Shown: in pieces, positions 1 through 64,000 of the stretch
Layout: every line of letters begins with the position of its first letter
Numbering within the stretch: the stretch's first letter is position 1
DNA from: Mycolicibacterium lutetiense
Lineage (GTDB): Bacteria; Actinomycetota; Actinomycetes; Mycobacteriales; Mycobacteriaceae
DNA length: 64,000 bases
Direction: 5' to 3'
NCBI RefSeq assembly: GCF_017876775.1
Contig: NZ_JAGIOP010000001.1
Coordinates: 558,001 to 622,000, forward strand
Notes under the pieces: generated by a model
What the model was told of the DNA's origin: nothing
Seen by the model: only the letters and a program-made list of their open reading frames with translations
Database searches by the model: none
Made by a program: the position numbers and the translations under genes

Positions 1-721
1 CGGCGACGCCCTGGGTCGTCGACCCGGAGATGGCCGATTGGGCCGACCCCAGGATCTCGGAGAAGTTCAGCCCGAACTTGCTCAGCACCATCACGGTCAT
101 CAGCGCGGCACCGGCGATCAGCAGCACGGCCTTGATGATCTGCACCCAGGTGGTGCCCTTCATCCCGCCGACCAGGACGTAGACGATCATCAGGATGCCG
201 ACGACGGCGATCACGATCGATTGTCCGGCCCGGCTGTTGATATCGAGCAGCAGGGCGACCAGGCCGCCGGCCCCGGCCATCTGGGCCAGCAGGTAGAACA
301 ACGACACCGTGAGCGTCGAGATGGCCGCGGCCAGCCGAACCGGGCGCTGCTTGAGCCGGAAACTCAATACGTCGGCCATCGTGAATTTGCCCGTGTTGCG
401 TAGCAATTCGGCCACCAGCAGCAGGGCCACCAGCCAGGCCACCAGGAATCCGATGGAGTACAGGAAGCCGTCGTAGCCGTAGACCGCGATGGCCCCGGCG
501 ATGCCGAGGAAGCTGGCCGCCGAGAGGTAGTCGCCGGCGATGGCGATGCCGTTCTGCGGGCCGGAGAAGCCGCGGCCGCCGGTGAAGAACTCGTCGGCCG
601 TGGCGTTGCGCTTGCTGGCCTTGATCACCACGATCATCGTGACGACGACGAACAGGCTGAAGATGCCGATGTTCGCAGCGGGGTTGCCGACGGTTTCGGC
701 GGCGAGGGTGCTGACGGTCAT
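1..721 (-). CDS. Sodium/solute symporter, ActP-like (3' part missing)
   Basis: This is the N-terminal 240 residues of a sodium:solute symporter; the rest lies beyond the left edge. The protein starts with a membrane segment and carries FTGGRGFSGPQNGIAIAGDY, a sequence typical of acetate/cation symporters of the ActP type. Further hydrophobic helices and VLVGGMKGTTWVQIIKA follow, the latter characteristic of the SSS family core. Its ATG (721-719) overlaps the stop codon of the upstream DUF485 gene in an ATGA arrangement, so the two are translationally coupled. DUF485 plus ActP is a known pair in many bacteria. The family identity is firm; the substrate (acetate, pyruvate or another small acid) cannot be decided from this part. 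Confidence 0.88.
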   Translation of the reverse strand, partial: MTVSTLAAETVGNPAANIGIFSLFVVVTMIVVIKASKRNATADEFFTGGRGFSGPQNGIAIAGDYLSAASFLGIAGAIAVYGYDGFLYSIGFLVAWLVALLLVAELLRNTGKFTMADVLSFRLKQRPVRLAAAISTLTVSLFYLLAQMAGAGGLVALLLDINSRAGQSIVIAVVGILMIVYVLVGGMKGTTWVQIIKAVLLIAGAALMTVMVLSKFGLNFSEILGSAQSAISGSTTQGVA

Positions 722-1062
722 CAGGGGCCCTCCAGCTCTTCGCGGATGGCGGTAGCTCGCGGGTCGAGCTCTCTGTTGGCGAAGCGCACGTACAGGCCGG
801 TGATGAGGAACGTGGTGAGGAACTGGCCCAGCCCGATCAACAGGCCGACATTGATGTTGCCGAACACCCGGATGGCCATGAAGTCGTGGGCGAACGCGCC
901 GAGGGCGACGTAGAGGGCATACCAGGCCAGGAAGAATGCGGTCATCGGAAAGACGAAGCGGCGCAGGCGGGTACGCAACTCCTGGAACTCGGGGCTGGCC
1001 TGCATGGCGAGGAACTGCTCCCCGGTGGGGGCGACCCTCTCGGGAAGATCGGTTTCGGACAC
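721..1062 (-). CDS. DUF485 membrane protein, symporter partner
   Basis: A 113-residue protein with a short polar N-terminus and two hydrophobic segments (roughly residues 38-60 and 72-96), the usual layout of DUF485 (YjcH) proteins. These are encoded next to ActP-type symporters and probably help them in the membrane, though their mechanism is not established. The GTG at 1062 is preferred because CAGGAG lies just upstream; the reading frame remains open further upstream to 1146 but without such a site. The stop overlaps the start of the symporter by four bases. No signal peptide is visible. Confidence 0.85.
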   Translation of the reverse strand: MSETDLPERVAPTGEQFLAMQASPEFQELRTRLRRFVFPMTAFFLAWYALYVALGAFAHDFMAIRVFGNINVGLLIGLGQFLTTFLITGLYVRFANRELDPRATAIREELEGP

Positions 1063-1209
1063 CCGAGGACTCCTGACAGTTGACTGTGCGATAGCGGAGA
1101 ACCTAATTGAGCGCCGGGTCACATGCGACGGGTATCGCGACTGCAACCTCGCCGGACATCGTGCGGCCTACCGTAGATGGCGGTGCGGCGAAACCGCAGC
1201 CAGCTCAAC

Positions 1210-1506
1210 CTATTGAACCGGGCAGGCGTACTTTCTGGCCACGTCGTACACCCGCTGCTCGGAGCCGGGTCCGAAAACGCCTTGTGCAGCCAGTTCCAAT
1301 CCGATGTAGCCCGGGACGCCGCCCATACACGCCTGATGAGCGACGCGCCACGCGGTGTCGGGATTCAAGTGGAATCCGTTGCGCTCCAGGCCCTGCATGT
1401 ATTCGTCGAACGCCGGCGTGCCCTGGTCGGGGATGGCGTTGGCCGTGGCGGCCAAGGCGAGTGCGGTAACCACCGCTACAAAAAGAGGCGCAATCACACG
1501 TCTCAT
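1210..1506 (-). CDS. DUF732 secreted protein
   Basis: A 98-residue exported protein. Residues 1-24 form a signal peptide (MRRVIAPLFVAVV, cleavage near ANA). The mature part is about 75 residues with a Cys pair (ACMGG and YACPVQ) and the pattern of DUF732, a small domain abundant in mycobacteria and thought to be secreted; its role is unknown. The ATG at 1506 has AGGAG six bases upstream and is preferred over an in-frame TTG at 1512. The gene stands alone between the symporter pair and the HhH gene. Confidence 0.85.
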   Translation of the reverse strand: MRRVIAPLFVAVVTALALAATANAIPDQGTPAFDEYMQGLERNGFHLNPDTAWRVAHQACMGGVPGYIGLELAAQGVFGPGSEQRVYDVARKYACPVQ

Positions 1507-1592
1507 GTCCAACTCCTATGGGCATATTCACCGGTTAACGCGTATACATTCGCACACTCCACCGACACCGGCGTCAAAAACGTGTCTGGTCC

Positions 1593-1598
1593 TAGACT
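1593..1598 (+). promoter_or_regulatory. Extended -10 element, leaderless start of HhH gene
   Basis: TAGACT matches the mycobacterial -10 consensus TANNNT. It ends six bases before the GTG start at 1605, so transcription is expected to begin at or next to the start codon. No Shine-Dalgarno sequence lies in front of the GTG, which agrees with a leaderless mRNA. Confidence 0.55.
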
Positions 1599-1604
1599 GG
1601 CGAC

Positions 1605-2186
1605 GTGGGAAAACTGCAGCTAGTCCAAGATCCGGAGGCCGACGCCCTACTGGAGTCCAACCCGTTCGCGCTCTTGGTCGGGATGCTGTTGGATCAGCAG
1701 ATTCCGATGGAGGTCGCCTTCGGCGGGCCCAAGAAGATCGCCGAGCGTCTCGGTGCCGTCGACGCCCACCAGATCGCCGACTACAACCCGGACGAATTCA
1801 TCGCCCTGGTGTCGCAACCCCCTGCGATCCACCGCTTTCCGGGGTCGATGGGCAAGCGGGTACAGGATCTGGCGCGGGTCATCGTCGACGAGTACGACGG
1901 CGACGTGACGGCCCTGTGGACCGGTGGCGACCCCGACGGCAAAGAGGTGTTGCGCCGGCTCAAGCGACTGCCCGGGTTCGGTGACCAGAAGGCCCGGATC
2001 TTCCTGGCGCTGTTGGGTAAGCAGTATGGGGTGACGCCGGCGGGCTGGCGGGAGGCCGCCGGGGATTACGGCACTGCGGGCAGCTTCATGTCGGTGGCTG
2101 ATGTGGTCGACCCCGGGTCGTTGCAGAAGGTGCGCACGCACAAGAAGCAGATGAAGGCCGCCGCGAAGGAAGCCAAGGCCGTCTAG
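1605..2186 (+). CDS. HhH-GPD base-excision repair-type protein
   Basis: A 193-residue protein with a helix-hairpin-helix motif (LKRLPGFGDQKARIFLALLG, about residues 117-136), as in HhH-GPD DNA glycosylases. The N-terminal half (FALLVGMLLDQQIPMEVAF) matches the helical start of the same fold. The tail is Lys/Ala-rich and probably disordered. The cytosolic role is presumably recognition or excision of a damaged base, but I do not see the Cys cluster found in many EndoIII/MutY members, so the substrate is open. It starts with GTG and appears leaderless. By position it corresponds to Rv1156 of M. tuberculosis. Confidence 0.85.
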   Translation: MGKLQLVQDPEADALLESNPFALLVGMLLDQQIPMEVAFGGPKKIAERLGAVDAHQIADYNPDEFIALVSQPPAIHRFPGSMGKRVQDLARVIVDEYDGDVTALWTGGDPDGKEVLRRLKRLPGFGDQKARIFLALLGKQYGVTPAGWREAAGDYGTAGSFMSVADVVDPGSLQKVRTHKKQMKAAAKEAKAV

Positions 2187-2296
2187 GGCTGAGCGGTCAT
2201 CGAGCGTGCGCTGAGATCGTGTTTCTGCCGCGCCCCGCGGCGATCTGATTGCACAGTCGGGGATCATGGCTGGGCGGCCTATGCAATGGTGAACAT

Positions 2297-2446
2297 ATGG
2301 CGAAGACACATCTGAACTGCCCGTGCGGAGAAGCGATCAGCGGGACCGATGAGGACGACCTGGTGGAGAAGGCTCAGACGCATCTGGCTCAGCAGCACCC
2401 CGGGCGTGAGTACGACCGCGAAATGATCCTCTTCATGGCTTACTGA
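2297..2446 (+). CDS. Small DUF1059-type protein
   Basis: A 49-residue protein with the pattern CPCGEAISGTDEDDLVEKAQ followed by HLAQQH, typical of DUF1059. The CPCG and the downstream His residues suggest a small metal-binding fold, but no function is known. It starts at the ATG at 2297. An in-frame start at 2249 is possible, but the added residues look random. A strong hairpin follows the stop. Confidence 0.8.
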   Translation: MAKTHLNCPCGEAISGTDEDDLVEKAQTHLAQQHPGREYDREMILFMAY

Positions 2447-2469
2447 GCCTCAATTTTCCTGCCCTGACA

Positions 2470-2511
2470 AAATTCCCGGTCGCCGGCCATGAGGCAAGCG
2501 ACCGGGAATTT
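2470..2511. terminator. Bidirectional terminator hairpin
   Basis: A perfect 14-bp stem (AAATTCCCGGTCGC at 2470-2483 with its complement at 2498-2511) closes a 14-base loop. It lies between two convergent genes ending at 2446 and 2536, so it can serve both. The AT-rich outer stem gives a short T-run on each strand. Confidence 0.8.
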
Positions 2512-2535
2512 CGTTTCCCCATTCATATGGTGTGG

Positions 2536-3522
2536 TCAGGGAACCACCGTGGATCCGATGGTCGGCATGAACTGGCACTGCATCTCGGTTGTCGTGACCT
2601 GTCCGAAGACCGTGGTCATGATGCTGCCGGAGCCGGTATCGGCGATCGCGGTCAGCGTGGTCGGGCCCTGGGGGTTGAGGTCCGGACGCGGCTGCAGCGT
2701 CACGCTGCCGGACTTGCCCGTCGTCAGGTTCACCCACGTGGCGTTGAGCGGAAGCTTCTGCTCGGCGGCCGGGGCGGGAGTGCCGATCGCAGTGAACACG
2801 TACGCGGTCTGGCCTGGTTTCGGGCCGGGCAGCGGGATCGTGGCCGGGCCGGCCACTGAAATCGCCGTCGCCAGAACGTTTCCGCCGTCCTTGAGGCACC
2901 CGTTGCCGATCGACGGGTACATGAAGTCCTGCTTCGTGGGCGTATTGGGCCCGAATCCCGGGGCGGGCGCCGGGGCCGGCGCAGCGTCAGGGGCCGGGAT
3001 CGTGACTGCCGCCGGAACAGCCCCGGGAGCGGGCGCCGCTTCAGGGGCCGGAGCCGGAGCGGGAGCCGGGGCCGGTACGGCTTCGGGAGCCGGAGCCGGA
3101 GCCGGAGCGGGCAGCGCCTCAGGGGCCGGCCCGGCCGCATGGGCCGGGTCGACACCCATCGGCAGGTGAGCGTCGCCGCCGGCGCCCAGAGCAGGAACAT
3201 GCTCGGGCGCGGCGACGGGTTGTGCCGCGAAATGGTTGACCGCCGTCGCGACATTGCGGGATTCCGCTGATTCCGACTTGTTGGCAGCGAACGCCTGCGC
3301 GGCCGCCATCAACAGCTGTACGGCGCCCCCGGGGTCGGCTGCGGCCTGCTGGATGATCGGGCTCAGGTTCTCCATCGCCGGTAGCCCGGGCGCCTGCAAC
3401 GCGTCGATCGGCAGCGGTGCCGGATCGGCGTTCGCTACGGCGCTGCTGAACAGCAACAGGGTGGTGGACCCGATTGCAGCGGCGGTGCCGAACATCGTTT
3501 TCAGGGACATACGCGGTGTCAT
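2536..3522 (-). CDS. Secreted Ala/Pro-rich protein, Rv1157c-like
   Basis: A 328-residue exported protein. Residues 1-33 form a signal peptide ending in ANA. A long Pro-Ala-Glu low-complexity region (about residues 130-190) separates an N-terminal helical part from a C-terminal domain of about 130 residues. That domain contains CLKDGGN and MQCQF, so a single disulfide is likely. The C-terminal domain reads like a beta-rich fold (WVNLTTGKSGSVTLQ, PTTLTAIADTGSGSI). Position and composition match Rv1157c of M. tuberculosis, whose function is unknown. It lies downstream of a similar Ala/Pro-rich gene on the same strand, 41 bases away. Confidence 0.85.
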   Translation of the reverse strand: MTPRMSLKTMFGTAAAIGSTTLLLFSSAVANADPAPLPIDALQAPGLPAMENLSPIIQQAAADPGGAVQLLMAAAQAFAANKSESAESRNVATAVNHFAAQPVAAPEHVPALGAGGDAHLPMGVDPAHAAGPAPEALPAPAPAPAPEAVPAPAPAPAPAPEAAPAPGAVPAAVTIPAPDAAPAPAPAPGFGPNTPTKQDFMYPSIGNGCLKDGGNVLATAISVAGPATIPLPGPKPGQTAYVFTAIGTPAPAAEQKLPLNATWVNLTTGKSGSVTLQPRPDLNPQGPTTLTAIADTGSGSIMTTVFGQVTTTEMQCQFMPTIGSTVVP

Positions 3523-3563
3523 GGCTTTCCCAATCGTTTCGGGCGGTCAGACCAGTTCGGGGA

Positions 3564-4220
3564 TCAGGGCAGGCCGGCGGTGATCAGCGGCGCCAATGCC
3601 GCGATCTCGGGGTTGAACGCAGCCGGGGCGGCCGCGGCAGGAGCCGCAATCGCCGGAGCTGCTGCCGCTGCCGGGGCCAACGGGGCCGCCACAGTCGGCA
3701 GGGCGGCCTGGGCCGCGACCGGAGCCAGCGAGGTCAGATCACCCGGGATGTTCACCTTCTGGGGCAGCGAGAAGGGCATCCCGGGAATCTGCGGGATGGT
3801 GACCTCGGCCGAGGGAATCAGGGATGCCGGACCGGTGACCGGCGCCGTCGGGACGGTCGCGGCCGGAGCCACAGCCGGTGCGGTGGGCAAGCCCGGCATC
3901 AGCGATCCCAGGGGTGCATTGGCCGCTGCCGGGCTGACGGCCGTCGCCGCCTGCGGCAGCGTCACCGAGGCGGTCGCCGACGGAACCGGCGCCGGTGCGG
4001 CGGCGGGGGTGCCGGTCAGTGCGGAACTCACCCCTTGCAGCAGTTGCGGCGCGGCGGCCGGCACGCCGGCGAATTGGTTGACGATCGGCAGGTTCGGCGC
4101 GGGGACCGGGGCGGGAGCCACCGGTTCGGCGTTCGCTGTGGCGCTGAGGGCCAACGCGACCGGGACTGCGCCGGCGGCCGCGATCATGCTGGTGGAAAGT
4201 GCTTTCCAGGTGAAGATCAT
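3564..4220 (-). CDS. Secreted Ala/Pro-rich protein, Rv1158c-like
   Basis: A 218-residue exported protein with a signal peptide (residues 1-31, ending ANA-EP). The rest is Ala, Pro, Val and Thr rich without Cys, and is probably extended in or near the cell wall. It matches Rv1158c by position and composition; no biochemical role is known. The ATG has GGGAGA upstream. The bases before the start codon closely resemble those before the neighbouring secreted gene (CGATTGGGA in both), as if the two arose by duplication or share a translation signal. Confidence 0.83.
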   Translation of the reverse strand: MIFTWKALSTSMIAAAGAVPVALALSATANAEPVAPAPVPAPNLPIVNQFAGVPAAAPQLLQGVSSALTGTPAAAPAPVPSATASVTLPQAATAVSPAAANAPLGSLMPGLPTAPAVAPAATVPTAPVTGPASLIPSAEVTIPQIPGMPFSLPQKVNIPGDLTSLAPVAAQAALPTVAAPLAPAAAAAPAIAAPAAAAPAAFNPEIAALAPLITAGLP

Positions 4221-4372
4221 GGTTCTCCCAATCGGTTGCTTGCACGTCTGAAAGCGAAACTATCGAGTTACCGGTGGGACTCAAGTGACACGTGTGGCGT
4301 TTATTCAACCGTTACTGCGCTGATCGAATTCGTTATCGGGCAGTGCCCCGGGCGTGATGAAGCGCCCCGAAT

Positions 4373-4419
4373 GTCACGCTGGAGTGACGCTCGGCAGTGA
4401 GAGCCACACTGGCGTGACA
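4373..4419. promoter_or_regulatory. Paired GTCAC/GTGAC repeats upstream of pimE
   Basis: GTCACGCTGGAGTGAC (4373-4388) is an inverted repeat of GTCAC with a six-base spacer. A near copy of its body, CACACTGGCGTGACA, sits exactly 30 bases downstream (4405-4419), so both copies face the same side of the helix. GTCAC half-sites are reported for the response regulator MtrA; the assignment here is only a suggestion. Confidence 0.4.
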
Positions 4420-4452
4420 AAGCGGGCCGGCGTGCCGCGTCGGGCGGGTCGC

Positions 4453-4458
4453 TAGAGT
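4453..4458 (+). promoter_or_regulatory. Candidate -10 element of pimE
   Basis: TAGAGT fits TANNNT. Seven bases further on, the in-frame codon is GTT (4466), followed by AACACCGAA. The spacing is the same as at other leaderless genes in the window. Confidence 0.4.
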
Positions 4459-4525
4459 CTTCTGCGTTAACACCGAACCGGCCACCCCCGTCTCAGCAAC
4501 CGCGCGGCTCTACCGTCTGGCGCCG

Positions 4526-5671
4526 TTGTTGCTCATCCTCAGCATCGCGGCGCGCCTGGCCTGGACGTATCTCGTCCCCAACGGTGCCAACTTCGTCGAT
4601 CTGCACGTCTACGTCGGTGGCGCCGCCATGCTGGACGGCCCCGGCGCGCTCTATGACTACGTCTACGCGGACCAGACACCGGATTTCCCACTGCCTTTCA
4701 CGTATCCGCCGTTCGCGGCGGTGGTGTTCTACCCGTTGCATCTGCTGCCGTTCGGGTTGGTCGCGTTCTGCTGGCAGATCGGCATCGTCGCCGCGTTGTA
4801 CGGCGTGGTGCGGATCAGTCAACGGCTCCTGGGGCCGGATGCCGACCGGCGTGTCGCCATGGTGTGGACCGCCGTGGGCATCTGGACCGAACCGCTGCGC
4901 AGCACGTTCGACTACGGGCAGGTCAATGTCGTGCTGGTGCTGGCAGTCCTGTACGCCGTCTACAGCAATCGTTGGTGGCTGTCGGGGTTGCTGGTCGGGC
5001 TGGCCGCGGGGATCAAACTCACGCCTGCGGTGTCGGGGCTCTACTTTGTCGGCGCGCGGCGGTGGGGCGCCGCGGTGTTCTCGGCCGTGGTGTTCTGCGG
5101 GACCGTCGCGGTCTCCGCGCTGGTGATCGGCGACCAGGCGCGCCGGTACTTCACCGAGTTGCTCGGTGATGCCGACCGGATCGGCCCCATCGGAACGTCG
5201 TTCAACCAATCCTGGCGTGGCGGGATCTCGCGGATACTGGGCCATGACGCCGGGTACGGCCCCGTTGTCCTGCTCGGCATCGTCGTCACCGCGGTCCTGG
5301 CCGTATTGGCATGGCGGGCCATCGGCGGCAGTGCCGACCGTCTCGGAGCGATCGTGATCGTCAGCCTGTTCGGGCTGTTGCTCTCGCCGATTTCGTGGAC
5401 GCACCACTGGGTCTGGCTGATCCCGCTGATGATCTGGCTGCTGCACGGGCCGCTGGCCGACCGGCTGGGCGCGAGAATCCTCGGGTGGGTCTGGTTGGCG
5501 CTGACGCTGATCGGGGTGCCGTGGCTGCTCAGCTTCGCCCAGCCGACCATCTGGGAGATCAGTCGCCCCTGGTATCTGGCCTGGGCCGGCCTGATCTACA
5601 TCGTCGCCACCCTGGCCACGCTGGCCTGGATCGCGACAACTAGTCGGACGGGCCGGCCAGAATCCGGTTGA
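4526..5671 (+). CDS. pimE: Polyprenol-phosphate-mannose alpha-1,2-mannosyltransferase PimE
   Basis: PimE (GT87 family) adds an alpha-1,2-linked mannose to Ac1PIM4 on the periplasmic side of the membrane, using polyprenyl-phosphate mannose, on the way to polar PIMs. The protein is almost entirely transmembrane helices. An early loop contains [15 protein letters not shown], with the Asp used by GT-C mannosyltransferases, then [27 protein letters not shown] occurs near the C-terminus. No ATG or GTG exists in frame after the stop at 4415-4417; TTG at 4526 is the first standard codon and is used here. The true start may be 60 bases upstream (GTT at 4466), which would give 401 residues. The 3' end overlaps the convergent phhB by 32 bases. 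Corresponds to Rv1159. Confidence 0.9.
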
Positions 5672-5933
5672 TCTCCTTGGCCATCTGGACGTCTTTCTCG
5701 GTGATGCCGCCGGCGGCATGCGTCACCAGGGCGAACGTGACTGTGCGCCAACGGATGTCGATGTCGGGATGATGGTCTTTCTGCTCGGCGAATTCAGCCA
5801 CGCGGCGCACCGCGTCGATTCCGTCGAGGAACGTCGGGAATTTGGTGGATCGGCGCAGGGCGCCCGCCGCACGTTCCCAGCCGGGCAGATCGGGCAGTGC
5901 GGCGTCGACTTGATCGTTCGATAACACGGCCAT
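5640..5933 (-). CDS. phhB: Pterin-4a-carbinolamine dehydratase
   Basis: A 97-residue cytosolic protein with the family hallmark [11 protein letters not shown] followed by [17 protein letters not shown]; the His-His-Pro motif provides the active-site residues. The enzyme dehydrates 4a-hydroxytetrahydropterin and can act as a dimerisation cofactor; its role in mycobacteria is unclear because a pterin-dependent hydroxylase partner is not evident here. It corresponds to Rv1159A. The ATG at 5933 lies four bases from a 20-bp palindrome shared with the divergent mutT2 gene. Confidence 0.92.
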
Positions 5934-5936
5934 ATA

Positions 5937-5956
5937 CCCGACGGTATACCGTCGGG
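5937..5956. promoter_or_regulatory. Perfect 20-bp palindrome in the phhB/mutT2 divergent promoter
   Basis: CCCGACGGTATACCGTCGGG is identical on both strands and fills most of the 27 bases between two divergent start codons. The central TATACC occurs on each strand as a possible -10 about ten bases from each start. The arrangement suggests either a symmetric divergent promoter or an operator for a dimeric regulator controlling both genes. Confidence 0.7.
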
Positions 5957-5960
5957 CGCG

Positions 5961-6371
5961 ATGAGTGAGCAGATCGTTGTCGCCGGTGCACTGCTCTGTG
6001 CGGGCCGGCTGTTGGTCGCTCAGCGACAGCGGCCGCCGGAGTTGGCCGGGCTGTGGGAGCTGCCCGGTGGGAAGGTGACGACGGGGGAGAGCGACGCGGA
6101 CGCCTTGGTGCGGGAGCTGAGGGAGGAACTGGGTGTCGGGGTGATCGTCGGTGCCCGCCTCGGTGCCGACGTCGCGCTGCCGACGGGTATGACGCTGCGC
6201 GCCTACCGGGCGACGTTGACCGAGGGCAGCCCGCAGCCGCACGATCACCGGGCGCTGCGCTGGGTGACCGCCGACGAACTCCACGACCTGCCATGGGTGC
6301 CCGCCGACCGAGCCTGGCTGGCCGACCTGGCCGCAGCGCTTTCTCCGGCGAGCAGACGTGAAAGTACCTGA
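5961..6371 (+). CDS. mutT2: Nudix (d)NTP pyrophosphatase MutT2
   Basis: A 136-residue Nudix hydrolase. The Nudix box begins at GGKVTTGES (about residue 35) and ends RELREELGV, matching G-x5-E-x7-REUxEExGU. MutT-type enzymes remove oxidised or modified nucleotides (8-oxo-dGTP; Rv1160 also acts on dCTP derivatives) from the cytosolic pool. The N-terminus [22 protein letters not shown] is the expected first strand. It sits where Rv1160 lies. The end of the gene forms one arm of the following hairpin. Confidence 0.9.
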
Positions 6372-6407
6372 AACCAAGTCATTTCGGGTACCCGCGTGTC
6401 TGTTCGC
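6348..6407 (+). terminator. Imperfect long hairpin after mutT2
   Basis: The left arm begins GCGAGCAGACG at 6348, inside the last codons of mutT2; the right arm ends GTGTCTGTTCGC at 6407. The stem pairs with a few mismatches over about 25 bases, including GTACC/GGTAC in the middle. The outer arm CGAGCAGAC is shared with the terminator after dapC. Confidence 0.6.
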
Positions 6408-6468
6408 GCCAAAAGTCGACCGCAGGCCGCACTGAACTAATTTCAGCATGTTGATGTTGCGGATTACA

Positions 6469-6502
6469 TTTCCATGAAACCGCCTGCAACGTTTCCGGGA
6501 AA
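6469..6502. promoter_or_regulatory. Two TTTC-N3-GAAA inverted repeats upstream of narK
   Basis: TTTCCATGAAA (6469-6479) and TTTCCGGGAAA (6492-6502) are two copies of the same inverted repeat, 23 bases apart, lying 39-72 bases before the narK start. A third copy occurs upstream of the NO reductase gene. They look like operator sites for a dimeric regulator. Confidence 0.5.
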
Positions 6503-6540
6503 ATGACGCAACCGCAGAGACATGATGTTTTGCTGGTCAG

Positions 6541-7758
6541 GTGAGCACGGCTAGCGCGCCACTCCAGGGCCAGAGTATGAATCTCGTGCTGGCCACATGG
6601 GTCTCGGCGATCAATTTCTGGGCCTGGAACATGATCGGCCCGCTTTCCACCACCTACGCCGGCGACATGAGGCTCAGCAGTACGCAGGCTTCGATGCTGG
6701 TCGCCACACCGATACTCGTCGGATCGATCGGTCGGATCGCCGTCGGTGCGCTGACCGACAGATTCGGTGGCCGCACAATGTTCCTCGCGGTGACGCTGGC
6801 CTCGATCCTGCCGGTACTGGCGGTCGGGGCCGCGGGCGAGGCGAGGTCGTATCCGCTCCTTCTGCTCTGCGGGTTCTTCCTGGGGATCGCCGGCACCATA
6901 TTCGCCGTCGGCATCCCGTTCGCCAACAACTGGTATGCGCCCGCGCGCCGGGGGTATGCAACCGGCGTGTTCGGCATGGGAATGGTCGGCACGGCACTGT
7001 CGGCGTTCTTCACACCGCGGCTTGTGCGCGCGTTCGGATTGTTCACCACCCACGTCATCATCGCGGTGGCCCTGGCGCTCACGGCGGTGCTGTGCTTCGT
7101 GGCGATGCGGAACTCGCCGGTGTTCCAACCCAACACCGACCCGGTGTTGCCGAAACTCAAGTCCGCACTGAAACTGCCGGTCACGTGGGAGATGTCGTTC
7201 CTGTACGCGGTGGTCTTCGGTGGCTTCGTCGCGTTCACCAACTACCTGCCCACCTACATCAAGACGATCTATGACTTCTCCGCAGTCGAAGCGGGCACCC
7301 GCACAGCGGGATTCGCGTTGGCTGCGGTACTGGCCCGGCCCATCGGCGGCGCGATCTCGGATCGGATACCCCCGAAGTACGTGGTGCTCACCTCGTTCGC
7401 CGGGACGGCCGTGTTGGCATTCATCGCGATGTTCCAGCCGCCGCCCGACGTGTGGTCAGCGGCCACCTTCATCAGTTTGGCGATCTTCCTGGGTATCGGT
7501 ACGGGCGGAGTATTCGCCTGGGTGGCCCGCCGGGCACCCGCGAAAGAAGTGGGTTCGGTCACCGGGATCGTCGCTGCCGCAGGTGGTTTGGGTGGCTACT
7601 TCCCGCCGCTGGTGATGGGTGCGACCTACGATTCCGTCGACAACGACTACACGGTCGGACTGGTCCTGTTGGTGGCGACGGCGCTGGTCGCGTTGGCCTA
7701 CACCGCACTCAGATTGCATGCCCACGAGCCCGAGCCGGCCAAGGAGGCCCAACGATGA
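6541..7758 (+). CDS. narK: Nitrate/nitrite transporter (MFS, NarK type)
   Basis: A 405-residue MFS protein with about 12 transmembrane segments. The glycine-rich segments GVFGMGMVGTALSAFFTPR (helix 5) and IVAAAGGLGGYFPPLVMG (helix 11) correspond to the two nitrate signatures of NarK proteins. GRIAVGALTDRFGGR is the MFS loop 2-3 motif. It moves nitrate in and/or nitrite out across the cytoplasmic membrane. It starts with GTG, and its stop overlaps the narG start in an ATGA arrangement, so it is the first gene of the narK-narGHJI operon. In M. tuberculosis the nar operon itself lacks a narK; narK2 lies elsewhere. Confidence 0.92.
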   Translation: MSTASAPLQGQSMNLVLATWVSAINFWAWNMIGPLSTTYAGDMRLSSTQASMLVATPILVGSIGRIAVGALTDRFGGRTMFLAVTLASILPVLAVGAAGEARSYPLLLLCGFFLGIAGTIFAVGIPFANNWYAPARRGYATGVFGMGMVGTALSAFFTPRLVRAFGLFTTHVIIAVALALTAVLCFVAMRNSPVFQPNTDPVLPKLKSALKLPVTWEMSFLYAVVFGGFVAFTNYLPTYIKTIYDFSAVEAGTRTAGFALAAVLARPIGGAISDRIPPKYVVLTSFAGTAVLAFIAMFQPPPDVWSAATFISLAIFLGIGTGGVFAWVARRAPAKEVGSVTGIVAAAGGLGGYFPPLVMGATYDSVDNDYTVGLVLLVATALVALAYTALRLHAHEPEPAKEAQR

Positions 7759-10700
7759 GCAAGCCCCGCGTCGGCGGATCGATCGAGGAGCTGCTCGAGC
7801 GCAGTGGTCGCTTCTTCACGCCCGGCGAGTTCTCCGGCGATCTGCGTACGGTCACCCGCAAGGGAGGCCGCGAGGGCGACGTCTTCTATCGCGACCGGTG
7901 GAGCCACGACAAGGTGGTGCGCTCGACGCACGGAGTGAATTGCACCGGATCGTGTTCCTGGAAGATCTATGTCAAGGACGGGATCATCACCTGGGAAACC
8001 CAGGAGACCGACTACCCGTCAGTCGGGCCCGACCGCCCCGAGTACGAGCCCCGCGGCTGCCCGCGCGGTGCGGCTTTCTCCTGGTACACCTATTCGCCGA
8101 CGCGGGTGCGCTACCCGTACGCGCGCGGCGTGCTGGTCGAGATGTACCGGGAAGCCAAGGCCCGCCTGAAGGACCCTGTGTTGGCGTGGGCCGACATCCA
8201 GGGAGATCCGGTGCGCCGCAAGCGTTATCACCAGGCCCGTGGTAAGGGCGGTCTGATGCGGGTGACCTGGACCGAGGCCACCGAGATGATCGCCGCCGCG
8301 CATGTGCACACCATCAAGACCTATGGACCGGACCGGGTGGCCGGATTCTCGCCGATCCCGGCGATGTCGATGGTGTCGTTCGCGGCGGGTTCAAGGTTCG
8401 TCGAGCTCATCGGCGGGGTGATGACGTCGTTCTACGACTGGTACGCCGACCTGCCGGTGGCCTCCCCGCAGGTGTTCGGCGATCAGACCGATGTGCCCGA
8501 GTCCGGGGACTGGTGGGATGCGTCCTATCTGATGATGTGGGGCTCCAACGTCCCGGTCACGCGTACGCCCGATGCGCACTGGATGGCCGAGGTCCGCTAC
8601 CGCGGTACGAAGGTCGTCAGCATCAGCCCGGATTACGCGGACAACACCAAGTTCGCCGACGAATGGATGCCGTGTGCGGCGGGGACCGACGGTGCCCTGG
8701 CGATGGCGATGGGTCACGTCATCCTCGACGAATGCTTTGTACAGAACCGGGTTCCGTTCTTCGTCGACTACGTGCGCCAGTTCACCGATCTGCCGTTTCT
8801 GGTCAAGCTCGAAGAGCGCGACGGAATGCTGGTTCCCGGGAAGAACCTCACCGCCGCCGATCTCGGCTATGACATGGAGAATGCGGCGTTCAAGCCGGTA
8901 CTGCTCGACGGAGCCAGCGACAGCGTCGCGGTACCCCAGGGCTCGCTGGGGTTCCGTTTCGGCAACGACGGTGTCGGCAAGTGGAATCTCGATCTGGAGG
9001 ACCTGTCTCCCGCGCTGACCGTGCTGGGGGACATCTTCGAGACCGCCGAGATCACGCTGCCCCGTTTTGACACCGTGGACGGCAGCGGCGCGACCCTGCA
9101 GCGCGGTGTACCGGTGCGGCGGGTCGGCGAGCACCTGGTGTGCACGGTGTTCGATCTGATGCTGGCCCAGTACGGTGTGCACCGGCCGGGCCTGCCCGGC
9201 GATTGGCCCACCGGGTACGACGACGCCACCCGGCCCTACACCCCGGCGTGGCAGGAACAGATCACCGGGGTGTCTGCGGGTCAGGCCATTCGGGTGGCGC
9301 GCGAATTCGCCCGCAACGCCGAGGAATCCGGCGGCCGGTCGATGATCATCATGGGTGCCGGCATCTGTCAGTGGTTCCACGGCGACGCCACCTACCGGGC
9401 GGTGCTGGCGCTGCTGCTGCTCACCGGTTCGATGGGCCGCAACGGCGGCGGGTGGGCACATTACGTGGGCCAGGAGAAGTGCCGACCGGTCACCGGGTGG
9501 TCTGCGATGGCGATGGGCACCGACTGGTCACGCCCCCCGCGGCAGATGGCCGGGACGTCGTACTGGTACGCCCACACCGACCAGTGGCGCTACGACGGCT
9601 ATCGCGCCGATGCGCTGTCCAGCCCGGTGGGCCGGGGCCGGTTCCGCGACAAGCACACCATGGATGTGTTGACTTCGGCGGTGGCCATGGGGTGGACACC
9701 GTTCTTCCCGCAGTTCGACCGCTCGAGTTTGGATGTGGTCGACGAGGCCAACGCCGCGGGCCAGGAGGTGCCGGACTATGTGGCCGCCCAATTGGCCAGT
9801 GGCGAACTGAAACTGGCGGTCACCGACCCGGACAATCCGGTCAACTGGCCCCGCGTGCTCAGTGTGTGGCGGGCCAACCTGCTGGGTTCGTCCAGCAAGG
9901 GCAATGAGTACTTCCTGCGTCATCTGCTGGGCACCACGTCGAATGTGCAGGCCGAGCCCACCGGGGACGACTTGCGGCCCAAGGACGTCGCCTGGACCGA
10001 GGACATCCCCGAGGGCAAGCTCGACATGCTGATGTCCATCGACTTCCGCATGACGTCGACGACACTGCTCTCGGACGTGGTGCTTCCCGCGGCGACCTGG
10101 TACGAGAAGGCCGACCTGTCCAGCACCGATATGCATCCCTACGTGCACGCGTTCAGTCCGGCTGTCGACCCGCCCTGGGAAACCCGTTCGGACTTCGAGG
10201 CGTTCGGTGCGATCGCGCGGACGTTCAGTGCTCTGGCGGCCCGGCACCTGGGTACCCGCACCGATGTGGTGATGGGCACGTTGCAGCACGACACCCCGGG
10301 TGCGATGGCCTATCCGGGTGGTACCGAACATGATTGGCGGACCACCGGTGAGACGCCGGTTCCCGGCAAGACGATGGGACCGCTCGTCGTCGTCGAACGT
10401 GATTACCCGGCGATAGCGGAAAAGTGGTCGGCGCTCGGGCCGCTGGTCGACAGCTTGGGCCTGACGACCAAGGGCGTCACCACCCATCCCGACCAGGAGG
10501 TTCGTGAACTCGGCTCGAAGTTCGGGGTGATGGATTCCGGTGCGGCACAGGGCCGGCCTGCCATCACCACAGCCGAACGGATGGCCGACGTGATCCTCGC
10601 GCTGTCGGGCACCTCCAATGGCCGGCTGGCGGTGGAGGGTTTCAAGGAGCTGGAGAAGCGCACCGGTCGCAAGCTGGTGCACCTGGCCGAAGGCAGCGAG

Positions 10701-11435
10701 GAACGCCGGATCACCTACGCCGACACCCAGGCCAGACCGGTGCCCGTGATTACCAGTCCGGAGTGGTCCGGCAGTGAGACGGGCGGCCGCCGCTACGCGC
10801 CGTTCACGGTGAACATCGAGGAGCTCAAACCGTTCCACACGCTCACCGGGCGAATGCATTTCTATGTCGATCACGACTGGTTGGAGGAACTCGGCGAGCA
10901 GCTGCCGATTTACCGGCCACCCTTGGACATGGCAAGGCTGTTCGGTGAATCCCAGGTAGGGCATCGGGACGGCATCGGCCTGACGGTGCGCTACCTGACC
11001 CCGCATTCCAAGTGGTCGATCCACTCGGAGTACCAGGACAACCTGTTCATGCTCTCGCTGTCCCGCGGTGGTCCCACCATGTGGATGAGCCCCCTGGATG
11101 CGGCGAAGATCGAAGTGAAGGACAACGACTGGATCGAGGCGGTGAACCGCAACGGCGTGCTGGTGTGCCGCGCCGTTGTCAGCCACCGGATGCCAGAAGG
11201 GGTGGTGTACGTCTACCACGCGCAGGAACGGACCATTGACGTGCCGCTGAGCGAAACCACCGGAACCCGTGGTGGCATTCACAATTCACTGACCCGGCTG
11301 TTGGTCAAGCCCAGTCATCTGGCCGGTGGCTACGCGCAGCACTCGTTTGCGTTCAACTACCTCGGCCCCACCGGAAATCAGCGTGACGAGGTGACGGTGG
11401 TTCGCCGCCGCTCGCAGGAGGTGCGATACCAGTGA
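7755..11435 (+). CDS. narG: Respiratory nitrate reductase alpha subunit
   Basis: The molybdopterin-bearing catalytic subunit, 1226 residues, normal length for NarG. It reduces nitrate to nitrite with electrons from menaquinol passed through NarI and NarH, on the cytoplasmic side of the membrane. The N-terminal FS0 cluster ligands are visible as His59-x3-Cys63-x3-Cys67-x34-Cys102. The Mo-ligand Asp lies in WYADLPVASPQ, about residue 231, followed by WGSNVPVTRTPDAHW. An AAGGAGG ribosome-binding site (7741-7747) lies inside the end of narK. The stop overlaps narH by four bases. Confidence 0.97.
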   Translation: MSKPRVGGSIEELLERSGRFFTPGEFSGDLRTVTRKGGREGDVFYRDRWSHDKVVRSTHGVNCTGSCSWKIYVKDGIITWETQETDYPSVGPDRPEYEPRGCPRGAAFSWYTYSPTRVRYPYARGVLVEMYREAKARLKDPVLAWADIQGDPVRRKRYHQARGKGGLMRVTWTEATEMIAAAHVHTIKTYGPDRVAGFSPIPAMSMVSFAAGSRFVELIGGVMTSFYDWYADLPVASPQVFGDQTDVPESGDWWDASYLMMWGSNVPVTRTPDAHWMAEVRYRGTKVVSISPDYADNTKFADEWMPCAAGTDGALAMAMGHVILDECFVQNRVPFFVDYVRQFTDLPFLVKLEERDGMLVPGKNLTAADLGYDMENAAFKPVLLDGASDSVAVPQGSLGFRFGNDGVGKWNLDLEDLSPALTVLGDIFETAEITLPRFDTVDGSGATLQRGVPVRRVGEHLVCTVFDLMLAQYGVHRPGLPGDWPTGYDDATRPYTPAWQEQITGVSAGQAIRVAREFARNAEESGGRSMIIMGAGICQWFHGDATYRAVLALLLLTGSMGRNGGGWAHYVGQEKCRPVTGWSAMAMGTDWSRPPRQMAGTSYWYAHTDQWRYDGYRADALSSPVGRGRFRDKHTMDVLTSAVAMGWTPFFPQFDRSSLDVVDEANAAGQEVPDYVAAQLASGELKLAVTDPDNPVNWPRVLSVWRANLLGSSSKGNEYFLRHLLGTTSNVQAEPTGDDLRPKDVAWTEDIPEGKLDMLMSIDFRMTSTTLLSDVVLPAATWYEKADLSSTDMHPYVHAFSPAVDPPWETRSDFEAFGAIARTFSALAARHLGTRTDVVMGTLQHDTPGAMAYPGGTEHDWRTTGETPVPGKTMGPLVVVERDYPAIAEKWSALGPLVDSLGLTTKGVTTHPDQEVRELGSKFGVMDSGAAQGRPAITTAERMADVILALSGTSNGRLAVEGFKELEKRTGRKLVHLAEGSEERRITYADTQARPVPVITSPEWSGSETGGRRYAPFTVNIEELKPFHTLTGRMHFYVDHDWLEELGEQLPIYRPPLDMARLFGESQVGHRDGIGLTVRYLTPHSKWSIHSEYQDNLFMLSLSRGGPTMWMSPLDAAKIEVKDNDWIEAVNRNGVLVCRAVVSHRMPEGVVYVYHAQERTIDVPLSETTGTRGGIHNSLTRLLVKPSHLAGGYAQHSFAFNYLGPTGNQRDEVTVVRRRSQEVRYQ

Positions 11436-13075
11436 AGGTCATGGCCCAGATGGCGATGGTGATGAACCTCGACAAGTGCATCGGGTGTCATACATGTTCG
11501 GTGACCTGTAAGCAGGCCTGGACGAACCGGGCCGGCACCGAATACGTCTGGTTCAACAACGTCGAAACCCGTCCGGGGCAGGGGTATCCACGCACTTATG
11601 AGGATCAGGAGAAGTGGCGCGGGGGGTGGAAGCTGGACCGTCGTGGCCGGCTGCGACTGCGCGACGGCGGCCGCCTGGCCAAACTGGCCAGGATCTTCGC
11701 GAACCCGAAGTTGCCGTCGATCAACGACTACTACGAGCCGTGGACCTACGACTACGAGAACCTGACCTCGGCACCGCTGGGTGAGCACATCCCGACCGCC
11801 CCGCCGCGCAGCCTGATCACCGGAAAACCGATGAAGGTGTCGTGGTCGGGGAACTGGGACGACGACCTGGCCGGCTCACCGGAGATCGTGCCGGGGGACC
11901 CGATCCTCAAGCAGGTCAGCGAGGAGATCAAGCTCGAACTCGAGCAGACCTTCATGTTCTACCTGCCCCGGATCTGCGAGCACTGCCTGAACCCGTCGTG
12001 TGTCGCATCCTGCCCGTCGGGTGCGATGTACAAGCGTTCTGAAGACGGCATCGTGCTGGTCGATCAGGACCGTTGCCGCGGCTGGCGCATGTGTGTGTCC
12101 GGATGCCCTTACAAGAAGGTCTATTTCAACCACAAGACCGGCAAGGCCGAGAAGTGCACGCTGTGTTACCCGCGGATCGAGGTCGGGTTGCCCACGGTGT
12201 GTTCGGAGACGTGTGTGGGCCGGTTGCGTTACCTCGGGCTGGTGCTCTACGACGTCGACCGGGTGCTGGAGGTGGCGTCGGTACCGGACGAGAAGGACCT
12301 CTACGAGGCGCAGCGGCAGATCCTGCTGGATCCGACCGACCCGGAGGTGATCGCCGGGGCCCGGGCCGAGGGCATCTCCGACGAGTGGATCGAGGCCGCC
12401 CAGCGTTCGCCGGTGTACAAGCTCATCCACACCTATGGTGTTGCGCTGCCGCTGCATCCGGAGTTCCGCACGGTGCCGATGGTGTGGTACATCCCGCCGC
12501 TGTCGCCGGTGGTCGACGCGGTCAGCCGCGACGGACACGACGGCGAGGACGTCGGTAATCTCTTCGGGGCGCTGGAAGCGTTGCGTATCCCGATCGAGTA
12601 CCTGGCCGGGTTGTTCACCGCGGGGGACACCGCCGTCGTCGAAGGGGTGCTGCGCCGACTGGCGGCGATGCGTTCCTACATGCGCGACATCAACCTCGGC
12701 CGCGAGACCCAACCGCACATACCGGCCGCGGTCGGTATGACCGAGGAACAGATGTACGAGATGTACCGGCTGCTGGCGATCGCGAAATACGAAGATCGCT
12801 ACGTCATTCCGACCGCATACAGCTCCGAGGCGATACCCGGGGCCGAGGAACCGGGCTGCTCACTGTCCTATGAGGGCGGGCCAGGGATGTACGAGTCGGG
12901 TCCCTTCGGCGAGGCCAGCGGCGGGCCGGTGCCGGTGGCGGTGGAGACCTTCCATGCGCTCCGACACCGGCAGACCAGCGACGGCATGGCCGCCAACGCC
13001 GAACGGCCATCGCGGGTGAATCTGCTCAACTGGGACGGTAGGGGAACACCGTCGGGCATGTTCCCGCAGGATTAG
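11432..13075 (+). CDS. narH: Respiratory nitrate reductase beta subunit
   Basis: The iron-sulfur electron-transfer subunit, 547 residues. Four Cys groups are present: CIGCHTCSVTC at residues 16-26, CEHCLNPSCVASCP, CRGWRMCVSGCP and KCTLCYPR with a later CSETC. The CxxW form in the third group (CRGW) marks the [3Fe-4S] cluster as in other NarH proteins. It carries electrons from the NarI hemes to NarG. The GTG start overlaps the narG stop (GTGA). Confidence 0.97.
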   Translation: MKVMAQMAMVMNLDKCIGCHTCSVTCKQAWTNRAGTEYVWFNNVETRPGQGYPRTYEDQEKWRGGWKLDRRGRLRLRDGGRLAKLARIFANPKLPSINDYYEPWTYDYENLTSAPLGEHIPTAPPRSLITGKPMKVSWSGNWDDDLAGSPEIVPGDPILKQVSEEIKLELEQTFMFYLPRICEHCLNPSCVASCPSGAMYKRSEDGIVLVDQDRCRGWRMCVSGCPYKKVYFNHKTGKAEKCTLCYPRIEVGLPTVCSETCVGRLRYLGLVLYDVDRVLEVASVPDEKDLYEAQRQILLDPTDPEVIAGARAEGISDEWIEAAQRSPVYKLIHTYGVALPLHPEFRTVPMVWYIPPLSPVVDAVSRDGHDGEDVGNLFGALEALRIPIEYLAGLFTAGDTAVVEGVLRRLAAMRSYMRDINLGRETQPHIPAAVGMTEEQMYEMYRLLAIAKYEDRYVIPTAYSSEAIPGAEEPGCSLSYEGGPGMYESGPFGEASGGPVPVAVETFHALRHRQTSDGMAANAERPSRVNLLNWDGRGTPSGMFPQD

Positions 13076-13087
13076 TCAGGAGAACGA

Positions 13088-13753
13088 GTGAGGAAGCGTA
13101 GAAGCCGCTCCGACAGCGGCCTGATTCGTCGCTCCCGCGACAGCAGCCTGCAGGACCGCTTGGTGTGGCAGGCGGCATCGTTGATGCTCGCCTACCCGGA
13201 CGACGGCCATGCCGACCGGCTGGAGGCCGCGGCCCGCCTGCTGGATCACGTCACCGGTGAGCCCAGGGCGTTGCTGGGCGAAACGGTTGTCGGGCTGAGC
13301 CTTCGGCCCAGCATGGCGTTGGCGCAGGAGTATGTCGAGACCTTCGACCTCCAGAAGCGCTGCACCATGCTCCTGACGTATTGGACGTCGGGGGATACCC
13401 GAAACCGCGGCGCGGACATGGTCGAATTCACCCAGGCCTACCGTGCCGCGGGGGTAGAGATACCGAAAGGCGAGGCACCCGATCATCTTCCGGTGGTGCT
13501 GGAGTTCGCGGCAACGGTCGACCCCGATGCGGGCCGGCGACTGCTCACCAAGTATCGGGTGCCGATCGGTGTGGTTGCCCGGGCGTTGGCCGACGGGGGA
13601 TCGCCGTATTCGCCGGTTGTCGCTGCGGTGGCCGCAACCCTTCCGTCCCTGGCTTCCGTCGATGACGTGGCACAACTCATGATGGCCGGTCCGCCAGCTG
13701 AATCTGTTGGGCTGCAACCATTTCAACTGACCGTTCCGCCACGTAGGGCGTAA
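13088..13753 (+). CDS. narJ: Nitrate reductase assembly chaperone
   Basis: A 221-residue helical protein of the NarJ/TorD class that binds apo-NarG and is needed for molybdenum cofactor insertion; it is not part of the final enzyme. The segment LQKRCTMLLTYWTSGDTRNRG is typical of actinobacterial NarJ. It starts with GTG behind AGGAG (13079-13083) and sits between narH and narI, as in other nar operons. The last third is Ala/Val rich. Confidence 0.93.
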   Translation: MRKRRSRSDSGLIRRSRDSSLQDRLVWQAASLMLAYPDDGHADRLEAAARLLDHVTGEPRALLGETVVGLSLRPSMALAQEYVETFDLQKRCTMLLTYWTSGDTRNRGADMVEFTQAYRAAGVEIPKGEAPDHLPVVLEFAATVDPDAGRRLLTKYRVPIGVVARALADGGSPYSPVVAAVAATLPSLASVDDVAQLMMAGPPAESVGLQPFQLTVPPRRA

Positions 13754-13766
13754 GGAGACCGCGAAG

Positions 13767-14492
13767 ATGAACTGGGAGATCTTCTGGGACGTCGTGCCGT
13801 ACGTGACCCTGGCGACGGTCGCAGTCGGCACCTGGTGGCGGTACCGTTACGACAAGTTCGGCTGGACCACGCGTTCATCGCAGCTCTACGAGTCGCGATT
13901 GTTGCGGATCGCCAGCCCGATGTTTCACTTCGGCATGCTGGTGGTGTTCATCGGGCACGTCATCGGCCTGTTCATCCCCGAGTCGTGGATGAACCTGGTG
14001 ATGAATGATCACATCTATCACCTCCAGGCAGTGATCCTGGGCGGGGCCGCCGGCATTGCTGCCCTGGTCGGAATCGCCCTGCTGATCTACCGTCGCCGCG
14101 TCACCGGCCCGGTCTTCATGGCCACCACGGTCAACGACAAGACGATGTACGTGGTGTTGGTGGCGGCGATGGTGGCGGGCTTCGCCTGCACCGCGATGGG
14201 CGTGACACCGGAGGGTGCCGAGCACGACTACCGCGAAACCGTGTCGCCGTGGTTCCGCTCGATCTGGATCTTCCAGCCCCGCGGTGACCTGATGGCACAG
14301 GCGCCGGTGTACTTCCACATCCACGTGATGATCGCACTCGCGCTGTTCTGCCTGTGGCCGTTCACCCGGCTGGTGCACGTGTTCAGCGCCCCGATCGGCT
14401 ACCTGTTCCGTCCCTACGTCGTGTACCGCAGCCGTGATGTCGCCGAGAGCAGTGAGTTGGTCGGATCACGGCCGCATCGTCGGGGCTGGTGA
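13767..14492 (+). CDS. narI: Nitrate reductase gamma subunit (cytochrome b)
   Basis: A 241-residue membrane protein with five transmembrane helices that oxidises menaquinol and anchors NarGH. Heme-ligand His residues are visible in helix 2 (MFHFGMLVVFIGHVIG, His54 and His64) and in the last helix (YFHIHVMIALALFCLWPFTRLVH). The gene begins 13 bases after narJ with GGAGA upstream, and ends the operon. Confidence 0.96.
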   Translation: MNWEIFWDVVPYVTLATVAVGTWWRYRYDKFGWTTRSSQLYESRLLRIASPMFHFGMLVVFIGHVIGLFIPESWMNLVMNDHIYHLQAVILGGAAGIAALVGIALLIYRRRVTGPVFMATTVNDKTMYVVLVAAMVAGFACTAMGVTPEGAEHDYRETVSPWFRSIWIFQPRGDLMAQAPVYFHIHVMIALALFCLWPFTRLVHVFSAPIGYLFRPYVVYRSRDVAESSELVGSRPHRRGW

Positions 14493-14514
14493 GGCAGCAG
14501 GCCGGCGCCCGAAA

Positions 14515-14534
14515 GTAGGGACCTTTGGCCCTGC
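14515..14534 (+). promoter_or_regulatory. DosR (DevR)-type binding box
   Basis: GTAGGGACCTTTGGCCCTGC matches the DosR 20-mer at the key GGGAC (positions 4-8), the central WW, and CCC (15-17). Its centre is about 42.5 bases upstream of the ATG at 14567, the spacing expected if DosR activates a leaderless transcript starting at that ATG. Confidence 0.6.
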
Positions 14535-14566
14535 CTGGTCAGGGACAGAGGGTGGACGATCGTTCT

Positions 14567-15952
14567 ATGGAGCAGTTGACCGTACTTGACGCAGGGTTCC
14601 TGGAAGCGGAGGACTCCGACCGGCACGCGAGCCTGGCGATCGGGGCGATCGCCGTGTTGGACGGCCCGATGCCCCGGCCCGATACCGTCATGGCATCGCT
14701 GGCCGAGCGGGCCCTGGCCGCACCGCGCTTGCATCAACTGCTGCACACCCAGCCGCTCGACCTCGGTGCGCCCTGCTGGGTCGATGACGCCAACTTCGAT
14801 GCGGCGCACCATATTCGGTATGCGGCGTTGCCGCAGCCAGGCGACGATGCGGCGCTGTTCCGGTGGGCCGCCGACATCATGGAACGTCGTCTCGACCGGG
14901 ACCGCCCGCTGTGGGAGTGCTGGATCGTCGACGGTCTGGAGAGTGACAGGTGGGCGATCCTGCTGAAGGTCCACCACTGCATCGCCGACGGGATCGCGGC
15001 CACGCGGCTGCTGAGCCGGCTTTGTGACGACGGTGGCCTGGCCGCACACGGTGCGAAGCGCCAAGCTACCGGGGGGACAGCGGTTTTCGGCCCTGTCGAG
15101 TGGATCGGTAAGGCGTGGCGCATTTCGAGCGGGCTGCCCGCTGCTGCGATACAGGCCATGCACGGCGCCCTCGACATCGTCACCGGTCTGCTGCGTCCGG
15201 CGGCGGCTACCTCGTTGACCGGTCCGGTGAGCAGCATGCGGCGCTATGCCACCGGCGAGGTGTCGTTGGGCGACGTCGACAGGGTATGCCGGGAATTCGG
15301 TGTGACCGTCAATGATGTTGCGCTGGCGGCCATCACCGACACGTTCCGGAACACACTCATCCGCCGCGGTGAAACGCCGACGCGCGACGCACTGCGCACT
15401 CTGGTGCCCGTTTCGGTGCGCTCCGAAGATGCCGATGGTCGGACCGACAACCGCGTGTCGGTGATGTTGCCGTACCTTCCGGTCGACAAGGCCGATCCGG
15501 TACAGCAGTTGCGCACCGTGCATTCCAGGCTGTCCAGGGCCAAGGCCAGTGGGCAGCGCGAAGCGGGGAACATCCTGGTGTCCGCGGCGAATGCGATTCC
15601 GTTCCCGCTCACGGCATGGGCGGTGCGGGCACTGACCCGGTTGCCGCAACGCGGGGTCGTCACCGTGGCCACGAATGTCCCGGGTCCGCGGAATCGGTTG
15701 CGTGTCATGGGTTGTGAGATCGTCCGGTTGCTTCCGATTCCACCGCTGGCGATGCAGCTGCGGACCGGCATCGCCATCATGAGCTATGCCGACCGCCTGG
15801 CCTTCGGAGTGATCGGCGATTACGACGCGGCACCGGATGTGGCCGAACTGGCCCGTGGTATCGAGCGTGCGGTTGCCCGTCTGGTCGATATCAGTATTGG
15901 CCACTGGCGCAGCACCCCGGTGGGTACCCTGCAATTGGTAGAAGGAGGTTGA
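14567..15952 (+). CDS. WS/DGAT wax ester/triacylglycerol synthase
   Basis: A 461-residue acyl-CoA:diacylglycerol/alcohol acyltransferase. The catalytic HHxxxDG motif is HHCIADG at residues 136-142. The N-terminus MEQLTVLDAGFLEAED and the C-terminal VPGPRNRL are both typical of the family. It makes storage lipid at the membrane face. The ATG at 14567 is chosen because family members begin M-x-x-L-x-x-x-D; the frame is open upstream with GTG at 14552 and TTG at 14525. It is followed five bases later by a PNPOx-like gene. The pairing of a tgs gene with a PNPOx gene behind a DosR box parallels tgs1 and Rv3129 of the M. tuberculosis dormancy regulon. Confidence 0.9.
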   Translation: MEQLTVLDAGFLEAEDSDRHASLAIGAIAVLDGPMPRPDTVMASLAERALAAPRLHQLLHTQPLDLGAPCWVDDANFDAAHHIRYAALPQPGDDAALFRWAADIMERRLDRDRPLWECWIVDGLESDRWAILLKVHHCIADGIAATRLLSRLCDDGGLAAHGAKRQATGGTAVFGPVEWIGKAWRISSGLPAAAIQAMHGALDIVTGLLRPAAATSLTGPVSSMRRYATGEVSLGDVDRVCREFGVTVNDVALAAITDTFRNTLIRRGETPTRDALRTLVPVSVRSEDADGRTDNRVSVMLPYLPVDKADPVQQLRTVHSRLSRAKASGQREAGNILVSAANAIPFPLTAWAVRALTRLPQRGVVTVATNVPGPRNRLRVMGCEIVRLLPIPPLAMQLRTGIAIMSYADRLAFGVIGDYDAAPDVAELARGIERAVARLVDISIGHWRSTPVGTLQLVEGG

Positions 15953-15957
15953 TCGTC

Positions 15958-16395
15958 ATGAAGGGATCTGAACTCGGCGTCCTCACCCGCAGGCAGTGTC
16001 TGGATCTGCTGGAGGGGGTACGCGTCGGCAGGTTGGTGTTCACCGAGGACGCGTTGCCGGCCGTGCAGCCCGTCAACTTCCGGGTGTGGCATGACGATGT
16101 AGTGATCCGGGTGGCCGGCGGGCCCAAGCTGGTCGCCGCGACCGACCATCAGGTCGTGGCGTTCGAAGCCGACGAGCTCGATGCCGATCTACGCACCGGC
16201 TGGAGTGTGACGATCGTCGGGCACGCCGAGCACATCACCGACGTCGACGAACAGGTGCAGGTCGCCGGGACATTCGTGCAGCCGTGGGCCGAGGGGCGCC
16301 GCGATCATTTCGTGCGGATCCGGTCCGAGAAGGTCACCGGACGTCAGCTCCGGAACCATGCGATGCCGCACTACGGCACGGTGGGCGGCAGCTAG
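15958..16395 (+). CDS. Pyridoxamine-5'-phosphate oxidase-like flavin protein
   Basis: A 145-residue split-barrel protein of the PNPOx-like superfamily: LVFTEDALPAVQPVNFRVW, then VVAFEADELDADLRTGWSV and RDHFVRIRSEKVTGRQL. Members bind FMN, F420 or heme, and many mycobacterial copies are of unknown substrate; similarity in style is greatest to Rv3129. AAGGAGG lies at 15942-15948, inside the end of the acyltransferase gene, so the two are coupled. The 3' end overlaps a convergent gene by four bases. Confidence 0.85.
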   Translation: MKGSELGVLTRRQCLDLLEGVRVGRLVFTEDALPAVQPVNFRVWHDDVVIRVAGGPKLVAATDHQVVAFEADELDADLRTGWSVTIVGHAEHITDVDEQVQVAGTFVQPWAEGRRDHFVRIRSEKVTGRQLRNHAMPHYGTVGGS

Positions 16396-16658
16396 TACCG
16401 GAGCCGGTCGCCGACCACCCGCACGGCGTGGCCCGGGTGCTGCGTCGCGTACAGCGGGTGCATCAGCACCGGGTGACGGCAGTGCGCGCAGGAAGCCTGC
16501 GGCTGATTGGCCGACGCGAAGGTCAGATGGTGGCATTCGCTGCACCGGACCATGTAGCAGGCGCCGATCCAGTTGGCCATGCCCACGTAGATCGCGACGG
16601 TGGTCCCCGCCGCGAGCACCATGATCAAAGCGACCGTGAGCGCTTCATAAACCGTCAT
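16392..16658 (-). CDS. Small membrane protein with zinc ribbon
   Basis: An 88-residue protein I do not recognise. Residues 1-30 form one hydrophobic helix (VALIMVLAAGTTVAIYVGMANWIG). The rest holds two Cys pairs, CSEC and CAHC, separated by about 14 residues, the pattern of a zinc ribbon on the cytoplasmic or outer face. The ATG at 16658 is chosen because GGAGG lies nine bases upstream. It overlaps the end of the PNPOx-like gene tail to tail. Confidence 0.7.
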   Translation of the reverse strand: MTVYEALTVALIMVLAAGTTVAIYVGMANWIGACYMVRCSECHHLTFASANQPQASCAHCRHPVLMHPLYATQHPGHAVRVVGDRLRY

Positions 16659-16721
16659 CACCGGCACCTCCAGCCTCGCCTATCGCACTGTGACGGATAC
16701 CTCAAACGGTACTCGCGGAAC

Positions 16722-16889
16722 CTAGGTCTTTCTGGCTCGTTTGAAGACCTTGTCCAGTTCTTTACCGCGCAATCCGTTGTGCTCAGCCTTGCGCACCTTG
16801 TGCAGAACCAGGGGGCAGCGTTTGCAGCGAGGCTTGCTCTTGCAGCACTTTTTCTTGGGCTTCAGGGCGGCGATTTTTGCGGACTTCAA
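16722..16889 (-). CDS. Small basic Cys-rich protein upstream of typA
   Basis: A 55-residue, very Lys/Arg-rich protein with KKKCCKSKPRCKRCP, which places four Cys within eleven residues. It looks like a small nucleic-acid- or ribosome-binding zinc protein; no function is known to me. The start is uncertain: TTG at 16889 has GAGAG upstream; the frame stays open to a GTG at 16955 but the added part overlaps the typA start. It is divergent from typA. Confidence 0.6.
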   Translation of the reverse strand: MKSAKIAALKPKKKCCKSKPRCKRCPLVLHKVRKAEHNGLRGKELDKVFKRARKT

Positions 16890-16945
16890 CGTGACGGGGC
16901 TCTCTCGTTTTCGTGATCGACCGGCCAGCCTGCGAGAATGTCGGG

Positions 16946-18847
16946 GTGGATTCACGCCCGAGCTTTCGCAATGTCGCCATCGTCGCCCACGTCGACCACG
17001 GCAAGACGACCCTAGTCGACGCGATGCTGCGGCAGTCGGGTGCCTTGACGCACCGCGGCGACGACGCGGTCGAGCGCTTGATGGACTCCGGTGACCTGGA
17101 GAGGGAAAAGGGCATCACCATCCTGGCCAAGAACACCGCGGTGCATCGGCACCATGCGGACGGCAGCATGACGGTGATCAACGTCATCGACACCCCTGGT
17201 CACGCCGATTTCGGTGGCGAGGTGGAGCGTGGCCTGTCCATGGTGGACGGTGTGGTTCTGCTGGTGGACGCCTCGGAGGGCCCGCTCCCGCAGACCCGGT
17301 TCGTGCTGCGCAAGGCCCTGGCTGCGCACCTGCCGGTGATTCTGGTGGTCAACAAGACCGACCGGCCCGACGCGCGCATCGCAGAGGTCGTCGAGGAGAG
17401 CCACGACCTGCTGCTCGACGTTGCCTCCGACCTTGACGACGAGGCCCAGGCTGCCGCCGAGAAGGCACTGGATCTGCCCACCCTGTACGCCTCGGGCCGG
17501 GCCGGTATCGCGTCGACGACGCAGCCCGCCAACGGTGAGAATCCCGACGGCGAGAATCTGGACCCACTGTTCGACGTGCTGATGGAGCACATCCCGGCAC
17601 CGTCGGGCGACCCGGAGGCGCCGCTGCAGGCCCTGGTCACCAACCTCGACGCGTCGGCCTTCCTGGGTCGTCTCGCGCTGATCCGCATCTACAACGGCCG
17701 GCTCAAGAAGGGCCAGCAGGTCGCCTGGATGCGTGAGGTGGACGGGTCCCCGGTGATCACCACCGCCAAGATCACCGAACTGCTGGCCACCGAGGGTGTC
17801 GACCGCACTCCGACGGAAGAGGCCGTCGCCGGCGACATCGTCGCCGTCGCGGGTATCCCGGAGATCATGATCGGCGACACCCTGGCCGATCCCGAGAACT
17901 CGCACGCTCTGCCGCGCATCACCGTCGACGAACCGGCCATCTCGGTCACGATCGGCACCAACACCTCGCCGCTGGCGGGCCGGGTGTCGGGGCACAAGCT
18001 GACCGCCCGCATGGTCAAGAACCGCCTCGACAGCGAACTGGTCGGCAACGTGTCGATCCGGGTCGTCGACATCGGTCGTCCCGACGCCTGGGAGGTGCAG
18101 GGCCGCGGTGAGCTGGCGCTGGCCATCCTCGTCGAGCAGATGCGGCGCGAGGGCTTCGAGCTGACCGTCGGCAAGCCGCAGGTGGTCACCAAGAACGTCG
18201 ACGGCAAGCTGCACGAGCCGTTCGAAGAGCTGACCATCGACTGCCCGGAGGAGTTCGTCGGCTCCATCACCCAGCTGATGGCCAACCGCAAGGGCCGGAT
18301 GGAACAGATGACCAACCACGCCGCCGGCTGGGTGCGGATGGACTTCGTGGTGCCCAGCCGCGGGCTGATCGGCTTCCGAACCGACTTCCTGACCGAGACG
18401 CGTGGCACCGGCATCGCCAACGCCGTGTTCGAGGGCTATCGACCGTGGGCCGGGGAGATCCGGGCCCGCCATACCGGGTCGCTGGTGAGCGACCGGTCCG
18501 GCTCGATCACCCCGTTCGCGATGATCCAGCTGGGCGACCGCGGACAGTTCTTCGTCGAGCCGGGTGAGGACACCTATGAGGGTCAGGTGGTGGGTATCAA
18601 CCCGCGCGCCGAGGATCTCGACATCAATATCACCCGCGAGAAGAAGCTGACGAACATGCGGTCGTCGACCGCCGACGTCATGGAGACGCTGGCGCGGCCA
18701 CTCGATCTGAGTCTGGAACAGGCCATGGAATTCTGTGCCGAGGACGAGTGCGTCGAGGTGACCCCCGAGGTCGTCCGCGTGCGCAAGGTTGAGCTGACGG
18801 CTTCGCTGCGGGCCCGGGCGAAGGCACGCGCGAAGGCCCGCGGATAA
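16946..18847 (+). CDS. typA: Ribosome-associated GTPase TypA/BipA
   Basis: A 633-residue translational GTPase related to EF-G, which binds the 70S ribosome and acts under stress and in 50S assembly. G1 is AHVDHGKT (residues 14-21), G3 is DTPGHADFGGE and G4 is NKTDR. The C-terminal BipA-specific part contains RKGRMEQM and SRGLIGFRTDFLTETRGTG. GTG at 16946 is used because family members begin with FRNVAIVAHVDHG; a GTG or ATG-like codon further upstream is not supported. Corresponds to Rv1165. A strong hairpin follows. Confidence 0.96.
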   Translation: MDSRPSFRNVAIVAHVDHGKTTLVDAMLRQSGALTHRGDDAVERLMDSGDLEREKGITILAKNTAVHRHHADGSMTVINVIDTPGHADFGGEVERGLSMVDGVVLLVDASEGPLPQTRFVLRKALAAHLPVILVVNKTDRPDARIAEVVEESHDLLLDVASDLDDEAQAAAEKALDLPTLYASGRAGIASTTQPANGENPDGENLDPLFDVLMEHIPAPSGDPEAPLQALVTNLDASAFLGRLALIRIYNGRLKKGQQVAWMREVDGSPVITTAKITELLATEGVDRTPTEEAVAGDIVAVAGIPEIMIGDTLADPENSHALPRITVDEPAISVTIGTNTSPLAGRVSGHKLTARMVKNRLDSELVGNVSIRVVDIGRPDAWEVQGRGELALAILVEQMRREGFELTVGKPQVVTKNVDGKLHEPFEELTIDCPEEFVGSITQLMANRKGRMEQMTNHAAGWVRMDFVVPSRGLIGFRTDFLTETRGTGIANAVFEGYRPWAGEIRARHTGSLVSDRSGSITPFAMIQLGDRGQFFVEPGEDTYEGQVVGINPRAEDLDINITREKKLTNMRSSTADVMETLARPLDLSLEQAMEFCAEDECVEVTPEVVRVRKVELTASLRARAKARAKARG

Positions 18848-18861
18848 CTTTCGAGCTGTGC

Positions 18862-18903
18862 TGCGCCAGTAGCGATATCCCCCGCGGTATCGCTACTGGC
18901 GCA
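18862..18903. terminator. Bidirectional terminator after typA
   Basis: A perfect 16-bp stem, TGCGCCAGTAGCGATA (18862-18877) with its complement (18888-18903), and a 10-base loop. It sits between typA and the convergent secreted-protein gene and has no U-tract. Confidence 0.8.
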
Positions 18904-18910
18904 ACAGTTC

Positions 18911-20242
18911 TCAGGCCGCGTCGCTCTTGGAGTCGGACTTCTTGCCGGCGCCGTCGTTCGTAGTGGCGGCACCGGTGGAGTTGCCGGCGGTGGTGGTGGC
19001 CTTGCCCGGCGTCGGGCTGTCGTTGCCACCCTTCAAGCCGAACTTCTCCTTGAGCTGATTGACGCTGGTTCGGAGATCGGTGGTGTCGGGCTTGGTCGGT
19101 GCCGACGTGTCCGAGTCGCCGGACACCTTGGCTCCGGTCTGGTGCGTGCTGAAGTTGAGGCTCTCGCGAAGCTGAGTCCGTGTCCTCGCCAGCGGTGTCG
19201 CTTTCTCGACCGCGGGCTTCTTGACCTCCACCTTCTCCGTCGTCACCGTCTCCTTCTCCGTCGTGACCGTCTCCGGTGCCGGCGGTGCCGTTTCGACGTC
19301 GAGGGTGACCAACGTCTTCGGAGCGGGAGGTTCGTTCACCTTGCTGGTGACCAATGTGTTCTGCGGATTGTTCGGATTCGCACTCGGGTCCACGCCAAGC
19401 GCTTCGCGGACGACTTCACGGACGGAGTTCGTCGCTTTCCACAACACGTCGTTCCGGAAGTCCTGAATACCGTCGGCTCGGTTGGGCAACAGCGCCTTCA
19501 GTCCGATGGGGATGGCCTGCTGGGTCGGGCCGGTGCCCATGAAGGAGTCGGCCACCCAAAGTGGAGCGCTGATGTAATCGTTGAGCATGTTGTAGACGGC
19601 GACGTTGGGCTCCATGCCGCCGGCGATGTCAAGGATCGCCTTGAGCGGTCCGAACGGGGCCAGGGCGAGGCCTTCCACCAGTCGATACCCGGAGTCGAGG
19701 GCGCCCGCAGCGAATCCGGCGAGCGGCGTGAGCACGTCGAGGGGAGTGCTGGTGTCGGCGACCCCGAGGAGGTCGGCGATCGATGACCGGAAATTATCGG
19801 TCGCTGCCCACAGCACGTCGTTGCGGAAGGCCTGAATATCGCCGGCCCGGTCGGGGAACAGCGCCGCCAGGCCCTTGCCGGTGAGTGACGTTTGGTTGAT
19901 TCCCAGGGCGGGGTCGATGGCCCACAGCGGGGCATCGATGACTTGACGGAGCGAGTTGTAGAAGGCCTGGCGGTCGCCGTCGGCGATGGCGAGGGCAGCG
20001 GCGATGGCGGCCACCGGTAGCTGTGCGATGCCTTGGACGAAACGCAACCCGGATTCGCTGAAACCCTGGAGTGCCGCAATCGGATCCGGGTTCGCCATGA
20101 GGTTGATATCCGCAACATGCGCGGCTCGCAGCGCTTCCGGGGTCTGTGCGCTGACCGGTCCGATTGCCGGGCCGATGGTGATCGCGCCTGCCGCGAGTAG
20201 CGCTGTTGCTGTTGTCATCGATTGCTTCACACCAACGTGCAT
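18911..20242 (-). CDS. Long secreted protein with internal duplication (paralogue-like 1)
   Basis: A 443-residue exported protein with a signal peptide (residues 1-32, ending VSA). Two tandem copies of a domain of about 100 residues follow (62-161 and 182-284). Both copies contain SG-x-R-x-V-x-G near the start, APLW in the middle and FRNDVLW-x-AT near the end. Then comes a Val/Thr/Glu-rich stretch (TLVTLDVE, TVTTEKETVTTEK) and a Lys/Ser/Asp tail, probably disordered. I do not recognise a function. The overall plan (signal peptide, helical core, TVTLD-like strand, charged tail) recurs in the genes at 22702 and 26104. A GGGGGAAG ribosome-binding site precedes the ATG. Confidence 0.8.
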   Translation of the reverse strand: MHVGVKQSMTTATALLAAGAITIGPAIGPVSAQTPEALRAAHVADINLMANPDPIAALQGFSESGLRFVQGIAQLPVAAIAAALAIADGDRQAFYNSLRQVIDAPLWAIDPALGINQTSLTGKGLAALFPDRAGDIQAFRNDVLWAATDNFRSSIADLLGVADTSTPLDVLTPLAGFAAGALDSGYRLVEGLALAPFGPLKAILDIAGGMEPNVAVYNMLNDYISAPLWVADSFMGTGPTQQAIPIGLKALLPNRADGIQDFRNDVLWKATNSVREVVREALGVDPSANPNNPQNTLVTSKVNEPPAPKTLVTLDVETAPPAPETVTTEKETVTTEKVEVKKPAVEKATPLARTRTQLRESLNFSTHQTGAKVSGDSDTSAPTKPDTTDLRTSVNQLKEKFGLKGGNDSPTPGKATTTAGNSTGAATTNDGAGKKSDSKSDAA

Positions 20243-20754
20243 CGTGCTTCCCCCTGTTGATTTGGTTGCTCTGGTCCGAAACTGACGTCCTCGACGATAG
20301 AGTCAACTTAAGAATTTCTCAGGTGAATTCGAGATTTTGCATACACAAAGACCATCCGATCGGCCAAGTTTCCTGGCAAGTTGTGTCATGCAACCGAAAG
20401 TCACGGATCCCTGTGTCGTTGATTTAGCTGAGGAGTAGGGGAAGGCTGTGCATCGGCATCGCCGCCAAGCAAAGTGGCGCGATCGTCCGTTGTGCCATGT
20501 TTGCGGCGTCGCGCCGGGCGCTGGCTCGTGCCGGCGTGCAATGTTGAGCAGCAATCAGATTTGATCTGGGGGTAGGTGTCCCAATCGGTCAGTTTTGGCG
20601 CCCAATATGAATCGATTGCGATTTTTTCGCGCGAATTGTCGCGGCGGGTTCACGCTCGCGATGCCTGCCGGCCACCATTTGCGGATCGAGGGGTTGGGAC
20701 GCCCTGTCGGTGCGTGGCTCAGTGCGCTTCCGGTCAGTCGATACGCTGAGGGAC
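20243..20754. other. Intergenic region between secreted gene and lpqW
   Basis: About 510 bases with no gene I can support and a lower GC content than the neighbours, especially 20290-20450. It holds the promoter of the minus-strand secreted gene, including a motif shared with the gene at 22702. The lpqW ribosome-binding site (GAGGGA) is at the right end. Confidence 0.6.
20301..20323 (-). promoter_or_regulatory. Promoter motif shared with the 22702-24069 gene
   Basis: On the plus strand this reads AGTCAACTTAAGAA then TTTCTCAGG. It lies 59-81 bases upstream of the start codon. A similar 23-base sequence lies 60-82 bases upstream of the second secreted gene; the core TCTCAG and the AGT---CT part are identical. 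On the gene's strand, TTGACT and TATCGT follow in succession. Confidence 0.45.
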
Positions 20755-22626
20755 GTGCCGTCACCCCTTCGCCGCGCCCACGGGACGATCGGCATACTCA
20801 TTTCCGTGCCGACGTTGCTGTTCAGCGGCTGTACGGTCAGCCCCCCGCCGGCACCGCAGAGCACCGAGACGACTGAGACAGCACCGCCGCCCCCGATGAA
20901 GGCGACGCAGATCATCATGGCGATCGATTCGATCGGTCCCGGATTCAATCCGCACCTGCTGTCGGATCAGTCGCCGGTGAATGCGGCCGTCGCGGCGATG
21001 GTCCTGCCGAGTTCGTTCCGGCCGGTCCCCGACCCGAAGTCCCCGACGGGCTCGCGTTGGGAGCTCGACACCACGCTGCTCGATTCGGCCGAGGTGACCA
21101 GTGAGAACCCGTTCACGGTCACCTACAAGATCCGTCCCGAGGCGCAGTGGACCGACAATGCGCCCATCGCCGCCGACGACTACTGGTATCTGTGGCGCCA
21201 GATGGTCGGCCAGCCGGGCGTTGTCGATCCGTCCGGCTACGACCTGATCACCGGAGTGCAATCGGTGGAGGGCGGCAAGCAGGCGGTGGTGACCTTCTCC
21301 CAGCCGTATCCGGCGTGGCGGGAACTGTTCAACGACATCCTCCCGGCCCACATCATCAAGGACGTTCCCGGCGGTTTCGGCGCAGGTCTGGCCCGCGCGA
21401 TGCCCGTCACCGGCGGGCAGTTCCGGGTGGACAGCATCGACCCGCAACGGGATGAGATCCTGCTGGCCCGCAACGACCGGTACTGGAGTGTGCCGGCCAA
21501 GCCCGACCTGGTGTTGTTCCGCCGGGGCGGGGCACCGGCAGCGCTTGCCGACTCGATCCGCAACGGCGACACCCAGGTAGCCCAGGTGCACGGTGGCGCA
21601 GCAACTTTCGCGCAGCTGAGCGCCATCCCGGATGTCCGTACCGCCAGGATCGTCACCCCGCGGGTGATGCAGCTGACCCTGCGCGGCGGGCAGCCCGACC
21701 TGGCGCAAGCCCAGGTGCGCAGGGCGATCCTGGGCCTGATCGACGTCGACCTGCTGGCGTCGGTGGGTGCGGGTGATGACAACACGGTGACGCTGGCACA
21801 GGCCCAGGTGCGCTCGCCGTCGGACCCCGGTTACGTCCCCACCGCACCGCCGGCCATGTCGCGGGAGGCCGCGCTGGATCTGTTGCGCGGAGCCGGCTAT
21901 CAGATCGAGCCCGCAGCCGAGCCGCCTGCAGACGGAGCATCGTCGGAACCTGACAACGGCAGGCAGCGCATCACCAAGGACGGCGCGGTACTGTCCTTGG
22001 TTCTCGGTGTGGCGTCCAACGATCCGACATCGATCGCCGTCGCCAACACCGCGGCCGATCAACTCCGCAACGTCGGTATCGACGCCTCGGTGCTGGCCCT
22101 GGATCCTGTTGCGCTCTACAGCGATGCGTTGACAAACAACCGCGTCGACGCCGTCGTCGGCTGGCGTCAGGCCGGGGGAGACCTGGCCACCAGCCTCGCC
22201 TCGCGCTACGGCTGCCGGGCGTTGGAGGCGACAGCCGTCTCTACCACGGTCCCGGGCATCGCGCCGTCGCCGTCGCCGAAGTCCACCACGAGCACCGCGC
22301 CCGTCCCGCCGGCCAGCACACCGACACCCACTCAGCCGCTTCCGGCCCCGGAATCGGACGAGCTGGTGCAGGCGCCCAGCAATATCACCGGCATCTGCGA
22401 CCACAGCATCCAGTCGAAAATCGATGGGGCGCTCGATGGTTCGCAGAACATCGCCGAGGTGATCCAGGCTGTCGAACCTCGACTGTGGAGTATGGCGACG
22501 GTTCTTCCGATCCTGCAGGACACCACGATCGTCGCGGCCGGACCGAGTGTGCAGAACGTGAGCCTGTCCGGCGCCGTGCCCGTCGGCATCGTTGGCGATG
22601 CGGGCAGTTGGGCAAAGGCGCGGTAG
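20755..22626 (+). CDS. lpqW: Lipoprotein LpqW, PIM/LAM pathway regulator
   Basis: A 623-residue lipoprotein related to the substrate-binding proteins of peptide ABC transporters (SBP family 5). The lipobox is LFSGC with Cys26. The mature part starts with Pro/Thr-rich residues and continues with [13 protein letters not shown] and [21 protein letters not shown], as in OppA-type folds, with a Pro/Ser/Thr insert near residue 510. LpqW does not feed a transporter here; in M. smegmatis it directs intermediates toward lipomannan/LAM and is genetically linked to pimE, also in this window. GTG at 20755 has GAGGGA upstream. Corresponds to Rv1166. Confidence 0.93.
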
Positions 22627-22651
22627 GAAGCAACAGCCAGAAACGAACAGT

Positions 22652-22682
22652 GGGCCCCCTCCACACCGTGTGAAGGGGGCCC
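22652..22682. terminator. Bidirectional terminator after lpqW
   Basis: GGGCCCCCT (22652-22660) pairs with AGGGGGCCC (22674-22682), with an inner CACAC/GTGTG stem. It separates lpqW from the convergent secreted-protein gene. Confidence 0.8.
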
Positions 22683-22701
22683 GCCTGGTCGCGCTGTGGG
22701 G

Positions 22702-24069
22702 CTACTTGTCGGCGCCCTTGGCCGAGTCGCTGGAGGACCCGGCCTTCTTCTCCGCGCTCTTCTTGGGGCCGGTCTTGTCCTTCTTGAGGCCGTTGGTCAA
22801 CTTCTTCGCCGCTGACTTCACCTGGTCGCGGACCGCCTTGGCGGAATTGCTGACCTTGGCCTGCCCCTTGGCAGCCTTGACCGAAGCCTTAGGCGATGCC
22901 TTGGTGACGGTCTTCGTGGCGTCGTCGCCCTCGGTGGCAGCTGCATCGGTGTCGGCAGCGGCATCCGTGGCATCGGCCGTCGGAGCCTCGACTGCACTCT
23001 CAGCTTCAGTGCTGGAAACGGCGCTGGCGATTGGAGCCGACTCTGTCTTCTCAACCTGCGGTGTCGAGGTCTCCACGGCCGCCGGGGCAGCTACCAGCGC
23101 CTTGGCCGGTGTGACATCCAGCGTCACGGTCTTGGTGGTGGAGGCGAGTGTGGAATCCAATACCGCACTCGTCTCGGACGCACCCCCGAGGCCGGGCAGG
23201 TTGCCGAGCAGATCGCCGCGATCGGCGCCCGGCGTCTTGATCGAGTTCGCGATGCCGGCAATTGCGGTCAGCACCGTCGAGATGCCTCCGCCGATGCCCC
23301 ACTGGTCCGGCGGATTCAGCAGACCGCCGGTGGGGGTGCCGAAGACGTCGTATCCGTTGAGCAGGGCGCCGGTGATGGTGGCCGGAGCATTCACCAAGGC
23401 GGTCGCGAACTCGGCCGGGTCGCCGCTGCTCGCCGCGCTGACCAGGCTGTCGATGACATGTCCGGTTGCGGCGGCGGTTACCGTCAAGGGGCTCAGCAGT
23501 CCGCTCACCAGGATCGCCGGGACCATGTCGTTGACGTGGAGGGCGAACTGTCCCAGATTTACGAACGGCTGCGCAAGCGCGGGCCACGCCATGCCCACAC
23601 CGATCTGTAGCGGCAGTGCGAGCAGGATGAAGCTCGATACCGCGCTGGCGAGGCCGTTCTCCAGATCCCCGGCCGCGATCAGATCGAGAGCGCCCTGCAT
23701 TGACGCTGGAAAGCTCGACCAACCGTCGGGGGACAGCGCGGCTTTGAGTCCGTCGGCCGTCGTCTGCGCCGCGGCGCCCAAGACATTTGCGGTGTGCAGC
23801 TGGTTGGCGATGATCTGGGTCAGGATCGGGGCCGGGTCCGCCATCCACTGTTCGCCCAGGCCGCCGATGTTCCCGACGGCGGCTCCGATCACCTCGGCCC
23901 ACAGTTCGAGGGGATTGGCGGCTGCGGTGAGATTCACCGCAGCAGACGAGGAGTCAATTGCGGGGAAGTGAGCGTCCGGAGCGGGCGGGGCCAGGGGGCT
24001 GATTGCGATGGCGCTGGCGCCTACGAGCGCGACGCCGGCGGCCAGGTACGACCGAGAAACGAGTTGCAT
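22702..24069 (-). CDS. Long secreted protein (paralogue-like 2)
   Basis: A 455-residue exported protein. The signal peptide (MQLVSRSYLAAGVALVGAS, cleavage after about residue 30) is followed by a helical core to residue 300 with NPLELWAEVIG, LTQIIANQLHTANVLG, PAEFATALVNAPATITGALLNGY and GGLLNPPDQWG. These phrases resemble the unique C-terminal regions of some PE proteins, but no PE motif is present. TKTVTLDVTPAKALV and an Ala/Thr/Lys-rich tail follow. AAGGAG precedes the ATG. It occupies the place where M. tuberculosis has Rv1167c to PE11, between lpqW and mshB. Function unknown. Confidence 0.8.
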   Translation of the reverse strand: MQLVSRSYLAAGVALVGASAIAISPLAPPAPDAHFPAIDSSSAAVNLTAAANPLELWAEVIGAAVGNIGGLGEQWMADPAPILTQIIANQLHTANVLGAAAQTTADGLKAALSPDGWSSFPASMQGALDLIAAGDLENGLASAVSSFILLALPLQIGVGMAWPALAQPFVNLGQFALHVNDMVPAILVSGLLSPLTVTAAATGHVIDSLVSAASSGDPAEFATALVNAPATITGALLNGYDVFGTPTGGLLNPPDQWGIGGGISTVLTAIAGIANSIKTPGADRGDLLGNLPGLGGASETSAVLDSTLASTTKTVTLDVTPAKALVAAPAAVETSTPQVEKTESAPIASAVSSTEAESAVEAPTADATDAAADTDAAATEGDDATKTVTKASPKASVKAAKGQAKVSNSAKAVRDQVKSAAKKLTNGLKKDKTGPKKSAEKKAGSSSDSAKGADK

Positions 24070-24128
24070 GGGATCTCCTTACGGGGACGTAACTAGGGTC
24101 GGCGCAGAAGTTACCCCAAAGTAAGTTC

Positions 24129-24151
24129 AGTTGTCTGCAAATTCTCTCAGC
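24129..24151 (-). promoter_or_regulatory. Promoter motif shared with the 18911-20242 gene
   Basis: On the plus strand: AGTTGTCTGCAAAT then TCTCTCAGC, 60-82 bases upstream of the ATG at 24069. Fourteen of the first 22 positions match the motif at 20301-20323 and the distance to the start codon is the same within one base. A TANNNT element (TACTTT) follows on the minus strand. Confidence 0.45.
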
Positions 24152-24695
24152 AGATTTTCAGCCCCCCGGAACCATCGTGCTGTCCGGCAAATGAACTCCG
24201 GGTATCTGAAATATTGCTGGTAATGCGAGTTTGTCGCGGTCAAATCGCATTGTTTCGCTACCAGATGTAGCGATATTATCCATAAGTTCGAAGCGTCATA
24301 GCAAACATTTGGCGCGCTATGCCACTCGGTTGCCAGCGGGGGTGCTGGCGATAAGTTCGGTTAGGTTACCCAGCGGTAACGTCATCCGGGCGTGGGCCGG
24401 GAAGTTAGCGCGCACACATTGGACATATGAGTGTGATCTGTAAAACAGGGGCTGCTCGGATGAGATGCCGGACACTGGTCGGGCCTGCGGTCCCGGTATC
24501 CACTCCGTTGCTTGCGTTGGCAACGAAGTGGCAGTCTCAGTCAGTTTCAAAAATTGCGGATTTCGTTGTCGGGGGTTTGCCCGGTCTGTTTAGTCGACCA
24601 TTACGTTGTTGCGCCGCTAGGCGAGCGATTTCAGGCCGATCATCGGTCTGACGGTCGGCGGTGAGTGTCTTTCTGCGCGGCCCGCAGGGCACGGC
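24152..24695. other. AT-rich intergenic region upstream of mshB
   Basis: Part of a 640-base stretch without a convincing gene. GC content by hand count is near 50 percent over 24181-24240, well below the coding regions. Short open frames (for example 24427-24651) have no ribosome-binding site and unconvincing composition. It may be a long promoter region or the decayed remains of deleted genes. Confidence 0.5.
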
Positions 24696-24701
24696 TATCG
24701 T
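24696..24701 (+). promoter_or_regulatory. -10 element of mshB
   Basis: TATCGT (TANNNT) ends eight bases before the mshB ATG, and no Shine-Dalgarno sequence is present, so a leaderless or nearly leaderless mRNA is likely. Confidence 0.5.
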
Positions 24702-24709
24702 CGATCACG

Positions 24710-25567
24710 ATGCCCAGCGAAACGCCCCGCCTGCTGTTCGTTCACGCCCATCCGGACGACGAAACCCTCACCACCGGTGCCACGATCGCGCACTACGCGG
24801 CGCTCGGCGCCGACGTGCATGTGGTGACCTGCACCCTCGGCGAAGAGGGGGAGGTCATCGGCGATCGCTATGCGAACCTGGCCGTCGACCACGCCGATCA
24901 ACTCGGCGGATACCGGATCAGCGAGCTGACCAAGGCACTGAGCGCACTCGGCATCGGCGCACCGCAATTCCTCGGCGGCCCCGGTCGATGGCGGGACTCG
25001 GGTATGGACGGTTCCTCGGCGCGCAAGCAACAGCGGTTCATCGACGCCGATTTTGATGAAGCGGTAGACGAACTCGTGCGCGTCATCGAGGATCTGCAAC
25101 CGCACGTCGTCGTCACCTACGACCCCGACGGCGGGTACGGGCACCCCGACCACAAACAGGCCCACCGCGTCACCACCGCGGCCGTCGCGGCCGCCGGCTG
25201 GACCGTCCCCAAGTTCTATTGGACGGTCATGGCCAGCACCGCGATGCGGGCCGGCCTCCAAGGCATGAAGGACGTGCCGGAGGACTGGATCCGCATCGAC
25301 GTCGGGGACGTTCCGTTCGGGTACGCCGACGACCAGATCGATGCCGTCGTCGAGGCCGGCGCCCAACTGCCGGCCAAGGTCGCCGCGATGCGCGCGCACG
25401 CCACCCAGGTCACCGTCGCACCCGACGGGAGTGGATTCGCCCTGTCCAACAACCTCGCCCTGCCGATCCTCGGTGAGGAGCATTACCTGCTCGTATCGGG
25501 CGACGCGGGCGAGCGCGATACCCGCGGGTGGGAAACCGACCTGCTGGCCGGGCTGAATCTGCAATAG
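24710..25567 (+). CDS. mshB: GlcNAc-Ins deacetylase MshB (mycothiol synthesis)
   Basis: A 285-residue LmbE-type zinc deacetylase. It removes the acetyl group from GlcNAc-inositol in the second part of mycothiol synthesis in the cytosol. The zinc site is visible as AHPDDE (His14, Asp17) and GGYGHPDH (His148); Asp16 is the likely base. [25 protein letters not shown] is characteristic of MshB rather than of the Mca amidase. It starts at the ATG at 24710; the upstream frame to 24665 is not supported. Corresponds to Rv1170. Confidence 0.95.
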
Positions 25568-25620
25568 CCGAAACCGCACGCGGTAAGCTCCGGTCAATCA
25601 GTGGCGTCGAAGGGACATTC

Positions 25621-25728
25621 ATGGACCCCGATATGGATCCGAACCTGCAGCACTGGCAGGACCGTTTTGACAACTACCAGTGGGTGGTCGGTTCGATGGT
25701 CGGTCTGCTCGACAGCATTCCCACCTGA
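25621..25728 (+). CDS. 35-residue small protein between mshB and Rv1171-like gene
   Basis: A short open frame, MDPDMDPNLQHWQDRFDNYQ and 15 more residues, with a good ribosome-binding site (AAGGGA, six bases before the ATG). The composition (acidic, amphipathic, two Trp) looks like a real protein rather than noise. Its TGA overlaps the in-frame CTG of the next gene (CTGA), a position where coupled starts are usual. Function unknown. Confidence 0.55.
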   Translation: MDPDMDPNLQHWQDRFDNYQWVVGSMVGLLDSIPT

Positions 25729-26102
25729 ACCCGCCCTCGGACCTTGTGCTGGGCCGCGTCGTCCTGGCACTGCTCGCGGTTGACGGCGTCCTCTCAGCCG
25801 TCGTAGGCGCATTACTGCTGCCTTCACACATCGGATCGATCCCGTTTCCGATCAGCGCACTGGCTGCGGGGGCCGTCAATACCGCGCTCGTCTGGGCGGC
25901 CATGTACTGGACCGATTCCATGCGGTTGGCGGCGTTGCCGCTGTGGACATGGCTGGCCACCGTGGTGGCGATGACGTTCGGGGGGCCGGGCGGAGACATC
26001 ATCTTCGCCGGCCCGGGCGTGATGGCCTTCGGATCGCTGATCCTGATCGCCGTCGGCGCGTTACCGCCGCTGGTACTGCTCCGGCGGCATTACCTCCGCT
26101 GA
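25725..26102 (+). CDS. Four-helix membrane protein, Rv1171-like
   Basis: About 125 residues with four hydrophobic segments (for example VLGRVVLALLAVDGVLSAVVGALLL and MAFGSLILIAVGALPPLVLL) and little else; function unknown. By position it matches Rv1171. The start is unclear: the codon at 25725 is CTG and overlaps the previous stop; GTG at 25746 would remove seven residues; GTG at 25680 would add residues that merely shadow the small protein. Confidence 0.75.
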   Translation: MNPPSDLVLGRVVLALLAVDGVLSAVVGALLLPSHIGSIPFPISALAAGAVNTALVWAAMYWTDSMRLAALPLWTWLATVVAMTFGGPGGDIIFAGPGVMAFGSLILIAVGALPPLVLLRRHYLR

Positions 26103-26103
26103 C

Positions 26104-27573
26104 TCACTTCTTGTTGTCCGAGTCCGACTTGGCATTGGAATCCTTGGGAGACAAGGACTTTTCCTTCTTTACCCTGGGCTTCGGCGTGACGTTCTTGACG
26201 GCGGTCTTGACCGCCTGGCGCGCATCGTCACCGGCCTTCTGCGCGGCATCGACCGCTCCCTGGACCCGGGTCTGAACCCGTGACTGGACATCCGTCGCCT
26301 TGTCGACCGTCTTGGCCTTGATGTTGCGGTTGGTGACCGGACTCGTCAGCTTCGGTGCCTCGCCCTTCGCTTGATCGACCGGATCCTGCAACGAGGCGCG
26401 CACCGACGTCGGCACCTTCGCCACCTCGTCGGTGTTCGTCTCGGTCGCCGCGGAGCCGGGGGTGAAGTAGTTGATCTGGTCGTCGACGTAGTTCCCGACG
26501 GCGTTGACCGCGTTGTTGCCATGCGAGGCGATGCTCTTGCCGACGAACTGGGCTTCGGTGCCGGCGGCCTCGAGGAGCCCTTGGCCGTCGTTCAACACGT
26601 CGTCGAGGTAGCGGTCCGGGATCTGGATCAGGTCGGTGGTCAGGCCGACACCCTGGCTCGACAGCGCGCTGACCAGGTTGTAGTTGATGTCGAGCTGGCG
26701 GCTGAGGAAGTTCAGGCGCAACGAGTCGAGCACGTTGTCGGCCCCGTTGACCGCGAAGCTGGTCGCATTGTGGACCAGGCCGTAGGCGCCGGTGATGGTG
26801 TTCACCGCGGCGTCGGTCACGAAGCCCGAGGGCGGCAGGACAACGTCGCCGACGAGTCCGCGCAGGCCGGGGAAGAGGGCCCCGGGGGTGGCGAGTCCGG
26901 CCGACAGACCCTGGGTGGCCAGGGTGTTGAACGGCCAGCCCGGCGGCGGGCCGGGAAGCGGCGGGAGGATCCAGCCGAAGAAGAAATTGAACTCTTGGAC
27001 ACCGAAGTTGACGCCGGCGTTGATCGCGGCTCCCACGGTGCTGACGAAGCCGTTCCACCACACGGCGGGGTTCAGCGGATCGTTGACGACCGGAACCAGC
27101 CAGTGGTCGAAGTAGCCGTTGGCGATCGGCTTGATCAGGGCGTTGTAGAAGATGCCGATCTGGTCGCCGATCGCCCAGGCGAACGGAACGCCCCAGCCGC
27201 CCAGCCAGTAGGCGATGTCCTGTGCATAGTTCACGCCCCAGTCGATCCAGGATTGGACCCCGTACCAGACCGAACTGAGCCAGTCGCTGGCCGCGTTCTG
27301 GACACCGATGTCGCCGGTCGTTGCCGCTGCCGGGGCCACTCCCAGTCCGGGGGCGCCGGGGTGCGAGGGCGCCTTGGGTGCCACGGCGGCGGTCATCCTG
27401 CTGGCAGCCGCCAGCAGATCGACCATCGCCTGGGTCAGCTGAGGTTGGGTCGATGCCGGGTGTGCCGGGACGGCGATATCAGCGGGAGCTGCTTGAACGG
27501 GGGTGAGGGCGATGGCAGTGGCGGTGGCCGCTGCGGCTCCCGCCACCAGATACGAACGAACACTTGTAGTCAT
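26104..27573 (-). CDS. Long secreted protein (paralogue-like 3)
   Basis: A 489-residue exported protein with a signal peptide (residues 1-29, ending AQA-like VQAAPA). The core is aromatic-rich ([36 protein letters not shown]) with [14 protein letters not shown] and [20 protein letters not shown] Lys/Ala-rich helical tail follows ([20 protein letters not shown]) and a charged end. The plan resembles the genes at 18911 and 22702, though the cores differ. It lies between the Rv1171-like gene and fbiC, where M. tuberculosis has PE12 (Rv1172c). The ATG at 27573 has GGAGGGG upstream. Function unknown. Confidence 0.8.
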
Positions 27574-27775
27574 CACGACCCCTCCGGTATCCCCTCCCCG
27601 ACGGGATCAATTTACGTGGTCGGCCGCCCATTCGTCGGGACTTGACCGTCTGTGTCCGGTAAGGGGCCCGCGCTCCGCTGACAAGCTGGGACTACTGTGG
27701 CCGGTATGCCGGGCGCATTGGTTTCAGAATGTGAGACGCGTGGATGATCGTGCACAACGACGGGGTTACACGGAA

Positions 27776-30364
27776 GTGGCTCTGAACTCCCAGCACGGCG
27801 CCGATCTACCCACCCCGGCCGTCCCATCGAAGTCCGCTGCGCCCAGCGGTCCGACCACTTCGGCACTGCGGCGGGTGCTGCGGCGGGCCCGTGACGGCGT
27901 GACCCTCAACGTCGACGAGGCCGCGATCGCGATGACGGCCCGTGGCGAGGATCTGGCGGATCTGTGTGTCAGCGCCGCCCGGGTACGCGATGCGGGCCTG
28001 GAATCGGCAGGCCGGCACGGGGCCAACGGTCGGCTTCCGGTCAGCTATTCGCGCAAGGTCTTCATCCCCGTCACGCATCTGTGCCGCGACACCTGCCACT
28101 ACTGCACCTTCGTGACCGTGCCCGGCAAGCTGCGCGCACAGGGCATGGGCATGTATATGGAGCCCGACGAGATTCTCGACGTGGCTCGCCGCGGTGCCGA
28201 ATTGGGCTGCAAGGAGGCGTTGTTCACCTTGGGTGACCGCCCCGAGGATCGCTGGGACGAGGCCCGCCAGTGGCTCGATGAGCGCGGCTACGACTCCACG
28301 CTGGACTACGTGCGGGCCATGGCCATTCGGGTGCTCGAGGAGACCGGCCTGCTGCCGCATCTGAATCCGGGCGTGATGAGTTGGTCGGAGCTGTCTCGGC
28401 TGAAGCCCGTCGCACCGTCGATGGGCATGATGCTGGAGACCACCTCCCGGCGTCTGTTCGAGGTCAAGGGTGAGGCTCACTACGGCAGTCCTGACAAGGA
28501 TCCGGCGGTGCGGCTGCGCACCCTGGACGACGCCGGCCGGCTTTCCATCCCCTTCACCACCGGTCTGCTGGTCGGCATCGGCGAGACGTTGACCGAACGT
28601 GCCGAGACCATGCACGCAATCCGCAAGTCCCACAAAGAATTCGGGCACGTTCAGGAAGTGATCGTGCAGAACTTCCGGGCCAAGGCGGACACTGCCATGC
28701 GCGCAGTCGCCGATACCGGGATCGACGACTTCATCGCGACGATCGCGGTGACGCGTCTGGTGTTGGGACCGAAGATGCGTATCCAGGCACCGCCGAATCT
28801 GGTGTCGCGCGACGAATGCCTGACGCTCATCGGCGCCGGCGTCGACGATTGGGGCGGCGTGTCACCGCTGACCCCCGATCACGTCAACCCCGAACGGCCC
28901 TGGCCGGCGCTCGACGATCTGGCCGACGTCACCGCCGAGGCCGGCTACGACCTGGTGCAGCGGCTCACCGCGCAACCGCAGTACGTGCAGGCCGGGGCGG
29001 CCTGGATCGATCCGCGGGTGCGTGGGCACGTCGACGCGCTCGCCGATCCCGACACCGGGTTCGCCCTTGACGTCGACCCGGTCGGGCAGCCGTGGCAGGA
29101 GCCCGACGAAGCATCGGAATCGTTGGGTCGTATCGATCTACACTCCGCGATCGACTCCGAGGGCAGGCTCACTGAGACCCGCAGCGACCTGGACAGTGCG
29201 TTCGGTGACTGGGAGTCGATCCGCGCCAAGGTGCACGAACTGGCCGCCCGCGCCCCCGAACGCGTCGACACCGATGTGCTGGCCGCGTTGCGCTCCGCCG
29301 AACGCAATCCGGGCGGCTGCAGCGACGACGAGTACCTCGCATTGGCCACCGCGGATGGTCCCGCACTGGAAGCTGTTGCCGCACTGGCAGATTCGTTGCG
29401 TCGCGATGTCGTCGGCGATGACGTCACCTACGTCGTCAACCGCAACATCAACTTCACCAACATCTGCTACACCGGTTGCCGGTTCTGCGCCTTCGCGCAG
29501 CGCAAGGGCGACGCCGACGCCTACTCGCTGTCCACCGACGAAGTCGCCGACCGGGCCTGGGAAGCGCACGTCGCCGGTGCCACCGAAGTCTGCATGCAGG
29601 GCGGCATCGACCCCGAATTGCCGGTCACCGGCTACGCCGATCTGGTGCGGGCCGTCAAGGCGCGCGTGCCGTCCATGCACGTGCACGCCTTCTCGCCCAT
29701 GGAGATCGCCAACGGCGTCACCCGCAGCGGTCTGTCCGTGCGGGAATGGCTGACCTCGCTGCGCGAGGCCGGGTTGGGCTCGATCCCCGGCACGGCCGCC
29801 GAGATCCTCGACGACGAGGTGCGCTGGGTGCTCACCAAGGGCAAACTGCCGACCTCGGAGTGGATCAATGTCGTGACGACCGCGCATCAGGTAGGCCTGC
29901 GCTCGTCGTCGACGATGATGTACGGCCACGTCGACACACCCAAGCACTGGGTGGGCCACCTCAATGTGCTCCGGGGCATCCAGGATCAGACCGGCGGCTT
30001 CACCGAATTCGTGCCGCTGCCGTTCGTGCACCAGTCCTCGCCCCTGTATCTGGCCGGCGGGTCCCGTCCCGGGCCGACGCACCGCGACAACCGGGCCGTA
30101 CATGCATTGGCCCGGATCATGCTGCACGGCCGGATCCCGTCGATTCAGACCAGTTGGGTGAAGCTCGGCGTCGAACGCACCCAGGTGATGCTGCGCGGCG
30201 GTGCCAACGATCTGGGCGGCACGTTGATGGAGGAGACGATCTCCCGGATGGCCGGTTCCGAGAACGGGTCGGCCAAAACTGTGGCCGAACTCGTCGCGAT
30301 CGCCGAGGGTATCGGCCGTCCCGCCCGTCAGCGCAGTACGGACTACTCGCCGCTTGCTGCCTGA
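27776..30364 (+). CDS. fbiC: FO synthase FbiC (coenzyme F420)
   Basis: An 862-residue fusion of the two radical-SAM halves (CofG and CofH) that build the deazaflavin FO from tyrosine and the riboflavin intermediate. The first cluster motif is CRDTCHYC (Cys103, 107, 110), the second CYTGCRFC (Cys564, 568, 571). The length agrees with the M. tuberculosis enzyme (856). FO is then converted to F420 by FbiA, FbiB and FbiD elsewhere. It starts at GTG 27776 with only a weak ribosome-binding site. Corresponds to Rv1173. Confidence 0.97.
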
Positions 30365-30501
30365 CATCTTGCGCACGCTCGTGAGGGCGGCCGGCGAGAA
30401 AAGGTCGGATAAATCTGAAAATCGGGAATTGAATCGGACTGCGGTCCGGTTGTTTCTGGGGAAGGCGCCGGACCGACCGGCACCAGACCCAAGGAGACAC
30501 C

Positions 30502-31050
30502 ATGACCGCCGCCATAGCCACCGACCTGACCGCAGGCACCTGGGTCATCGACCCCGTGCACTCGTCCGTCAACTTCTCGGTTCGCCATCTCATGGTCAGC
30601 AAGGTGCGGGGTAGTTTCGAGACGTTCAGCGGCGCGGTTGTCCTCGCCGAGGACGGCACCCCGTCGGTCAGCGCCACCATCGACGTCACCTCCATCGACA
30701 CCCGCAACGAGCAGCGCGACGCGCACGTGCGGTCCGCAGACTTCTTCGACGCCGAGAACTACCCGACCGCGACCTTTGTTTCCACCGGTGTGCAACCCGA
30801 CGGCGCCGACTACATCGTCGACGGCGACTTCACCCTCAAGGGCGTGACCAAGCCGGTTTCGCTCAAGCTCGAGTACAACGGCGTGAACGCCGGCATGGGT
30901 CAGGGCGCAGTGGCCGGTTTCGAGGCTTCGGTGGTGTTGAACCGTAAGGACTTCGGCATCGACATCGACATGCCGTTGGAGACCGGCGGCACCGTCATCG
31001 GCGACAAGGTGACCATCACCCTCGAAATCGAGGCGCTCAAGCAAGCCTGA
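30502..31050 (+). CDS. YceI-family lipid-binding protein
   Basis: A 182-residue YceI protein: GTWVIDPVHSSVNFSVRHLM at the start and FTLKGVTKPVSLKLEY in the second half are signatures of this lipocalin-like beta-barrel, which binds isoprenoid-type lipids. No signal peptide is seen, so it is likely cytosolic. AAGGAG lies seven bases before the ATG. It stands alone after fbiC. Confidence 0.92.
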   Translation: MTAAIATDLTAGTWVIDPVHSSVNFSVRHLMVSKVRGSFETFSGAVVLAEDGTPSVSATIDVTSIDTRNEQRDAHVRSADFFDAENYPTATFVSTGVQPDGADYIVDGDFTLKGVTKPVSLKLEYNGVNAGMGQGAVAGFEASVVLNRKDFGIDIDMPLETGGTVIGDKVTITLEIEALKQA

Positions 31051-31089
31051 CCGACCCCCGATGACGCGCGTCGCTGACGGCGCGCGTTA

Positions 31090-32787
31090 TCAATGCCGAC
31101 CGACGTGCGACTCGGCGCGCATCCGCTCGGCCATGTGCGGGTAGTGCAACTCGAAGGCCGGTCGCTCGGAACGGATCCGGGGAAGCTCGGTGAAGTTGTG
31201 CCGAGGGGGTGGGCAACTGGTGGCCCACTCCAACGAGTTTCCGTAGCCCCACGGGTCGTCGACCGTCACCGGTTCGCCGTAGCGCCAACTCTTGAACACG
31301 TTCCACACGAACGGCAGCATCGAAACGCCCAGGGTGAAGGCGCCGATGCTCGAAACGACGTTGAGTGTGGTGAAACCGTCCGCCGGCAGATAGTCGGCAT
31401 AGCGGCGCGGCATGCCCTCGTTACCCAGCCAGTGCTGCACCAGGAATGTGGTGTGAAAACCGATGAACGTCAACCAGAAATGGATCTTGCCCAGGCGCTC
31501 GTCGAGCAACCGGCCGGTCATCTTCGGGAACCAGAAGTACACCCCGCCGAACGAGGCGAACACGATGGTGCCGAACAGCACGTAGTGGAAGTGTGCGACC
31601 AGGAAGTAGGTGTCGGTGACGTGGAAATCGATCGGTGGGCTGGCCAGCATGACACCGGATAGTCCGCCGAGCAGGAACGTGACCATGAAGCCCACCGAGA
31701 ACAGCATCGGTGTTTCAAACGTCAACTGTCCCTTCCACATTGTGCCGATCCAGTTGAAGAATTTGATGCCGGTGGGCACCGCGATGAAATATGACATCAG
31801 GGAAAAGAACGGCAGCAGCACGGCTCCCGTTGCGAACATGTGGTGTGCCCAGACCGCCATCGACAGGGCGCCGATGCTGATCGTCGCGTAGATCAGCGTG
31901 ACGTAGCCGAACAGTGGCTTGCGGGAGAACACCGGGATGATCTCGGTGACGATGCCGAAGAACGGCAACGCCACCACGTAGACCTCGGGGTGGCCGAAGA
32001 ACCAGAACAGGTGCTGCCACAGGATGGCTCCGCCGTTGGCGGGGTCGTAGATGTGGGCGCCGAGGTGACGATCGGCGGCCAGGCCGAACAGTGCGGCGGT
32101 CAACAGCGGGAACACCATCAGCACCAGAACGCTGGTGACGAGGATGTTCCAGGTGAAGATCGGCATCCGGAACATCACCATGCCCGGCGCGCGCATGCAC
32201 ACCACGGTGGTGATCATGTTGACGGCTCCGAGGATGGTGCCGAGACCGGCCACGGCCAGGCCCAGGATCCACAGGTCACCGCCGGCGCCGGGGGAGTGGA
32301 TGGCATTGCTCAGTGGGGCATAGGCGGTCCAACCGAAGTCTGCAGCGCCACCGGGGGTGATGAACCCGGCAAGGGCGATGGTTGCACCGAACACGAACAG
32401 CCAGAACGACAGGGCATTCAGCCTCGGGAACGCTACGTCGGGCGCGCCGATCTGCAGGGGCAGAACCAGGTTGGCGAATCCGAACACGATCGGGGTGGCG
32501 TAGAACAGCAGCATCACGGTGCCGTGCATGGTGAACAGTTGGTTGTACTGCTCGGTGGACAGAAACTGCAACCCCGGTTCGGCGAGTTCGGTGCGGATGA
32601 ACAGCGCCATCAATCCGCCGGTGAAGAAGAACACGTAGCACGCGACCATGTACATGATCCCGATCGTCTTGTGATCGGTGGTCGTGATGAGCTTGTAGAC
32701 CAGAGTTCCGCGTGGCCCCAGACGCGGCGGGAATGGCCGCGTGCCGGTGAGCTCGGTGCTGATTGATGAGGTTGTGTGTGCCGTCAT
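31090..32787 (-). CDS. ctaD: Cytochrome c oxidase subunit I (solitary copy)
   Basis: A 565-residue heme-copper oxidase subunit I with 12 membrane helices. The CuB site is seen in [10 protein letters not shown] (His and cross-linking Tyr) and WAHHMF; the two heme His in [10 protein letters not shown]. It would reduce oxygen at the end of the bcc-aa3 chain. No other oxidase subunit is nearby, so it is probably a second copy that works with subunits encoded elsewhere. It is divergent from a ferredoxin gene, with a 47-base promoter region holding two TTTGTACAAA-like repeats. A GGAG lies eight bases before the ATG. Confidence 0.93.
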
Positions 32788-32799
32788 CGCATTGCTCCA

Positions 32800-32826
32800 G
32801 TTTGTACAAACAAATCTTGTATAAAC
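32800..32826. promoter_or_regulatory. Tandem TTTGTACAAA-like operators between ctaD and ferredoxin gene
   Basis: GTTTGTACAAAC (32800-32811) is a perfect palindrome. A diverged copy, TCTTGTATAAAC, begins 15 bases later (32815-32826) and contains the ferredoxin -10 element TAAACT (32822-32827), which ends seven bases before the ferredoxin ATG. A protein bound here would cover the promoter. The regulator encoded two genes downstream is the obvious candidate. Confidence 0.6.
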
Positions 32827-32834
32827 TATGGGCT

Positions 32835-33179
32835 ATGACATACGTGATCGGCAAGCCCTGTGTGGATGTGAAGGATCGCGCGTGCGTCGAGGAATGTCCG
32901 GTCGACTGCATCTACGAGGGTGCGCGCGCGCTCTACATCCATCCCGACGAGTGTGTGGACTGCGGCGCCTGCGAACCGGTCTGCCCGGTCGAGGCCATCT
33001 ATTACGAGGACGACCTCCCGGACGAGTTCGAGGCGTACAAGGACGACAACGCCGCGTTCTTCTCCGAGACGATGCCAGGACAGGACGGGCCGTTGGGCTC
33101 GCCCGGCGGGGCAGCCAAATTGGGGCCGGTGGCTGCGGACGCACCGCTGGTGGCGGGCCTACCGCCGCAACCGTCATGA
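32835..33179 (+). CDS. fdxA: 7Fe ferredoxin, FdxA type
   Basis: A 114-residue ferredoxin with a [3Fe-4S] and a [4Fe-4S] cluster: [19 protein letters not shown] and [12 protein letters not shown]. The first 60 residues are almost identical to fdxC at 39995, and the DNA is nearly identical over long runs, pointing to duplication. The tail is longer ([17 protein letters not shown]). It appears leaderless. Its stop overlaps the start of the regulator gene (ATGA). The electron partner is unknown; a P450 or an oxidoreductase is possible. Confidence 0.92.
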
Positions 33180-33799
33180 ACGCGCCCCGTGGGCGACGCC
33201 GCGACGTCCTGGCGGTGTTGCGCGACGCTGATACGCCGATGAGCATCGCGGCCATCGCGGAACAACTCGATGTGCACGCCAACACCGTGCGCTTCCACCT
33301 CGATGCCCTCCTCGAGCAGGAACAGGTCCGCCGGGTCACCGGCGCCCGCGACAAGCCGGGGCGCCCGCCCCAGCTGTTCGCCGCGGTTGGCGGCATGGAC
33401 CCCGGCGGCCCGCGGCACTACCGGCTGCTCGCCGAGGCATTGGCCGAATCGGTCGGCGTTGAAGCGGCACCCGGTGCGGCTACCAGCGCAGCGGGGCGCA
33501 GGATGGGTGCGCGGTTGGCGGCCGAACGATCCGACCCGGCCGACCGAACACCGGTCGAGAAGTTGGTGGACCTGCTCGACGACCTCGGTTTCGCCCCCGA
33601 ACCCGACGCCGCAGGCACCGAAATCGCGTTGCGGCACTGTCCGTTTCTGGAAATTGCGCGGATACGGCCGGACATCATCTGCCCGGTGCACCTGGGCCTG
33701 ATGCAGGGGGCGATGACAGCCTGGGATGCGCCGGTCACGGTCGACGGCTTACGCCCGTTTGTCGAATCCGACCGGTGCGTCGCGCAACTCAGCCGCTGA
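33176..33799 (+). CDS. Winged-helix regulator with C-terminal Cys cluster
   Basis: A 207-residue predicted ArsR-like (COG2345-type) transcriptional regulator. The N-terminal wHTH reads [20 protein letters not shown] then [13 protein letters not shown]. The C-terminal domain has three Cys, Cys155 (RHCPF), Cys169 ([12 protein letters not shown]) and Cys201, with His172. This layout resembles regulators that hold an iron-sulfur cluster, such as SufR. It is translated together with the ferredoxin. I infer a redox- or NO-responsive regulator of the ctaD/ferredoxin promoter; it could instead be a metal sensor. Confidence 0.8.
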
Positions 33800-33806
33800 A
33801 CAGCGA

Positions 33807-34610
33807 CTAGTCCCGATGCTTGGCCAACCCATTGGCCAGTGCCTCACCGAGACTGGCGGGGTTCTTCAAGAACGGTGTGATGATGTCGACCGGCAGCGGG
33901 AACACCACCGTCGAATTCTGGTCGGCACCAAGCTCAAGCAGTGTCTGCAGGTACCTGAGCTGAAGCGAGGCGGGATTCTTCGACAGGGTTTCGGCGGCCT
34001 GGCTCAGCTCCTCGGAGGCCTGCAGCTCACCGCGGGCGTTGATCACCTTGGCGCGGCGTTCGCGTTCGGCCTCGGCCTCACGGGCCATCGCCCGCTGCAT
34101 GGACTCGGGGATCTCCACATCTTTGATCTCGACCACACGCACCTCGACACCCCACTGGGTGCTCTGGGTTTCGATGATCCCGCGCAGATCCACGTTCAGA
34201 TCCTCGCGGTGCGCCAGCAGCGTGTCCAGGTCGGCCCGACCGAGTAGCGACCGCAGCCTGGTCTGGGCGATCTGTGAGGTCGCCACCGCGTAGTTCTCTA
34301 CCGCCATGATGGCTTTCAGCGGATCGGTCACCTGAAACATCACCACGGCGTTCACCCGCGCCGGCACATTGTCGCGGGTGATCACTTCCTGTGGCGGGAT
34401 GGTCAGCGTCACTACCCGCTGATCGACACGCACCATCCGGTCGGCCAGCGGCACCAGCGCCACCAGGCCCGGCCCGTACAGCGGACGGGCGCGCCCCATC
34501 CGGAACACCACGCCGCGCTCGTACTCACGCAGCACCTTCAACGAGAAGTAGGCCAGCGCGATCAACACGATCACCCCCGCCGCGGCGAGGAACAGCCACA
34601 ATCCGCTCAC
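33807..34610 (-). CDS. Slipin (SPFH/band 7 protein)
   Basis: A 267-residue membrane-anchored SPFH protein. One hydrophobic helix (residues 3-22) is followed by the slipin sequence EYERGVVFRMGRARPLYGPGL and EIPESMQRAMAREAEAERERRAK. Such proteins form large rings that organise membrane proteins; its partner is unknown, and no NfeD gene is adjacent. GTG at 34610 overlaps the previous stop (GTGA) behind AAGGAG, so it is the third gene of an operon with norB. Confidence 0.87.
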   Translation of the reverse strand: MSGLWLFLAAAGVIVLIALAYFSLKVLREYERGVVFRMGRARPLYGPGLVALVPLADRMVRVDQRVVTLTIPPQEVITRDNVPARVNAVVMFQVTDPLKAIMAVENYAVATSQIAQTRLRSLLGRADLDTLLAHREDLNVDLRGIIETQSTQWGVEVRVVEIKDVEIPESMQRAMAREAEAERERRAKVINARGELQASEELSQAAETLSKNPASLQLRYLQTLLELGADQNSTVVFPLPVDIITPFLKNPASLGEALANGLAKHRD

Positions 34611-35233
34611 TTCTTCTCCTTCCGGTCTGCCCAGCCCCCACCCCACCGGGTGGTGAACCGGTCGGCGGTAACTGCGGTGATGTCCTCCTGGCCCGTGCGG
34701 TGCGGCAGGTGCGCGGGCGCGTTGGCAGGGCTGGCCCACAGGTGGCGGGCCAATGGCACGCCGGCGACGATGATCACCACCGCCGTCACCGTCAGCACCA
34801 CCACGTCACCGGCGCCGTGTTCGCCGATCGCCATCGCCGCCACCATGATGAGCGCCAATGCGGCCACCACGCAGGCGATCCCGCGGTGAAACTGTCCGGC
34901 CTCCGAATACGGCCACGGGTCGACTTCCCGACTGATCTCGCGGCCGTGCTCGGAGCTGGTGCAGGTGGACTTCGCCAGGCAGTTGTTGCAGACCGACGGC
35001 TTGGCCCGGTAACGCATCACCCGGTTGGCCGGATCGAAGGACGTGGGCCACAACCACTGGTCCTGCGGGCACAACCAGGCATCGTGATCGGCATGGTAGG
35101 TGAATTGTCCAGTGCGCCAACGGGCCGCACGCATCGAGGCGCGCCGCGCCATCACGTCGAATCCCCAGGCCACCGCGACCAGTGCCAGGGCGTACCCCGC
35201 CATCAGCCATACCGCGGTGCTCGGAGGGCTCAT
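34607..35233 (-). CDS. Membrane protein with Cys-rich (zinc-ribbon) module
   Basis: A 208-residue protein. A first membrane helix (residues 8-28) leads to a soluble part with Cys55 (WLCPQ), then RYRAKPSVCNNCLAKSTC (Cys82, 85, 91) and His96. Two further helices (118-135, 143-160) and a basic tail follow. The Cys module looks like the one found in some DDE transposases of the IS1182 type, but no transposase core exists here. It overlaps both norB and the slipin by four bases, so it likely serves the NO reductase or its membrane environment. Function unknown. Confidence 0.75.
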   Translation of the reverse strand: MSPPSTAVWLMAGYALALVAVAWGFDVMARRASMRAARWRTGQFTYHADHDAWLCPQDQWLWPTSFDPANRVMRYRAKPSVCNNCLAKSTCTSSEHGREISREVDPWPYSEAGQFHRGIACVVAALALIMVAAMAIGEHGAGDVVVLTVTAVVIIVAGVPLARHLWASPANAPAHLPHRTGQEDITAVTADRFTTRWGGGWADRKEKK

Positions 35234-37563
35234 CGCGCCCCCGGGGCGGGTGTGGCGGACAGCTCGGTGTAGAGCGGGTGCTCAGGCAGCTCGAGCGAGG
35301 TGGGGCCGGAGCGGAAGTGCCGCAACGCCTGCCAGGACATCCAGACGAAGGGCAGGATCCCGCCGCCGATGAAGATGACGTCACCGGGCATGCGCAGCCA
35401 CTCCATCACCGCGTTGCCGGGTTCGGTGAGGTAGCCCAGTGAGCGGGCCTCGAAGTAGCCGTCGTTGACCGAGTGATACAGCTGCATGATGCCCAGCGGT
35501 AGCAAGCTGGCGAACACCATCCACGCCAGGCCGATGTTGAGGCACCAGAACGAAACCCGCGCCCACTTCTCGGGCCACTTATCGGCGGGGATCACGTAGC
35601 GGTAGGCGAACATCGCCAACCCGACCGCCAGCATGCCGTACACACCCATCATCGCGGCGTGCGCATGGTTGGCGGTCAGTGCCGTGCCGATCTGGTAGTA
35701 CGACACGATCGGCAGATTGATCAGGAAGCCAAAGATCCCGGCCCCCACGAAGTTCCAGAAGCCCACGGCGACCAGGAACATCACCGCCCAACGATGGGGG
35801 AACGGCTTGGAATCCCCCGACGATTGTCGGGAACCCAATTGGAGGAACGCCCACGCCTCGACGGTGAGGAAGGTCAGTGGGATGACCTCGGCAGCCGAGA
35901 AGAACGCGCCGAGCGCCATGTGTTCGACCGGGGTGCCGGAGAAGTACAGGTGGTGCATGGTGCCGATGACGCCGCCGGCCGAGTACAAGATGATGTCGAG
36001 GAAGATCACGCCCAGGGCGATGCGCTGGCTGACGACGCCCAGCATCACGAAGATGTAGGCCACCATCACGGTGGTGAACAACTCGAGGAAATCTTCGACC
36101 CACAGGTGCACCACCCAGAATCGCCAGAAGTCCGCGACTGTCAGATGGGTGTCGCTGCCGGCGAGTAGGCCGACCGCGTAGAACATGGGAATCGCCAGGC
36201 CGGAGAAGAAGAACACCCACGGCATGTTCATCTTGGACTCGTCCTTGAGCCGCGACCGCATCGCGCGCCAGATCAGGACGATCCACAGGAACAGCCCGAC
36301 GACCAGGAAGATCTGCCACAGTCGCGGCAGGTCGAGATACTCCCACTGCTGTGAGAGCATCGAACCGGAGGGGATGACGCCGTAGATCGACAATGCCTCG
36401 GAGACAAGCGATCCCACCACCACGATGACGATGGCGCCGAGCAGGCCGTAGGAGAGCCACTGCTGGCGTTTGGGTTCGCGCCGGGCGATGAACGGTGCCA
36501 GGAAGATGCCACCGGCCAGGAAGGCGGCCGCCGGCCAGAGCAGGGCCAGCTGCAGGTGCCAGGTGCGGGCCAGGTTGTAGGGCAGGATGGCGGCCAGGTC
36601 GAAGCCGAAGAAGTTGGACAGTTCGGCACGGTAGTGCTGGACGGCGCCGCCCAGTAATGCCTGCGCCAGGAACAGGACCGAGACGATGGCGAAGAACCAG
36701 ATCGCCGAGCGTTGGGCGGGGGTGAGCGCCACCTCGCCGGGCTGACGGAACGACAGGGCCGGCGCCTCGGAGCTGTGCCAGCCGATCTTCTGGCTCCAGC
36801 GACCGTAGATCGCGAACATGATGCCGGTGCCGCCGAGCAGCATGATCAGTGAGAGCGTGGACCAGACGATCAGTTGGGCGGTGGGCCCGTTGTCGACCCG
36901 CGGCTCGGCCGGCCAGTTGTTGGTGTAGCTGTAGTTGTGGCCGGGGCGCTCGGCCGCCGCAGCCCAGGCCGTCCAGGCGAAGAACGCCGTCAGGTCGTGG
37001 ATCTCGGCCGGATCGGTGATGAGATTGGCCAGCAGACCGTTCTTGGTGGTGCTCTCACCGAAGAATCCCGCGTAGTGCTTCGAGATCCGGTCGAAGGCGC
37101 TGGCCTGGTGGTCGGTGAACACCAAGGTGCCGGTCGCCGCGTCGTAGCGGTTGGTGCGGAATTCGTCGACGACGGCGTCATGGGTGTCGCCCATGCCCTC
37201 GGCCCGCAACTGGGCGGCGACGTCCTCTGTTGCCCGGCGCAGATAGTCGGCGGTGTAGTCGGGCCCGAGGTAGGCGCCGTGGCCCACGATCGAGCCGTAC
37301 TCCATTAGTCCGCGGGCCTGGAAGAGCTCCTGGCCGCGGGTGATGTCGTCGCCGGTGAACAGCACGTCACCGGATTGCGTGACGACCTTCTGGGGCATCG
37401 GCATCGAGGCCGTGTACGTGCGATAGGCCAGCAGCCCCATCACGAAGAATCCGAAGATCATCACGAGGGCGACGCCCTGGAACCATCCTCGTCCGATCAA
37501 GGGCTGGGCCGAGGGCTGATCGGCTTGCCGGGATGGGACGGCCTGACCTGGATCGATCGCCAT
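35230..37563 (-). CDS. norB: Quinol-dependent nitric oxide reductase
   Basis: A 777-residue single-subunit qNOR (NorZ type). The N-terminal periplasmic domain (GDVLFTGDDITRGQELFQARGLMEYGSIVGHG) replaces the separate NorC, and about 13 helices follow, with the metal-site regions HLWVEDFLELFTT and NHAHAAMMGVYGML. It reduces NO to N2O with electrons from menaquinol. With narGHJI in the same window this completes nitrate to nitrite and NO to N2O, but no NO-forming nitrite reductase is seen; detoxification is likely. ATG at 37563 has GGGGGAG eight bases upstream. Confidence 0.94.
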   Translation of the reverse strand: MAIDPGQAVPSRQADQPSAQPLIGRGWFQGVALVMIFGFFVMGLLAYRTYTASMPMPQKVVTQSGDVLFTGDDITRGQELFQARGLMEYGSIVGHGAYLGPDYTADYLRRATEDVAAQLRAEGMGDTHDAVVDEFRTNRYDAATGTLVFTDHQASAFDRISKHYAGFFGESTTKNGLLANLITDPAEIHDLTAFFAWTAWAAAAERPGHNYSYTNNWPAEPRVDNGPTAQLIVWSTLSLIMLLGGTGIMFAIYGRWSQKIGWHSSEAPALSFRQPGEVALTPAQRSAIWFFAIVSVLFLAQALLGGAVQHYRAELSNFFGFDLAAILPYNLARTWHLQLALLWPAAAFLAGGIFLAPFIARREPKRQQWLSYGLLGAIVIVVVGSLVSEALSIYGVIPSGSMLSQQWEYLDLPRLWQIFLVVGLFLWIVLIWRAMRSRLKDESKMNMPWVFFFSGLAIPMFYAVGLLAGSDTHLTVADFWRFWVVHLWVEDFLELFTTVMVAYIFVMLGVVSQRIALGVIFLDIILYSAGGVIGTMHHLYFSGTPVEHMALGAFFSAAEVIPLTFLTVEAWAFLQLGSRQSSGDSKPFPHRWAVMFLVAVGFWNFVGAGIFGFLINLPIVSYYQIGTALTANHAHAAMMGVYGMLAVGLAMFAYRYVIPADKWPEKWARVSFWCLNIGLAWMVFASLLPLGIMQLYHSVNDGYFEARSLGYLTEPGNAVMEWLRMPGDVIFIGGGILPFVWMSWQALRHFRSGPTSLELPEHPLYTELSATPAPGAR

Positions 37564-37638
37564 GCGTGGACTCCCCCCACAGCTGTGTGCGAGCGGACTG
37601 GACCCGCACATGCGGAATGGCCAATGCCGTCAAAATAC

Positions 37639-37667
37639 CGATATCCATTAGTGAATTCGGGATATCG
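37639..37667. promoter_or_regulatory. Inverted repeat CGATATCC-N13-GGATATCG upstream of norB
   Basis: Two 8-base arms at 37639-37646 and 37660-37667, each containing GATATC, lie 76-104 bases before the norB start codon. The shape is that of an operator for a dimeric regulator. Confidence 0.45.
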
Positions 37668-37673
37668 AGAAAA

Positions 37674-37684
37674 TTTCAGTGAAA
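37674..37684. promoter_or_regulatory. TTTC-N3-GAAA inverted repeat upstream of norB
   Basis: TTTCAGTGAAA is the same inverted repeat as the two copies in front of narK. It lies about 111 bases upstream of the norB start. Confidence 0.45.
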
Positions 37685-37696
37685 CCGAATGCAGCG

Positions 37697-39994
<2,298 letters not shown>

Positions 39995-40318
39995 GTGACG
40001 TACGTCATTGCCGAACCCTGCGTCGACGTCAAAGACAAGGCATGTATCGAGGAGTGCCCTGTCGACTGCATCTACGAGGGTGCCCGCATGCTGTACATCC
40101 ACCCCGACGAGTGTGTGGATTGCGGCGCGTGCGAACCGGTCTGCCCGGTCGAGGCCATCTACTACGAAGATGACGTGCCGGACCAGTGGGGTAGCTACAC
40201 GCAGGTCAACGCGGACTTCTTCAACGAGCTGGGTTCGCCCGGCGGCGCCTCCAAGGTCGGCCAAACCGACAACGATCCGCAGGTGATCAAGGATCTGCCG
40301 GCCAAGGCCGAGGACTGA
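39995..40318 (+). CDS. fdxC: 7Fe ferredoxin FdxC
   Basis: A 107-residue ferredoxin with [19 protein letters not shown] and [12 protein letters not shown], the ligands for one 3Fe and one 4Fe cluster, the same length as Rv1177. It starts with GTG behind CAGGAGAG. It lies 29 bases before dapC, an arrangement kept in many actinobacteria, which may reflect only co-expression. Confidence 0.94.
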   Translation: MTYVIAEPCVDVKDKACIEECPVDCIYEGARMLYIHPDECVDCGACEPVCPVEAIYYEDDVPDQWGSYTQVNADFFNELGSPGGASKVGQTDNDPQVIKDLPAKAED

Positions 40319-40347
40319 TCACAGTCGGATCCGGCTTCGAGACTGAC

Positions 40348-41448
40348 GTGGTGCGACAGCGTCGTTCGGCGGCACTGCCAGAGTTCCCCTGGGACACCCT
40401 GGCTGACGTCACTGCTCTGGCTCGTTCGCACCCCGACGGAATCGTCGACCTTTCGGTAGGCACACCGGTAGATCCGGTCGCGCCGGTGATCCGGGACGCG
40501 CTGGCCGCCGCCAGTTCCGCCCCCGGTTATCCGACGACGGCCGGTACCCCGGCCCTCCGCGCGTCGGCCGAAGCGGCACTGCAACGCCGGTACGGCATCA
40601 CCGGCCTGGCGCCCGATGCGGTGCTGCCGGTGATCGGCACCAAGGAGCTGATCGCCTGGCTGCCGACGCTGCTGGCGATCGGCCCCGGCGATGCCGTCGT
40701 GGTCCCCGAGCTGGCTTACCCGACCTACGAGGTCGGCGCACTGCTGGCCGGGGCGCAGGTGCTGCGCGCCGATTCGCTGACCCAGCTGGGTCCGCAGCGT
40801 CCCGCGCTGATCTATCTCAACTCGCCCAGCAATCCCACCGGGAAGGTGCTCCCGGTGGATCACCTGCGCAAGGTGGTGTCCTGGGCCCGCGACCGCGGCG
40901 TACTCATCGCTTCCGATGAGTGCTATCTGGGGCTCAGCTGGGAAGCCGAGCCGCTCAGCGTCCTGCATCCGTCGGTCTGCGACGGTGACCACACCGGACT
41001 GCTGGCCGTGCACTCGTTGTCCAAGACCTCCTCGCTGGCCGGCTACCGCGCGGGCTTCGTCGCCGGTGATCCCGCCGTGGTCGCCGAACTGCTCGCGGTC
41101 CGCAAGCATGCCGGGATGATGGTGCCGACGCCGGTGCAAGCCGCGATGGTCGCCGCCCTCGACGACGACGAACACGAAGCCGTACAACGCGAGCGGTACG
41201 CGAAGCGTCGTTCGGTTCTGCTGCCCGCTCTCCGGGCGGCCGGGTTCACCGTCGAACACTCCGAAGCCGGCCTGTACCTGTGGGCTACCCGCGGCGAGCC
41301 CTGCCGCGACACCGTCCGGTGGTTGGCCGAGCGCGGGATCCTCGTCGCGCCGGGGGAGTTCTACGGTCCGGCCGGGGCGCAGTTTGTGCGGGTCGCGCTG
41401 ACCACAACCGACGAACGCATCGCCGCGGCCGTCCAGCGCCTGGCCTAA
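40348..41448 (+). CDS. dapC: Succinyldiaminopimelate aminotransferase (DapC type)
   Basis: A 366-residue PLP enzyme of fold type I. The PLP Lys is Lys226 in SLSKTSSLAGYRAGF, and NSPSNPTGKVLP is the usual Asn motif. It belongs to the actinobacterial DapC group that transfers an amino group from glutamate to N-succinyl-keto-pimelate in lysine and meso-DAP synthesis. M. tuberculosis has another candidate for the same step (Rv0858c), so the in vivo share is not certain. The two enzymes before and after this step, dapD and dapE, lie 12 kb downstream. Confidence 0.88.
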   Translation: MVRQRRSAALPEFPWDTLADVTALARSHPDGIVDLSVGTPVDPVAPVIRDALAAASSAPGYPTTAGTPALRASAEAALQRRYGITGLAPDAVLPVIGTKELIAWLPTLLAIGPGDAVVVPELAYPTYEVGALLAGAQVLRADSLTQLGPQRPALIYLNSPSNPTGKVLPVDHLRKVVSWARDRGVLIASDECYLGLSWEAEPLSVLHPSVCDGDHTGLLAVHSLSKTSSLAGYRAGFVAGDPAVVAELLAVRKHAGMMVPTPVQAAMVAALDDDEHEAVQRERYAKRRSVLLPALRAAGFTVEHSEAGLYLWATRGEPCRDTVRWLAERGILVAPGEFYGPAGAQFVRVALTTTDERIAAAVQRLA

Positions 41449-41452
41449 CCGC

Positions 41453-41510
41453 CGAGCAGACACAAAACTGCCCATTTTCAGCGCGAAATAGGCAGTTTTG
41501 TGTCTGCTCG
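41453..41510. terminator. Long bidirectional terminator after dapC
   Basis: A perfect 20-bp stem: CGAGCAGACACAAAACTGCC (41453-41472) and its complement (41491-41510), with an 18-base loop. It lies between convergent dapC and the response regulator gene. Its outer arm is shared with the hairpin after mutT2. Confidence 0.85.
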
Positions 41511-41521
41511 CGAGGGAAGCG

Positions 41522-42139
41522 TCAGCCGAGCAATCCCAGCGACATCGCTGTGGTGACCGCCGCCGTGCGATCGGACACCCCGAGTTTGTGGAACGCCCGC
41601 AGCAGATGCGTCTTCACCGTGGCCTCGCTGATGTGCAGGGCGCGGCCGATGTCGGCGTTGGTGGCACCGGTGGACACCAAAGCCAGCACCTCCGCTTCAC
41701 GCGTCGACAGCGTCACCGACGGCGCCCGGACCGCGTTCACCAGCCGGTCGGCAACCCCGGGGGCCAGCACCGTCTTGCCGCGCGCCGCGTCGCGCACAGC
41801 ACGGGCGAGTTCGGCACGGGATGCATCCTTGAGCAGATAACCCGTCGCCCCGGCCTCGACGGCGCGCAGGATGTCGGTGTCACTTTCGTAGGTCGTGACG
41901 ACGACGATGTGGGTCGACGGATTGTCGGCCAGAATCTGCGCAGTGGCGGTGACACCGTCGATGCCGGGCATCCGCAGATCCATCAGGATGACGTCGGGCC
42001 GCAGCGTGTGGGCCAGCACGATCGCCTCGGACCCGGAGCCGGCCTCCCCGATCACGGTCAGGTCGTCCTCGACGTCGATCATGCCGCGGAGCCCCTCGCG
42101 GACCACCGGATGGTCATCGACCAGCAGGACGGTTGTCAT
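41522..42139 (-). CDS. NarL/LuxR-type response regulator
   Basis: A 205-residue regulator. The receiver domain has Asp8, Asp9, phospho-acceptor Asp54 (LMDLRMPG) and the Lys of YLLKDA. The C-terminal LuxR HTH is LSTREAEVLALVSTGATNAD followed by IGRALHISEATVKTHL. The start overlaps the stop of the kinase gene (ATGA), so they form one operon. Targets are unknown. Confidence 0.93.
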   Translation of the reverse strand: MTTVLLVDDHPVVREGLRGMIDVEDDLTVIGEAGSGSEAIVLAHTLRPDVILMDLRMPGIDGVTATAQILADNPSTHIVVVTTYESDTDILRAVEAGATGYLLKDASRAELARAVRDAARGKTVLAPGVADRLVNAVRAPSVTLSTREAEVLALVSTGATNADIGRALHISEATVKTHLLRAFHKLGVSDRTAAVTTAMSLGLLG

Positions 42140-43350
42140 ACCGGCACCGCCACGACGACCCGCACACCGCCGCCGTCGGGCACCGACAGCGTCAGGGTGC
42201 CCCCGACCTGATCCAGCCGGGCCTGTATACCGCGCAGGCCAAATCCGTCGACGTGATCGGGCTGTAGGCCGACGCCGTTGTCGGACAAGGAAAGTTGTAC
42301 CCCCTCCGGTGCGGGACCCAGCCGAACCAGGAGTGCGCCGGCCTGTGAATGCCTGCGCACGTTCGCCATAGCCTCCTGTGCACTGCGCAGCAACACCACA
42401 TCGGCGGCCATGCCGAGCTGCGGTAGGTCGTCGTCGATCTCTACGTCGACGGTGATCCCCGTTTCGGCGGCCAGGCGTTCGCACTGGCGGCGCAGCGCGG
42501 CGGGCAGCGAGCCTGCCTCCAACGCGGCCGGCGTCAACCGGGTCACCATCGTGCGGGCCTCGGCGAGGTTGTCCCGTGCGGTGCTGCGGATCAGCTCCAC
42601 GTGCCGCGCAGCGGCGGCCGGGTCGGTGTGACTCTCCGCCTGCACCGCCTGCGCGAGCGCCACGATGCTGGTGAAACCCTGAGCCAGGGTGTCGTGAATC
42701 TCCCGGGCCAGGCGTTCCCGCTCGGCGGCCACCCCGGCCTCCCGTGACAGCTGAGCGGTCTGCGCCCGGCTGGCCGCCAACTCGGCGACCGTCTCGGCCA
42801 GCTTCTGCCGCTGGCGCAGTGTCGTCATGATCGTGGTGCCGATGATCGGGGCCGCCACCGCCCCGACCAACGTCACCGCCGCCACGGGCGGCAGGCTCGG
42901 CCACCCCAGCCCGTGAATGGCCACGGCGAGGGCCAACGGTGCCAGGGTGACCAGGAAGGTCAGCGTCAAGGCCGCCGCCAGCGGCAGCGCGGCGAAGATG
43001 AGCGGGTAGAGCGCCGGAATCGCGGCGACGGCCGGCGCCGCGGCCAGCAGCGCGATCAGCCACAGACCGATCATCACCGCCACGAACGCCGCCGCCCGTG
43101 GCCGGACCGGGCCGGTGATCGGGTCGGCACCATGAATCACGTTGCGCCCGAACATCAGAACAATCACAACCATCGCGACGAGTGCGCCGCAGGCCAGCGG
43201 CACGTTGCCGCCGAACGTGCGCTGCAGCAGCACCACCGCGACGATCGCCGCGATACACAGCCCACAGACGTAGGTCTCCCACATCCAATGCCAGTCAGTC
43301 GGCTCACCGGTGGCGGGCCTCGACATGGTGGGCGGACCGGTTTCGGTCAT
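42136..43350 (-). CDS. NarX-type sensor histidine kinase
   Basis: A 404-residue kinase. The N-terminal half has about six membrane helices without a large external loop, so the signal is probably sensed in or near the membrane. The HisKA_3 box is ERERLAREIHDTLAQGFTSI with His219, and the ATPase part includes QEAMANVRRHSQA, DNGVG and GFGLRGIQARL. It phosphorylates the response regulator encoded directly downstream. No promoter feature was recognised. Confidence 0.92.
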   Translation of the reverse strand: MTETGPPTMSRPATGEPTDWHWMWETYVCGLCIAAIVAVVLLQRTFGGNVPLACGALVAMVVIVLMFGRNVIHGADPITGPVRPRAAAFVAVMIGLWLIALLAAAPAVAAIPALYPLIFAALPLAAALTLTFLVTLAPLALAVAIHGLGWPSLPPVAAVTLVGAVAAPIIGTTIMTTLRQRQKLAETVAELAASRAQTAQLSREAGVAAERERLAREIHDTLAQGFTSIVALAQAVQAESHTDPAAAARHVELIRSTARDNLAEARTMVTRLTPAALEAGSLPAALRRQCERLAAETGITVDVEIDDDLPQLGMAADVVLLRSAQEAMANVRRHSQAGALLVRLGPAPEGVQLSLSDNGVGLQPDHVDGFGLRGIQARLDQVGGTLTLSVPDGGGVRVVVAVPV

Positions 43351-43359
43351 CTGCCGATG

Positions 43360-44856
43360 CTAGCGGTCGGACGCGCCTTCGGCGGCCACCCAATTGCCGT
43401 GGAAGCCGTGCGGCACCCGGACCGGAATATGCACGGTGGCAACGGGTGCCAGGGTCTGCGCGTCCAGCAGTACCAGGTCGCTGCGGTTCTCGGCGCGGTC
43501 GTAGACGAATCCCATCACCACGCCGTCGTTCTCGTCGGCGTCCGGCCCGGACGGGACGAAGACGAATTCGCCGGGTTCGCGCCCGGCCCCGAAGCCGATG
43601 CGTTCGGTGGTGGCGTCCCGCAGATCGTGGCGCAGGATGACCGTCGGTGCCGCGTCCGGTTCCGATGGGAGGCTGACGGTATAGCCGTACCGGTGCTGTC
43701 GGCCGACGAGACGGTCGTCGATACGGGGGAACTCCTGGGCGTCGTCATGGAGTCGCTCCTGACGTACCTGGCCGGTGTGAAGGTCAATTGTCCACCGGTC
43801 CAGCGTGATCGAGTCGGTGAACAGCTGGTCTCCGGTGGTGAAGACCTCGGGGTGGCGGACCACGTCGAGTACGATCTGCTCGCCGTCGGGCCCGGTCTGC
43901 TCGTAGCCGTTGAGGGCGTGGAACACGTAGCACGGCGGCACGTCGAACCAGCGGACATCGGCGGCCGAACCCTCCCGCGGCAGCACCCCCACCCGGCCGC
44001 CGTGCTCGGGCGCCCACCGGTAAGGCATCCCCGTTGTCGGCAGTGCGGCACGTTCCGATCCGCGCATCGCCGCGCGCAACACGAAGTCCGGTGCCGCGTG
44101 CCGGGCCACGAACCTGGTCAGTAGCCGCGCCGCGGCCTGAGCCGGTGCACTCTTGACCATCTTCGACAGGTCCAGCAGTACCGGCAGGTCGTAGAGCACG
44201 ACGTACTTCTCGGTGAGGGTGAAATCGTGCATCATCGTCTGCGCCGGCAAGGCGATGTCGACTGCGCGACGAACCCTGCCATCGAGCCCGGTCACGGTAT
44301 AGCGCACCAGGTTACCGCGCATTGGATTGTATGAAACCGCATGTAGTTCACCGGTTTTCGGGTCATGCTTGGGATGCGCGGTGAAACCGCCGAACAGCGT
44401 GCCGCAGAAATCGGACGGGCCCACCGTGTCGAGTTCCTCGGTGAGCTCATAGGGCCGCGCACCGGCCTCGGTGATCACCAGGGTCTTGCCGGCGTGACCG
44501 ATGATGTTGGTGTTGGCCGGGAAATCGAATCCTCCCGCGTGTGCGCCGCCGGCCCACGTCTCACCGAGCTGGCGGGCTACCGAGGCCGAGCGCACCCAGC
44601 GGTTGCGGTACCAGGTTGCCGCGCCGTCGCGCAGGCGGATCCCGTGCGCCATACCGTCGCCCAGGAACCAGTGGTGGCGCTGCGGGTCGGGAGCCCGCAG
44701 CGGGTTGGGCCCGGTGCGCAGATAGCGCCCGTCGAGATAGTCCGGAATCGTCCCGGTGACCTTGAGGTCGGTGATCGTGACCTCATCGTGCACCGGCGCA
44801 AAGTTCCCGCTCAGAAACGGATGTTCGGATTCCTGCTGAATCGCCGCGGTGGTCAT
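43360..44856 (-). CDS. Carotenoid oxygenase (RPE65/NOV family)
   Basis: A 498-residue non-heme iron dioxygenase. The four iron His appear in TAHPKHDP, MMHDFTLTEKY, FHALNGYE and HGFHGNWV; the N-terminal YLRTGPNPL and WFLGDGMAHG are also typical. It splits a carotenoid or a stilbene-like double bond. M. tuberculosis has two relatives (Rv0654 and Rv0913c). The ATG at 44856 has AGGGG upstream. No carotenoid synthesis gene is adjacent. Confidence 0.92.
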   Translation of the reverse strand: MTTAAIQQESEHPFLSGNFAPVHDEVTITDLKVTGTIPDYLDGRYLRTGPNPLRAPDPQRHHWFLGDGMAHGIRLRDGAATWYRNRWVRSASVARQLGETWAGGAHAGGFDFPANTNIIGHAGKTLVITEAGARPYELTEELDTVGPSDFCGTLFGGFTAHPKHDPKTGELHAVSYNPMRGNLVRYTVTGLDGRVRRAVDIALPAQTMMHDFTLTEKYVVLYDLPVLLDLSKMVKSAPAQAAARLLTRFVARHAAPDFVLRAAMRGSERAALPTTGMPYRWAPEHGGRVGVLPREGSAADVRWFDVPPCYVFHALNGYEQTGPDGEQIVLDVVRHPEVFTTGDQLFTDSITLDRWTIDLHTGQVRQERLHDDAQEFPRIDDRLVGRQHRYGYTVSLPSEPDAAPTVILRHDLRDATTERIGFGAGREPGEFVFVPSGPDADENDGVVMGFVYDRAENRSDLVLLDAQTLAPVATVHIPVRVPHGFHGNWVAAEGASDR

Positions 44857-44950
44857 ACCCCTACGGTGCCCCTCTGGACACCTCCGCGCGACGACTTCCC
44901 GGATGATTCGTTCTGTCAACCGAATGGTTGACAAGTCACTTTGAGGGGCA

Positions 44951-46522
44951 TCACGCCGTGGCACGCAGGCTCAACGCGAGCAGCAGCCGGACATCGGCAT
45001 CGTTGAGCGAGGTGGCCAACAGCTGCTCGACCCGGCGGATCCGGTACCGCACCGTGTTGGGGTGAACGTGCAGATGCTGCGCGGCCGCGGCGACATCGCC
45101 GAAGCAGTCCAGGTACACGCCGAGGGTGTCGGCGAGCACCGGCTCGTCGGCGCGCAGCGTCCGTACCCGCGGATCGACCAGTCGCTCGTCGGCGGCGATC
45201 GCGGTGATGATCTCGTCGAGCAGCACCGTGGTGCGTGCCTCGGCGAGTGAGGTGACCGCGGCCAGTGTTCCGGGATGGCGCTCGGCGGTGTCGAGTACGC
45301 GATCCACGTCGGCGCGGGCACCGGCAGCGCCGGACAGACCGGCCACCGGGCCGGCGACGACAGCGTGCAGTTGGAGCCCCAACTCGGCCCGCAGCGCAGC
45401 CACTGTGCCGCGCACCCACGAGGTCACCGCCTTGCCGGTGCTGGGGAACAACACGTAGACGCGGGACCCCGCCGACGCCATCTGTGCGTCATGGCGAAAA
45501 GCGCTGGCGCTCAACGCCAGAACATCGGCCAACCGGGTACCTCCGGCGCTGCTGTCGAACCCGATCACCGCGGCCCGGCCATCGGCGGCCACCCCGAGTT
45601 CCCGGGCGATCAACTCCACCTCGACCGGAGCGTCGGCCTCGCCCAGCCCCAGCAGTTCCTGCACCCGCACGGCATGCGTCGACGGAGCCGCCGCCAGCCG
45701 GGCCATGATGCGCGCGGCCAGTACCGCGGCGCCGCGCAGTACCTCCTCGGCGTCATCGGCGAACGGGCGGCTGCCCTGCTGCACCCAGATCGTGCCGACG
45801 AACGCCGGGGCCCGGCGCTCGTCGACCGCGGGGGCGAAGATGCCGATCGCCAGCCGTGGGCGCAACGCCAGTTCGGGGCGCTCGGCCACCCGCACCGCCT
45901 CCGGTCGGGAGCGCAGCGCATCGAAGATGCCCCATTGCGCAATCCAGGCCAGATGCTCCGGTGGCCCGGCCCGGCCGAGGATCGACAACCGCCGCAACTC
46001 GTCGGCCTCGTCGCTGGAGGCCGAATAGGCCAGCACGTGTGACTGGGCGTCCTCGATGCTGACCATGCCGTGCGTGCGTTCGGCCACGGACTGCGCCAGA
46101 CCGAACAGGTCGGTGCCCGAATCGTGCAGCGCGCCGTCGCCGTGGTGCTCGAAGACGTGATTGACCAACCTGTAGAGCCGTTCCCAGCGGGCCCGCGGAT
46201 CCACGGCAACCACCGCGGTGCCGGCCGCCACCGCATGGCTGACCACCGCCGCCGACGGTTCCTTGATGAAGATCGCGGCCGGCGCGCGGCGCACACTCTG
46301 CTGTTCGACCCAGCGCAGCGCGTCGTTCTCGGAGACTCCGAGCAGGAAGAACACGTCGGCGGCCCCCGCGGACGGAGCCAGGCCCAGGCGCACATCGTCG
46401 GAATCGATCAGTGCGGCCGAGGCCACCGGCAGGTCCAGCCCCCGTGGCGCCTGGATCAGCTGGACCAGCGTGGCATCCAGCGCCAACAGCAGTTGGCCCA
46501 GGCTGACACCGGTAGTGGGCAT
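44951..46522 (-). CDS. pruC: PucR-type activator of proline catabolism
   Basis: A 523-residue PucR regulator, divergent from the proline-degradation genes. The N-terminal part matches the PucR sensory region; the C-terminal HTH_30 domain is LDCFGDVAAAAQHLHVHPNT followed by VRYRIRRVEQLL. The orthologue Rv1186c activates pruA and pruB in response to proline. Two copies of TTGTC(C/T)GATTC lie in the shared promoter region. The ATG at 46522 is the only well-placed start. Confidence 0.9.
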   Translation of the reverse strand: MPTTGVSLGQLLLALDATLVQLIQAPRGLDLPVASAALIDSDDVRLGLAPSAGAADVFFLLGVSENDALRWVEQQSVRRAPAAIFIKEPSAAVVSHAVAAGTAVVAVDPRARWERLYRLVNHVFEHHGDGALHDSGTDLFGLAQSVAERTHGMVSIEDAQSHVLAYSASSDEADELRRLSILGRAGPPEHLAWIAQWGIFDALRSRPEAVRVAERPELALRPRLAIGIFAPAVDERRAPAFVGTIWVQQGSRPFADDAEEVLRGAAVLAARIMARLAAAPSTHAVRVQELLGLGEADAPVEVELIARELGVAADGRAAVIGFDSSAGGTRLADVLALSASAFRHDAQMASAGSRVYVLFPSTGKAVTSWVRGTVAALRAELGLQLHAVVAGPVAGLSGAAGARADVDRVLDTAERHPGTLAAVTSLAEARTTVLLDEIITAIAADERLVDPRVRTLRADEPVLADTLGVYLDCFGDVAAAAQHLHVHPNTVRYRIRRVEQLLATSLNDADVRLLLALSLRATA

Positions 46523-46523
46523 G

Positions 46524-46573
46524 TTGTCCGATTCTACTGAGGAGTGGGGTAAGACTTGTCGAATCAGACAAGT
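46524..46573. promoter_or_regulatory. PruC candidate operators
   Basis: TTGTCCGATTC (46524-46534, plus strand) and TTGTCTGATTC (46571-46561, minus strand) face each other in the 83-base space between pruC and pruA. The second copy is part of the inverted repeat ACTTGTC-N6-GACAAGT (46554-46573). They are natural binding sites for PruC. Confidence 0.55.
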
Positions 46574-46605
46574 GTTACGTGGGTCACGTCGGGGATTCTT
46601 GACTC

Positions 46606-48234
<1,629 letters not shown>

Positions 48235-48235
48235 G

Positions 48236-49195
48236 ATGGGAGTGTTTCAGCGGGTTGCCCGCCCCGCCATCCTGGCCGCATCGCACTCGCCGCGGCTACG
48301 TCACACGGCCGAACGTCTCCCGATCACCCGCAAGGTGGTCGACCGCTTCGTCGCGGGGGAGACCGTGCCCGATGCGCTTGACACCGTTGGCGCGCTGCGT
48401 GATTCGGGCCGTTTCGTCACCGTCGACTACCTCGGCGAAGACACCACGAGTAACGAGGACGCCGAACGCACCGTGCAGGCGTACCTGGCTCTGCTCGAAG
48501 GGTTGACCGGCCGCGGCGACGTCGATGCGACAGTGCGACCGCTCGAAGTGTCGCTCAAGCTCTCGGCGCTGGGCCAGGCGCTGCCCCGCGACGGCAAGAA
48601 GATCGCCTACGAGAACGCACACACCATCTGCGCCAAGGCCCGCGAGGTAGGGGCCTGGGTGACCGTGGACGCCGAGGACCACACCACCACCGACTCGACC
48701 CTCTCTATCGTGCGCGACCTGCGTACCGAATTCGACTGGCTGGGCACGGTTCTGCAGGCCTACCTGCACCGCACCGAGGCCGATTGCCGCGAGTTCGCCG
48801 AGGCGGGAGCCCGGATCAGGCTGTGCAAGGGCGCCTACGACGAACCCGCGTCGGTGGCCTACCGTGACGCCGACGAGGTCACCGACTCCTACCTGCGGTG
48901 TCTGCGCGTGCTCATGGCCGGATCGGGCTACCCGATGGTGGCCTCACACGACCCGGTGATCATTGAGGCGGTGTCGGCACTGGTCGAGGAATTCGGCCGC
49001 GGTGTGGACGGTTTCGAATATCAGATGCTCTACAACATCCGCGATGCGGAACAGCGCCGGCTGGCCGATGCGGGCAACCATGTGCGGGTGTACGTCCCGT
49101 TCGGCAACGAGTGGTACGGCTACTTCGTGCGACGGTTGGCCGAGCGCCCGGCCAACCTGATGTTCTTCCTGCGGGCCCTGGCCGAGCGCCACTGA
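48236..49195 (+). CDS. pruB: Proline dehydrogenase
   Basis: A 319-residue FAD enzyme that oxidises proline to pyrroline-5-carboxylate and passes electrons to the quinone pool. Recognisable parts are LEVSLKLSALGQ, RLCKGAYDEPASVAY and the end YVPFGNEWYGYFVRRLAERPAN, which binds proline and FAD. The ATG follows the pruA stop by one base, so translation is coupled. Corresponds to Rv1188. Confidence 0.95.
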   Translation: MGVFQRVARPAILAASHSPRLRHTAERLPITRKVVDRFVAGETVPDALDTVGALRDSGRFVTVDYLGEDTTSNEDAERTVQAYLALLEGLTGRGDVDATVRPLEVSLKLSALGQALPRDGKKIAYENAHTICAKAREVGAWVTVDAEDHTTTDSTLSIVRDLRTEFDWLGTVLQAYLHRTEADCREFAEAGARIRLCKGAYDEPASVAYRDADEVTDSYLRCLRVLMAGSGYPMVASHDPVIIEAVSALVEEFGRGVDGFEYQMLYNIRDAEQRRLADAGNHVRVYVPFGNEWYGYFVRRLAERPANLMFFLRALAERH

Positions 49196-49204
49196 GCCCC
49201 AACC

Positions 49205-50236
49205 TCAGCCGGGGCTCAGGTCGTAGGCGACCTTGAACTTGTTGAGCAGATACGGCCCCGACACCACCGGCTCATACCGCGGTGGGTTGTCGGCGGTCGC
49301 ACAGGTGGGGATGCACTCGATCACGGCGTCGAAGTTGGGCTGGTGGAAGAACGGGAGACTGAACCGCTCCGCGGTCGGTGCTCCGGTGCTCACGACGCGG
49401 TGCACCGTGCTGACCCACCGGTCGTTGGTCCACCGGGCCAACAGGTCACCGATGTTGATGACGAACGAGCCCGGAATCACCGGCACGTCGAGCCACTCGC
49501 CGCGATCATTGAGAACCTGCAGCCCGCTCTGGGATTCGTCCTGCAGCAGGATCGTGAGGTTGCCCCAGTCGCTGTGCCGGCTCAGCCGGATGTGGCCTGC
49601 CGGCTGATCGTCGGCCGGGTAGTGGTTGGCCATCAGGTTGGAATTGTGCCGGTCGATCAAGGTGTCGAACCAGTCTTCACGCAGGCCCAGGGCCAAGGCG
49701 AACAACCGCACCAGCTCGGTCGCCAGCGACGTCATCTCGTCGTAATAGCGTTGGTAGGCCGTGCGGAATCCCGGCACCTCGGGCCACCTTTCGGCGACGA
49801 ACACGCGTTCGTCGATCCATCCGGGCCCGTCGACCCCCTCTGGATTCCCCAGCGGGAAGTGCACGAATTTCTCGACCTGGTCAGGTGCTTCGTGTTCGGC
49901 CGCGGCGTCGGCTCCGTCGTTGGTTGCCGCGAGATTGCCTGCGCTGCTGAACCCGCGGGCCAGCGGATCAGCGGGATCCGCCCTCAGCTGCTCCTTGACT
50001 GCCTGCGGCAGCGAGAAGAACTCGCGCAGCGTGCGATTGACATCGTCGATCACCGCGTCGGGTACCCCGTGCCCGGCGAGCAGGAGAAATCCACTGGTCT
50101 CGCAGCACCGGCCGATGGCATCGGCCACCGCCTGACGTTGGCGCCTGTCGCCGTTTCGCGCGCTGCTGATATCGATCAATGGGACGAAGCCGTCTCGCAG
50201 CACGACTTGGTCGACTATCACCTCTGGTTGGCTCAC
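49205..50236 (-). CDS. 2-oxoglutarate/Fe(II) oxygenase, IPNS-like
   Basis: A 343-residue enzyme of the isopenicillin N synthase-like group. The N-terminal DIOX_N part contains CCETSGFLLLAGHGVPD; the iron site is His221, Asp223 and His279 (RHSDWGN, TVHRV), and Arg291-x-Ser293 (RFSLPFF) binds 2-oxoglutarate. The substrate is unknown. The GTG start is preceded by TAGCGT seven bases upstream and by TTGACA after a 19-base spacer, the promoter form used by MerR-type activators. Confidence 0.9.
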   Translation of the reverse strand: MSQPEVIVDQVVLRDGFVPLIDISSARNGDRRQRQAVADAIGRCCETSGFLLLAGHGVPDAVIDDVNRTLREFFSLPQAVKEQLRADPADPLARGFSSAGNLAATNDGADAAAEHEAPDQVEKFVHFPLGNPEGVDGPGWIDERVFVAERWPEVPGFRTAYQRYYDEMTSLATELVRLFALALGLREDWFDTLIDRHNSNLMANHYPADDQPAGHIRLSRHSDWGNLTILLQDESQSGLQVLNDRGEWLDVPVIPGSFVINIGDLLARWTNDRWVSTVHRVVSTGAPTAERFSLPFFHQPNFDAVIECIPTCATADNPPRYEPVVSGPYLLNKFKVAYDLSPG

Positions 50237-50243
50237 CCGCTCG

Positions 50244-50274
50244 ACGCTAGAACCTCAACCTAAGTTGATGTCAA
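50244..50274 (-). promoter_or_regulatory. MerR-type promoter of the 2OG oxygenase gene
   Basis: -35 TTGACA (50274-50269) and -10 TAGCGT (50249-50244) are separated by 19 bases instead of 17. The spacer holds the inverted repeat TCAAC-CTAA-GTTGA (50255-50268), extendable to ACCTCAAC/GTTGATGT with one mismatch. This is the classic layout of MerR/SoxR-controlled promoters. No MerR gene is in the window. Confidence 0.6.
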
Positions 50275-51296
50275 CGCTGAATTCCGCTCTCGCGCAACAG
50301 CAGAAAAGTCAGCGCGGCCAGCGACTGGGCGTCGGTGATCTCACCGTCGCGGATCAACCGCTCAACCTCGGCGCGGGAGAACCACGCGCTGTGCATGTCC
50401 TGTTCCTCGTGCTCGCGTTCGTGCTCACCTTCGGTGAGGCCCGTCGCCAGGAACACCCAGCCGCGCTGGCTGCTCATCCCGGCCGCCACATCGAGTTGGC
50501 CGAGGCGTTCCATGCGTTCGGCGCGCAGCCCGGTCTCCTCGCGAAGCTCGCGGTGCGCCAAGGCAATCGGGTCGAGGTCGACCGGTTCGGGGGCGGTGCC
50601 CTGCGGGAACTCCCAGCGTCGCAGCCCCAGCGGGTAACGGAACTGTTCGACGAGGTGAAACCGATCCTGATCGGGGTCGTACGGAATCACCAGGGCGTAG
50701 GTCGATTTGTCCACCACGGCATAGATACCGGTGCTGCCGTCGGGCCGGACGATCTCGTCCTCGCGCAGCGTCAACCAGTTGTTCCGGTACACCTCGCGCG
50801 TCGCGGTCTGCCGGATGGCGGCCGTCAGGCGGGTGTGTAACCGCGTCGGCGCGATGTCTTCGGCGTTCTCGATGTCGTCGGCGAGGGTGGCGGCGACGTC
50901 GGCCAGACGCACCGCGTCGACGCCGTACGGTGCCGGTTGGTCGACGAGGGCAAGCCGCCCCGACGCACGTCTCAGCAGTGCCGCGGCACCAGGCCGGTTG
51001 CCGCGCTGCACATGAGTGAGGCCCACGGCCAGTTGCGCCAATCCCTGCCAGAGCGCACGTTCGTGTTCCGGGCCGTTCTTCCACGCCGCTTCGAGCACTT
51101 CGTGCGCGCTGAACGCCTGACCTCGGTCGAGGAGATCCTGGGCGTAGACCAGGGTTTCCTCCGGGGGGAGGTGCAGGTCGTCGGGAATCCGTGCGACACC
51201 CTCACTGCCGTACGGCAACGGTCGACCGAGTGGGTCACGTGGGCGAGTGCTGCGGGGCCGGCCGGAGTCGTCGCGGTCGCGTGCAGCTGTGCCCAT
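50271..51296 (-). CDS. DUF309-NUDIX fusion protein
   Basis: A 341-residue protein with two parts in one frame. Residues 30-163 are a DUF309 helical domain (AFSAHEVLEAAWKNGPEHER, LWQGLAQLAVGLTHVQRGN). Residues 166-341 are a Nudix hydrolase (REVYRNNWLTLREDEI, Nudix box from Gly233 to Leu256 ending RELREETGL, slightly longer than consensus). Both usually occur as separate proteins. No stop lies between them; the only internal start, GTG at 50792, lacks a ribosome-binding site. The Nudix part looks like the ADP-sugar pyrophosphatase type. The C-terminus ends just before the MerR-type promoter. Confidence 0.82.
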   Translation of the reverse strand: MGTAARDRDDSGRPRSTRPRDPLGRPLPYGSEGVARIPDDLHLPPEETLVYAQDLLDRGQAFSAHEVLEAAWKNGPEHERALWQGLAQLAVGLTHVQRGNRPGAAALLRRASGRLALVDQPAPYGVDAVRLADVAATLADDIENAEDIAPTRLHTRLTAAIRQTATREVYRNNWLTLREDEIVRPDGSTGIYAVVDKSTYALVIPYDPDQDRFHLVEQFRYPLGLRRWEFPQGTAPEPVDLDPIALAHRELREETGLRAERMERLGQLDVAAGMSSQRGWVFLATGLTEGEHEREHEEQDMHSAWFSRAEVERLIRDGEITDAQSLAALTFLLLRESGIQR

Positions 51297-51361
51297 GGGC
51301 ACCAGCCTCGCGCCAACTTCGCATCCTGTCGAGTGCGTGGGACCGCCGGACGGCACGCCGG

Positions 51362-51367
51362 TAGCCT
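51362..51367 (+). promoter_or_regulatory. -10 element of fadD36
   Basis: TAGCCT (TANNNT) ends seven bases before the GTG start of fadD36, and no ribosome-binding site is visible, which suggests a leaderless mRNA. Confidence 0.45.
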
Positions 51368-51374
51368 CACAAGG

Positions 51375-52781
51375 GTGTTGCTGGCCTCCCTGAACCCCGC
51401 GGCCGTCGCCGCCGGCGCCGAACTCGACGACGCCGTTTCCATCGACGGTGCCGTTCTGAGCCGCAGTGATCTCGTCGGCGCCGCCACCTCGGTGGCAGAA
51501 CGGGTGGCCGTGGCGCAACGCGTCGCCGTCCTGGCGACCCCGACCCCGACGACCGTCCTTGCGATCATCGGGTGCCTGATCGCCGGCGTGCCGGTGGTCC
51601 CGGTACCCGCCGATGTCGGCACGGCGGAGCGGCGGCACATCCTCGCGGACTCCGGCGCGCAGGCCTGGCTGGGGGAGCGGCCCGAGGAGACCGAGGGGTT
51701 GCCGCACATCCCGGTGCGGCTGCACGCCCGGTCCTGGCACCGCTATCAAGAGCCGGCACCGAATTCGACCGCGATCATCATGTACACCTCCGGCACCACC
51801 GGAGCGCCCAAGGGCGTGCCGATCAGCCGGCAGGCCATCGCCGACGACATCGACGCGCTGGCCGCGGCGTGGCAGTGGACTGCCGCCGACACCCTGGTGC
51901 ACGGGCTGCCCTTGTTCCACGTGCACGGCCTGGTGCTGGGCCTGCTCGGCTCGCTGCGGATCGGAAACCGATTCGTACACACCGGAACACCGACACCGGA
52001 CGCATACGCGCAGGCACAGGGCACGCTGTACTTCGGGGTGCCCACCGTGTGGTCGCGCGTGGTCAAGGATCTGGACTCGGCGCTGGCGCTGTCCACCGCG
52101 CGGCTGCTGGTCTCCGGCAGCGCACCACTGCCGGTGCCGGTGTTCGACGAGTTGGTCCGGCTGACCGGGCATGCCCCGGTGGAGCGCTACGGCAGCACCG
52201 AATCGCTGATCACCCTTTCCACCCGGGTCGACGGCGAGCGCAGGCCCGGCTGGGTCGGGCTGCCGCTGGCCGGGGTGCAGACGAGGCTCGTCGACGACGA
52301 CGGCGCACCGGTGCCGCACGACGGCGAGACCATCGGGCGGCTACAGATCAAGGGCCCCATGGTGTTCGGCGGCTACCTCAATCGGCCCGAGGCGACCGCT
52401 GACGCCTTCGATCCCGACGGCTGGTACCGCACCGGCGACGTCGCGGTGATCGACGCCGACGGGATGCACCGCATCGTCGGGCGCGAGTCGGTGGACCTGA
52501 TCAAGTCCGGCGGATACCGCATCGGCGCCGGTGAGATCGAGACCGCGCTGCTGGGTCACGACGGGGTGGACGAGGTGGCGGTGGTCGGGGTGCCCGACGA
52601 GGATCTCGGGCAGCGCATCGTCGCGTTCGTTGTCGGCAATGCCGCCCCGGATGCTCTCATCGAATTTGTCGCCCAACAACTTTCAGCACACAAACGGCCC
52701 CGCGAAGTCCGGTTGGTAGACAGCCTGCCCCGCAACGCCATGGGCAAGGTGATGAAAAAGGAACTGGCCCAATGGGACTGA
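51375..52781 (+). CDS. fadD36: Acyl-CoA synthetase FadD36
   Basis: A 468-residue adenylate-forming enzyme. The P-loop MYTSGTTGAPKGVPISRQ, YGSTES, the hinge YRTGDVAVIDADGMHRIVGR and the end PRNAMGKVMKKEL with the catalytic Lys are all intact. It activates a carboxylic acid with ATP and CoA. The length fits Rv1193 (473 residues). The last ten bases overlap the following VOC gene. Confidence 0.92.
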   Translation: MLLASLNPAAVAAGAELDDAVSIDGAVLSRSDLVGAATSVAERVAVAQRVAVLATPTPTTVLAIIGCLIAGVPVVPVPADVGTAERRHILADSGAQAWLGERPEETEGLPHIPVRLHARSWHRYQEPAPNSTAIIMYTSGTTGAPKGVPISRQAIADDIDALAAAWQWTAADTLVHGLPLFHVHGLVLGLLGSLRIGNRFVHTGTPTPDAYAQAQGTLYFGVPTVWSRVVKDLDSALALSTARLLVSGSAPLPVPVFDELVRLTGHAPVERYGSTESLITLSTRVDGERRPGWVGLPLAGVQTRLVDDDGAPVPHDGETIGRLQIKGPMVFGGYLNRPEATADAFDPDGWYRTGDVAVIDADGMHRIVGRESVDLIKSGGYRIGAGEIETALLGHDGVDEVAVVGVPDEDLGQRIVAFVVGNAAPDALIEFVAQQLSAHKRPREVRLVDSLPRNAMGKVMKKELAQWD

Positions 52782-53119
52782 GGTTCTCCGAGCTCTGCAT
52801 CGATGCGAACGACCCCGAGGCGCTGGGGTCGTGGTGGTCGAAGGCGCTCGGGTGGCCCGTTCACACCGACGCCGACGGCGACGTGGTGCTCACCCCGCCG
52901 CCCGGTGCCGGGCCCGCCTGGTTGTTCCTGGCGGTGCCCGAGGGCAAGGTCGTCAAGAACCGTCTGCATCTGGACTTCACGCCGGACGACCAGCAGACCG
53001 AGGTGGACCGGCTGATCGGCCTCGGTGCCCGCCACATCGACATCGGCCAGGGCGAGCAGTCGTGGGTGGTGCTTGCCGACCCCGAGGGCAACGAATTCTG
53101 CGTGCTCGCCGCCGAGTAG
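52772..53119 (+). CDS. VOC (glyoxalase-like) protein
   Basis: A 115-residue vicinal-oxygen-chelate fold protein: LRFSELCIDANDPEALGSWW at the start and WVVLADPEGNEFCVL at the end, with NRLHLDFTPDD in the middle. The conserved Glu of DPEGNEFC and the His of LHLDF suggest a metal site. Substrate unknown. It overlaps fadD36 by ten bases and is probably co-translated. Confidence 0.88.
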   Translation: MGLRFSELCIDANDPEALGSWWSKALGWPVHTDADGDVVLTPPPGAGPAWLFLAVPEGKVVKNRLHLDFTPDDQQTEVDRLIGLGARHIDIGQGEQSWVVLADPEGNEFCVLAAE

Positions 53120-53267
53120 GCCCCGCGCCTCTGCGGCGTATCGTGAGACATACACAGGTCGTGAGTTGGTCTGCCGATCGGTAACGGCAGATCGGTTCGC
53201 TGAGCACGTCGCCGCCTCTGGCTGAAGTCGAGGTCGTGGAGACGAGCGAGTAGGGAGGAGACGCCAC

Positions 53268-53522
53268 GTGAATCTGAAGAAAATCACGGGAACGGCAATC
53301 ATCGCCGCTGCGCTCGGTGCTGGATCCCTGGGACTGGGAGCAGCGTCAGCGCAGGCTGATCCTGGTCACGGCCCCAATATTCCGTGGATTCCCGGACCGG
53401 GATGGGTCGATGGGAATCCAGGACCCAATTGGGGAGCTCCTGGCCAGGTCAAGAAATGGTGCCCGTGGCAGTCCCCGCCAGGCCACTGGATCGGTGGCCC
53501 ACACGGGGTGCCCTGCACCTGA
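53268..53522 (+). CDS. Small secreted Gly/Pro/Trp-rich protein
   Basis: An 84-residue exported protein with a signal peptide (residues 1-31, AQA-DPG). The mature 53 residues are rich in Gly, Pro and Trp (PWIPGPGWVDGNPGPNWG) with two Cys (KKWCPWQ and PCT at the end) that can form a disulfide. GTG has a strong AGGGAGGAG site upstream. Proteins of this make-up are common in mycobacteria and of unknown role. A short inverted repeat TCTGCCG/CGGCAGA lies upstream (53170-53191). Confidence 0.8.
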   Translation: MNLKKITGTAIIAAALGAGSLGLGAASAQADPGHGPNIPWIPGPGWVDGNPGPNWGAPGQVKKWCPWQSPPGHWIGGPHGVPCT

Positions 53523-53531
53523 GGTCAGTGG

Positions 53532-53633
53532 TTACTCAGAACCGCACTTGCAGTCAGAACCGCACTGGCAGTTCTCGCACTTACAGTTCGGATTGCCACA
53601 GCTCGTGGATTGAGTGTTCGTATCGTTACCCAT
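53532..53633 (-). CDS. Metallothionein-like 33-residue Cys-rich protein
   Basis: A short gene encoding 33 residues, with seven Cys in the last 22: Cys12, 17, 19, 22, 24, 28 and 30. The core NPNCKCENCQCGSDCKCGSE is built from C-x-C and C-x2-C units and has no aromatic residue or His, the composition of a metallothionein. It would bind Cu(I), Zn or Cd in a thiolate cluster in the cytosol. It is not similar to MymT of M. tuberculosis beyond Cys content. The ATG at 53633 lies seven bases after a TAGCCT -10 element, so the mRNA is probably leaderless. It lies between a secreted-protein gene and dapD. Confidence 0.8.
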   Translation of the reverse strand: MGNDTNTQSTSCGNPNCKCENCQCGSDCKCGSE

Positions 53634-53640
53634 GCATATG

Positions 53641-53657
53641 AGGCTAGCCCCGGGTAG
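53641..53657 (-). promoter_or_regulatory. Promoter of the metallothionein-like gene with GC-rich partial palindrome
   Basis: The -10 element TAGCCT occupies 53646-53641. It overlaps CTACCCGGGGCTAG (minus strand, 53657-53644), an imperfect palindrome. Copper repressors such as CsoR and RicR bind GC-rich palindromes over promoters, so this is a possible metal-responsive operator. Confidence 0.4.
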
Positions 53658-53711
53658 GTCCGAGCCGCGACTGGTTGTCGAATGTTGGCTTGTGTGTGAC
53701 CGTCTCGCGAT

Positions 53712-54656
53712 CTAGTTGGCGTGCAGCGCCTCGTTGAGCGTGATGCCGGTGCCGTCACGCTTGACCACCTCGACCGCGCCCGACAGTGAGTTGCGGCGGA
53801 ACAGCAGGTTGTTGGCCCCGGACAGTTCGATGGCCTTGATGGTCTGCCCGTCCCCGGTGGCCACCTTGGTGCCGCCGGTGACATAGAGCCCGGCCTCGAT
53901 CACGCAGTCATCGCCCAGCGAGATACCCAGACCCGAGTTGGCGCCCAGCAGGCAGCGCCTACCCACCGAGATCACCTCTTTGCCGCCACCGGACAGCGTG
54001 CCCATGATCGATGCGCCGCCACCCACATCGGAGCCGTCGTCCACCACGACACCGGCCGAGATCCGGCCCTCGACCATCGAGGTACCCAGCGTGCCGGCGT
54101 TGAAGTTCACAAAACCCTCGTGCATGACCGTCGTCCCCGAGGCCAGGTGCGCGCCCAGACGGACCCGGTCGGCGTCGGCGATGCGCACACCCGACGGCAG
54201 CACATAGTCGACCATCCGGGGGAACTTGTCGACGCCGTAGACCGCGACGGCCCCACGCCGGCGCAACCGCGCCCGCACCGTCTCGAAGCCCTCGACCGCG
54301 CACGGTCCGAAGCTCGTCCACACCACATTGGCCAGCAGGCCGAAGATGCCGTCCATGTTGGCCTCGTGCGGCTTGGTCAGCCGGTGCGAGAGCAGGTGCA
54401 GCCGAAGGTAGGCGTCATGCGCGTCGGCCGGTTTGTCGTCCAGCGACGCGATCGTGGTGCGCACCGCCACCACCTCGACACCGCGATCGGCATCGGGGCC
54501 GGTCAGGCCGGTGAAATCGGCGGGCACCTCGTCACCCGTGAGCCTCACGGTCCCGGCGGCGCCCGAGGCGCTCAGCTCGGGGGCGGGAAACCAGGTGTCC
54601 AGGACGGTTCCGTCGGCGGTGATGGTGGCCAGGCCGACGCCAGATGCTGCAGTCAC
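53712..54656 (-). CDS. dapD: Tetrahydrodipicolinate N-succinyltransferase
   Basis: A 314-residue hexapeptide-repeat (left-handed beta-helix) enzyme that transfers succinyl from succinyl-CoA to tetrahydrodipicolinate, the first step of the succinylase branch to meso-DAP and lysine. Repeats appear as [20 protein letters not shown] and [23 protein letters not shown] at 54656 gives the normal length of about 317. It is divergent from dapE with 34 bases between. Corresponds to Rv1201c. Confidence 0.95.
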
Positions 54657-54690
54657 GTTGGCCAAGGCTACTGGACTAGCCTCGGAGCCT

Positions 54691-55755
54691 ATGGGGCTAG
54701 ACCTGCGTGCCGACCCGATCGAGCTGACCGCCGCGCTGGTGGACATCCCCAGCGAGTCGCGCCACGAAAAGCTCATCGCCGACGAGATCGAAGTCGCGCT
54801 GCGCACGCAGGCGCCGTGGTTCGAGGTGGTTCGCAACGGCGACGCGGTGCTGGCCCGCACCAACCTGGGCCGCCCGTCGCGGGTGATGCTGGCCGGGCAC
54901 ATCGACACCGTGCCCGCTGCCGACAACCTGCCCAGCCACATCAAAAACGGCGAGATGTGGGGCTGCGGCACCTCGGACATGAAGGCCGGTGACGCGGTGT
55001 TCCTGCACCTGGCCGCCACGATCGCCGAGCCCCGCCACGACATCACCTTGGTGATGTACGACTGCGAGGAGATCGAGTCCAGCGCCAACGGGCTCGGCCG
55101 CATCGAACGTGAGCTGCCGGACTGGCTGCAGGCCGACGTCGCGATCCTCGGCGAACCTTCCGGTGGCTACATCGAGGCGGGCTGCCAGGGCACCATCCGT
55201 GTCGTCGTCGGCGCCACCGGCACCCGCGCCCACTCAGCCCGATCGTGGCTGGGCGACAACGCAGTTCACAAACTCGGCGCTGTCCTGGACCGGCTCACCA
55301 AGTATCAGCCCCGCAACGTCGACATCGACGGCTGCGTATACCGGGAAGGGCTGTCGGCGGTCCGTATCGACGGTGGCATCGCCGGCAACGTCATCCCCGA
55401 TTCCGCATCGGTGACCGTCAACTTCCGATTCGCCCCCGACCGCAGCGTCGAGCAGGCCGTCGCCCACGTGCATGAGGTGTTCGACGGGCTCGACGTCACC
55501 ATCGACCTGACCGATGCCGCCGCCGGTGCCCTGCCCGGGCTGGCCAAACCCGCCGCGGCGGCGCTGGTGGATGCCGCCGGAGGGCAGGTTCGCGCCAAGT
55601 ACGGGTGGACAGACGTGTCGCGGTTCGCGGCGCTGGGGATTCCCGCAGTCAACTACGGGCCCGGTGACCCCAACCTCGCGCACAAGGTCGACGAACGGGT
55701 CGACGTCGCCGCGATCACCGCCACCACCGACATGCTGCGGCGCTACCTGACGTGA
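54691..55755 (+). CDS. dapE: Succinyl-diaminopimelate desuccinylase
   Basis: A 354-residue M20 zinc hydrolase that releases L,L-diaminopimelate. The metal site is in [13 protein letters not shown] and [12 protein letters not shown], with the catalytic Glu pair in CEEIES and a later His near the end (NLAHKVDE). The length equals that of Rv1202. The ATG has GGAG upstream. Its stop overlaps the S4 gene (GTGA). Confidence 0.95.
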
Positions 55756-56117
55756 CCACCGTCCGCGTCGACAGCTGGATCTGGGCCGTGCGTATCACCA
55801 AGACCCGGTCCGCGGCCGCCGCTGCCTGTCGCGGCGGACACGTCCGGGTCAACAAAGTGCCGGCCAAACCGGCCCAACACGTGAGCCCCGGCGACGAGGT
55901 GCGGGTCCGACTGGACGGACGTGAACGGATCGTGGAGGTCATCCGCCCGATCGCCAAACGCGTCGGGCCCTCGGTGGCCTCCGAGTGCCTGATCGACCGC
56001 AGCCCGCCACCGCCGCCCAAGGAGATCGTGGCGGCCGTTCCGGTCCGCGATCGAGGTGCCGGGCGGCCGACGAAACGTGAACGGCGCCAACTAGATCAGC
56101 TGCGCGGAACATTCTGA
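55752..56117 (+). CDS. S4-domain RNA-binding protein (Hsp15 type)
   Basis: A 121-residue protein with an S4 domain at residues 4-60 ([40 protein letters not shown]), as in Hsp15, which binds 50S subunits with stalled nascent chains. The rest is basic and Pro-rich ([10 protein letters not shown]). Translation is coupled to dapE. It may act in ribosome rescue. Confidence 0.9.
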
Positions 56118-56156
56118 AATTAAATCGGTTGCCCGCGTGCGTACGATGGGTATCGC
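56117..56156 (+). promoter_or_regulatory. WhiB7-like promoter of the ABC-F gene
   Basis: AAATTAAAT (56117-56125) stands three bases upstream of the -35-like TTGCCC (56129-56134), and TATCGC (56151-56156) follows after 16 bases. An AT-rich block directly before the -35 of a resistance gene is the feature reported for WhiB7-dependent promoters in mycobacteria. Confidence 0.5.
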
Positions 56157-56186
56157 ATCTGCTGTCAACCGAGATGGGCTGAAAAC

Positions 56187-56282
56187 ATGCTGGGAGACGA
56201 CATCTCCGGGTAATCCCGAGAGACGATTCGTTCCTGTTCCGCTATGCGGTGCCTGCTGCCCGCATGACCTTGGAGTCCCAGC
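56187..56282 (+). promoter_or_regulatory. Structured leader with short open frame before the ABC-F gene
   Basis: An 8-codon open frame (MLGDDISG, 56187-56213) is followed by the ABC-F start 70 bases later. GGAGA (56193-56197) can pair with TCTCC (56203-56207), while the TCTCCGGG part can alternatively pair with the downstream CCCGAGAGA; the two structures exclude each other. ATGCGG/CCGCAT (56244-56265) forms a further stem. This resembles ribosome-mediated attenuation leaders of antibiotic-inducible ABC-F genes. Confidence 0.4.
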
Positions 56283-57905
56283 ATGTCTATTGTCTGTTCC
56301 CATTTGTCGTTCTCCTGGCCCGATGATGTCGCGCTGTTCTCGGACCTGTCGTTTTCCGTCGGCCCCGGCCGCACTGGGTTGGTGGCCCCCAACGGCGCCG
56401 GAAAGAGCACGCTGCTCAAACTGATCGCCGGAGAGTGTCGACCTGTATCGGGCTCGGTGACGGCCGACGACACTGTCGGCTATCTGCCCCAAAGTCTGCC
56501 GTTCACAGCCGATCTCACCGTCGCTGCAGTGTTGGGGGCGGCCCCGGTGCTCGATGCGCTGGCAGCCTTGGCTGCCGGTGATGCCAGCGAAGAGGTGTTC
56601 ACCACCATCGGCGATGACTGGGACGTCGAGGAACGCTCGCGGGCCCAGTTGGACCGGCTCGGCCTGGGCGAGCTGGCTCTGGATCGTCGGCTGGGCACCC
56701 TGTCCGGCGGGGAGGTGGTGTCCCTGGGGTTGGCGGCCCAACTGCTCAAGCGGCCCGGCGTGCTGCTGCTCGACGAGCCGACCAACAATCTGGACAGTGA
56801 GGCCCGGCGCCGGTTGTACGACGCGCTCGACAGCTACCCGGGCTGCCTGCTGCTGGTCAGCCATGACCGGGTGTTGCTGGACCGGATGGATCAGATCGCC
56901 GAACTGCACCGCGGCGAAATCATCTTCTACGGAGGTAATTTCACGGCCTACCAGGAGGCCGGCCGCGCAGCGCAAGAGGTGGCTGAGGGCAATATCCGCA
57001 ACGCCGAGCAACAGCTCAAGCGCGAGAAGCGGCAGATGCAGGAGGCGCGGGAGCGGGCCGCTCGACGCTCGTCGAACGCGGCGCGCAACGTCAAGGATGC
57101 CGGCCTGCCGAAGATCGTGGCAGGCAAGCTCAAACGCGATGCGCAGGAATCGGCGGCCCGCGCCGACGATGTGCACGCCAAGCGGGTCGATGACGCGCGC
57201 AATCGGCTCGACGAAGCCGAGCGAATGTTGCGTGATGACAAAGTGATTGCGCTGGACCTTCCCGACACCGTGGTGCCTGCCGGGCGCACGGTGTTCACCG
57301 GAGAAGGATTGCAGGTCAGCCGTGGTGGGCAGAAATTCTTCGCCGACAACGGTATCGATCTATCTGTCCGAGGTCCGGAGCGCATCGCCCTGGTCGGTCC
57401 CAACGGGGCGGGCAAGTCGACGCTGCTGCGGATCGTCGACGGCACGCTGGAACCCGACTCGGGGACGGTGCAACGGGCCGACGGCCGCATCGCCGCCCTG
57501 TCGCAGCGGCTGGATCTACTGGTCGAGGACCGCACGGTGGCCGAGAGTCTGGCCGCCGCCGCCCCGAGCCTGTCGCACACCCGGCGTATGCATCTGTTGG
57601 CGCAGTTCCTGTTTCGCGGCGACCGCATCCACCTGCCTGTCGCGGCGTTATCGGGCGGGGAGCGACTGCGCGCGACGCTGGCCTGCGTGCTCTACGCCGA
57701 ACCCGCACCCCAACTACTGCTGTTGGACGAGCCGACCAACAACCTCGACCTGGTCAGCGTCGGGCAACTGGAGTCTGCGCTGAACGCCTACCAGGGTGCG
57801 TTTGTGGTGGTCAGTCACGACGAACGGTTCCTGGCGGCCATCGGTATCGACCGGTGGCTACGACTGGACGGCGGAGAACTGAAAGTTACTGGCGCCGCGG
57901 GTTGA
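56283..57905 (+). CDS. ABC-F ribosome-protection-type ATPase
   Basis: A 540-residue protein with two ATPase domains and no membrane segment. Walker A motifs are VAPNGAGKSTLLKL and VGPNGAGKSTLLRI; LSGGE occurs in both halves; both Walker B motifs end LLLDEPTNNLD. A long basic helical linker (about residues 230-320) joins them. Antibiotic-resistance ABC-F proteins use this linker to dislodge drugs from the ribosome. Relatives in mycobacteria are Rv1473 and, by remembered position near dapE, MSMEG_5102, reported as WhiB7-controlled. The 3' end overlaps the convergent gene by 20 bases. Confidence 0.92.
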   Translation: MSIVCSHLSFSWPDDVALFSDLSFSVGPGRTGLVAPNGAGKSTLLKLIAGECRPVSGSVTADDTVGYLPQSLPFTADLTVAAVLGAAPVLDALAALAAGDASEEVFTTIGDDWDVEERSRAQLDRLGLGELALDRRLGTLSGGEVVSLGLAAQLLKRPGVLLLDEPTNNLDSEARRRLYDALDSYPGCLLLVSHDRVLLDRMDQIAELHRGEIIFYGGNFTAYQEAGRAAQEVAEGNIRNAEQQLKREKRQMQEARERAARRSSNAARNVKDAGLPKIVAGKLKRDAQESAARADDVHAKRVDDARNRLDEAERMLRDDKVIALDLPDTVVPAGRTVFTGEGLQVSRGGQKFFADNGIDLSVRGPERIALVGPNGAGKSTLLRIVDGTLEPDSGTVQRADGRIAALSQRLDLLVEDRTVAESLAAAAPSLSHTRRMHLLAQFLFRGDRIHLPVAALSGGERLRATLACVLYAEPAPQLLLLDEPTNNLDLVSVGQLESALNAYQGAFVVVSHDERFLAAIGIDRWLRLDGGELKVTGAAG

Positions 57906-58704
57906 TGTTGTGGACCTGGGTGGGTACCGGGCCGGCGCCGTTGCCGTTCTCGGACATCACACCGGCTGTGGCACGATCTCCGAGTTGTTCGGTGTGCGCA
58001 GCCGACTGAATTCCGGCCCCCGCCTCGGTGTCACCCTTGTTGTCGTCGTTGCTTTCGTCCTTGTCACCGTCAGAGCCGTCTTTGCCGCTCTCCACGTCGG
58101 AGGCCAGGACGGCCTCCTCGGCGCCCGCGCCACCGGCGTCGGCCATCATGGCGGTCGCGTCGGCGCCCCCTCCGGCCGCCTGGGTGGCGGCTTCGACAAT
58201 GCCCTGCACACCCTGCATGACTTGCTGCGGTACCTGTGTCATGGCCTGGGTGAGACCCTGCAACGGCTGGGTGATCGACTGCGCCATCTGTCCGGCCATC
58301 TGGCTGAACTGGCCCATCATCTGGCCCGCACTATCGGCACCGCCCGCCCCTGTGGCATTGGCGCCGCCGCCCGCCGACGACGCGCTGGTTCCACCGAGCG
58401 CATCGGCCTGGGCCTTGAGCCGCTCGCCGGCAGCCGCGTCCCCGCGCGCATACGCCTGGGAGGCCTGACCGAGCAGTTCGGCCATCCTGCCGGCGGCAAC
58501 CTGGGTGGCGCCCAAGGCCCCCTCACGGGCGGACGACGCCCCGGTGAACGCGTTCTGCATCGGGAATCCGATGGCACCGTGGCTGGAGGTGAGGTCGGAT
58601 GGACCGGCGAATGAACTCTTGAAGCTGTTGATGTCACCGCTGACTCCGCCGACGATGCCTTGCAGGCCGGTGATCGCGTCGGTGTTGGCGACGAGCTGGT
58701 TCAT
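57886..58704 (-). CDS. EspC-like type VII secretion substrate
   Basis: A 272-residue protein. The N-terminal 90 residues are helical and end with Tyr85-x3-Asp89 (YARGD), the YxxxD/E signal of type VII substrates. The rest is Gly/Ala/Met/Gln-rich (GQFSQMAGQMAQSI, QVPQQVMQGVQGIV) and then acidic (GKDGSDGDKDESNDDNKGD). It lacks a signal peptide, which fits ESX export. It follows an LppA-like lipoprotein gene by 87 bases. Function unknown; assignment is by N-terminal pattern only. Confidence 0.72.
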   Translation of the reverse strand: MNQLVANTDAITGLQGIVGGVSGDINSFKSSFAGPSDLTSSHGAIGFPMQNAFTGASSAREGALGATQVAAGRMAELLGQASQAYARGDAAAGERLKAQADALGGTSASSAGGGANATGAGGADSAGQMMGQFSQMAGQMAQSITQPLQGLTQAMTQVPQQVMQGVQGIVEAATQAAGGGADATAMMADAGGAGAEEAVLASDVESGKDGSDGDKDESNDDNKGDTEAGAGIQSAAHTEQLGDRATAGVMSENGNGAGPVPTQVHNINPRRQ

Positions 58705-58791
58705 CGGGCCCCCTGGAATCGTGCGGTCTGACTGACAATTCTACTGGTGGCGTGGGTGGGTGCCAGACGGAAGATTGGCGGCTGCGTCGGT

Positions 58792-59409
58792 TTATTCAGG
58801 CGGTAGTTGGCCGGGCGGCAGGTCGATCACGCTTTGCAGCAGGAAGCAGTCTCCGGTGATAGTGAGCGTCGCGAATTTCATTTGGCCGAGGTTGAACTTG
58901 TAGCCGTTGCCTTGCACGTCGAAGTCACGCTTGGCGGGGTCGTTGAACAGCGACGAGTCTCCGGTGGCACCGTATTGGGCGGCCTCTTGACGGACGATGT
59001 CGTTGGCGGTGGCGAATTCCTGTTCGCTGAACGTTCTCCCGAATATGACCGAGTCGGTCAAGGGTCGCCGGGCGATATTCATGGTGAGTTTTTCACACCC
59101 TTCACCACCCCTCCGCGCTTCCTGCCCGTATGGGTCGTCGCTGAATTTCCAGGTCTGACCTGGAATGGTGGCGGCGATGCGCTCCGCGATAGTTGTCGCG
59201 GTGGCGTTGAGGCGTTGGCGGGCATCTTCGTAGGAACCCTTGGCGCGCATGCTGTCGATGAGTTCGACGGCCTCCTCGCCCTTCAGGGTCTTGGATTCGT
59301 AGGGATTTTCAGTCAAGGAACAACCTCCTGTCACCATCGCGGTACACACCAGAAACGTGAGGGCGCGCATGCGGCGCCGTGCGCGTCGAGTTCGCCGTTG
59401 GATCACCAT
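58792..59409 (-). CDS. LppA-like lipoprotein
   Basis: A 205-residue lipoprotein with a basic N-terminus, hydrophobic segment and lipobox VTGGC (Cys30). The rest reads as the LppA/LppB family of mycobacteria (SLTENPYESKTLKGEEAVEL, then PGQTWKFSDDPYGQEARRGG and later DCFLLQSVIDLP). It has a Cys pair near 104 and 188. M. tuberculosis lppA and lppB lie beside Rv2542, a gene I recall as similar to the hydrolase encoded upstream here. It overlaps that gene by seven bases. Confidence 0.8.
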   Translation of the reverse strand: MVIQRRTRRARRRMRALTFLVCTAMVTGGCSLTENPYESKTLKGEEAVELIDSMRAKGSYEDARQRLNATATTIAERIAATIPGQTWKFSDDPYGQEARRGGEGCEKLTMNIARRPLTDSVIFGRTFSEQEFATANDIVRQEAAQYGATGDSSLFNDPAKRDFDVQGNGYKFNLGQMKFATLTITGDCFLLQSVIDLPPGQLPPE

Positions 59410-60989
59410 GTCAAGCGTCCTGTAGGGGGAGTTGCCTTGACTGTTAGGTCCGGGCGGTCCAGCAGTATCGCCGCGAGGTTGTAACCGGTCATTCGATCTC
59501 CTGCGTTCTGGGGATACTCGGAGTGTCCGGAAGCCCCGCCCTTGGATTCGTAGTTTGGGATCGGCGTGTCCCCGGCAGCGGTCTGCAAGTGCTCGAACCG
59601 GTACCGAAGTTCTCCGTTACCTTCTCGGATGACGTCGTTGGGGTCGGACCCCCACCCGTGCACCGGAGCCAGTGCACCGATGGTGTTGATCGGGTCGTCT
59701 GGTGCAGACATCACGAAAAAGTTGTCGTCGTTCATTCCGAGTTCTGCCGGGGTATCGGCCTGGAAACCGGGCGAACCGTAGAGGACAGCGTTGTCCAGGT
59801 ACTGGCTCGCGCCATCGTGCATGGCTATGCCCGATGTCAACGAGCCGTAGGAGTGTCCGAACAGGGCGGTGGTCTGGCCCGGATTGTGTGAGGCGGCGTC
59901 CAACTGGCCCAGGAATGACGTCAGCTTCGGCGCTCCTGCCTGGGCGAGATCGTCACTGAGCATCGATGTCTGGCCGAGGTTGAGCGGGGGCTGGTAGCCG
60001 ACCCATGCCACGGTCGCAATGTTCTGGCTTTCGCCCACCTTCTCAGCGATCCCCATGGCTTCGGTGCGTAGGTCGCGGGCCTCGCGGGTCATGCCTGCAA
60101 CGGCGTCGCGAGTTGTGCTTCCTACTCCAGGGACGGTCACCGACACATGGTCCGCCTTGAACGGGTCTCCGACCGACGTGGCCGCGGGGATCATCTGCGA
60201 GGGGTCGGAGGGCTTTTCCAGGTAGATCAGGTGTGAGCCCTCTACCGTCAGGGCTTCCTTGATGGCGGCGATGTCGGCAAGCCGATCGGTCTTTATCTGA
60301 CCATCGGGGAGCTGCTCGTATTCGGCTCGCATCTCGGCCAGCAGGGCCTGGTTCGCGTGGTCGATCGTCTCGATGTCACCCGACGACATATCTGTCTTGG
60401 TCCCGTCGCCGCCTTCCTCCTTGTCCTCTTCGGCGCCGAGCATGTGGGTGTCGCCCTTGTCCTCCTTGTCGCCGCCCGGTCCGAGCTTCTGGTTCTGCAG
60501 TTCGTCGTACTGGTTCTTGATATCGGTGACGCGGAAGCCGATCTTGAGCATGTCCCCGTTGGCGGTGCTGACGGTGTTGTTGACCTGGGTGATGCCTTCC
60601 TTGGCGATCGGGATCAGGCTGTTCTCACGGGCTTGGGCACTGAGTGATTTGGGGAGTGAGTCGACGGCGCTGTCGACCCAGGACTTCGTGGTGTCGAGCT
60701 GAGTGCGTCCGTTGGTGACGATGTTGGCCGCGTTCGTGATTTCGGCGGCCATCTTCCTGTCGAGCGCCGCAAGCTTCTCGTATACGGCGGCGTGCTCTTT
60801 GTTGGCAGCGGCGTATGCCTGTGACCCCGGACCCTGCCACCGGTCGTCAGGCAGAGCCGAGTCGACCATGCCCTTCATCTTCAGCAGCTGAGAGCTGCCG
60901 TCATGCTGAGAGCCATCAGTGGGGGTACCGACGCCGAAGGTTGCCCGTGCCTTGTTCCACGTTGAGTAGAACCCGTCAAGCGCACTCAC
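59403..60989 (-). CDS. Alpha/beta hydrolase (DUF1023) with N-terminal WxG domain
   Basis: A 528-residue protein. The N-terminal 160 residues are helical with a WxG turn (Trp51-x-Gly53) and no signal peptide, resembling WXG100/EspB-type T7SS substrates. A charged linker (170-205) leads to a DUF1023 hydrolase with nucleophile Ser380 in GHSYGS, then SAPDDPIN and GHSEYP, where the acid and His would lie. It is likely exported or at the envelope, with esterase- or amidase-type chemistry. It starts with GTG overlapping the STAND gene stop (GTGA). Confidence 0.8.
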   Translation of the reverse strand: MSALDGFYSTWNKARATFGVGTPTDGSQHDGSSQLLKMKGMVDSALPDDRWQGPGSQAYAAANKEHAAVYEKLAALDRKMAAEITNAANIVTNGRTQLDTTKSWVDSAVDSLPKSLSAQARENSLIPIAKEGITQVNNTVSTANGDMLKIGFRVTDIKNQYDELQNQKLGPGGDKEDKGDTHMLGAEEDKEEGGDGTKTDMSSGDIETIDHANQALLAEMRAEYEQLPDGQIKTDRLADIAAIKEALTVEGSHLIYLEKPSDPSQMIPAATSVGDPFKADHVSVTVPGVGSTTRDAVAGMTREARDLRTEAMGIAEKVGESQNIATVAWVGYQPPLNLGQTSMLSDDLAQAGAPKLTSFLGQLDAASHNPGQTTALFGHSYGSLTSGIAMHDGASQYLDNAVLYGSPGFQADTPAELGMNDDNFFVMSAPDDPINTIGALAPVHGWGSDPNDVIREGNGELRYRFEHLQTAAGDTPIPNYESKGGASGHSEYPQNAGDRMTGYNLAAILLDRPDLTVKATPPTGRLTW

Positions 60990-63058
60990 GTAGTGGCCTG
61001 GCGTTCCGCGTCCCCGGCCGCCGCGAGCATCCCGACCTCGCGGTACCGAGCCGAGACGTCTTGCAACGCCTCACTATCCCCAGCCGTCAACGCACGGGCA
61101 TGGTCGGCCGTCAGCTGCCCGAACACGCAGTCCAGATTCACCCTGGCCAGCACATCGACGGCGCGGGTATCACCCAACCGGACGCCGTCGTGCACGGCCC
61201 GGAGCATCACCGCCGATTGTTCCCCGCGTTCGGCGGCCTTGGCGGCCTCGCGGGCCGCGGTCACCGCGCCTACCGAATCCTTGCGGGCAAAGCACGTCCA
61301 GGCCCGGGCCAGGGCCAACTCCGGAGCGAACAGCATCGACTTGAGACCGTGCCGGGATTCCGCACGTGACAATGCTTTTCCGGCTTCGACCGGCATGCTC
61401 CGCTGCCCGAGCGCCTGGGCCAACAGCATCCAGGCCAGCGGTCCCCAGGAGTACCCGGTGGGTGCCAACGCGGCAGTTGCCTTGCGTAACAAGGAAACTG
61501 ACGCATCGAACTGACCGCGCACCAGTAAGATGTCGGCTATCAACACCTCGCCGACAGCGCGGCCGGGCTGCAATAGTTGGGTGAAATCGGTGATCCGCTG
61601 GGCCAGCTCCTCAGCGCGGTCCAGTTCGCCGGTCATCAGGAGCGCCGTGGTTTGGCCGAACCCGCTGGTGAACCGCAACAGGCCGGGATGTCCGGCCGCC
61701 ACCGCACGCTGCGCCATCGTTTCCACCCGATCGAAGGCGCCGAGGCGCGCGCAACTCAGCGCCGCCGTCGACCCCGCCCAGCCGACCGCGGTGTCATCGG
61801 CCGCGGGGGAGGCCAGCACCTCCAGTGCCAGTCCCAAAGCCCGTTGTGGAGCACCGGCATTCATCGCAAAGGTTGCTGCCAGGGCATCGAGTGTGGTCTG
61901 TGCCCTGGGAGTTGATACCCGTCGGCGGGTGGCCTTCAGGAAGGCCGTGGCGCGTTCAGGTTCTGACAGCATCCAGAACTGGTTGGCCGCCTGCGGCAGC
62001 GCCCACGCCATCAGTTGGTCCTCGGGCAGGCCGGCCGGATCGATCTGTCCCAGCACGGCATCGGCCTCACGGCCGCGGCCCTGCCAGGCCAACGCGTACG
62101 CCAGGGTCAGCAGACCCGTGAAACCGGCACCGGCTGCTGTCGCGGCCCGTGCGAGCCGTTCGCTCAATTCCAGGTCGCCCAACCGCAGTGCCTCGCCGGC
62201 CGCGCCGACGAGTTCGTCGACCGGCAGGGACACGTCGCTGTCGAGGGCCAGCACCGCCACCCGAAGCCGGTCCACCACGCCGGGTCTCGGCGCCGTCGAC
62301 AACCGCTCGACCACGGTGTTGCGCAACCGGCGCAGGCCGGGCCCGCCGATGGTCGCCCGCATCGCGCTCAAGAACAGTGGATGCACACAGTGCACCATGT
62401 CGTCGTCGACGCGAACCACACCGCTGTGTTGTGCCGCCGCCACGGCATCGGTGCCGGTCAGTGCTGTCAGATCGGCCAGTGGCAGCGGATCGTGCACGGC
62501 CAGCTGTCGCAAGACAAGGGCCACGTCGTCGGGCAGGTCGGCGAGAAACGTGTCGACCTGATCGGCCAGCCTGGCGTCATCGTGGCCCGGTGGTGACATC
62601 TCGACCCGGTTCACCAGCCGTTCACCCCACAACGCCGCGACATCATCGGGCGCCCCCGCGGATGCGGTCACGATGAGTTTGGCCGCGCCGCTCACGGCGA
62701 GTTGGTACACGAGCGCCGCCGACAACCGGTCCAGCAGGTGCGCGTCATCGACGACCACCAACAACTCGGATCCGAGTTCCTCACGCGCCGCACGCATCAC
62801 GTCGGCGGTCTTGCCTTCGGCCGGAATGGCGATCAGGTGCGCGACCGCGGCAAAGGGGACTGCCGCAGCCGACACGGTGCCGGTGATCCACAGGACGCGA
62901 CGGAAATCCGATGCGATGTGTTCGGCCGCAGTCCGGGCCACTGAGGATTTGCCGACCCCGGCGGGACCCAGTAGTGCTGCGCCGCAACGGTCGTACAGGC
63001 CCACCTCCAGGCGGTCGAGCACACGGTCGCGCGGTGCGATCACCCAGTCGACAGCCAT
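60986..63058 (-). CDS. STAND-type ATPase with TPR-like repeats, no HTH
   Basis: A 690-residue protein. Walker A is GPAGVGKSS (residues 31-39) and Walker B is LLVVVDDAHLL (99-109); an AAA/STAND domain to about residue 260 is followed by helical TPR-like repeats to the end. LuxR-type LAL regulators share this plan but end in a DNA-binding HTH; here the protein stops with AGDAERQATT and has none. It is translationally coupled to the DUF1023 hydrolase, so it may sense a signal and act through protein contact rather than on DNA. Alternatively the HTH was lost. Confidence 0.78.
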   Translation of the reverse strand: MAVDWVIAPRDRVLDRLEVGLYDRCGAALLGPAGVGKSSVARTAAEHIASDFRRVLWITGTVSAAAVPFAAVAHLIAIPAEGKTADVMRAAREELGSELLVVVDDAHLLDRLSAALVYQLAVSGAAKLIVTASAGAPDDVAALWGERLVNRVEMSPPGHDDARLADQVDTFLADLPDDVALVLRQLAVHDPLPLADLTALTGTDAVAAAQHSGVVRVDDDMVHCVHPLFLSAMRATIGGPGLRRLRNTVVERLSTAPRPGVVDRLRVAVLALDSDVSLPVDELVGAAGEALRLGDLELSERLARAATAAGAGFTGLLTLAYALAWQGRGREADAVLGQIDPAGLPEDQLMAWALPQAANQFWMLSEPERATAFLKATRRRVSTPRAQTTLDALAATFAMNAGAPQRALGLALEVLASPAADDTAVGWAGSTAALSCARLGAFDRVETMAQRAVAAGHPGLLRFTSGFGQTTALLMTGELDRAEELAQRITDFTQLLQPGRAVGEVLIADILLVRGQFDASVSLLRKATAALAPTGYSWGPLAWMLLAQALGQRSMPVEAGKALSRAESRHGLKSMLFAPELALARAWTCFARKDSVGAVTAAREAAKAAERGEQSAVMLRAVHDGVRLGDTRAVDVLARVNLDCVFGQLTADHARALTAGDSEALQDVSARYREVGMLAAAGDAERQATT

Positions 63059-63077
63059 CCACCGAATCCTATGGTGG

Positions 63078-63467
63078 TCAGTCGCCTTTCAATGCCGAAT
63101 CGACATCCGGGTACGCCGAGATCGCGTCCTCCATACCGCATTCAACGATGATTCGCCGAATGCTCGACTGCGCTATGACGAGCCGCACGGTGACTCGTTG
63201 CTGACGGCTGTCGACGGACTGCTTGGCCAGGGCGACCAGCGCCCCGCAGCTCATGAAATCCAGGGACCGGCCGTCGACGACGATCGTCGAGTCCTCGGGA
63301 GCGGTCGCGGCCGACTCGACGAGCATGCGCTGCCAGGCGGATTCGTTGTGGGCATCGACCTGGCCGAAGGCCTGAACGATGAGGCCTTCGGGTGCTGTCC
63401 GAGCCGTCCAGTGCAGCTCGTGATCCTGCCGGTGTGATTCCACTGTGCAACCGAGCATAACCGGCAT
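63078..63467 (-). CDS. STAS-domain protein (anti-anti-sigma type)
   Basis: A 129-residue protein with a STAS domain: LIVQAFGQVDAHNESAWQRM and IVVDGRSLDFMSCGALVALA, where a Ser corresponds to the phosphorylation site of SpoIIAA-type antagonists (DFMSCG). It would bind an anti-sigma kinase. It lies 19 bases from the STAND gene. A TetR-type palindrome sits two bases before its ATG. Confidence 0.85.
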   Translation of the reverse strand: MPVMLGCTVESHRQDHELHWTARTAPEGLIVQAFGQVDAHNESAWQRMLVESAATAPEDSTIVVDGRSLDFMSCGALVALAKQSVDSRQQRVTVRLVIAQSSIRRIIVECGMEDAISAYPDVDSALKGD

Positions 63468-63468
63468 G

Positions 63469-63483
63469 GTTTACGTTGTAAAC
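63469..63483. promoter_or_regulatory. TetR-type operator GTTTAC-N3-GTAAAC
   Basis: GTTTACGTTGTAAAC is an inverted repeat with a three-base centre, the usual shape of TetR operators. It lies between the TetR gene end and the STAS gene start. Confidence 0.55.
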
Positions 63484-63491
63484 AGGCCTGC

Positions 63492-64000
63492 TCAGTGCCT
63501 GTTCAGCCAGGTTTCCATGCGGTCGAGCAAGGCCTCCAACGCTTCCTCGAACTCGTCGGTGCTGTGATCCTCGGCCAGCATCGGTTGCAACCGTCGCAGG
63601 TTCGGGTAGTCGGCCAGCGACGTATCGGGCCGTGGCTCGTCGTCGAGAGCTGCCTCCTCCGGGCTGAGCCTGACCCCGTGTGCCGACACTTCGAGCAGCA
63701 ACTGTCCCACCAGGAAAGTGGTGTAAGTCCGGTAGGCAGCCACGGCCGCGTCATCGTCGAACCCGTAAGCGATCAGCGTCTCCAGGAAGGTCTCCATCCA
63801 GCGCAGGCTGCGCAGCGGCGGCCGCACCCAGGGGGCCTCCGGCGCCTCGGTCGCCACCAGAGGGAACACCTCGGGATGATCAAGGGCGATCTGCCGCACG
63901 CCATGACCCAGCCGCAGCAGGAAGTCCTGCCATCCGTCCTCCTGCCGGCGCGCGGCGAGCTGATCGGCGTAAAGGCGGTCCACGATGTGGTTGACCACGC
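63492..64000 (-). CDS. TetR-family regulator, C-terminal part
   Basis: The C-terminal 169 residues of a TetR regulator; the N-terminal HTH lies beyond the right edge. The fragment begins VNHIVDRLYADQL, which directly follows the HTH in TetR proteins, and continues with helices such as GWQDFLLRLGHGVRQIALDH and YRTYTTFLVGQLLLEVSAHG (TetR_C-like). The ligand is unknown. The palindrome directly after its stop codon may be its own operator. Confidence 0.8.
   Translation of the reverse strand, partial: VVNHIVDRLYADQLAARRQEDGWQDFLLRLGHGVRQIALDHPEVFPLVATEAPEAPWVRPPLRSLRWMETFLETLIAYGFDDDAAVAAYRTYTTFLVGQLLLEVSAHGVRLSPEEAALDDEPRPDTSLADYPNLRRLQPMLAEDHSTDEFEEALEALLDRMETWLNRH

What the first reader, a model, noticed from the sequence alone, without database searches (positions are those of the whole stretch)
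53532..53657. Very short metallothionein-like gene with a leaderless promoter
Seen: a 33-codon open frame with seven Cys in C-x-C and C-x2-C units and no aromatic residues, preceded by TAGCCT seven bases before the ATG. Known: mycobacterial MymT is longer and has a different Cys pattern. Inference: a distinct, very small metallothionein. Its size makes it easy for gene callers to miss.
Basis: partly seen in the sequence, partly recalled or inferred. Interest (0 to 1): 0.78.

Follow-up and report, generated by a model that had tools for sequence, protein, structure and literature searches.

The report
Tiny leaderless mycobacterial metallothionein gene
A 33-amino-acid, cysteine-packed protein that looks like one of the smallest bacterial metal-binding (metallothionein) proteins belongs to a scattered, unnamed bacterial family, and in mycobacteria and close kin it seems to be made from messages that begin directly at the start codon.

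Summary
Window 53532-53633 (minus strand) encodes MGNDTNTQSTSCGNPNCKCENCQCGSDCKCGSE: seven Cys (C-x4-C-x-C-x2-C-x-C-x3-C-x-C), no aromatics, no His. TAGCCT ends 7 nt before the ATG. Relatives (E<=1e-3) occur in 35 of 297 sampled genus genomes, 49 of 294 with a profile. All 39 places at that level keep seven Cys in an open frame; pN/pS is 0.20-0.32 in three groups. Relatives also occur in Tsukamurella, Gordonia, proteobacterial MAGs and Bacteroidetes. No Pfam or NCBIfam family covers it. TANNNT ends exactly 7 nt before ATG in 30 of 44 non-redundant actinobacterial copies (shuffles: mean 0.28, maximum 3), which indicates leaderless messages. Copper is the likeliest metal: 5 of 44 copies carry a CsoR-type box at the promoter, and some lie beside a Cu-type P-ATPase/CtaG or CopC/NicT genes. 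The window copy has neither; it sits between dapD and a convergent ORF, so copper is inferred for it. A cysteine-attenuator role is unlikely here. Metal binding, transcription and translation are untested.

The parts
53532..53633 (-). Metallothionein-like ORF, 33 aa, ATG start, TAA stop
   Evidence: homologues; pN/pS 0.20 pooled for its group
53641..53646 (-). Predicted -10 hexamer TAGCCT, ending 7 nt before the ATG
   Evidence: Sequence; TANNNT at the same spacing in 30 of 44 non-redundant actinobacterial copies
53634..53640 (-). Conserved spacer CATATGC between the -10 and the start codon (consensus CAYATGC)
   Evidence: CAYATGC in 17 of 44 and ATGC in 24 of 44 non-redundant copies; also seen in Tsukamurella copies
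53634..53650 (-). Whole conserved promoter core GGGCTAGCCTCATATGC; conservation drops sharply upstream of it, and no conserved -35 was seen
   Evidence: Column information content from -30 on in 25 copies; the only perfect match to GGNNTANNNTCATATGC in the own genome
53633..53633 (-). Predicted transcription start, the A of the ATG (leaderless); inferred
   Evidence: Spacing to the -10; no SD-like motif at the window gene
53712..54650 (-). dapD (tetrahydrodipicolinate N-succinyltransferase), upstream on the same strand; context only
   Evidence: TIGR03535 E 3e-158 over residues 152-463 of ORF 53712-55103
53268..53522 (+). 84-aa ORF with a signal-peptide-like N-terminus (judged by eye), convergent, stop 9 bp from the stop of the small ORF; context only
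   Evidence: found beside the small gene in L004, L005, L007, L008, L063, L064, L065 (some are one place fetched twice), not in L006/L066

Best explanation
It is a cytoplasmic mini-metallothionein. The seven thiolates of a 19-residue core (C-x4-C-x-C-x2-C-x-C-x3-C-x-C) wrap a small metal cluster, most likely a Cu(I)-thiolate cluster, and so buffer or sequester excess metal. The gene is transcribed from its own promoter with the message starting at or next to the A of the ATG, and is translated without a Shine-Dalgarno sequence. Shown by computation: the ORF, its conservation under purifying selection, the invariant Cys, the conserved -10 spacing, and copper-linked boxes and neighbours in some relatives. 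Inferred: metal binding, copper as the metal, induction by metal, and that the window copy does what its copper-linked relatives do.
For: Frame and all seven Cys kept in 39 of 39 places with E<=1e-3. Pooled pN/pS 0.20, 0.27 and 0.32 in three groups. Exact Cys spacing in 68 of 72 distinct actinobacterial proteins (the set was picked with a looser seven-Cys pattern, so the figure leans that way). A tandem-doubled version at 11 loci. TANNNT exactly 7 nt before ATG in 30 of 44 non-redundant copies, shuffle mean 0.28. A CsoR-type box TACCY-N-RGGTA overlaps or abuts the promoter in 5 of 44 actinobacterial copies and lies within 120 nt upstream of 10 of 29 proteobacterial copies. A box of this kind lies about 60 bp upstream of one of the three CsoR-family matches in the own genome (L163; for L164 a box is about 1.4 kb away, for L165 none was found within the 1.5 kb flanks). 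The copy in L069 lies between a heavy-metal P-type ATPase (over the copper subfamily cut-off) and a CtaG protein, with a SigC gene beyond; L075, L082 and L099 look alike by sequence. The copy in L070 lies beside NicT, DUF1775 and CopC genes; L097 looks alike. Passages of PMC7924339 link SigC and ctpB to copper in M. tuberculosis.
Against: No transcript, protein or metal data were available. The window copy has no CsoR-type box and no metal gene next to it. Of 16 loci with at least one neighbour scanned, 5 have a metal transporter among the scanned neighbours (L042, L068, L069, L070, L091); no background rate was measured. The L069 ATPase also exceeds the cadmium subfamily cut-off (TIGR01512), with a lower score than for copper. 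NicO/NicT and CbiQ neighbours fit nickel/cobalt, and mycothione reductase in Tsukamurella fits thiol stress. The closest pair (window vs L004) shows 2 nonsynonymous and 0 synonymous changes in 32 codons. The leaderless spacing is rare in the doubled copies (2 of 9). Presence is patchy (49 of 294 genus genomes).
Confidence: 0.72

Rival explanations
1. Leaderless cysteine-rich short ORF that acts in cis as a cysteine-responsive attenuator of a downstream operon, like the mycobacterial polycysteine sORFs.
For: Leaderless, Cys-rich and mycobacterial, as in passages of PMC4633059 and PMC9094748.
Against: The next ORF downstream is convergent on the other strand, 9 bp away, so there is no operon to attenuate. 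No run of adjacent Cys. Non-Cys residues are conserved too: N14 in all 52 aligned members, P15, G25 and G31 in at least 90%. The message shows no unusual fold (z -0.97). The family sits at many unrelated loci.
Confidence: 0.04
2. A metallothionein tuned to Zn/Cd or Ni/Co rather than copper.
For: NicO/NicT next to copies in L068, L070 and L091, CbiQ and an ABC ATPase next to L042, a zinc-ribbon protein next to L137, and no CsoR-type box at 39 of 44 actinobacterial copies, the window's included.
Against: No His in the window peptide, whereas Zn-type bacterial MTs such as SmtA have a zinc-finger fold (passage) that uses His (recalled). CsoR-type boxes and copper-type neighbours occur in several branches.
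Confidence: 0.2
3. A thiol or redox buffer, or a Cys store, rather than a metal protein.
For: Tsukamurella copies L120 and L166 lie directly downstream of mycothione reductase on the same strand.
Against: The Cys spacing is the same in 92 of 96 actinobacterial loci (chosen with a looser Cys pattern), which redox buffering does not need; copper-linked boxes and neighbours elsewhere.
Confidence: 0.05

Closest known systems
MymT (M. tuberculosis copper metallothionein, Rv0186A)
   Same: Small Cys-rich mycobacterial protein from an ORF that was first unannotated; works by Cu(I)-thiolate binding (passages in PMC7558416, and PMC10470581)
   Different: 4.9 kDa against 3.4 kDa here; RicR-controlled, whereas the window gene has no such box. 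MymT letters were not in any tool output, so identity and Cys pattern were not compared.
SmtA/BmtA-type bacterial metallothioneins (Pfam PF02069, number recalled)
   Same: Bacterial, Cys-rich, metal sequestration
   Different: No match to that model at E<=1 in any of 52 family members; no His in the window peptide; probably too short for the zinc-finger fold described for SmtA (the length argument is inference)
Polycysteine leaderless sORF attenuators of mycobacteria (Canestrari et al. 2020; seen only as a reference entry and citing text)
   Same: Leaderless start, Cys-rich, very short
   Different: No downstream operon here, no polycysteine run, conservation of non-Cys residues, and a family found at many different loci
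Fungal 7-Cys copper metallothioneins (Neurospora/Agaricus type; recalled)
   Same: About 25-35 aa, seven Cys in C-x-C units, no aromatics (recalled)
   Different: The window peptide has no match in the PDB sequences at E<=10; Cys spacing differs (recalled)

Membership tests
Metallothionein (functional class) | Very small, Cys-rich, C-x-C motifs, few or no aromatics | tested here: met
   7 of 33 residues Cys, no F/W/Y; 4 of 72 distinct actinobacterial relatives contain an aromatic residue
Metallothionein (functional class) | Binds several metal ions through thiolates | not testable with these tools
   Needs titration or mass spectrometry
SmtA/BmtA family (PF02069) | Match to the Pfam model | tested here: not met
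   0 of 52 members at E<=1
Eukaryotic metallothionein PF12749 | Score over the curated cut-off (22 bits) | tested here: not met
   12.9 bits, E 0.11
Any curated NCBIfam family | Match at E<=1 | tested here: not met
   0 of 52 members
MymT | CsoR/RicR-type box at its promoter | tested here: not met
   No box near 53633 (the one hit in the window is at 5933). MymT's RicR control is from passages. Boxes do occur at 5 of 44 relatives
MymT | Sequence and Cys-pattern identity | not tested
Polycysteine leaderless attenuators | Leaderless promoter | tested here: met
   By sequence only: TANNNT-7 nt-ATG; no transcript data
Polycysteine leaderless attenuators | First ORF of an operon on the same strand | tested here: not met
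   Downstream ORF is convergent, 9 bp away

The most novel reading that the evidence does not exclude
A widespread, so far unnamed family of mini-metallothioneins (about 30-37 aa single units, plus tandem doubles) spans Actinobacteria, Alphaproteobacteria and Bacteroidetes. In mycobacteria and relatives its control site and its start codon are fused: the conserved block GGCnTAGnnTCATATGC|ATG would be -10, operator of a still unknown metal sensor and leaderless start at once, so a single block of about 20 bp sets both transcription and translation.
Probability: 0.25. Interest if true: 0.75.

Novelty: new variant of a known kind. Interest (0 to 1): 0.6.

Why it matters
Bacterial metallothioneins are described as rare (PMC7558416 passage). 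A family this short, not covered by Pfam or NCBIfam, carried by about one in six of the sampled genus genomes and with relatives in other phyla, suggests that they are under-counted because of size. The 7-nt spacing, kept over otherwise different upstream DNA, gives a natural set of putative leaderless promoters for testing how mycobacteria start such messages. Relatives with and without a CsoR-type box allow metal control to be compared within one family.

Tried and rejected
Attenuator hypothesis: rejected for the window because the downstream ORF is convergent and no special RNA fold is present.

Regulon search for the conserved promoter block: TANNNTCAYATGCATG with up to 1 mismatch gave the MT gene plus one 1-mismatch hit, against 1 control hit. 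GGNNTANNNTCATATGC gave six hits against one control hit: the MT gene, one before the GTG of a TetR-type ORF (named by eye), and four without a start codon right after the block. No regulon was found, so an operator role for CATATGC stays a guess; it may simply be a recurrent leaderless promoter form.

SmtB/zinc operator idea for CATATGC: the literature search and passages gave no operator to compare; dropped. SigC promoter idea: the recalled SigC -10 (CGTSSS) does not fit the window sequence; dropped.

Curated families and structures: the short peptide got no Pfam match over cut-off, no NCBIfam match and no PDB match. The protein search with A3 gave 38 proteins, most without a name, two of them plant metallothioneins (E 1.4e-3 and 9e-3). 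Papers: the listings of searches (parts of the hits only, for 12, 54 and 55) showed none whose title or abstract start describes this family; one search listed 12 of 1,019, none holding the word metallothionein, so it says nothing. Only open-licence PMC papers are held. AlphaFold was not run: a metal-free MT peptide is expected to be disordered.

Rows dropped before counts: for the 96 actinobacterial loci, copies without a usable nearby ATG (L025, L035, L055), loci without the Cys pattern (L002, L003, L059-L062), repeats of the window (L001, L053) and repeats L143-L150 were left out. The 96 still contain places fetched twice by different tools; these collapse in the 44. In L028, L030, L048 and L126 the next upstream ATG was taken because it matches relatives, which favours the 7-nt spacing slightly. 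At stricter redundancy limits the spacing holds in 23 of 37 and 19 of 32. The column statistics used copies ending in ATGC or GTGCGC, so the last spacer columns are partly selected. The CsoR-type patterns are looser than that. One search compared SD motifs with unequal patterns; redid it with one pattern. My note gives 9 genomes for the doubled version; the count is 11 loci.

Full report
What is there. On the minus strand of the window, 53633 to 53532, lies a 33-codon ORF, MGNDTNTQSTSCGNPNCKCENCQCGSDCKCGSE. It has seven Cys with spacing C-x4-C-x-C-x2-C-x-C-x3-C-x-C, no aromatic residue and no His, a mass of 3.4 kDa and a pI of 4.5. The exact Cys spacing occurs once in the window and not once in 40 Markov-1 random windows; merely having seven Cys within 21 residues occurs twice in the window.

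Surroundings. Upstream on the same strand, 78 bp away, is dapD (TIGR03535, E 3e-158). Downstream is a convergent 84-aa ORF with a secretion-signal-like N-terminus, whose stop is 9 bp from the stop of the small ORF; then a VOC-like and a FadD-like ORF (the last two names rest on reading the sequence, not on a family search). By tblastn, L004 keeps dapD, the 84-aa ORF and FadD around the gene but not the VOC-like ORF; L006 and L008 keep dapD upstream; in L064 about 3.5 kb of other sequence lies between; the 84-aa ORF is kept in L004, L005, L007, L008, L063, L064 and L065, and was not found in L006/L066 (L006/L066, L007/L064 and L008/L065 are the same places fetched twice).

It is a conserved gene. 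With the single sequence, 39 places in 35 of 297 sampled genus genomes reach E<=1e-3 (the tool's own tally, 176 of 297, is for E<=1 and is mostly noise). None of the 39 has an internal stop and all keep seven Cys; 37 start with ATG, one with GTG (L035), and one has no start codon close by (L025). With a profile, 49 of 294 genus genomes match at E<=0.001, and 6 of 298 genomes drawn from the order: the own genome, two more of the genus and three of other genera of the same family. The profile was built from sequences of these genomes, so the last two counts are not independent. Pooled pN/pS is 0.20, 0.27 and 0.32 in three groups. Against this, the nearest pair (window vs L004) has two nonsynonymous and no synonymous changes. 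A scan of genome records found 118 relatives, of which the best 80 are held: Mycolicibacterium, Mycobacteroides, Mycobacterium, Tsukamurella, Gordonia, alphaproteobacterial and other proteobacterial MAGs, Bacteroidetes and single others. That scan selected on a 9-residue motif from the middle of the Cys core and then on tblastn similarity. The N-P-[ND] before the second Cys and the last two Cys lie outside the motif and are nearly always shared, which favours homology over convergence without proving it.

The family has structure. Among distinct actinobacterial proteins most are single units of 28-38 aa; 11 loci carry a tandem double of 51-57 aa with 14 Cys. Of 72 distinct proteins, 68 have exactly the window's Cys spacing (set chosen with a looser seven-Cys pattern). 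Pfam and NCBIfam have no model for it: 0 of 52 members match in NCBIfam at E<=1, and in Pfam two metallothionein models (PF12749 and PF02067) each match one member, at E 0.11 and 0.22. The large protein search returned 38 proteins, most without a name or 'hypothetical'; a 37-aa M. abscessus entry is called 'Uncharacterised protein' (P0004).

The promoter. Of 96 actinobacterial loci with an ATG start, 44 remain after collapsing those with 60% or more upstream identity. In 30 of 44 a TANNNT hexamer ends exactly 7 nt before the ATG, in 4 it ends 6 nt before; shuffled upstream sequences give a mean of 0.28 and a maximum of 3 at the 7-nt place in 1000 rounds. At stricter collapse it is 23 of 37 and 19 of 32. 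By class: 22 of the 24 copies whose spacer ends in ATGC, 4 of 5 with a CsoR-type box, and 4 of the 15 others. The doubled copies mostly lack it: 2 of 9. With one and the same loose SD pattern, 8 of 44 actinobacterial copies have an SD-like motif within 18 nt, the window copy not, against 29 of 29 proteobacterial copies. This is strong sequence evidence for leaderless messages in the single-unit actinobacterial branch; it is not a transcript. In the window's subfamily the conserved block runs from -17 to the start codon (GGCnTAGnnTCATATGC|ATG) with a sharp drop upstream; the columns computed reach to -30 and show no conserved -35 element up to there, and none is evident by eye further up. The block occurs perfectly only once in the own genome; one near match precedes a TetR-type ORF that begins with GTG. 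Whether CATATGC binds a regulator is unknown.

Which metal. Three lines point to copper for the family. First, 5 of 44 actinobacterial copies carry a palindromic TACCY-N-RGGTA box over or next to the -10 (L027, L042, L051, L056, L058; shuffle mean 0.04), and 10 of 29 proteobacterial copies have one within 120 nt (9 of 19 after collapse; shuffle mean 0.03); none of 9 Bacteroidetes copies has one. A box of the same kind lies about 60 bp upstream of one of three CsoR-family matches in the own genome (L163); for L164 it is about 1.4 kb away and for L165 there is none in the flanks. The label 'CsoR-type' is partly recalled; the M. tuberculosis CsoR site quoted in PMC10141476 has the same CCCC-N4-GGGG centre with other ends. 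Second, neighbours: the copy in L069 lies between a P-type ATPase with an HMA domain (505 bits, over the TIGR01511 copper cut-off of 397; also over the TIGR01512 cadmium cut-off, 380 against 313.5) and a Caa3_CtaG protein, with a gene over the SigC model cut-off beyond the ATPase; L075, L082 and L099 look alike by sequence, in L082 and L099 with one more ORF between ATPase and the small gene. The copy in L070 lies beside NicT, DUF1775 and CopC genes; L097 looks alike; L068 has NicO. In M. tuberculosis, SigC raises ctpB and acts in copper nutrition (PMC7924339, passages). Of 16 loci with a scanned neighbour, 5 have a metal transporter among the scanned ones (L042, L068, L069, L070, L091); others have IS110 transposase (L067), DNA ligase and a tRNA synthetase-type gene (L086), L,D-transpeptidase (L135), glucose/sorbosone dehydrogenase (L073), APP1 and SnoaL (L051), mycothione reductase (L120) or no recognised flanking gene (L064). 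No background rate was measured. Third, the all-Cys, His-free, aromatic-free make-up resembles copper thioneins (recalled). Against: NicO/NicT and CbiQ fit nickel/cobalt as well, and the window's own copy has no metal gene next door.

Rivals. The polycysteine leaderless attenuators (passages in PMC4633059 and PMC9094748) share the leaderless start and Cys richness, but here there is no downstream operon, no Cys run, conservation of N14, P15, G25 and G31, and no unusual RNA fold. Zn/Cd or Ni/Co use cannot be excluded. MymT is the nearest known protein in kind: small, mycobacterial and found first as an unannotated ORF (PMC7558416, passages); by size and control the window gene differs, and sequence identity was not tested.

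Verdict. A real, conserved, probably leaderless mini-metallothionein of an uncurated family; copper buffering is the best guess. New variant of a known kind.

Noticed in passing
L158:1501-1517 (own genome C1:345806-345822): A TetR-type ORF (named by eye) starting with GTG is preceded by GGTCTAGCCTGATATGC, nearly the same block at the same spacing as at the metallothionein gene.
   Followed up: partly
window 5933-5955: TATACCCGACGGTATA overlaps an 18-base perfect palindrome, CCGACGGTATACCGTCGG, just before a NUDIX-like ORF (+) and a divergent pterin-dehydratase-like ORF (-), which suggests an operator; gene names by eye.
   Followed up: partly
L021, L035, L043-L046, L049, L050, L052, L055, L057: Tandem-doubled versions (51-57 aa, 14 Cys) at 11 loci in 11 genus genomes, all of 1.9-4.5 Mb as listed and several incomplete.
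   Followed up: partly
L025:1441-1620: A copy with all seven Cys in an open frame but no start codon at the usual place.
   Followed up: no
L067:133-1533: An IS110-type transposase ORF lies directly before the metallothionein copy at 1599, a possible way for the gene to move between loci.
   Followed up: no
L166:4001-4066 (Tsukamurella tyrosinosolvens record NZ_LR134461.1): A relative lies in a stretch with no listed gene directly after mycothione reductase; the record is labelled a plasmid, but its gene order resembles the other Tsukamurella loci.
   Followed up: partly
L167:3885-3992 (MT836935.1): An unverified, unannotated phage contig from human faeces encodes a 47%-identical relative.
   Followed up: no
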